From the IMG/VR virus record IMGVR_UViG_3300031578_006117, positions 1-24,575 of that record: DNA of 24,575 nucleotides. One strand, given 5' to 3'. Under the pieces are notes generated by a model. It was not told where the DNA came from, did not search any database, and saw nothing but the letters and a program-made list of their open reading frames with translations. The DNA comes from a virus. The position numbers and the translations under genes were made by a program. Of this stretch, positions 1-24,575 are shown piece after piece; position 1 is the first letter of the stretch, and the number at the start of each line of letters is the position of its first letter.

Positions 1-227
1 CTGCTTTCAGGTCCATATATTTCAACAAAAATCCCTCTTGGAAGTCCTCCACCGTGAATACGTCCAGCTGAAATAGCCAAATCTAATAAAGTTGAGCCAG
101 TACTAATAACAGTTCCAAAGTCTCCGTCATATTCTTTCTTTTTTGTTCTTATTCTGGAAAATGCTTTATGACGTATTTGGTCATTTAAAGATTTTTTCGG
201 TCTTGCTCTTGATCGTGCTCTTTCCAT
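1..227 (-). CDS. recA: RecA/UvsX-like recombinase, N-terminal part (cut by window edge)
   Basis: The first 75 codons of a strand-exchange recombinase read off the left edge. After a basic N-terminus (residues 1-32) comes GTVISTGSTLLDLAIS, a GG run, LPRGIFVEIYGPES, which is the RecA core strand leading into the Walker A loop; the GKT of the P-loop lies just outside the window. RecA pairs ssDNA with homologous duplex in recombination-dependent replication and repair. The ATG at 227-225 overlaps the TAA of the preceding gene by one base (TAATG), which fixes the start and suggests translational coupling. It is the last gene seen of the unit clamp loader, UvsY-like, SSB, RHH, RecA. Family assignment is firm; activity cannot be judged because the ATPase and DNA-binding loops are missing here. 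Confidence 0.85.
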   Translation of the reverse strand, partial: MERARSRARPKKSLNDQIRHKAFSRIRTKKKEYDGDFGTVISTGSTLLDLAISAGRIHGGGLPRGIFVEIYGPES

Positions 228-592
228 TATTCTATCATCTTATTTAGAATTAACCTTATATGTTTTAATTTGATTCCTTTTGTTTGTAATTCTTCTTTTA
301 CTTTTTTCTTATAATCTGAAAAATTATCAAAATCATTTTTTAGAACTTTCCATTTTGAATTAAGCCGATCACTCACCATTAATAGCAAGTGATCGGTTTG
401 ATTTTCTGGAACTTGACATTTACCTGATATCCATTCTTCAAGTGATTGTTTTAGTATTTGAGATTTGGATATTCCTTTCGCTAAAATAAAAAGATCAACA
501 TATTCATGGATTGATAAAGGCATAAATCCTCCCATGTATCTTTTATTGTCCGTTGTTGATCTTTTTATTCCTAATATTTTAGTGTTTGCCAT
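227..592 (-). CDS. Ribbon-helix-helix-like small protein
   Basis: 121 residues. Residues 22-55 read as a short strand (GGFMPLSIH) then two helices (EYVDLFILAKG, then SKSQILKQSLEEWISG), the layout of a ribbon-helix-helix DNA-binding domain; the SKSQILKQSLEEW stretch is typical of its second helix. The rest is charged and helical with no motif I recognise. The start is preceded by TAAATAAAAATT and no Shine-Dalgarno sequence, like its neighbours. It lies 9 bases downstream of the SSB gene and overlaps the recA start by one base, so it is co-transcribed with recombination genes. It could be a small regulator or an accessory DNA-binding factor; the fold call rests on pattern alone. Confidence 0.6.
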   Translation of the reverse strand: MANTKILGIKRSTTDNKRYMGGFMPLSIHEYVDLFILAKGISKSQILKQSLEEWISGKCQVPENQTDHLLLMVSDRLNSKWKVLKNDFDNFSDYKKKVKEELQTKGIKLKHIRLILNKMIE

Positions 593-601
593 AATTTTTA
601 T

Positions 602-1777
602 TTAAAATGCATCCTCATCTTCTAATCTCTTTTTTTCTTTTGAACAAGCTTTCCAAATGTCACAGTCTTCACAGTCATCATCAGTATCATTATCTTCTCC
701 AAATACTAGACCATGTGGACATTTTCTAGCTGATTTTTTCTTTTCTTTATGTACTAATTTTTTCTTTCTTCTTGGAGGCTCCTCATCCTCATCATCGTCC
801 TCATCCTCATCATCGTCCTCATCCTCATCATCGTCCTCATCCTCATCATCGGTTTGTCTTTTTGACTTTCCTTTTCTTCTTGGAGGCTCGTCATCATCAT
901 CGTCCTCATCATCGTCCTCATCAAGAGTAGGAACATCATCTTCATCCTCATCATCATCGTCTTTCTTTTTACTTTTCTTTTTCTTTCTTGGTGAAGTATC
1001 ATCCTCATCATCATCGTCTTCATCCTCATCATCACCTTCTTCAAAGAATTTTGCTTCTAATTCCTTATAAGATAAAATCATAAGAATTTCATCAAGATTA
1101 GGGCATTCTTCCAATATTTCCTCATCATAAGGTCTTTTTCTTTTAATAAAATCAATACGATCTGCTTCAGCAAAAGGTTTTCCAGTTCCAATTACTGATC
1201 CTTCAAATCGAACCTCCATAGTTAACCCATCCTCAAGATCAGGAAATATTTCATTCTCAGGTGATTCTTTCAATTCTTTAGTAAGTAATTCCTGAAATAA
1301 ATATTCTGATATATCAAAAATATGAGGTTTCTTTTCGTGTTTTGGAGAATTTAAAGGGATAACTATATACAAGTTTCTTGCAGAAGCACGTAAATCTTTC
1401 AATTCATCTTTATCCGCACCTTCTTTCATTCTCTTGGCTCTATGTTCACAAATAGGACATTTTTTACCAATAGATGTTAAGCATACTGCTTTTGTACTAT
1501 CAGAAGACACTCCTACATTTTTATGAATTTTGAAAGGTCGTCTGTACCAAAGTGAACCTGGTAATGCAATTTCTTCTTTAACATCACGATCAGGGTGTCT
1601 TTTATCTGATACTAGATAGGGCATAAAGTCTAATTTAACTTTGCTATCTGGTTCAGGATTAAATACACTGAGACCTCTTGGTAAACTTAAATAACTATAA
1701 GTTGACCCACTTTTAGCAGTCCTTTGAGCATTGCTACTCACTTTTCCTGCAAAACTACTTTTTTTCTTCTTTTTCAT
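602..1777 (-). CDS. gp32-like single-stranded DNA-binding protein with acidic tail
   Basis: 391 residues. Residues 1-245 form the globular part: a basic, Ser-rich N-terminus, then a core with Cys99, Cys107, Cys110 and His112 (CLTSIGKKCPICEH), consistent with a structural zinc site like that of T4 gp32. Residues 248-335 are almost entirely Asp/Glu, broken by basic islands (PRKKKKSKKK, PPRRKGKSKR, PPRRKKK). The C-terminus (353-378) holds another Cys/His cluster: CPHG, then CEDC and C378. An acidic tail that controls partner binding is standard for phage SSBs, but this one is unusually long and is fed by a DNA tandem repeat. It coats ssDNA during replication and recombination; the UvsY-like protein, clamp loader and RecA are neighbours. 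The start ATG has an A-rich leader and lies inside the upstream 56-residue gene (23-base overlap). Confidence 0.75.
   Translation of the reverse strand: MKKKKKSSFAGKVSSNAQRTAKSGSTYSYLSLPRGLSVFNPEPDSKVKLDFMPYLVSDKRHPDRDVKEEIALPGSLWYRRPFKIHKNVGVSSDSTKAVCLTSIGKKCPICEHRAKRMKEGADKDELKDLRASARNLYIVIPLNSPKHEKKPHIFDISEYLFQELLTKELKESPENEIFPDLEDGLTMEVRFEGSVIGTGKPFAEADRIDFIKRKRPYDEEILEECPNLDEILMILSYKELEAKFFEEGDDEDEDDDDEDDTSPRKKKKSKKKDDDDEDEDDVPTLDEDDDEDDDDDEPPRRKGKSKRQTDDEDEDDDEDEDDDEDEDDDEDEEPPRRKKKLVHKEKKKSARKCPHGLVFGEDNDTDDDCEDCDIWKACSKEKKRLEDEDAF
781..852. repeat. 18-bp tandem repeat encoding the SSB acidic tail
   Basis: Four head-to-tail copies of CCTCATCCTCATCATCGT (the last copy ends GG). The unit is a multiple of three, so on the minus strand it adds six Asp/Glu residues per copy without changing frame. 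It lies wholly within the coding part for the SSB tail, roughly residues 309-332. Exact copies over 72 bases point to recent slippage expansion rather than slow codon-by-codon evolution. Flanking D/E codons around 890-1030 are related but less regular. Confidence 0.9.
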
Positions 1778-1925
1778 CTTTTTTATTTTTAATTTGATTT
1801 AATATATAATATTCAATTTCTTGAATCCATGCTTTCATTAATATTCTTCCCAATAGATATGTTCCAGAAAGAATAAGAATCAATTTTAATATAGCTAGAA
1901 TCAATGGCATTATATCTTTTATCAT
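1755..1925 (-). CDS. Small single-pass membrane protein
   Basis: A 56-residue reading frame fills the gap between the UvsY-like gene and the SSB gene. Its ATG (1925-1923) overlaps the upstream TGA in an ATGA arrangement, good support for a coupled real gene, and its TAG falls 23 bases inside the SSB gene. Residues 6-29 (starting MPLILAILKLILILSGTYLL) form one hydrophobic membrane segment, followed by a short amphipathic stretch and a Lys/Glu-rich tail (KNKKDEKEEKK). No family is recognised. A role in tethering or membrane signalling is possible but only a guess. Confidence 0.65.
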   Translation of the reverse strand: MIKDIMPLILAILKLILILSGTYLLGRILMKAWIQEIEYYILNQIKNKKDEKEEKK

Positions 1926-2449
1926 GATCTCCTTCTCCTTCCTTTTAATTTTTTAGCAATTCCAATATTAACTTTCTTTTGTCGTTCTTGAAATGCTTGT
2001 CGTTCTGCTATTAAATCTCTTGGCATAGATGGTCCGGCAAAATATTGAGAAATGTATAATTGAACTAATCCTTCCAATGCAGCTTTTCGGGTAAAGCTAA
2101 TTTCATTCTTGATTATAGCAGCATCACTTTCTTTTTGCAAAGCCTCCATCCATTGTTCTTTAGCATCTATATGCCGTGGATGTGTTCTATAAAATGCTTC
2201 AATATCAGGGGCAGTCGGTTTATCCTTTTTACAATACCTTGCTGGATTAGAATTGGCTTTAATAATTAATTCAGCCTTAATTACTTTAATCCTTTCCTCA
2301 GCCCTGACAACAGCTGTATGGCATTCAGAATAATATTGCCCATATTTTATAGCAAGTTCAGCTTGGTTCAACCACTCTACATCTAAAGCGGTTTCATCTA
2401 TTCTTACATCGTTTTCGTAGTTCATATCATATATGTTTAAATTCAACAA
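1922..2449 (-). CDS. UvsY-like recombination mediator (candidate)
   Basis: 175 residues, predicted almost all helical. The order of elements resembles T4 UvsY: an N-terminal VRIDETALDVEWLNQAELAI, a helix rich in Ala/Glu with AVVRAEERIKVIKAELI, a Pro/Lys linker, then a helix ending ALEGLVQLYISQYFAGPSMP and RDLIAERQ. The C-terminus is strongly basic (KKLKGRRRRS). UvsY-type proteins help load the RecA-type recombinase on SSB-coated DNA, and this gene sits in the same unit as SSB and RecA. There is no catalytic motif, so the call depends on gross similarity and position; it could be another small DNA-binding accessory. Its start overlaps the preceding gene by 23 bases. Confidence 0.45.
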   Translation of the reverse strand: MLNLNIYDMNYENDVRIDETALDVEWLNQAELAIKYGQYYSECHTAVVRAEERIKVIKAELIIKANSNPARYCKKDKPTAPDIEAFYRTHPRHIDAKEQWMEALQKESDAAIIKNEISFTRKAALEGLVQLYISQYFAGPSMPRDLIAERQAFQERQKKVNIGIAKKLKGRRRRS

Positions 2450-2648
2450 TTATTGATTCTTCAGGATTTGGAATCCTGTATTTTAATGCATAAACATTCC
2501 CTTTCCAATTTGTCCATAAATAATGAGTGGCATTATATCTATGCCTTTTAATAATTTTACGAACAAGTCTTTCTGCACTCTTTTCAGAGAGTTTTAATTC
2601 ACAACTAAATGTTGAAGAATTAACTATAAGTAGAATTTTATTAGTCAT
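2427..2648 (-). CDS. Hypothetical protein, 73 aa
   Basis: A 73-residue protein of mixed strand and helix character. It begins with alternating hydrophobics (ILLIVNSSTFSCELKLS), then a basic helix (KSAERLVRKIIKRH), then two strand-like segments with aromatic residues (THYLWTNWKGNVYALKYRI). I do not recognise a family. It lies 3 bases after the clamp loader stop and overlaps the UvsY-like gene by 23 bases. The basic character and position among replication and recombination genes would fit a small nucleic-acid-binding accessory, which is inference. Confidence 0.6.
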   Translation of the reverse strand: MTNKILLIVNSSTFSCELKLSEKSAERLVRKIIKRHRYNATHYLWTNWKGNVYALKYRIPNPEESIIVEFKHI

Positions 2649-2651
2649 AAT

Positions 2652-3575
2652 TTATCTATTTTTAATTATTGAATAACACGCATATACTAATTGAGGGAAT
2701 CCACTATTGTAAAAAGGTTCCATAAATTCTTCCATTATTAAGCCACATAAAGGGTTATCTGTTTTTAACAGAATAGATTGACAATACCCCAACACCATTC
2801 TTCTTACATTTTCAGGTTCTTGATCCTTTAATCCGGTTAATATTGTCCTAATTTCTTTCCAACCACTTCCGTTCTTTAATAATACCCTACATAATTCTAT
2901 TGATTGCGCAGCTTTTAGTGACGTTTGCTGAGCTATCTCCAATCTCATGTCTCTAGGTACAGCTAAAATCTGTTCGAGTATTTGAAGTGCGTTTCTGGGC
3001 TTTCCATCAGATAGTTTTATTATCTGTTCATAAACCTCATTATCCATTCCTTTCTTCTCAGACCTGGTGACTTTCTTCAATAGCTTTTTCATTTCTACAG
3101 AAGTCAATGGTAACAACTGAAATTGAGAGCATCTACCTTTAATTGTTGATATTAATTTTTGAGGTTCTGTAGTACATAATATGAAATAAACATGTTTAGG
3201 AGTGTCTTCAAGTATTTTAAGAAAAGCATTTTGAGCATCATTTGTCATCTTATGGCATTCATCAATCACCCATACTTTTCGTGGACTTTGTAAAGGCAAG
3301 TACATTGATTGTTTTCGTATCTCACGAATGATATCTATTCCACGTAGATCAGCTGAATCAATTTCTGAATAATCGGGAGAAGTTATTTCACATCCTAAAT
3401 TTTTAGAAATGATCCTGGCTAAAGTAGTTTTCCCACATCCTGTATCACCATGTAGTAAAAAAGAATGGGGGCATTTACGAATGGAAGATGTATATGAAGA
3501 TATAATAGCAAGAGTGGTTGCATTCCCTTCCATTTCATCTAAAGTAGATGGGCGGTATTTAATGTGGTAACTCAT
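2652..3575 (-). CDS. Replication clamp loader ATPase (RFC small subunit/DnaX-like)
   Basis: 307 residues of AAA+ clamp loader. It starts with the HIKYRPSTLDEMEG box; Walker A is GDTGCGKTT (43-51), Walker B VIDECH (103-108), sensor 1 CTTEP (134-138), and the arginine-finger SRC motif is Arg148-Cys149-Ser150. There is no zinc module between Walker A and B, so it is closer to RFC small subunits and T4 gp44 than to bacterial DnaX. It uses ATP to open the sliding clamp and place it on primer-template DNA. The matching clamp (6210-7202) and polymerase (3611-6208) are immediately upstream. No separate gp62-like partner is apparent. It is the first gene after a promoter-like motif at 3599-3621 and probably leads the unit running to recA. 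Confidence 0.9.
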   Translation of the reverse strand: MSYHIKYRPSTLDEMEGNATTLAIISSYTSSIRKCPHSFLLHGDTGCGKTTLARIISKNLGCEITSPDYSEIDSADLRGIDIIREIRKQSMYLPLQSPRKVWVIDECHKMTNDAQNAFLKILEDTPKHVYFILCTTEPQKLISTIKGRCSQFQLLPLTSVEMKKLLKKVTRSEKKGMDNEVYEQIIKLSDGKPRNALQILEQILAVPRDMRLEIAQQTSLKAAQSIELCRVLLKNGSGWKEIRTILTGLKDQEPENVRRMVLGYCQSILLKTDNPLCGLIMEEFMEPFYNSGFPQLVYACYSIIKNR

Positions 3576-3598
3576 ATTTTAATTAGTTTTATATAGTC

Positions 3599-3621
3599 TA
3601 TTATACAAATTTATTTTTTAA
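3599..3621 (-). promoter_or_regulatory. Promoter-like motif P1 upstream of the clamp loader
   Basis: On the minus strand a 23-nt element reads TTAAAAAATAAA followed by TTTGTATAATA. The same arrangement occurs at 22204-22226 (same length) and 15369-15390 (one base shorter), each time just ahead of a gene. The TATAAT core ends about 24 bases before the clamp loader ATG, which would leave a short leader. The element overlaps the last codons and stop of the polymerase gene. It differs from the usual Bacteroidota TTTG/TAnnTTTG pair, so it may be a phage-specific variant. No transcription start is known. Confidence 0.6.
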
Positions 3622-6208
3622 CCTTATCGCACCAGGATGCGTCTATTGGGCAATATTCCACATCTACTTCCAAAGGAACAATTATCCATGGCCATGCTTT
3701 GGGTAATTCTACAGTTGCAATTCTTTTAGCCACTTTTATTACATGCTCACGTTCATCTGGATGTACATCTAATATCACAGAATCATGAACTTGACTAATT
3801 AATCTACTATCCCATTTCTCTTTTACCATTCTTTTATCTAATTCAATGAATGTCCAAAGTAAGCAATGAAAAGCAGAACCCTGACCAGGATAATTGCAAA
3901 CCTCTTTCATGTTCATTAAACCACTACAACGGAATCCAGTTAACAAATCAATATATCCTCTCCTTTTGTATTGACTCCACCATCGTTTTTTCCATTCAGC
4001 ATATTCTGGAAACCGATTTTCCCAAAAATCTTTTTCAATTATTCTTAAATGATTTTCAAATGCTCTAAATGAATTTAAACCTACTTTAATAAAATGATCA
4101 CTCAAAGTTCCTTCTGGCATAGGAATACCTTCATTTGGTTTAAATTTACCTCTTGAGATATTACACCATTCATTCAATAATGAAATAGCATTGTTTTTAT
4201 AGTAATCTCCATAAAATTGAGGAAATACAAATCCATTTTTTGTCGCTTGCCTTAAAACATAATGTTCCGGTATTTTTTTATCAAATCCATCTACAACAAA
4301 AATCTCTTTTGCCATATCTGCATGCATATCCAATTTAAGATTAGACACATATTTTATCAAGTTTGGATCTTTATTATAACAAGCATTTATAGCTACTTCA
4401 ATTCCTTTAAAATCTATTTCTACTAATTGATGTCCTGGTCGTGGATATAATGCTTTTCTACATATTTTCATTGACTCTTCATCTCTTGCCGGAACATTCT
4501 GAAGGTTAGGGCGATCCATACTTGAACGATATGTAACTGGTAAATGAAGATTGAAAAATGGATGTAAATGGTTGTTTATTTGTTCTTTAGAATACCCATC
4601 TAAATTAACATCCCTCAATCTTTTTAATTTAGATCGTTGTATCAATAAATTTAATTCAGGTAAGTTTAATTTTTTCAATGTATCTTCATCTGTTGATCCT
4701 TTACCTGAAGTGGTTAATTTTGATGGTTTTAATTTCTTTATGTTGTAAAGAAAAACACGCAATTGAGTATCAGAATCTATGTTAACTTTACTTGAAAAAG
4801 AATGAACCCAATGTTTATAAAAATTAGTTTCTTTGAATCGTTTTTCTACACGGTTTATTTTTCTAGTTAACTCAACTTTCTTTTTCTCAACATAATCCAT
4901 GTCTACACGAAATCCTTGTTGTTCTGCTCTTGAAAATGCAATAATACCTTCATGAAATAGTTTATATGCCTTTTGGAAATTTGGGTTTTTTGATATTATT
5001 GAACGTTGAATTTTAGCTAATCTTGTTTCATGTATACTATCCAATGCATCATACTCTAACAATTTTTTTCTTTTTATTGGATCATTAGCCAATTTCATAA
5101 TTTGATTGATAGCATTACCTCCATCTTTTTTATCATTACCACGTAAATAAGGAGAAATTTCACTATCGTAATCTACAATACCAAATTGAACATAGGATTG
5201 AAATTTTAAGCTAGTAATACCAGTGCGATTATCTAATATATGAGCAGCAATCATTGAATCAAATTTCCAATTAGCTACTGGTTGATTTAATTTAATAGAA
5301 CTCCATGCCTCTTCAAATTTTAGATTATGAGCTGTTTTAGGTATGTTTGGGTTTTTCAATAAGTTTATAAATGGTTTTGCATTTTTTCTCTTTTGTGGCA
5401 TCATAAACGCATAAGCATTATTTTCGTTTATGGCAATAGAAGCACAAACAATACGTTGCCCCTCAGCATGAGGTTTTAATCCAGTAGTCTCATAATCAAA
5501 CCCAAACTCATCATCTATTTCATCTAATATAGACAAATCTTTAATGTATTTAATTTTGGGTTTTTTGTATTCTAAAAATGGTTTTTCTATTGTTTTTAAT
5601 GCTTGTCTTAAATCTTGCTCCCAAATAGTTTTTTCAATTGAAGTGCTATTATAAGACGATTTAGATGATATTATAAAATCAGGATGATATACAGGACAAA
5701 CCCATGCTTTAAAATCTTGATCTGGAATAGCCCATCCTCTCCATTTAGCAATTGTACCTAAATTCTTTTGCCATCTACTTCCAATAAAAGAATAGATTGC
5801 AGGGAACCCAAATAATATAATTGTTTTGGGTTTATATTTTTCAATAAATTTAAAGATACTGCTTCTGCATGCTTCTATTGAATAGTTGGAAGGTGGTTTA
5901 TCTTCCCCCATATAGCAACGCACTGAATTGATATTCAAGCAATCTTCAAATAAATCAATACCTAATTCTTTATATGTTTTTTCTAATAATCTTCCAGAGG
6001 CACTTTGCCATGGCTTTCCAAGGTGATCTTCTAATTTAGAATAAGTACTGCCAATATTAAGAATACCCTTTTTAAAGTTACCAAACGGCTCCATTCTTGG
6101 TGTTTCTGAATCTTTATATAACCCACATACTGAACAAGAATATTTTTTGCCGTTTGGACGAGATAATGATTGTGTTTCCTTTTTTGTAAAAAATCCTACT
6201 TGCTCCAT
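3611..6208 (-). CDS. Family-A DNA polymerase fused to an N-terminal family-4 uracil-DNA-glycosylase-like domain
   Basis: 865 residues in three parts. (1) Residues about 20-205 match family-4 UDG: four Cys placed as for an iron-sulfur cluster (C25, C28, C98, C114), the GKPWQSASGRLL segment (64-75) and a terminal YHPDF (His175). The catalytic GEAPG-type loop is GSTYS (53-57), so the usual acidic residue is Ser54. (2) A DnaQ-like 3'-5' exonuclease: FDYETTGL with D238/E240, HNLKFE (294-299, Glu where Asp is usual), and YDALD (386-390). (3) A polymerase domain: RPNLQNVPAR (566-575), motif A with D599 and E604, motif B R653-x3-K657 through YG667, and motif C VHDS (807-810). This is the likely replicative polymerase, with clamp and clamp loader as neighbours. 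Whether the UDG part cuts, only binds uracil or is structural is open. It starts 2 bases after the clamp gene, without a Shine-Dalgarno sequence. Confidence 0.9.
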   Translation of the reverse strand: MEQVGFFTKKETQSLSRPNGKKYSCSVCGLYKDSETPRMEPFGNFKKGILNIGSTYSKLEDHLGKPWQSASGRLLEKTYKELGIDLFEDCLNINSVRCYMGEDKPPSNYSIEACRSSIFKFIEKYKPKTIILFGFPAIYSFIGSRWQKNLGTIAKWRGWAIPDQDFKAWVCPVYHPDFIISSKSSYNSTSIEKTIWEQDLRQALKTIEKPFLEYKKPKIKYIKDLSILDEIDDEFGFDYETTGLKPHAEGQRIVCASIAINENNAYAFMMPQKRKNAKPFINLLKNPNIPKTAHNLKFEEAWSSIKLNQPVANWKFDSMIAAHILDNRTGITSLKFQSYVQFGIVDYDSEISPYLRGNDKKDGGNAINQIMKLANDPIKRKKLLEYDALDSIHETRLAKIQRSIISKNPNFQKAYKLFHEGIIAFSRAEQQGFRVDMDYVEKKKVELTRKINRVEKRFKETNFYKHWVHSFSSKVNIDSDTQLRVFLYNIKKLKPSKLTTSGKGSTDEDTLKKLNLPELNLLIQRSKLKRLRDVNLDGYSKEQINNHLHPFFNLHLPVTYRSSMDRPNLQNVPARDEESMKICRKALYPRPGHQLVEIDFKGIEVAINACYNKDPNLIKYVSNLKLDMHADMAKEIFVVDGFDKKIPEHYVLRQATKNGFVFPQFYGDYYKNNAISLLNEWCNISRGKFKPNEGIPMPEGTLSDHFIKVGLNSFRAFENHLRIIEKDFWENRFPEYAEWKKRWWSQYKRRGYIDLLTGFRCSGLMNMKEVCNYPGQGSAFHCLLWTFIELDKRMVKEKWDSRLISQVHDSVILDVHPDEREHVIKVAKRIATVELPKAWPWIIVPLEVDVEYCPIDASWCDKVKK

Positions 6209-6209
6209 A

Positions 6210-7202
6210 TTACTGTATAAAAGTGGTTACATATTTCCAATTTTCACCTGTAAAGATTAAAGTATTTTTAGTGTGTTGACCATGTCGAGTTTCAGTCAGT
6301 ATATTCTTTAATAGTTGAGGAGTTATGGAAAATGAAAAAGTACCTTCATACGGTATGTTTGATCTTTCTTGAAACCAACCTATTTCAGTTTTGGCTTTTA
6401 AAGTAAGTATTTTATTCTTTATAGAAAGTTCAATGGATTCTGAATTAAATACTTCTCCCCTATTTATCATATCCAATATTTTTCTTGGAAAGATCAATTT
6501 TATACCATTAGTGCCAGTAAAGAACATAGTTGTATCTGGAAATTTACCTTCAAATACTCTGCTGGAAAATACAGTTCCTTGATCATTTTTAAAATGAACC
6601 CATCCTTTTCCTTCAGAAATTGAAGTGGGATTGTTTGATATTAACAATCGTGCAGATTCCCTTGGTAATAGAAAAGTATTGATAGGCATTTGTTCCGGTA
6701 ATTCACAACGCATAAGACAATGGTTATTAGATGATTCAATTACCCCTTCTTTATTTACATGAATACAAGTTAGGATAGGATCACTCATTTTAGTGGCTGA
6801 CAACGGAATACAAACACTTAATAGTTTTAAAAATAGTTCAGGTAATGGATTCCAATCACCTCTGTCCATTATTTCTTCTTCCAAAGGTAATTTAACCTCA
6901 CTGTGTAATGATAATCCTGCTCTGATTTTACCAGCTTTAATAATCAAAAGGTTGTCTTCCACTTCAAAATCAATTTCTTCTTGTTTAATCTTAGCAAGCA
7001 ATTGATAAAGTTTATCTGTTTCAACTGCTCCTTTTAGTCTAATTCCCTTTACAGGATGAGAGATACAAAAATCTTCATTAAACGCAATTACTCTATTTTT
7101 AAGAAAAGCGAATGAAGTTGATTGTTCCAGTACTTCTTTTTTTGCTAATCCTGGTTTTACAATTCCCAGTGCTTCTTGTAGATTTGATTTGTTTACTATC
7201 AT
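6210..7202 (-). CDS. dnaN: Beta-type DNA polymerase sliding clamp
   Basis: 330 residues, read as three successive domains of about 110 residues, the architecture of the bacterial beta clamp (usually about 366). Domain 1 (1-112) ends in SLHSEVKLPLEEE. Domain 2 (113-220) contains LSATKMSDPILTCIHV and closes with SSRVFEGKFPD, the typical clamp segment before domain 3. Domain 3 contains the LKAKTEIG strand and ends in a hydrophobic C-terminus. It encircles DNA and tethers the polymerase encoded 2 bases downstream; the clamp loader gene follows. Sequence is divergent, so the call rests on domain layout, conserved segments and neighbours. The start has an A-rich leader. Confidence 0.8.
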   Translation of the reverse strand: MIVNKSNLQEALGIVKPGLAKKEVLEQSTSFAFLKNRVIAFNEDFCISHPVKGIRLKGAVETDKLYQLLAKIKQEEIDFEVEDNLLIIKAGKIRAGLSLHSEVKLPLEEEIMDRGDWNPLPELFLKLLSVCIPLSATKMSDPILTCIHVNKEGVIESSNNHCLMRCELPEQMPINTFLLPRESARLLISNNPTSISEGKGWVHFKNDQGTVFSSRVFEGKFPDTTMFFTGTNGIKLIFPRKILDMINRGEVFNSESIELSIKNKILTLKAKTEIGWFQERSNIPYEGTFSFSITPQLLKNILTETRHGQHTKNTLIFTGENWKYVTTFIQ

Positions 7203-7214
7203 TTTATTTAATTT

Positions 7215-8009
7215 TTATGGTTCGTATGAGTACATTTTTCTTTTTTTAACTGGATTGAGTTTATCTTTGAATCGCTCAAGCCCTTCATTACCTAATGATC
7301 CACCATCATTAACCAGTTTTCCTTTAGATTGAATTTCACGATCTGTATAAAAACAATATCGGGCAAATTCGTCAACGTGAGGTTGATCTGCTACAGTTAA
7401 TACATATCTGTAATTAATGTAATACCAATTCTCATCCCAAATATTTATAGCAGCTAATTTACCATAACCATCATATAAGAATTTTCTATGGATTCCTTCG
7501 ATTTCATCACCGTATGCTCCGTATGTTGCTATCATTCCTGCTTCTTCAATTGTTGACTTTCTGCGTTCAAACCAATCCGCTAATAAAGTAGATACTTCTT
7601 TCCACTGAAATGATTCCCGATAACTCCAACTTGTATTGGATATAAGCCATTTTCTTATGTTCTTCCTGTATACCTCCCACTTACCTCCTGACAGGTCGTT
7701 AAAGTGTTTAGGATTGTATATGTATTCGTAATCTAAAAACTTAAATTTACATGGGATTGGTACTTTTGAGTTTTCAAAATCCGACCAAACTTTCATATGT
7801 TTAGCATTAATTGCTAAACCAAGTATAACTGGCAATGGTGGAAATAAAGCCATATCACTTTGTCTTTCTTGAATCCATATCCAGTTAACATCTTCATAAC
7901 ATTCTGCTAATGTTAATTTCAAATATGGTTCACTTATGAAGAAATTAGGTATCATCCCCCTTCTCTTCATCAAATCTAAATAAAGGTTGAGTTTTCTTAT
8001 CCTTTTCAT
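7215..8009 (-). CDS. DUF2156/GNAT-fold acyltransferase-like protein
   Basis: 264 residues. The centre and C-terminus resemble the DUF2156 (phosphatidylglycerol lysyltransferase C-terminal, GNAT-type) pattern: DLSGGKWEVYRKNIRK (105-120), a central sheet region KLAAINIWDENWYYINYRYV (184-203), and the family-like ending VNDGGSLGNEGLERFKDKL followed by NPVKKRKM (233-259). Members transfer aminoacyl or acyl groups, often from aminoacyl-tRNA; the substrate here is unknown. It lies 12 bases upstream of the clamp gene and downstream of the 254-residue protein. The start at 8009 is uncertain: ATGs at 7970 and 7955 are in frame, and a 56-residue frame overlaps the N-terminus. Plausible roles are nucleic-acid or protein aminoacylation, which is inference. 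Confidence 0.55.
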   Translation of the reverse strand: MKRIRKLNLYLDLMKRRGMIPNFFISEPYLKLTLAECYEDVNWIWIQERQSDMALFPPLPVILGLAINAKHMKVWSDFENSKVPIPCKFKFLDYEYIYNPKHFNDLSGGKWEVYRKNIRKWLISNTSWSYRESFQWKEVSTLLADWFERRKSTIEEAGMIATYGAYGDEIEGIHRKFLYDGYGKLAAINIWDENWYYINYRYVLTVADQPHVDEFARYCFYTDREIQSKGKLVNDGGSLGNEGLERFKDKLNPVKKRKMYSYEP

Positions 8010-8115
8010 CTTTTGGTAAATTTACACATTTTTTAATTTCTGAGTATTTTCCGCTTTTTAATGCATCAATTAGTTTTTTACTGACGCCTCCTGACTTTCT
8101 GCTCTTTCCTCCCAT
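7945..8115 (-). CDS. Possible small basic protein overlapping both neighbours
   Basis: A 56-residue frame starts at ATG 8115 and stops at 7945, spanning the 68-base gap between the 254-residue protein and the DUF2156-like gene. It begins MGGKSRKSGGVSKKLIDALK and ends with charged residues (FRFDEEKGDDT). It overlaps its neighbours by 38 and 65 bases in other frames. If the DUF2156-like gene really starts at 7955, the overlap falls to 11 bases and this gene becomes more believable. No family is recognised; it may be chance. Confidence 0.35.
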   Translation of the reverse strand: MGGKSRKSGGVSKKLIDALKSGKYSEIKKCVNLPKDEKDKKTQPLFRFDEEKGDDT

Positions 8116-8842
8116 TTCCAATAATTTTTAATTTAATTATTTCATCGTATAAACAACAAGCTATAATTCCATGAACTTTACGGATTCCAGTGCTTCCTCC
8201 AGTTACCAGAATATAATCTTCATTCCCTTCATTAGATGGAAATGAAAATTTAAGAACATCATTAAAAACAAACAATGCCCTAAGATCATTTGTTTTTATA
8301 GCAATTGGACCGAAATCATGTTTTAATGTTTCGGGAAACATCCCTTTAGCAATTTTTTCAATTTTGATTATTCCTCCAGAATAAATATTTCTTTGTAGCA
8401 TTCGTATTGTTTTCCCTGCTTTACCGGAAAATTCTACATGACTTAAATCAAAATCTAATAAAGTTAAAACATCTTTAGATAATGAAACAGCATCACCTTT
8501 TGGTGATTCGTATGTGTAAAATAATTCCCTTACTTCTTTTGGTGTTAGATCAGTAGTTCCACATATTTTTTGCTTTTCATAATCACCTAATTTAGTGTAG
8601 AAAATTATTTTAGAATCTTTTGCTTCAAAGGTATCGCTATCATAATCGTTTGCTTTGAAGGAGATAGGAGTTTCAAATGGATCATCTGATTTTAATAAAT
8701 CAAATTTTAACAAAATAGTATGATCATAATTGAGAATAAATATCTCACGATCAATACCATAAATGGTATTTCGCAATCCTCCGTTCTGATCTAGAAGGAC
8801 AGCCTGAGCAAAAATTTCTTTAGCAATGTTTTCAATTTTCAT
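8078..8842 (-). CDS. Uncharacterised 254-aa protein, possibly clamp-like
   Basis: The protein is rich in beta strand. It has two halves of similar character: residues 1-110 with REIFILNYDHTILLKFDLLK, and residues 160-245 with LRALFVFNDVLKFSFPS then DYILVTGGSTGIRKVHGIIA; both halves open with a helix reading KIENIAKEIF or KIEKIAKGMF. This internal duplication can be seen directly and is compatible with a two-domain PCNA-like or other duplicated fold, but I see no diagnostic motif. The C-terminus is basic (GRKEQKVRRRQ). It lies between rtcB and the DUF2156-like gene, one gene away from the true clamp. Function unknown; the start has an A/T-rich leader. Confidence 0.7.
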   Translation of the reverse strand: MKIENIAKEIFAQAVLLDQNGGLRNTIYGIDREIFILNYDHTILLKFDLLKSDDPFETPISFKANDYDSDTFEAKDSKIIFYTKLGDYEKQKICGTTDLTPKEVRELFYTYESPKGDAVSLSKDVLTLLDFDLSHVEFSGKAGKTIRMLQRNIYSGGIIKIEKIAKGMFPETLKHDFGPIAIKTNDLRALFVFNDVLKFSFPSNEGNEDYILVTGGSTGIRKVHGIIACCLYDEIIKLKIIGNGRKEQKVRRRQ

Positions 8843-8862
8843 ATTTATGTATTTATTAAGTT

Positions 8863-10041
8863 TTAACCTTTAATTACTGCCAACGGTTTTAATTCAACTA
8901 AAATCTTAACGAGATCACTTTGATTTTCCATAACAATATCAATATCTTTATAAGCACCAGAAGCCTCATCTAAATCATGAATTGTTTTTATTTCATGTAT
9001 AATACCTTGTTTATTCATTAATTCAATTTCTTGTTTAAGATTCAACCCAATTTTAGCTTGATTCCTTCCCATCTTCCTTCCTGCTCCATGAGAACAAGAC
9101 ATAAAAGATTCTCTATTGCCAAGTCCTTCCACTATATATGATTTTGTTCCTTGTGATCCTGGGATTATTCCAATTTCTCCTTCTCTTGCTGAAGTAGCAC
9201 CTTTTCTATGAACAATAACATTCTGTCCAAAATGATTCTCCCATTTAGCATAATTATGAGCAATGTTTATTGTATTGTCAAATAATATAAAACTTTCAGA
9301 TACTGTGTTTACAATTATATCAATAATCCTATTCATCATAAGTTTTCTATTGGCAAGAGCAAATTCTACACAATATTTCATTTCAAGCATATAGTTTTTA
9401 GCTTCTGATGTATCTATTGGTAAAAATGCTAATTCTTTGTCTTTAGTAATTTCAGAATACCATTTAGTATTTTCTTTTATAGCAACAGTATTATAATGTT
9501 GTGCTACTTTATATCCAAGATTTCTACTTCCTGAATGAATCATAATCCAAATATACTCATCACTTCCTTTTTGTATTTCAATAAAATGATTACCACCTCC
9601 AAGAGTTCCTAATTGATATAATGCTGAATCATATTGCTGATTAAATACTGGCATAAAAGCATAATCAGTACCATCTGGAACAGGCATTAAATTTTCATCT
9701 TGGGGTTTTGAATGATGTGCAAATCCTATAGGAATTATTTTCTTTATTTTTTCTACAATATTAATCAAGCTTTCTTTTGTAATAGATGTTAAAGAAGTCT
9801 CCACAGCACACATTCCACACCCAATATCTACTCCAACAGCATTTGGAATAATAACACCTTTTGCAGCCATAACTCCTCCAATAAGCATCCCATAACCTTG
9901 ATGAGCGTCTGGCATAATAGCTACATGTTTAAAAATAAATGGAAGGTTGGCTATGTTTATAGCTTGATCTAAAGCACCTGGTTCAATATCGTCCAACCAT
10001 AACTTGATTGGGTGCTTTTCTGTGTTAATTACTCTTTTCAT
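8863..10041 (-). CDS. rtcB: RtcB-family RNA-splicing ligase
   Basis: 392 residues, close to the roughly 400 expected. Family hallmarks are present: MPDAHQGYGMLIGGV (43-57), VGVDIGCGM with metal-binding Cys75, GTLGGGNHFIE (145-155), IHSGSRNLG (168-176) and, near residue 315, SCSHGAGRKMGR, which includes the His that takes GMP. RtcB joins RNA 2',3'-cyclic phosphate (or 3'-phosphate) ends to 5'-OH ends using GTP and Mn2+. In a phage it could rejoin tRNAs cut by host anticodon nucleases. Its ATG overlaps the stop of the upstream radical-SAM gene (ATGA), so it is translationally coupled to that cassette. No archease partner gene is visible. All key residues appear intact. Confidence 0.95.
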   Translation of the reverse strand: MKRVINTEKHPIKLWLDDIEPGALDQAINIANLPFIFKHVAIMPDAHQGYGMLIGGVMAAKGVIIPNAVGVDIGCGMCAVETSLTSITKESLINIVEKIKKIIPIGFAHHSKPQDENLMPVPDGTDYAFMPVFNQQYDSALYQLGTLGGGNHFIEIQKGSDEYIWIMIHSGSRNLGYKVAQHYNTVAIKENTKWYSEITKDKELAFLPIDTSEAKNYMLEMKYCVEFALANRKLMMNRIIDIIVNTVSESFILFDNTINIAHNYAKWENHFGQNVIVHRKGATSAREGEIGIIPGSQGTKSYIVEGLGNRESFMSCSHGAGRKMGRNQAKIGLNLKQEIELMNKQGIIHEIKTIHDLDEASGAYKDIDIVMENQSDLVKILVELKPLAVIKG

Positions 10042-11441
10042 AATGTTTCATTTATTAAAGTTTCACGATAATCTGATTCATCTAATCTCCATATAATTCC
10101 ATTCTCATCCCTACCAACAGCAATCATTCCTGCTGACCATCTATGCGAATAAGCAACATTCCCTTCAAGGTTCCAAAGATGTTTGACTTCCATTTTTAAT
10201 TCTTCAGTCAAAAATCCCCCATGTTTATCTACATATTTTTCAAACATTCCCCATGTGGTATTTTTCCCTTTCCTTTTAGAAATAAATCTTGCTGCCATCA
10301 CGGTACTTCCATAGTTCCACCCTCCTTTGAAATGATGGCCAACTTCACAACATATAGATTGATCATTACTTGGAACATTACCCATATCAAATGTTGAACA
10401 TGAAAATCCTCTTTCCCTAAACAATTCCATAAATTTAGAAAGTAGAATACTTCCAAAGGGTTGGCTATCACATCCTGCTTCAAACATTCGATCATAATCA
10501 TATCCTTCATTTATAAAATTTTGCCTTAATCCTGAATTATTGGCTGTATATGAATAAGTATCAAATGTTATATTTCTTGCTCCTGCTTCCCAAATATCTT
10601 CCATATACTTTTCAACATAATCACGTTCATCCGTAATTAAATACAAAAATGGTTCAATTCTTGGAATAGCTAATACTCCAGCATCATTTAGTATTTTTAA
10701 CGCACTTAATCGCTTAGCATATGGAGGTGCACCTGGTTCTAATTCTTTACAAATCTTTTCATTATTTGTTATCATGGTTATATGAACCGCAGAACCTGCT
10801 TTATTGTCTGCTAATGCCTTTACATAAGGATCAGTTGCAACTAAATCGGATTTGGTATTTATCATTACTGGGTATTCTACATCTTTTAAATATTCTAACA
10901 TCCTGAGACTCACTCCATGTCTTCCTTCATTCCTTAAAAAATCCTCAAATCGAATACCCATCCTGACAGGAATTTCTAAAGCAAATGCTTTATTAATACC
11001 AGACAATAAACGCTTATCCTCCATATTCATAGCACGATATTTGCTCATTTTGTCCAATTCCTTAATATAATAATCAGGGTTACAATGTCGCAATCCCATT
11101 GTTTTAGAATTATCGAAAAAGGCTGTGTATAGTGAGGCTCTAAAGGAGTTTGCAAAACAATAGATACAATTGTAGGGGCAAATTAAACCGTCCCAAATAT
11201 CCAAGTTAAACGGCATAGGACATGCTGCTGCTCTTACCGATATTTCAAGAAATGAATTTATTTCTTCTGTATTCAATAATCGTTCTTGCTTTCGCCATTC
11301 TTTATGCCGTAGGTTGTATTGACTGTAGTTTTTCTTCCTTCCTTTTTCACGCACTATTTCTGATTTACGGCTGGAAGACAATAATTGAGTCATCCTGGGG
11401 ATGGCTTTGCTAACTGCTTTTCTTAATTCCCAATAGTTCAT
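10038..11441 (-). CDS. Radical SAM enzyme, spore-photoproduct-lyase-like (copy B)
   Basis: 467 residues. The [4Fe-4S]-binding CX3CX2C motif is Cys88, Cys92, Cys95 (GLICPYNCIYC), placed after a basic N-terminal region (1-60). Downstream segments (VRMGIRFEDF, then YPVMINTKSDLVATDPYV) follow the SplB/COG1533 layout. A Cys-Cys pair occurs late (DQSICCEVGHHF), at the same relative place as in the neighbouring copy A. The last 100 residues form an extra basic/aromatic domain absent from copy A. Radical SAM enzymes make a 5'-deoxyadenosyl radical; SPL relatives act on thymine dimers in DNA, but many members have unknown substrates. It is coupled by ATGA overlaps to copy A upstream and rtcB downstream. 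Substrate unknown. Confidence 0.8.
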   Translation of the reverse strand: MNYWELRKAVSKAIPRMTQLLSSSRKSEIVREKGRKKNYSQYNLRHKEWRKQERLLNTEEINSFLEISVRAAACPMPFNLDIWDGLICPYNCIYCFANSFRASLYTAFFDNSKTMGLRHCNPDYYIKELDKMSKYRAMNMEDKRLLSGINKAFALEIPVRMGIRFEDFLRNEGRHGVSLRMLEYLKDVEYPVMINTKSDLVATDPYVKALADNKAGSAVHITMITNNEKICKELEPGAPPYAKRLSALKILNDAGVLAIPRIEPFLYLITDERDYVEKYMEDIWEAGARNITFDTYSYTANNSGLRQNFINEGYDYDRMFEAGCDSQPFGSILLSKFMELFRERGFSCSTFDMGNVPSNDQSICCEVGHHFKGGWNYGSTVMAARFISKRKGKNTTWGMFEKYVDKHGGFLTEELKMEVKHLWNLEGNVAYSHRWSAGMIAVGRDENGIIWRLDESDYRETLINETL

Positions 11442-12505
11442 ATTCCTGCATCTTTAAATGTATAATAATCTTTTGACGGTTTTCCTAAAACAATTTTAGT
11501 GGCTTGTTTTATATCTTCATCAGAGCCAATCCCTTCCCATGTTAAAAATAATATATTAGTGCCAAATCGTTTCTTTTTTTGTAATTGTAAACCTCTCCAA
11601 ATATGTGTATTGAATGTTAATGCATTAGAAACATTTATTCCACAGCAAGTATTTGTAATTGACATCCAATTAATAGGAACATTTACAAAATCAGGACATC
11701 CTAAAGTAACCCCTACATCATCTGCAATTCTACATAATTTCTTTTGAGTTTCACTCCAATGCTTATCTTGATTGAGTGTCCATATCTTTTCAATATCCAA
11801 ACCAATATTATGTAATCTTTTTATTGTGTATTCGTTGATATGAAGATTATAAGTATTATATGATTTTAATCCATAACTTTTTAATCTTTTTAACATATCT
11901 CTAAATTGATGTAGAGTATGATATCCAGGGATATACGGCTCCCCTCTGACACCCACTTTAATTCCTATTTTCTGCCAATGACTAGTTATTTCTAATCTTC
12001 TTTTAACAGGTGTAGTTCTTTTTCTTTCAAACAATTCCCAATCTGCTTCTGCTCCAGGAGTTATTTCAGTAAGTAAATGAAGATATTTTCCTCCAGACCA
12101 AAATAAATCTGTATCACGTTCCATGTTTGCTTGATATCGGGAACAAACTACAATTGGATATTTTAATTCTATCAATATTTTAAGTAATTGTTGAGTAACT
12201 TTCTTTTCATTTTCTATTGGTTGATATGGGTCAGCTTTTCGACCTAAGAAAAATGCCTTTTTTTGATGTAAAGCTTGAGCAATAATTGATTTTGGATTTT
12301 CATTCTTCAAGGCATTTAAAAGAGTTTTCTTGACAGCTTCTGGATCAGTTATTCTTTGTTCCTCACCCCAAACTTTATTTAATCTCCTTCCCATGCAATG
12401 AAAGCAATCTGCTTCACATGCCCAATATGATTCTAAAGCTAATGCTAAAGGACACGTCAAATGATCCTTCCTCATTGCTATTGGATTTTTATATATTCTT
12501 TCCAT
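11438..12505 (-). CDS. Radical SAM enzyme, spore-photoproduct-lyase-like (copy A)
   Basis: 355 residues. The cluster-binding Cys are C30, C34 and C37 (WACEADCFHC). GRKADPYQPIENE, followed by LLKILIELKYPIVVCSRY, matches the SPL-type strand and loop in which DPYQPIE is characteristic. LLTEITPGAEADWELFE and VGVRGEPYIPG continue the TIM-barrel pattern. A late Cys-Cys pair (TNTCCGINVSN) matches copy B, so the two look like diverged paralogs, possibly forming a heterodimer or doing successive steps. ATGA overlap with copy B downstream; 6 bases after the 70-residue gene. The start leader is AT-rich with no Shine-Dalgarno sequence. Reaction and substrate cannot be named from sequence. Confidence 0.8.
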   Translation of the reverse strand: MERIYKNPIAMRKDHLTCPLALALESYWACEADCFHCMGRRLNKVWGEEQRITDPEAVKKTLLNALKNENPKSIIAQALHQKKAFFLGRKADPYQPIENEKKVTQQLLKILIELKYPIVVCSRYQANMERDTDLFWSGGKYLHLLTEITPGAEADWELFERKRTTPVKRRLEITSHWQKIGIKVGVRGEPYIPGYHTLHQFRDMLKRLKSYGLKSYNTYNLHINEYTIKRLHNIGLDIEKIWTLNQDKHWSETQKKLCRIADDVGVTLGCPDFVNVPINWMSITNTCCGINVSNALTFNTHIWRGLQLQKKKRFGTNILFLTWEGIGSDEDIKQATKIVLGKPSKDYYTFKDAGI

Positions 12506-12511
12506 TGTTTT

Positions 12512-12724
12512 TTATTTAAAAATATTAATATCTGCTAAACCTCTCCATGCAGTCTGTAGTTTACAAATATCTTGAATTGTTACCTCATTTCCTTTGTCCT
12601 CAAGTAACTCAACAAGATCAATAATCTTATCAAGTATTATTTCATTGATTTCAATACTACACATCCTTAATGCAATGTCTAAGTTTGTGGTTGTTACTTT
12701 GTTAATTGGTTTCTCTGTTTTCAT
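12512..12724 (-). CDS. Hypothetical protein, 70 aa, in the radical-SAM cassette
   Basis: A small helical protein of 70 residues: after a polar N-terminus, SIEINEIILDKIIDLVELLE and VTIQDICKLQTAWRGLAD form two hydrophobic/acidic helices. It overlaps the end of the aldo/keto reductase gene by 23 bases and is followed 6 bases later by radical-SAM copy A, so it belongs to the same coupled operon. No family recognised. Size and position would suit a small binding subunit for one of the enzymes, which is a guess. Confidence 0.65.
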   Translation of the reverse strand: MKTEKPINKVTTTNLDIALRMCSIEINEIILDKIIDLVELLEDKGNEVTIQDICKLQTAWRGLADINIFK

Positions 12725-13706
12725 TATAATAATTTGTTAATTCTAAAACATCGTTTTGATCAAGATGCAAATCATTACTCAATATATTCTCTTTAAAGTG
12801 ATTTACATTGTTTGTATTTGGAATAGGAATAACACCATTAAAAGATAATATCCAAGCCAGGGCAACTTGAGCCTGAGAACTATTATATTTTTTGGCTATT
12901 TTTGACAATAGTGGTGATTTTAATTTATCAAATTTCTGCCCAAGTGGACTATATGCAAGTACAACAATACCTCTTTTCTGACAATATGGAAGGAATGTTT
13001 TACTAATACGATTATTTAACATGTTAAAAGCCATTTGCACTGTACTAATTACATCCCCACTATATTCAGATAGGAATATCTGGGAATATTCAATCATGTC
13101 AATAGAACAATTGCTTAGCCCAATGCTTTTAATAAAATTGAATTGTCGTAATGTAACTAAATCTTTTACAGCATCTGGGTATTTGTTATTTGGAAAATGA
13201 AGTTGCACATGAGGTACAGTATTTAATTTTACGTTACTTCTAACAACAGCTGCACGAATAGCTAATGGGCTCATATGATCCCTTCTGACTTTTGTCATAA
13301 TTTCAACTGGTGCTGAGTCTTTCAATATTTTTCCTAATTCTGTTTCAACTTTCCCATACCCATATCCTTCTGCTGTATCTATTATGGATGCTTTTTTAAT
13401 AGCTAATTTAATAATCTTTTTATCATATTTCCAACCATAAGTGCCATATCCTACACGACATCTTGGTATCTGTCTTTCTTTAAAAGTAAAGTTAGGATGT
13501 CCTATCAATTTGTCAATTCGTTGTAAGCTATATGATATCATTGCTTTTCTATTCTCCATTAAAGCATCACTCAATGTCATATAACGATAATTCAAACCCC
13601 ACATAGAACCATACAAAGTATCTATGGTGAGATCACTTAACTCAGTTAATTTGCTTTTACCTCCGTAAAAAGCAAGTAATTCATCTTGCACTAATTGCCA
13701 CATCAT
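12702..13706 (-). CDS. Aldo/keto reductase with an extra N-terminal region
   Basis: 334 residues. From about residue 82 the sequence is an aldo/keto reductase barrel: RVGYGTYGW, IIDTAEGYGYGKVETELG (108-125), IMTKV (136-140), VQLHFPN (167-173), IGLSNCS, and VVLAYSPLGQ. The catalytic tetrad appears complete: Asp110, Tyr115, Lys139, His170. The C-terminal IPIPNTNNVNHFKENI segment is the usual NADP(H)-binding end. Such enzymes reduce carbonyls with NADPH. The first 80 residues are not part of the family and match nothing I recognise. Its start overlaps the stop of the methyltransferase-like gene (ATGA) and its end overlaps the 70-residue gene, tying it to the radical-SAM/RtcB cassette. Its substrate may be made or used by the neighbouring enzymes. 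Confidence 0.88.
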   Translation of the reverse strand: MMWQLVQDELLAFYGGKSKLTELSDLTIDTLYGSMWGLNYRYMTLSDALMENRKAMISYSLQRIDKLIGHPNFTFKERQIPRCRVGYGTYGWKYDKKIIKLAIKKASIIDTAEGYGYGKVETELGKILKDSAPVEIMTKVRRDHMSPLAIRAAVVRSNVKLNTVPHVQLHFPNNKYPDAVKDLVTLRQFNFIKSIGLSNCSIDMIEYSQIFLSEYSGDVISTVQMAFNMLNNRISKTFLPYCQKRGIVVLAYSPLGQKFDKLKSPLLSKIAKKYNSSQAQVALAWILSFNGVIPIPNTNNVNHFKENILSNDLHLDQNDVLELTNYYNENRETN

Positions 13707-14434
13707 TTAAAAAGTAATGGTGTTTTTTGATTACCTCCATATAACTTATCACCTTTGTATAAAGAAAGATTGGTTGGAGGCAGAAATATAATATCATTAA
13801 TTCTACGAGTATTTTCAAACAAAAGCATTGCAGCATTATTAAATTTACTCACAACTGTTAATCTTTTTGTCATGAAAGGTTTCATATCATCCCTTAGCAA
13901 ATAATAATATTCCTTTTCATCTTTAATTCCATAATGCTTCATATTCCCAAACTTAAAACCAAAACAAGCACCATCACCTATTATTACATACTTGTTAGTT
14001 CTATCATCCCAGGCTGTAATCATTTCTTCCATTTTATCAGAATGAAATTTCTTTAAAGTGAAATAATCAAAATCCAATATAGAAAGATCACATTCCTCTG
14101 GCACTCGTTTACGAATATCAAAGCTGGTAATTTTATCATTAGGGAAATTTCTTTTTAAGGTTGGCAAACATTCTTTATGAGATTCATTTAAATGAAGAAT
14201 ACAATTTTCCCATTTGTTACGAAATACAGCAGACCAAAAACCGGAACGAGCAATGGCATCAACTATCTTTAGTTGTGTTTTATCTTTGAGAGATATATAA
14301 TCACATATAGCATCTACGTTCCTTGCTGTTTCTGCTACATCACGCCAACCAACTATTTGATTGGGTGTTCCTTTGGCTTCTTTAGTTTCTGCTAAATTTA
14401 TTATAATTGATTGATTTCCTATTGAATATTTCAT
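13703..14434 (-). CDS. Class I SAM-methyltransferase-like protein
   Basis: 243 residues. A Rossmann-type methyltransferase reading is suggested by KIVDAIARSGFWSAVF (56-71, motif I position), ILHLNES with Glu84 at the end of the next strand, KITSFDIRKR (Asp106) and DLSILDFDYF (116-125, motif IV position). Motif I is not a textbook GxGxG, so the protein might be divergent or inactive. The C-terminal quarter, after FMTKRLTVVSKFN, is unassigned. It is the first gene downstream of the intrinsic terminator at 14473-14493 and opens the coupled cassette (ATGA into the reductase). Possible targets are RNA, DNA or protein; I cannot tell. No strong promoter was found immediately before it. Confidence 0.5.
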   Translation of the reverse strand: MKYSIGNQSIIINLAETKEAKGTPNQIVGWRDVAETARNVDAICDYISLKDKTQLKIVDAIARSGFWSAVFRNKWENCILHLNESHKECLPTLKRNFPNDKITSFDIRKRVPEECDLSILDFDYFTLKKFHSDKMEEMITAWDDRTNKYVIIGDGACFGFKFGNMKHYGIKDEKEYYYLLRDDMKPFMTKRLTVVSKFNNAAMLLFENTRRINDIIFLPPTNLSLYKGDKLYGGNQKTPLLFK

Positions 14435-14472
14435 ATTATATTTTGATTAGGCATATATAAAAAATGAAAATA

Positions 14473-14493
14473 GAGGGGGAATTATGCCCCCTC
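14473..14493 (-). terminator. Intrinsic terminator of the acidic-protein gene
   Basis: On the minus strand GAGGGGG pairs with CCCCCTC across a 7-base loop (CATAATT), a 7-bp GC-rich stem in AT-rich surroundings, followed directly by TATTTTCATTTTTT. This is a classical rho-independent terminator. It lies 29 bases after the stop of the acidic protein (14522-15310) and 39 bases before the methyltransferase-like gene, and is the only clear GC-rich terminator I see in the window. Confidence 0.88.
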
Positions 14494-14521
14494 CATTTAC
14501 CGATGTGATTTACCCCAATTA

Positions 14522-15310
14522 TTAGTTGGAAAGTTTACCACCTTTGTCAACCACAATCCCCCATTCTTCTGCAGCAGGCAAAAGAACTTTAATTATATTC
14601 TTAGCTTGCTTAATGTTTGATTCACCACCAGCTTTCACAAAACTCTTATCAGCTATTTCTGCAATGGCTTCAACAGTTTGTGATTTTTTGATTTTTTGCA
14701 TTGCTTTGGCAACTTCAATCATTCTGCTTGTGCCGAGTTTTTCTTTTGCACTTACAAATGGAGTTTTCTTTTTGGCATCAGCATTTCCTTTTTTGCCTTT
14801 TCCTTTTTTACCGGCAGGGGCTTCATCTTCATCTTCATCTTCTTCATCTTCATCTTCATCTTCCTCTTTGACTTTGGATGTTTTGGTTTTCTTACTCCCT
14901 ACATTCTTCTTATGAAGTTTTGCCGGAACGTCCTCATCGTCCTCATCGTCCTCATCGTCCTCATCGTCCTCATCGTCCTCATCGTCCTCATCGTCCTCAT
15001 CGTCATCATCATCATCATCATCATCGTCATCGTCCTCATCATCATCGACAGGCTCAGGCTCAGGCTTCTTTTTTCCTTTACCTTTTTTGGGAGCAGGTGC
15101 TTCTTCCTCATCATTAAAAGAATCAATAAGTGCCTGGGTAGCTTTTGAAAACTTATCTCCATCTTCAATAGATTCCACGCCATCTTTAAATTCTTCCAAA
15201 AGTGCTTCTTTGTCTCCGGTAGAGTCAAGAGCAGGATCAAGATTTAATACTTTTTGAAGTTCTTTCACGGCTGTCCGCAATTCTTTTTCTGTTGCTTTAA
15301 TTTTACTCAT
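14522..15310 (-). CDS. Highly acidic repeat protein with two globular ends
   Basis: 262 residues. Residues 1-68 form a helical N-terminal domain (ELRTAVKELQKVLNLDPAL). A basic Lys/Gly/Pro island (74-86) leads to an almost pure Asp/Glu tract (89-127), a second basic region (131-148), a second acidic tract (149-163), a GKKGKGKKG island, and a C-terminal domain (183-262) with VSAKEKLGTSRMIEVAKAM and AKNIIKVLLPAAEEWGIVV. No enzyme motif is seen. The alternating charge blocks suit a protein that competes with or mimics DNA, binds basic proteins, or organises DNA; that is inference. The gene stands alone between a promoter-like motif (15369-15390) and an intrinsic terminator (14473-14493), so it may be strongly and separately expressed. 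The core of the acidic tract is coded by a 9-bp tandem repeat. Confidence 0.8.
   Translation of the reverse strand: MSKIKATEKELRTAVKELQKVLNLDPALDSTGDKEALLEEFKDGVESIEDGDKFSKATQALIDSFNDEEEAPAPKKGKGKKKPEPEPVDDDEDDDDDDDDDDDDEDDEDDEDDEDDEDDEDDEDDEDVPAKLHKKNVGSKKTKTSKVKEEDEDEDEEDEDEDEAPAGKKGKGKKGNADAKKKTPFVSAKEKLGTSRMIEVAKAMQKIKKSQTVEAIAEIADKSFVKAGGESNIKQAKNIIKVLLPAAEEWGIVVDKGGKLSN
14932..15003. repeat. 9-bp tandem repeat encoding Asp-Asp-Glu units
   Basis: Eight exact consecutive copies of CCTCATCGT over 72 bases, each giving Asp-Asp-Glu on the minus strand. A CAT/GAT trinucleotide run (about 15004-15023) continues the tract. The unit is a multiple of three, so gain or loss of copies changes the length of the acidic tract without breaking the frame. 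Exact identity suggests active slippage. Confidence 0.95.
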
Positions 15311-15368
15311 TTTGTTTTGGTTTTAAATTGATAAATAAAAAATAATTGATTGTTTTTCGTTTCTGTTA

Positions 15369-15390
15369 TATTATACAAATAATTTTTTAA
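15369..15390 (-). promoter_or_regulatory. Promoter-like motif P2 upstream of the acidic protein
   Basis: Minus-strand element TTAAAAAATTAT followed by TTGTATAATA; it shares the TTGTATAATA core and the TTAA-AAAT upstream block with P1 and P3, with one base less between them. It lies about 59 bases before the ATG at 15310, in a 112-base intergenic gap (15311-15422), the longest noncoding stretch here. The gap also contains a weak inverted repeat (CCCTGCCTGGG) just upstream of the element, which is too short to call. Confidence 0.65.
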
Positions 15391-15422
15391 TGTTAGCACT
15401 CCCAGGCAGGGTTGTTGTTTCC

Positions 15423-16670
15423 TTATGTTTCATAATTTTCAGTAACTTCCCAAGTTGTTGTTTTTTGATCGTCACCCTGAATATATTTTAACGAAAATGG
15501 ATTGAAACTAAATCCAGCAGAACGCTGTTTGTCTTTTAATAAAGTGAACCAAGCTTGACCTTCATCAATATCTTTAGAAGGGTGGTTTATTATCCGAAAT
15601 ACATTTTGAGCCATAGCACCCATAGAGGATGCCCCTCTCAATCCTTTTTTATTATCTTTACCAGCATGATGTAATAATATACACGAAACACCTAATGCCC
15701 TCAAATCTCTTAAAAGTGGATTCACTTTATTATTCCATTCACTGTTACTATTTTCTTCTTGTAATCCAAATAATGTACTTGCACTATCTAATATCACCAA
15801 CCGATAAGTTGGATGATCTTTGAGCCATTTAATAATTTTAAATTGGTTGTCCCTATCTGATAAATAGAAAACATCTTCAGTTTCTAATTGATATTCAGGA
15901 ATGGATAATATGCGTAATCTATGTTTGGGTGGTTGTTCCCCTAACCATTCAAATTGACCCACTCGTTCTTCCATTTCTAATGCTCCTAATTCCCCATCAA
16001 TATATAAAGTACCTGTTGGGTTTTTTACTTGCCATTTTCCTATCTCACATTCTTTACTATAATAATTTTCCACCCCTAAAACATAAGCAATAGATAACAC
16101 AAGCAAAGATTTACCCACACCATAACTCCCATAAATTATTGAAATTTGACCTTCTCTTAACCATGGGCTCATTAATATTGTAGGTTGTGGTTTATTTAAT
16201 CTTTTGATCTGATGCACTGATAATACATGCCTATCTAATTTATCAGAAATTAAATCCAAAGGTTTAAATTCATTAACTGCTTTTTGAGCTTCAGTTAATT
16301 GATCTGAATTAATAAGTGATTGTATTGTTTCGGTGTAGAGCAGTAAATTTCTTTCAGAAAAATACTTTTTAGTTTCATCAACTAAATATTTTAAATCAAA
16401 TTTCTTTCTGGTGTATTCCTCAGATAAATTAGGCAAGATGTTGCTTTCAATATCTTCACCAACATCCTTTGGGAGTGTTTTAAGTTTTTTATAAAAAATA
16501 TCTTCAATATCTTTGCCAGGTGCTTTCCGATATTTATCATAATATTCCCAACACCATCCAGCAATTTGTTTAGCTGTACTAGATTCAATTAATTGAGGAT
16601 TCCAAATACTATGAATTTCTTTTAAGTAATTGGTAGATGTAATTAAACCAATAATGATTTTTCTTTCCAT
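15423..16670 (-). CDS. RepA/DnaB-type replicative helicase (RecA-fold ATPase)
   Basis: 415 residues. The N-terminal 140 residues are helical and include GWCWEYYDKYRKAPGKDIED, similar in style to the N-domains of phage DnaB/gp41-type helicases. The RecA-like core has Walker A YGSYGVGKS (180-188), TLYIDGELG with a likely catalytic Glu227, Walker B LVILDSAS (291-298) and LLHHAGKD (332-339) for sensing and coupling. This pattern fits the hexameric RepA (AAA_25)/DnaB group that unwinds DNA ahead of the polymerase. The primase is a separate gene (19866-20768). The initiator-like protein is two genes upstream, which supports a role in replication rather than recombination. No loader of classical DnaC type is visible. 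Confidence 0.82.
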   Translation of the reverse strand: MERKIIIGLITSTNYLKEIHSIWNPQLIESSTAKQIAGWCWEYYDKYRKAPGKDIEDIFYKKLKTLPKDVGEDIESNILPNLSEEYTRKKFDLKYLVDETKKYFSERNLLLYTETIQSLINSDQLTEAQKAVNEFKPLDLISDKLDRHVLSVHQIKRLNKPQPTILMSPWLREGQISIIYGSYGVGKSLLVLSIAYVLGVENYYSKECEIGKWQVKNPTGTLYIDGELGALEMEERVGQFEWLGEQPPKHRLRILSIPEYQLETEDVFYLSDRDNQFKIIKWLKDHPTYRLVILDSASTLFGLQEENSNSEWNNKVNPLLRDLRALGVSCILLHHAGKDNKKGLRGASSMGAMAQNVFRIINHPSKDIDEGQAWFTLLKDKQRSAGFSFNPFSLKYIQGDDQKTTTWEVTENYET

Positions 16671-16673
16671 AAA

Positions 16674-16886
16674 TTAATTATTGTGTTGACGAATACAACG
16701 GTATGTATATTTTTCTTGTTTTCTTCTTCTGATGAACTTTTCTAAATCAGGCTTGATAATTTGACATTCAAGAATAACTTTATCATGACGGTGTTCAATC
16801 ACATCTATTATGAATCCATCTACATCTGTAGTAGTGAGTGTAATCTTTTGGTTTCTTTTTTCAAAAATTCCTATTGTTTGTTCCAT
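16674..16886 (-). CDS. Hypothetical protein, 70 aa, basic C-terminus
   Basis: A 70-residue protein that begins with beta-strand-like segments (IGIFEKRNQKITLTTTDVDG, FIIDVIEHRHDKVILECQII) and ends with a basic helix (FIRRRKQEKYTYRCIRQHNN). It sits 3 bases before the helicase gene and 13 after the initiator-like gene, so it belongs to the replication unit. I recognise no family. The fold may be a small barrel with a basic tail, which would suit a nucleic-acid-binding accessory. Confidence 0.6.
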   Translation of the reverse strand: MEQTIGIFEKRNQKITLTTTDVDGFIIDVIEHRHDKVILECQIIKPDLEKFIRRRKQEKYTYRCIRQHNN

Positions 16887-16899
16887 AAATAATTAATTG

Positions 16900-17736
16900 T
16901 TAAGGGTAATACACTTTTCCTGTTTTAGTTTTATAAATGCCATCATCTCCACGAGTATATGCGATTCCATCATCTATGATAACTTTTTTATCTTTTGTAT
17001 TCCAATCATCATGCTTTATCATTAATTTTGGATCATTTAACCATCGGTTTTGATTTAACCAAGTTGAAGCATTTGCTATATATTTAGGATTGCTCCATAG
17101 ATTAGATTTTATTTGGGCTAATATAGCTTTTTTAATTACATCCCATGAAGGTGTGTTTTGTTTCTTACACAATGCCCCCCAAGCAGTCAAGGCTTGTCCC
17201 TTACTTGATTTATTTGGGTATAACTCCCAAAACATGTTGAACATATTTGGCTTGATAAGACTTTGATTTGGAAACAAATTATTTTTTTCCCTTTTACTAA
17301 GAGTTTTTAAAGCATTTCCCTCTGGGTTTTCCAGGGGCTGGTTTTTCCGTAGGGTGGTGGAAGTACATTGTTGATAGTGTGATTTACCCCAGCAAAAGTT
17401 TATCTTAATGTAATGCCCGATTATTTTTTCACCCACACCTTTTCTAATCATATCTTTTATCAAACCTAATTCTTTCAATTGGTTCTTTCTTTTCCTCACT
17501 CTTTCAATACTCCAATCTAATCCTTTGGCAGTGTAGGTTGTTGTTGACTTAGGTTGATCCGTGGATTGCCATTTAGCAGTATAATAATAAAAATAATACA
17601 ACGCCATTAAATCACCAGCGTTTGGTTGACTTAGCATTATATCTGATACTGCTTTAGATAATACAATTGGTTCTGATTGTTTTGAGTATGTTATTTGAGG
17701 TTGGATATTGGTGACAGCTGCTCGTTTTCTTCTCAT
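16900..17736 (-). CDS. Replication initiator/organiser-like protein
   Basis: 278 residues. The N-terminal half reads as a winged helix: MALYYFYYYTAKWQ, then YTAKGLDWSIERVRKRKNQL and KELGLIKD, the form seen in phage replisome organisers and plasmid Rep-type proteins. A polar linker (120-165) leads to a C-terminal domain with FWELYPNKSSKGQALTAWGA (169-188) and YIANASTWLNQNRWLND (219-235), a motif pair common in phage replication and DnaT-like proteins. It probably binds the origin or loads the helicase, whose gene is one small gene downstream. An origin was not located. The upstream 74-base gap (17737-17810) is AT-rich and may hold a promoter. Confidence 0.68.
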   Translation of the reverse strand: MRRKRAAVTNIQPQITYSKQSEPIVLSKAVSDIMLSQPNAGDLMALYYFYYYTAKWQSTDQPKSTTTYTAKGLDWSIERVRKRKNQLKELGLIKDMIRKGVGEKIIGHYIKINFCWGKSHYQQCTSTTLRKNQPLENPEGNALKTLSKREKNNLFPNQSLIKPNMFNMFWELYPNKSSKGQALTAWGALCKKQNTPSWDVIKKAILAQIKSNLWSNPKYIANASTWLNQNRWLNDPKLMIKHDDWNTKDKKVIIDDGIAYTRGDDGIYKTKTGKVYYP

Positions 17737-17810
17737 AACACATAGATAATTAAATAGTTAAAAAGGGAGGTAAATATATATAATATTTTTTTAATATCCT
17801 AATTTATTTA

Positions 17811-18287
17811 CTAAGTAACTAATTTAGTGGGACTTAACTTCACTTCCTTTAATCTATTTTTTACTAGATCAAGGTAAGGTAGAGTGCATGATTGTTCTGC
17901 CCCATCTGGACCCCCACACCAAATACGAGCCATTTTTTCTAAATCCATTTTAGGATTATAATATGTTTGATATATCCAAAACATTTCTTCAGATTTTCTA
18001 CTATTCAGTCTATCATCTAAAGTATATTTTTCATATCCTACAATACGATTAACATCATATACCACTATTGGCCATATTTGTAATTTTCCTACAGCTGGCT
18101 CATTAGGATTATGGATGTATACACCATCAGTAGATTCAACCCAAACAATAGCATGTAACCAATCATGTGGGGTTGCTATTTTCATTATCTTTTTAGGATA
18201 AAAAATAACAACACAATCACTCACTGACGGTGATGTAGTAGATAAAAATACAATTAAAATTGCTAAAATTAAAATGATCTTTTTCAT
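17811..18287 (-). CDS. Secreted lytic-transglycosylase-like protein
   Basis: 158 residues. The N-terminus MKKIILILAILIVFLSTTSP is a clear export signal. The mature part has the lysozyme/SLT pattern: WLHAIVWVESTDG with candidate catalytic Glu51, AVGKLQIWP (65-73, matching the family's G-xx-Q-i-P segment) and MARIWCGGPDGA (matching the late N-x-GP region). These enzymes cleave the glycan strands of peptidoglycan. Cys25 just after the signal might make it a lipoprotein, but the lipobox is weak. It lies amid small uncharacterised genes and not with lysis genes; roles in lysis, in remodelling the wall during infection or in superinfection exclusion are possible. Confidence 0.7.
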   Translation of the reverse strand: MKKIILILAILIVFLSTTSPSVSDCVVIFYPKKIMKIATPHDWLHAIVWVESTDGVYIHNPNEPAVGKLQIWPIVVYDVNRIVGYEKYTLDDRLNSRKSEEMFWIYQTYYNPKMDLEKMARIWCGGPDGAEQSCTLPYLDLVKNRLKEVKLSPTKLVT

Positions 18288-18292
18288 AATTT

Positions 18293-18820
18293 CTATTTTC
18301 TGATTCGTTTTACTTTTTTAATTCTAATGCGTTTTATTTTTCTGATTCTGATTCGTTTTTCTTTTTTAAAGTTGATTTTACTTCTTTTAACATGATCCTT
18401 TTCTATTGGCTTTTTCCTGCGTTTTAAAGGATAGTAAATAAATTCCTCTAGTAATATCTTCCAAGGTTTTTCATCCACTAAAATCCACACCCCTGCCTCT
18501 CCATTAATGTATTTTCTTTTAGGAGGTTTAACAATAGTGTGGATTGAATATGTAGGGATGTTTTCATGTCTTTTGATCCTACAGCTGACTTGAATTTGTT
18601 TGTCAACATATTGATCTATGAATTCATCCCTTTTACATTTTTCAATTCTTTCTTTTGAAAAGGTGTCTGAAACATATACATAATCATTACGATCTATTTT
18701 CCTACCAATTAATTTACAATGAGCACATATCATTGCGTCATAACATTCTTTCCTATCTTCTTGAGTGAAGTCATATCTTTTCTTAAAATTATGAACTCCG
18801 TATAAATTAATTTTTATCAT
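18293..18820 (-). CDS. Hypothetical protein with Lys/Arg-Ile repeat tail
   Basis: 175 residues. The N-terminal two thirds have a CAHC pair (CYDAMICAHCKLIGRKIDRN) and strand-rich segments (IQVSCRIKRH, AGVWILVDEKPWKILLEEFI). The last 23 residues are a low-complexity repeat of Lys/Arg and Ile (KRIRIRKIKRIRIKKVKRIR) from 18293-18365, where the DNA is a degenerate direct repeat containing ATTCGTTTT and TTCTGATTC blocks. Such a tail would bind nucleic acid or membrane. No family recognised. It lies 5 bases upstream of the transglycosylase-like gene. Confidence 0.65.
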   Translation of the reverse strand: MIKINLYGVHNFKKRYDFTQEDRKECYDAMICAHCKLIGRKIDRNDYVYVSDTFSKERIEKCKRDEFIDQYVDKQIQVSCRIKRHENIPTYSIHTIVKPPKRKYINGEAGVWILVDEKPWKILLEEFIYYPLKRRKKPIEKDHVKRSKINFKKEKRIRIRKIKRIRIKKVKRIRK

Positions 18821-18826
18821 ATGGTT

Positions 18827-19105
18827 TTATCTTAATGAATGGATTGCCATTTTGAATCGTATTCTGAAGTTGTTATCAACCACATCTAACTTTTCTTGAT
18901 TAATGTTACGATCTCGTTTATATGTATCAATTTGAAACATTATTCTAATTTTGTTTCTTTCAGTTATTTTACAATTCATACAGAAGATGCTCAATTGATG
19001 TAATTTATCATCTGAGTCATCTAGTCTACCATTTTGATATACTTTTATCATATAAAGGGATAAAAGTATAATTACAATAAGAAAAATAATAATTAATGTT
19101 TTCAT
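18827..19105 (-). CDS. Small membrane-anchored protein
   Basis: 92 residues. Residues 3-21 (TLIIIFLIVIILLSLYMIK) form a single N-terminal membrane helix or uncleaved signal, followed by an acidic and then basic soluble part with a CMNC pair. No recognised family. Six bases separate it from the next gene. Start context is AT-rich without a Shine-Dalgarno sequence. Confidence 0.6.
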   Translation of the reverse strand: MKTLIIIFLIVIILLSLYMIKVYQNGRLDDSDDKLHQLSIFCMNCKITERNKIRIMFQIDTYKRDRNINQEKLDVVDNNFRIRFKMAIHSLR

Positions 19106-19123
19106 GATTTCTAAGTTTTAAGT

Positions 19124-19435
19124 TTATTTATAAAATTCACCGTTGTTCCAATCGGTTCCAATTTCATTGAGATCAATTTTATCTTTCTTGATAGGTTGTT
19201 TAATCTTAAATTGTCCAATTGCTGGCCATTCAATTAAAACATTATCCTGATCAATTTTATCACAATGCATAATCCTTTTACACTTTGGCATTTCATAATA
19301 CCAAATTTTAAATTTAGTTTTGTACATTATCCGTTTGAACGAGTCATCCCAATATCGGATAACATTACAATGTTCACACTTATGGATTCTAAATCCATTT
19401 TGACGAATCCATTTATGTTTGAATAATTTAGTCAT
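19124..19435 (-). CDS. Hypothetical Cys-rich protein (candidate zinc-binding)
   Basis: 103 residues when started at ATG 19435, which overlaps the end of the upstream gene by 8 bases. A longer in-frame version from 19507 would run 80 bases back into that gene, so the shorter start is preferred. The sequence has HKCEHCNVIRYW early and MPKCKRIMHCDK later, a CxxC plus CxxxxxC arrangement that could hold one zinc. The C-terminus is acidic and polar. No family recognised. Confidence 0.6.
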   Translation of the reverse strand: MTKLFKHKWIRQNGFRIHKCEHCNVIRYWDDSFKRIMYKTKFKIWYYEMPKCKRIMHCDKIDQDNVLIEWPAIGQFKIKQPIKKDKIDLNEIGTDWNNGEFYK

Positions 19436-19643
19436 CTTTGAGTAAATCTTGTTTTGTATAAAAACTAGCAGATTCAGCATACTTGAGCATTGCCTTTTCA
19501 AGATCATTTATTAATGGTTTTATTTTTTGTGCATAAGAATGATAAAATGATCCTTTCTCATACAACAATATAACTGTAGCTAATAGATGAGTTGTTTTAG
19601 ACACTCTCATTAATTTGTAATAATATGGATGTTGTTTTTTCAT
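19428..19643 (-). CDS. Hypothetical helical protein, 71 aa
   Basis: A 71-residue, largely helical protein: THLLATVILLYEKGSFYHSY and KIKPLINDLEKAMLKYAESA. Aromatic residues cluster at the N-terminus (HPYYYKL). No domain is recognised. It begins 12 bases after the end of the frameshifted gene and overlaps the next gene by 8 bases, in keeping with the compact operon. Confidence 0.55.
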   Translation of the reverse strand: MKKQHPYYYKLMRVSKTTHLLATVILLYEKGSFYHSYAQKIKPLINDLEKAMLKYAESASFYTKQDLLKDD

Positions 19644-19655
19644 TTTATCAATTGT

Positions 19656-19869
19656 TTAAAGTGTTTCTATTTTCCCCATTCTATTTGTTTTACCAAGATG
19701 AAGTTCAATATAATGGCCTACATCTGAAATAGTATCACATACGTCTTCATGGTAATCAGCAGCAATTAAATTACTTGCAAGTTCAAGGGCTTCTAATTCA
19801 GACTCAAATGTTATATGAATCGTAAATGGTACAAATGGTGTTTTTAAATTTGTAATTTCTTTTTTTCAT
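19656..19869 (-). pseudogene. Small acidic-helical protein gene, apparently frameshifted at an A7 run
   Basis: The ATG at 19869-19867 overlaps the primase TGA in an ATGA junction exactly like other starts here, but its frame closes after 21 codons. The frame one base further on is open from the primase stop to a TAA at 19658-19656 and reads like real protein (PFVPFTIHITFESELEAL, then SNLIAADYHEDVCDTISD and VGHYIELHLGK). That frame has no usable ATG. Removing one A from the seven As right after the ATG (19860-19866) gives MKKEITNLKTPFVPF and a continuous 70-residue gene. So this is a homopolymer miscount in the assembly, a true disrupting indel, or a site of slippage. Confidence 0.7.
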
Positions 19870-20768
19870 TTCATTAATTGTTTTACTAAATAATCAGCGT
19901 CATCTTGTTTCATACTTCCTGGGTCGCCTTTAATCTTAACACGAAAGGCATCTACACCACGGAATTTTAGTTCAGCCACAATTTTATTAGCTTGAATACT
20001 GGCTTGCGGATCGTCATCAAAACAGACATGGACTCTAGTAAAAATCCTTGCGATATTTTTGACTTGAGATGGAGTGTATTTAATTCCTGAAACGGCAAAA
20101 CTTTGAGTTCCAAATCTCCATACATCAGTTGGACCTTCAACACATATACCGGTGGATTCCCACTTTTCTTGTTTTCCATACAATATATTTTTATGTGGTA
20201 TTATTTCTCTTTCTTTAGGACAAGCCATATACTTTGAACCATGCTTATCAGTGATGTCTCTGCTATCAAAAGACACTTGTTGATTATCCCAAATGAAAGG
20301 AATGATTATGCGAAATTTATAATCAATATTATCTAGTTTGCTATATGTATTTGTGCCAACCAGATTCCATTCTTTTTCTAGATAATCAGCATCAAATCCT
20401 CTGTTCCTTAAATAATGTTTATGCTTAACTAATAAAGGCATTGTATTGCTGGGCAATAGGTGCGGTTTAACATTGTATTTTACAGCGGTTGTAACTTTAG
20501 TTATTGAAAAAGATAGCTTGTATTTTTTAACAATCTCAGCTGTTTGACTAAATGATAAATTTATTAGTTTTGATATTGTTTGTATTGGAGGATGCCAACC
20601 ACAACGCCAACAAGTATAAAAATTATCATCAATGTTAAATCCTAAATGCCAACCTGGATTACCTGTACAATAAGGACAAGGAGTGTTCACCCATCCAGGA
20701 CGACAATGGGAGTGACCCTCTTCCAAGAAGGCCACTCCATAATCCTGGTATAATTGAATAATGTTCAT
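19866..20768 (-). CDS. DnaG-type DNA primase (zinc finger plus Toprim)
   Basis: 300 residues when started at ATG 20768, which overlaps the upstream TAA (TAATG); a start at 20822 would add 18 residues lying inside that gene. The zinc finger is C31-P-Y-C34 with C53-W-R-C56, in the CHC2 style. The Toprim core has ICVEGPTDVWRFG (Glu211) and VHVCFDDDPQA (Asp251-253), the metal-binding acids for RNA primer synthesis. The intervening region (FRIIIPFIWDNQQVSFDSRD) is typical of the catalytic N-subdomain. At 300 residues it is shorter than bacterial DnaG and lacks a helicase-binding C-domain, like many phage primases. It probably works with the RepA-like helicase encoded at 15423-16670. Confidence 0.9.
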   Translation of the reverse strand: MNIIQLYQDYGVAFLEEGHSHCRPGWVNTPCPYCTGNPGWHLGFNIDDNFYTCWRCGWHPPIQTISKLINLSFSQTAEIVKKYKLSFSITKVTTAVKYNVKPHLLPSNTMPLLVKHKHYLRNRGFDADYLEKEWNLVGTNTYSKLDNIDYKFRIIIPFIWDNQQVSFDSRDITDKHGSKYMACPKEREIIPHKNILYGKQEKWESTGICVEGPTDVWRFGTQSFAVSGIKYTPSQVKNIARIFTRVHVCFDDDPQASIQANKIVAELKFRGVDAFRVKIKGDPGSMKQDDADYLVKQLMK

Positions 20769-21067
20769 TATGGCCTTTTGAGAGCAATTCGAGAATCCAA
20801 CCAAGCTTTTCTTGGTTCCCATTCATGTTCATACCAATACCAAGGTGCGGTTAACTCCCTTCCTTTTTCTCTGTGAATTCCTTTGCGTGGACGATGGGTA
20901 TGAATATATTTTTCTAATTTTACTGCTTCTTCTTTAGTGATTACATAATCAAACTCCAAATCACAAATTAAAGCACATAATCCACCACAATTATCATCTT
21001 TAAATAATTCTTTACTTTCACTTAGGATAATAAGTAATTCTCTGATTGATCTACATTTTTCTTTCAT
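20768..21067 (-). CDS. Hypothetical protein, 99 aa, Trp/Tyr-rich C-terminal motif
   Basis: 99 residues. An N-terminal helical region with NCGGLCALICDLEFDYVITK is followed by EEAVKLEKYIHTHRP and a C-terminal segment APWYWYEHEWEPRKAWLDSR. Proteins with this GLC-(x)n-E-(x)n-YW-(x)n-PR-xx-WL layout recur in phage genomes as uncharacterised genes; I do not know their role. ATGA overlap with the upstream membrane gene and TAATG with the primase make it firmly part of the unit. Confidence 0.7.
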   Translation of the reverse strand: MKEKCRSIRELLIILSESKELFKDDNCGGLCALICDLEFDYVITKEEAVKLEKYIHTHRPRKGIHREKGRELTAPWYWYEHEWEPRKAWLDSRIALKRP

Positions 21068-21255
21068 AATTGTTTTTTATTAATACGTGCAAGAAATAAA
21101 TATCCAAAAAGGTAACATCCACCACAGGACATTACCGTTAACAATACAGCCCATACAAAATGTTCTGTTAAGGCAGGAACAGAAAGCAATAACAACCCAA
21201 AAAGATAAATGAGTATGCTTATGATGAATAAGAGTAAATAAAATAATGTTTTCAT
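21064..21255 (-). CDS. Small two-helix membrane protein
   Basis: 63 residues with two strongly hydrophobic stretches: about 4-27 (LFYLLLFIISILIYLFGLLL) and about 34-56 (VWAVLLTVMSCGGCYLFGYL), with a basic tail (RINKKQL). It should be an inner-membrane hairpin. Its stop overlaps the start of the next gene (ATGA). No family recognised; position and size alone do not identify a holin. Confidence 0.65.
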   Translation of the reverse strand: MKTLFYLLLFIISILIYLFGLLLLSVPALTEHFVWAVLLTVMSCGGCYLFGYLFLARINKKQL

Positions 21256-21273
21256 ATTATTAATATTAAATAT

Positions 21274-21495
21274 TTATCTTTGTTCAAACTGATACCATTT
21301 TTTTTTTCTGGATTCAGCTAATGCTTCTTGAGCTTTGGTAAGTTCATTTTGAATGTAGATTTCTACATTGCGATAGTCCTCAAGAATTGAGGAGTGAACT
21401 TCTTTAGTAGTTTGTAATGCTTTTTTCAAGCGTTTGATTTCTTGATTTTTCCCTTTGAGGGCTGCTTTTAATTCATAATAATTTTTTCTTGTCAT
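21274..21495 (-). CDS. Small coiled-coil protein with aromatic/basic end (copy 1)
   Basis: 73 residues, nearly all heptad-like helix (AALKGKNQEIKRLKKALQTT, then SILEDYRNVEIYIQNELTKA). The C-terminus is RKKKWYQFEQR. The gene at 21705-21917 has the same plan (helix plus RKRWWQFWKWFN), so the two may be paralogs. A coiled coil with an aromatic-basic end could lie on a membrane surface or bind a partner; unproven. Confidence 0.65.
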   Translation of the reverse strand: MTRKNYYELKAALKGKNQEIKRLKKALQTTKEVHSSILEDYRNVEIYIQNELTKAQEALAESRKKKWYQFEQR

Positions 21496-21500
21496 AACTT

Positions 21501-21692
21501 TTATGTATTAAGGATTTTGGATTTTGATTTTTTATCACAAGCATCTTCCTGAGCAGCTTTATATTCAGCCTCAGCCATGTCAGCAGCCAGTTGTGCCTCT
21601 TTATATCTCTTTTCACTTTGATCCGCAGTATCTTGCAAATCTTTGTATTTTTCCCAAGCTTTTTGGGCATCATTCCATTTTTCGTTTTTCAT
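21501..21692 (-). CDS. Small charged coiled-coil protein
   Basis: 63 residues: MKNEKWNDAQKAWEKYKDLQ continues into a long Ala/Glu/Lys-rich helix (SEKRYKEAQLAADMAEAEYK). A competing 66-residue frame at 21473-21673 is Lys/Leu-rich and looks like a shadow; this frame has the better start context (AAAAATAAATAATT-ATG) and clean spacing of 5 bases to the next gene. No family recognised. Confidence 0.6.
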   Translation of the reverse strand: MKNEKWNDAQKAWEKYKDLQDTADQSEKRYKEAQLAADMAEAEYKAAQEDACDKKSKSKILNT

Positions 21693-21704
21693 AATTATTT
21701 ATTT

Positions 21705-21917
21705 TTAGTTAAACCATTTCCAAAATTGCCACCATCTCTTTCTAGTCAAATGCATAATTTTCCAGTTTGCTGTTGCAAGGGCATTTTCTAACACATTAAT
21801 CTTATTAGAAAGTTCAGTGTTCTTTCCTGCAAGTTCTTGATTGTGAAGGATTACTTTGTGATATACAGCATTACGATCTTCAGCAAGCTGTTGCTTTGTC
21901 TTTTTCCTATTCTTCAT
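21705..21917 (-). CDS. Small coiled-coil protein with Trp-rich end (copy 2)
   Basis: 70 residues: basic N-terminus, then a heptad-like helix (KNTELSNKINVLENALATAN) and a C-terminus TRKRWWQFWKWFN with four Trp in the last eight residues. Same plan as 21274-21495. The upstream sequence AAGGTAGT-ATG has a weak Shine-Dalgarno-like AAGG, unlike most genes here. The Trp/Lys end suggests interfacial membrane binding, which is inference. Confidence 0.6.
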   Translation of the reverse strand: MKNRKKTKQQLAEDRNAVYHKVILHNQELAGKNTELSNKINVLENALATANWKIMHLTRKRWWQFWKWFN

Positions 21918-21923
21918 ACTACC

Positions 21924-22172
21924 TTATTTTGAAGAATGATAAATTGCTCTTTTTCTTCCATCTCCAGTATTTATGTATTGGACAAATCTTCCCCTTTTCA
22001 CTTTCCGATTATTGTGACCAGGTGTCTGAGGATTAGAAGTTGCAAATAATGTTTTTCCCTTATAAGGATTAGTCAAAGCCATTTCTTTGAGTATTTTCTT
22101 TTCTTCCTTTTTCTTAAACAAAGAAAGAAACCAACTGTAAACGGTGATTAAGAATGCAATAATTTTTTTCAT
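21924..22172 (-). CDS. Small protein with N-terminal membrane-associated segment
   Basis: 82 residues. Residues 1-20 (MKKIIAFLITVYSWFLSLFK) are a hydrophobic membrane segment or export signal, followed by KKKEEKKILKEM and a basic, Gly/Asn-rich soluble part (NRKVKRGRFVQYINTGDGRK). It is the first gene after promoter-like motif P3 (22204-22226), so it opens the unit of small genes leading to the primase. No family recognised. Confidence 0.65.
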   Translation of the reverse strand: MKKIIAFLITVYSWFLSLFKKKEEKKILKEMALTNPYKGKTLFATSNPQTPGHNNRKVKRGRFVQYINTGDGRKRAIYHSSK

Positions 22173-22203
22173 AATTTCTATTTATTAAAAAAGTTAAGTA
22201 ATA

Positions 22204-22226
22204 TATTATACAATTAAATTTATTAA
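22204..22226 (-). promoter_or_regulatory. Promoter-like motif P3 downstream of the sigma-like gene
   Basis: Minus-strand element TTAATAAATTTA followed by ATTGTATAATA, aligned base for base with P1 (same length) and sharing the TTGTATAATA core with P2. As with P1 it begins at the stop codon of the upstream gene (here the TAA of the sigma-like protein). The TATAAT core ends about 32 bases before the ATG at 22172. Confidence 0.65.
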
Positions 22227-22684
22227 CTACAAGTACAAGCTGTCTTTAGGTCGTTCAAACCCATTAAAATTCTTTCCTCTTCCCATTTTTTAGAAAACAT
22301 TTGTATCACTGTAATTCCTATTTCATCAGGAGGCAAGCAAATGAATTTTTCAGATTCTCTGATTATTGATTCTGCAATTTCTTTAGCATCATCAGTTAAT
22401 TGATCAAAGAATTCATCAGGTGATTTAGGAAGATCAGTTGGGATGTCTTCAACATAATCCAAATGGCCATTTACTCTTTCTTCTCTTGATAGATGAGACT
22501 TCAGATTGTTGGTTATTGTTGTCCACATGTATGTAGACAACTTACCTTTGTCTGGGTTGTAAGATTTTAATGCTTCTAAATAAGCTAATGATGCTTGCTG
22601 GAATAAATCATCCCAATCTATGGATTGAGTTTTATGATTGTAAAAGTTCCAAGCAATTTTTCTAATTAGATTGATGTTTTTCAT
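22223..22684 (-). CDS. Sigma-70-family factor (region 2), phage-type
   Basis: 153 residues. Residues 5-70 fit sigma region 2: IRKIAWNFYN, then DWDDLFQQASLAYLEALKSY, NPDKGKLSTYMWTTITNNLK and SHLSRE, which bind core RNA polymerase and the -10 element. The C-terminal part is short; KKWEEERILMGLNDLKTA could be a remnant of a region-4-like helix, but no full HTH is seen. This resembles phage late sigma factors such as T4 gp55, which have a degenerate region 4. It could redirect host RNA polymerase to phage promoters, perhaps those carrying the P1-P3 motif. The stop overlaps P3. Alternatively it is a sigma-fold regulator with another role. Confidence 0.78.
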   Translation of the reverse strand: MKNINLIRKIAWNFYNHKTQSIDWDDLFQQASLAYLEALKSYNPDKGKLSTYMWTTITNNLKSHLSREERVNGHLDYVEDIPTDLPKSPDEFFDQLTDDAKEIAESIIRESEKFICLPPDEIGITVIQMFSKKWEEERILMGLNDLKTACTCS

Positions 22685-22690
22685 ATATGA

Positions 22691-22864
22691 TTATTTAATG
22701 GAGTGAGAACGCATCCATTGTTTAACACAATCTTCAGGGGAATGTCCTTCACAATTAAAATTGGTAGTTTTATACCAAAAACAGTAATCAACAAAATCTT
22801 GTTGTGTAAAAGTATTTTTAACTTTTTCAGCAACAATTTTTTCTTTTGGTTTTTTCTTTTTCAT
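22691..22864 (-). CDS. Small basic Cys-containing protein, 57 aa
   Basis: A 57-residue frame fills the 185-base gap between the SNF2 and sigma-like genes. It starts MKKKKPKEKIVAEKVK, then has FVDYCFWYKTTNFNCEGHSP and EDCVKQWMRSHSIK. Three Cys and one His (C28, C38, H41, C46) could bind a metal. The start has the usual AAATAAAAATT-ATG-like context and lies 5 bases after the SNF2 stop, so it fits the operon well. No family recognised. Confidence 0.65.
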   Translation of the reverse strand: MKKKKPKEKIVAEKVKNTFTQQDFVDYCFWYKTTNFNCEGHSPEDCVKQWMRSHSIK

Positions 22865-22869
22865 AATTT

Positions 22870-24516
22870 TTATTTTAAGTATTCATTTATTAAATCAGTT
22901 AATAATGATATGTTGTCAACTCTTCCACCATCCAATACTTTGGATAATATCTTTTGTTTGGTATCAATAAGATGCGCAGTGCGTTCCATTATAGTATTTA
23001 CAGCAAATAAGTAATATACATTTACAACTTCTGTTTGAGTTATGCGGTGTAACCGATCAATTGCTTGCCATAATTCACCAGGTGTCCAAGGTAATTCCAA
23101 GAATGCTACATTTGAAGCAGCTGTAAGGGTGATCGCTGTTCCAGCAGCTTGTATGTTCCCTACAAATAATCTTACATCAGGATTGTTCTGAAAATCAATA
23201 ACAGCTTGATGTCTTTTTTTCTCACTCACAGAACCATCTATTTTTACTGCTATTTTATTCCCAAATTCTTCCATTAAAGAAGCAATGACAAATTTATGGG
23301 TTGCAAATACAACAAGCTTTCCTTGATTTTCTAATGAATCCTTTATCCAATCTATTGATGATTTTAAAGCACCTTTAACAGCTAACTGTTTTAATGCTTC
23401 TATTACAGCAACTTGTTCGGCATTTGAAGCACGATTTGCCGCAGCATCTCCCTTCTTTGCCCTTAACCATTCGATAAAATTATTCTCCGCTTCAATGTAC
23501 TCTGATTTGTTGTCTAATTCAAATGGAACATAGGAATGTATTTTATCAGGTAACTCTTTTAATACATCTTTTTTGAGTCTGCGAATCATGATACTGTTTA
23601 TCAGTATTTCATGTAACTCTTGAGTGTTAGTTGCTCCACTGAAATCCCAACCAAATCTGGTATGGACTGCTCCACAGAATCTTCTTCCATATTCCATAAA
23701 GTTTGGAAACAAAGCAGGTTTGAGAAGTTTTATTACATTGTATATTTCTTGTGGCCTATTTACAATTGGTGTTCCACTCAAAGCTAATATGTAAGGGATG
23801 CTTTTACCAATGTTTTTTATAGCTTTTGTTCTTAATGCTTTGCTATTTTTATAGTAGTGGCATTCATCAGTAATCAATATTTGAATTGATAATGATTTTA
23901 ACATCTTTGCCCATTTGGGAAGAATATCATAGTTTATTATTAAAAATTCTTCAGATGGAACCCAAGGTTTGTTGCCATTTAATATTTCAGTATGGGCATC
24001 CGGTAACCATTTTTCAATCTCACATTTCCAATTCAATTTAGCACTGAGAGGACACACTATTAACACAGGTCGTCTGTCAGGGTGGTAATGTACCCAAGCT
24101 AATGTTTGAATTGTCTTACCCAGTCCCATTTCATCTGCTATGAGTGTTTTGCCATTTGTATATTCGATCCATGCTACACCTTCTTTTTGATATGGACGCA
24201 ATTCACCCTTCAACCCATGAATGTCAAGTGCTTTTAGGTTCATCAACTTCCTTTTATCTTTTCCTTTTTTGAACCGATCAAGATGAGAATCCAAAACAAA
24301 TCCATATTCAAGCAACTTATCAATAGTTTCAATATGAAGAGGTGCAGTCCATATTTTTAGTTTTGGAATGTACTTTCTTTCATACAATGCTCTGATTTTA
24401 GTTATGGTATTAATATCATAAGGGAATTGAATTTTAATCAAAAACTTACCTTGGTGATCCTTTACCAGTGATGCTTGTTTATGATTTGTTATTGATGCTC
24501 TGATCCTTTTGGCCAT
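22870..24516 (-). CDS. SNF2-family DNA helicase with HARP-like N-domain
   Basis: 548 residues. Residues 22-78 (FLIKIQFPYDINTITKIRAL, KLKIWTAPL, IDKLLEYGFVL) resemble the HARP domain of SMARCAL1-type annealing helicases. The SF2 core follows: LRPYQKEGVAWI (106-117), DEMGLGKT (128-135), ITDECHYYKN (215-224), LSGTPIVNRP, AAGTAITLTAASNVAFLELP and QAIDRLHRITQT. All ATPase motifs appear intact. Such proteins move on dsDNA to remodel forks and branched DNA, a job done in T4 by UvsW; the RecA, SSB and UvsY-like genes in the same window support a role in recombination-dependent replication. Start at 24516, behind AAGGAGG, the best Shine-Dalgarno match in the window. Confidence 0.92.
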   Translation of the reverse strand: MAKRIRASITNHKQASLVKDHQGKFLIKIQFPYDINTITKIRALYERKYIPKLKIWTAPLHIETIDKLLEYGFVLDSHLDRFKKGKDKRKLMNLKALDIHGLKGELRPYQKEGVAWIEYTNGKTLIADEMGLGKTIQTLAWVHYHPDRRPVLIVCPLSAKLNWKCEIEKWLPDAHTEILNGNKPWVPSEEFLIINYDILPKWAKMLKSLSIQILITDECHYYKNSKALRTKAIKNIGKSIPYILALSGTPIVNRPQEIYNVIKLLKPALFPNFMEYGRRFCGAVHTRFGWDFSGATNTQELHEILINSIMIRRLKKDVLKELPDKIHSYVPFELDNKSEYIEAENNFIEWLRAKKGDAAANRASNAEQVAVIEALKQLAVKGALKSSIDWIKDSLENQGKLVVFATHKFVIASLMEEFGNKIAVKIDGSVSEKKRHQAVIDFQNNPDVRLFVGNIQAAGTAITLTAASNVAFLELPWTPGELWQAIDRLHRITQTEVVNVYYLFAVNTIMERTAHLIDTKQKILSKVLDGGRVDNISLLTDLINEYLK

Positions 24517-24575
24517 GTTCCTCCTTTTCTTTTTTGAAATGTTTTAACCATTTGTCTTCATTATGTTGACCATAC
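24479..24575 (-). CDS. C-terminal end of an upstream gene (partial)
   Basis: From the right edge an open frame (first full codon at 24574) reads YGQHNEDKWLKHFKKEKEEH and ends at a TAA (24481-24479), 38 bases inside the SNF2 gene. The charged sequence looks like a natural protein tail and such overlaps are common here, but only 31 residues are visible; one other frame is closed nearby by a stop and the third gives only a short peptide. No function can be given. Confidence 0.4.
   Translation of the reverse strand, partial: YGQHNEDKWLKHFKKEKEEHGQKDQSINNKS
24520..24526 (-). promoter_or_regulatory. Shine-Dalgarno-like sequence before the SNF2 gene
   Basis: AAGGAGG, three bases (AAC) before the ATG at 24516. 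It is a full anti-SD match but closer to the start than usual, and it also encodes Lys-Glu codons of the overlapping upstream frame. Other starts in the window lack such a site, so it may be partly coincidental. Confidence 0.4.

Follow-up and report, generated by a model that had tools for sequence, protein, structure and literature searches.

A conserved radical SAM gene pair of uncultured phages as the probable core of a modular DNA-base hypermodification cassette

The window, the whole stretch of 24,575 nucleotides that was analyzed, is part of a virus genome (IMG/VR record IMGVR_UViG_3300031578_006117). A series of genes on its minus strand starts with a methyltransferase-like gene (MT, 13703..14434) for a class I methyltransferase-fold protein of 243 aa and the gene of an aldo/keto reductase with an extra ∼80 aa at its N-terminus (AKR, 12702..13706), the two genes of a tailoring module. 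They are followed by a 70-aa ORF (12512..12724), two paralogous genes for spore photoproduct lyase (SPL)-type radical SAM enzymes, rSAM2 (11438..12505) and rSAM1 (10038..11441), and the gene of an RtcB RNA ligase (8863..10041), which is translationally coupled to rSAM1. The original prediction had described these six ORFs as a cassette, and all were present as claimed, with exact 4-base overlaps at 13703-13706, 11438-11441 and 10038-10041, a 23-base overlap (12702-12724) and a 6-base gap. The terminator proposed to isolate them from the acidic gene was found as a minus-strand terminator-like hairpin (14468..14498) with a 12-bp stem and a T-rich tail. While gene order, overlaps and terminator stood, the extent of the unit did not: past RtcB the series carries on after only 20 bases with g8078 (8078..8842), and through it into the gene of a DUF2156/LPG_synthase_C-like (GNAT-type) transferase (7215..8009), both on the minus strand, and then a clamp-like gene and a polymerase gene. 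A scan for sigma-70 promoters was not above chance (41 vs 36).

The family assignments of RtcB, AKR and the two SPL-type radical SAM proteins were borne out by PF01139, PF00248 and the CxxxCxxC and NCBIfam matches, respectively. The motif cysteines of rSAM2 (C30xxxC34xxC37) were invariant in 16 homologs and the motif of rSAM1 (C88xxxC92xxC95) was invariant in 15. The NCBIfam matches were Rv2578c/PA0069/mob_pairB-like (NF033668, E 1e-15 for rSAM2; NF038135, E 2e-17 for rSAM1), with scores far below the curated cut-off of each named family. Both proteins share the superfamily, the CxxxCxxC motif and weak profile matches with the COG1533-type radical SAM proteins (SPL, Rv2578c, PA0069 and the 'radical SAM mobile pair' A/B). 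A comparison of the rSAM1 and rSAM2 profiles gave an hhalign E of 6e-9. Profile comparison with gp53 of Pseudomonas phage M6 gave E 1e-8 for rSAM2 and E 7e-5 for rSAM1, a likeness at the superfamily level only, and the relationship to gp53 is distant.

Two SPL-like enzymes could mend UV damage in the phage DNA. Their SPL-type sequences, their location in a replication block and a weak PHROG match of rSAM2 to a 'DNA repair photolyase' (phrog_9252, E 8e-4) are in keeping with such a role, but neither rSAM profile matched a solved SPL in the PDB, and M6 gp53, which carries the same 'DNA repair photolyase' annotation, belongs to a hypermodification cluster. The PLP, FAD, AKR, MT and GT modules described below would be useless for direct repair. 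We regard the repair of DNA lesions as highly improbable.

The product of the first gene had no match in a Pfam search. Its AlphaFold2 model (10 homologs, pLDDT 84) showed a class I methyltransferase fold, in agreement with the original prediction, and the fold of the model was nearest to Trm1 (3axs; VIA-align Z 16.4 over 215 residues, with 14.3 for the best non-Trm1 row; Foldseek E 4e-8) at a sequence identity of 11%. Trm1 is a base methyltransferase that acts on tRNA. AKR matched PF00248 with E 9e-33, and its residues D110, Y115, K139 and H170, which we take to be the expected catalytic tetrad, were invariant in 9 homologs.

The conservation of the gene series was investigated in IMG/VR, where 59 rSAM2 loci were found. 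In all 40 eligible loci, found with rSAM2 alone as the query, rSAM1 was located at most 5 kb downstream of rSAM2. Enough downstream sequence to test for the DUF2156-like gene, g8078, the clamp-like gene and RtcB was available in 29 loci; a DUF2156-like gene was present in 27 of these, g8078 in 25 (directly after rSAM1 in most relatives) and a clamp-like gene in all 29. The conserved unit in the relatives reads rSAM2-module-rSAM1-g8078-DUF2156-clamp and includes neither RtcB nor the 70-aa gene. Nearly all of these related phages thus have, within a replication block, a core of rSAM2, rSAM1 and, as third element, the DUF2156-like transferase, with genes for clamp, polymerase and clamp loader around it. 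The rSAM1 protein was more conserved than the polymerase (for example, 58% vs 34% in relative L024 and 60% vs 39% in relative L033). Searches of GenBank phages returned no match for rSAM2, MT or DUF2156 and a single weak match for rSAM1, so no cultured relative was found. Because all relatives fall into one metagenomic group without a cultured member, the shared synteny is partly due to common descent. Among cellular genomes, rSAM1 was confined to three small MAG contigs, which belong to three phyla and are uninformative on the host.

Of 17 members of the DUF2156-like family, 5 matched PF09924 at E ≤ 1e-3, the window protein itself scoring below the curated Pfam cut-off (E 1e-4). For the conserved replication-block protein g8078, comparisons with Pfam, the PDB and the clamp profile returned nothing significant. 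It was considered as a second sliding clamp and rejected, as its profile reached E 0.05 against the clamp-like family and Pfam and PDB gave no match. Either protein might have been a 5-hmdU kinase or amino acid:DNA transferase in disguise, a possibility rejected because profile comparisons were empty.

The position between the two rSAM genes is occupied by a swappable module. In the clade of the window it consists of MT and AKR, to which two close relatives add a GT-A-like protein; in other loci it consists of a PLP enzyme (about half of the loci), MT and PLP enzyme, or FAD lyase and AKR, or is missing altogether. AKR was seen only alongside MT or the FAD lyase. Each of the 23 PLP proteins that were aligned matched phrog_7093, and the module PLP enzyme aligned with M6 gp52 over 268 columns at 34% identity (E 1e-68). 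The FAD protein matched a 'Flavin-dependent lyase' (PDB 8z2o/8z79) over its full length with E 1e-37, as well as PaMx11 and Sonora phage proteins whose genes are flanked by those of an amino acid:DNA transferase and a 5-hmdU kinase. The module of relative L084 contains a CmoA homolog and a class I methyltransferase. The replacements of MT and AKR include homologs of two enzymes from the phage thymidine-hypermodification pathway, which, together with the DUF2156-like gene in 27 of 29 loci, supports the suggestion of the original prediction that the genes act in nucleic-acid hypermodification with this protein as a further transferase. A PLP enzyme or FAD lyase is present in the modules of many relatives and absent from the cassette of the window, and no homolog of its MT or AKR is known from hypermodification; the function of the window's cassette is therefore assigned by association.

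RtcB, although unmistakable as a family member (PF01139, E 5e-110, residues 26-392), was not found by tblastn in the other fetched loci and was absent from all 5 related records and all 29 testable loci. Other phages often carry RtcB genes, in genomes unrelated to these (649 records). Of the co-occurrence expected for the two radical SAM genes and RtcB, that of the pair was upheld in 40 of 40 loci and that of RtcB in none of those tested for it. On the neighborhood search RtcB was rejected as a member of the system, and it is probably a bystander and passenger despite its coupling to rSAM1. This bears directly on an alternative in which anticodon nucleases of the host cut tRNAs that RtcB would reseal, while a protective tRNA modification would be added or restored by the radical SAM enzymes, AKR and MT. 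That coupling and the resemblance of MT to the tRNA methyltransferase Trm1 would fit such an RNA repair system, as would the CmoA homolog of L084, since CmoA is a tRNA-modification enzyme in bacteria (PMC12783734). The missing RtcB in the relatives speaks against it, as do the likeness of the swapped modules to DNA hypermodification enzymes, the setting of the block among DNA-replication genes and the window itself, which contains no tRNA gene. RNA repair is hence very unlikely, and the RtcB-centered version of the original prediction was not supported.

The 70-aa ORF had no family match over cut-off, was not recovered from the other fetched loci by tblastn, and is a probable passenger. It was rejected as a precursor peptide, having no homolog. 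Both RtcB and the 70-aa gene would be recent insertions that are functionally separate from the cassette. Combinations of radical SAM enzymes, reductases and methyltransferases are common in natural-product pathways, and the cassette might accordingly act on a small molecule, on a cofactor or on a peptide, whose precursor would be the 70-aa product. We consider such a target very unlikely, as no conserved small ORF lies beside the rSAM pair, the 70-aa ORF being unique to the window, and the PLP and FAD modules are of the kind that phages with modified DNA carry.

The known front end of thymidine hypermodification consists of a 5-hmdU synthase, a 5-hmdU kinase and an amino acid:DNA transferase. 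A 5-hmdU synthase (PF00303, ThyA family) was found in none of 16 related fragmentary records, a set outside which the window's record falls, with positive controls in 9 genomes. In 30 fragmentary records including the window, all unfinished and up to 172 kb long, neither the 5-hmdU DNA kinase (PF18723 and PF18748, the latter searched without a positive control) nor the amino acid:DNA transferase (PF18724) was detected. ThyX was present in only 2 of the 30, and a search of them for TET/JBP as a 5-hmdU source, run without a positive control, found none. A further 14 related records, likewise fragments and one possibly repeated, gave no match to the kinase helical domain (PF18723) or the amino acid:DNA transferase, for both of which M6, PaMx11 and Sonora were positive. 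The cassette could still belong to a conventional M6/ViI pathway, with the 5-hmdU, kinase and amino-acid-transferase genes too divergent for detection or on missing parts of the contigs. The shared PLP and FAD-lyase enzymes and SPL-type rSAM would agree with this, as would the unfinished state of all records and the fact that families can diverge; against these stand the empty searches above and the fact that in M6, PaMx11 and Sonora the front-end genes adjoin the tailoring genes. We judge a conventional pathway unlikely.

Our preferred reading, to which we assign a probability of roughly 0.6, is that the window contains one chemical version of a modular cassette with which phages hypermodify the bases of their DNA, with RtcB and the 70-aa gene separate from it. 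Gene content, synteny, module swapping, protein families and the MT fold were observed; that the cassette acts on DNA, on which base, by which succession of steps and to what product, and what each enzyme contributes, are inferred. Against this reading stand the lack of a PLP or FAD enzyme in the window, the front-end enzymes not detected in related records, the DUF2156 match below the Pfam cut-off, the distance of the rSAM proteins from M6 gp53 and the share of common descent in the synteny. The 5'-deoxyadenosyl radical of the radical SAM enzymes would functionalize a DNA base, most likely at the 5-methyl of thymine, and these enzymes would attach or rearrange an amino-acid-like side chain on it. 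The DUF2156-like protein would transfer an aminoacyl or acyl group, and the swappable module would then complete the side chain, a task of the Trm1-fold methyltransferase and AKR in the clade of the window (plus the GT-A-like protein in two relatives) and elsewhere of the M6-type PLP enzyme or of FAD lyase and AKR. Resistance to host restriction would be the likely benefit to the phage. The cassette may reach its modified base by another, radical-SAM-based entry. More tentatively, the SPL-type radical SAM enzymes and the DUF2156-like aminoacyl transferase could functionalize the base directly, bypassing 5-hmdU, kinase and transferase, and feed interchangeable finishing modules. If the preferred reading is correct, a base-modification cassette of a conserved radical SAM core and exchangeable finishing modules is common to many uncultured phages, its modified base possibly reached by a route other than the known 5-hmdU/kinase/transferase one. 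SPL-like radical SAM proteins hitherto without a known function would gain a role, the set of anti-restriction DNA modifications would widen, and new DNA-modifying enzymes would become available.

Among known systems, that of Synechococcus phage S-B43 uses CmoA to supply Cx-SAM for DNA base modification, a cytosine carboxymethylation carried out by CmoA/CmoX/CmoY (PMC12783734). A CmoA homolog with a class I methyltransferase is shared only by the module of L084, the one locus with CmoA, and no CmoX-type C5-MTase or amide ligase was recognized in that module. The DNA of phage M6 contains 5-(2-aminoethyl)dU (5-NedU; PMC6449724), and its consecutive genes gp51-gp53 encode an amino acid:DNA transferase, a PLP enzyme and an SPL-like radical SAM protein. 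The M6/Yuavirus cluster resembles the relatives of the window in its gp52-type PLP enzyme (34%, full length) adjoining an SPL-type radical SAM gene, in its replication-gene neighborhood and in the logic of side-chain tailoring. It differs in having one radical SAM gene, where two and a DUF2156-like gene are found here, in its 5-hmdU synthase, 5-hmdU kinase and amino acid:DNA transferase, which were not detected here, and in its PLP enzyme at the place of MT and AKR in the window. The branch with the FAD-dependent lyase (8z2o/8z79), represented by PaMx11/Abidjanvirus and Stenotrophomonas phage Sonora, has a full-length homolog at the module position in some relatives; after the lyase, PaMx11 has an acetyltransferase and Sonora a nucleotide kinase, whereas the relatives of the window have AKR and the rSAM pair.

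The 24,575-base IMG/VR virus record has a GC content of 32% and carries nearly all of its genes on the minus strand. Among these is the six-gene cassette of the original prediction, and its genes, overlaps and gaps were recovered at the coordinates reported there: a methyltransferase-fold gene (MT, 13703-14434), an aldo/keto reductase (AKR, 12702-13706), a 70-aa ORF (12512-12724), two paralogous SPL-type radical SAM enzymes (rSAM2, 11438-12505, and rSAM1, 10038-11441) and RtcB (8863-10041), all on the minus strand. The terminator that had been said to set the cassette apart from the acidic gene was also confirmed, as a hairpin with a T-rich tail. Both SPL-type proteins contained CxxxCxxC, the AKR contained the presumed catalytic tetrad and RtcB was full length. 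The six-gene structure therefore stood, but its proposed end at RtcB did not, as the next gene, the replication-block gene g8078 (8078-8842, minus strand), follows only 20 bases on. After it come a DUF2156-like transferase gene (7215-8009, minus strand), a clamp-like gene (phrog_947), a UDG-polymerase fusion and a clamp-loader-like gene. The fusion is a single 865-aa ORF (3611-6208) that joins UDG-like and polymerase domains; in most relatives the two are encoded apart, by ORFs that frequently have other genes between them. Two proteins of the window (602-1777 and 14522-15310) are strongly acidic and of low complexity, and an acidic protein (clusters acid16/acid39) is found upstream of the cassette in most relatives.

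The neighbourhood was compared across IMG/VR loci, of which 22 were fetched with rSAM1 as the query and 59 with rSAM2 alone. The gene maps showed a fixed order of helicase, acidic protein, rSAM2, an exchangeable module, rSAM1, g8078, DUF2156, clamp-like gene and UDG/polymerase. In every one of the 40 loci where the downstream sequence extended for 4 kb or more, rSAM1 lay no further than 5 kb downstream of rSAM2. Where 4.5 kb past rSAM1 was available (29 loci), the clamp-like gene was present in every case, DUF2156 in 27 and g8078 in 25. As the loci come from one broad phage group, gene order alone partly reflects descent. Against descent as the whole explanation, however, protein identity among the loci fell to about 30-50%, the conservation of rSAM1 often exceeded that of the polymerase, and the module set between the two radical SAM genes varied. 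RtcB was present in none of the same 29 loci, and neither RtcB nor the 70-aa ORF had a tblastn match in any fetched locus besides that of the window. The best interpretation of RtcB is a separate counter-defence gene that was inserted behind rSAM1; the coupling of the two is evidence of co-expression rather than of common chemistry. A divergent relative (L024), in which the first radical SAM gene is rSAM1-like, encodes a DUF362 protein (L024:7915-8775; PF04015, E 2e-33) upstream of the pair.

In relatives, rSAM1 is also a hot spot for inteins (L069, L113, L073, L107 and L083), with the insertion point lying immediately before either C88 or C95, the first and third cysteines of the radical-SAM motif. 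The rSAM1 of related record G008 (L073) seems to contain two inteins, seven residues apart. In several cases the sequence is split between ORFs that overlap, and there is either a nuclease-like insert or an endonuclease encoded by an ORF of its own.

The module between the two radical SAM genes was exchanged among relatives. A PLP enzyme alone was most frequent (16 loci), followed by MT+AKR (5 loci, plus 2 with an added GT-A-like protein), MT alone, MT+PLP, and an FAD protein with AKR and with or without PLP (3 loci each); a few loci had other module types, and 12 had no module or genes that were not recognised. Throughout the surveyed loci the AKR was always accompanied by MT or the FAD protein. 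The position of MT+AKR is upstream of rSAM2 in the window, as it is in two close relatives, and between rSAM2 and rSAM1 in others, so these two genes have moved as a unit. All 23 members of the PLP family matched phrog_7093, and the family matched gp52 of phage M6 (E 1e-68). The FAD protein matched the 'Flavin-dependent lyase' of PDB entries 8z2o/8z79 over its length (E 1e-37), as well as proteins of PaMx11 and Sonora. Directly upstream of MT, two close relatives encode a well conserved protein (L003:5716-6600 and L006:4293-5228) that, judged by its sequence, looks like a putative GT-A glycosyltransferase. In one locus, rSAM2 and a class I methyltransferase flank a CmoA-like carboxy-SAM synthase (L084:7448-8161; TIGR00740, E 8e-51, slightly below the cut-off). 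In phage S-B43, CmoA feeds DNA base modification (PMC12783734).

The structure of MT was modelled with AlphaFold2 from ten homologues (pLDDT 84). The predicted fold is that of a class I methyltransferase, with Trm1 as the top match (Z 16.4 over 215 residues; about 14 for the next rows), and the Trm1 match reaches parts outside the core as well. The modelled fold favours, rather than proves, a nucleic-acid base as the substrate.

Most likely, the cassette hypermodifies DNA bases. The spore photoproduct lyase reaction proceeds via a thymine-methyl radical, which makes direct functionalisation of that methyl by an SPL-type enzyme plausible. In the window, the MT+AKR finishing module would be expected to give a side chain that is both methylated and reduced.

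A close comparison is with phage M6, the DNA of which contains 5-(2-aminoethyl)dU (PMC6449724). Its amino acid:DNA transferase (gp51), PLP enzyme (gp52) and SPL-type radical SAM enzyme (gp53) are encoded in this order, followed by a 5-hmdU kinase domain, Nmad5 and a thymidylate-synthase-like gene. In a matrix of profile comparisons, just four pairs were positive: PLP with gp52, the FAD protein with the FAD lyase, and both rSAM2 and rSAM1 with gp53. A search of 30 records, the window among them, gave no match to PF18724, PF18723 or PF18748. For PF18724 and PF18723, further related records were likewise without a match in searches that did pick up M6, PaMx11 and Sonora. Nor did 16 related records yield any PF00303 match. 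The records searched are fragments, but several are longer than 70 kb, and in the known phages the front-end genes adjoin the tailoring genes. Two relatives encode ThyX, a flavin-dependent thymidylate synthase (G009:C1:74167-74712 and G029:C1:36914-37495). Since the defining front-end enzymes (5-hmdU synthase, 5-hmdU kinase and amino acid:DNA transferase) were sought and not found, the cassette is not assigned to the M6-type pathway. It has finishing enzymes in common with the thymidine pathway and probably works like the M6-type one, with an entry that seems to differ from the known one.
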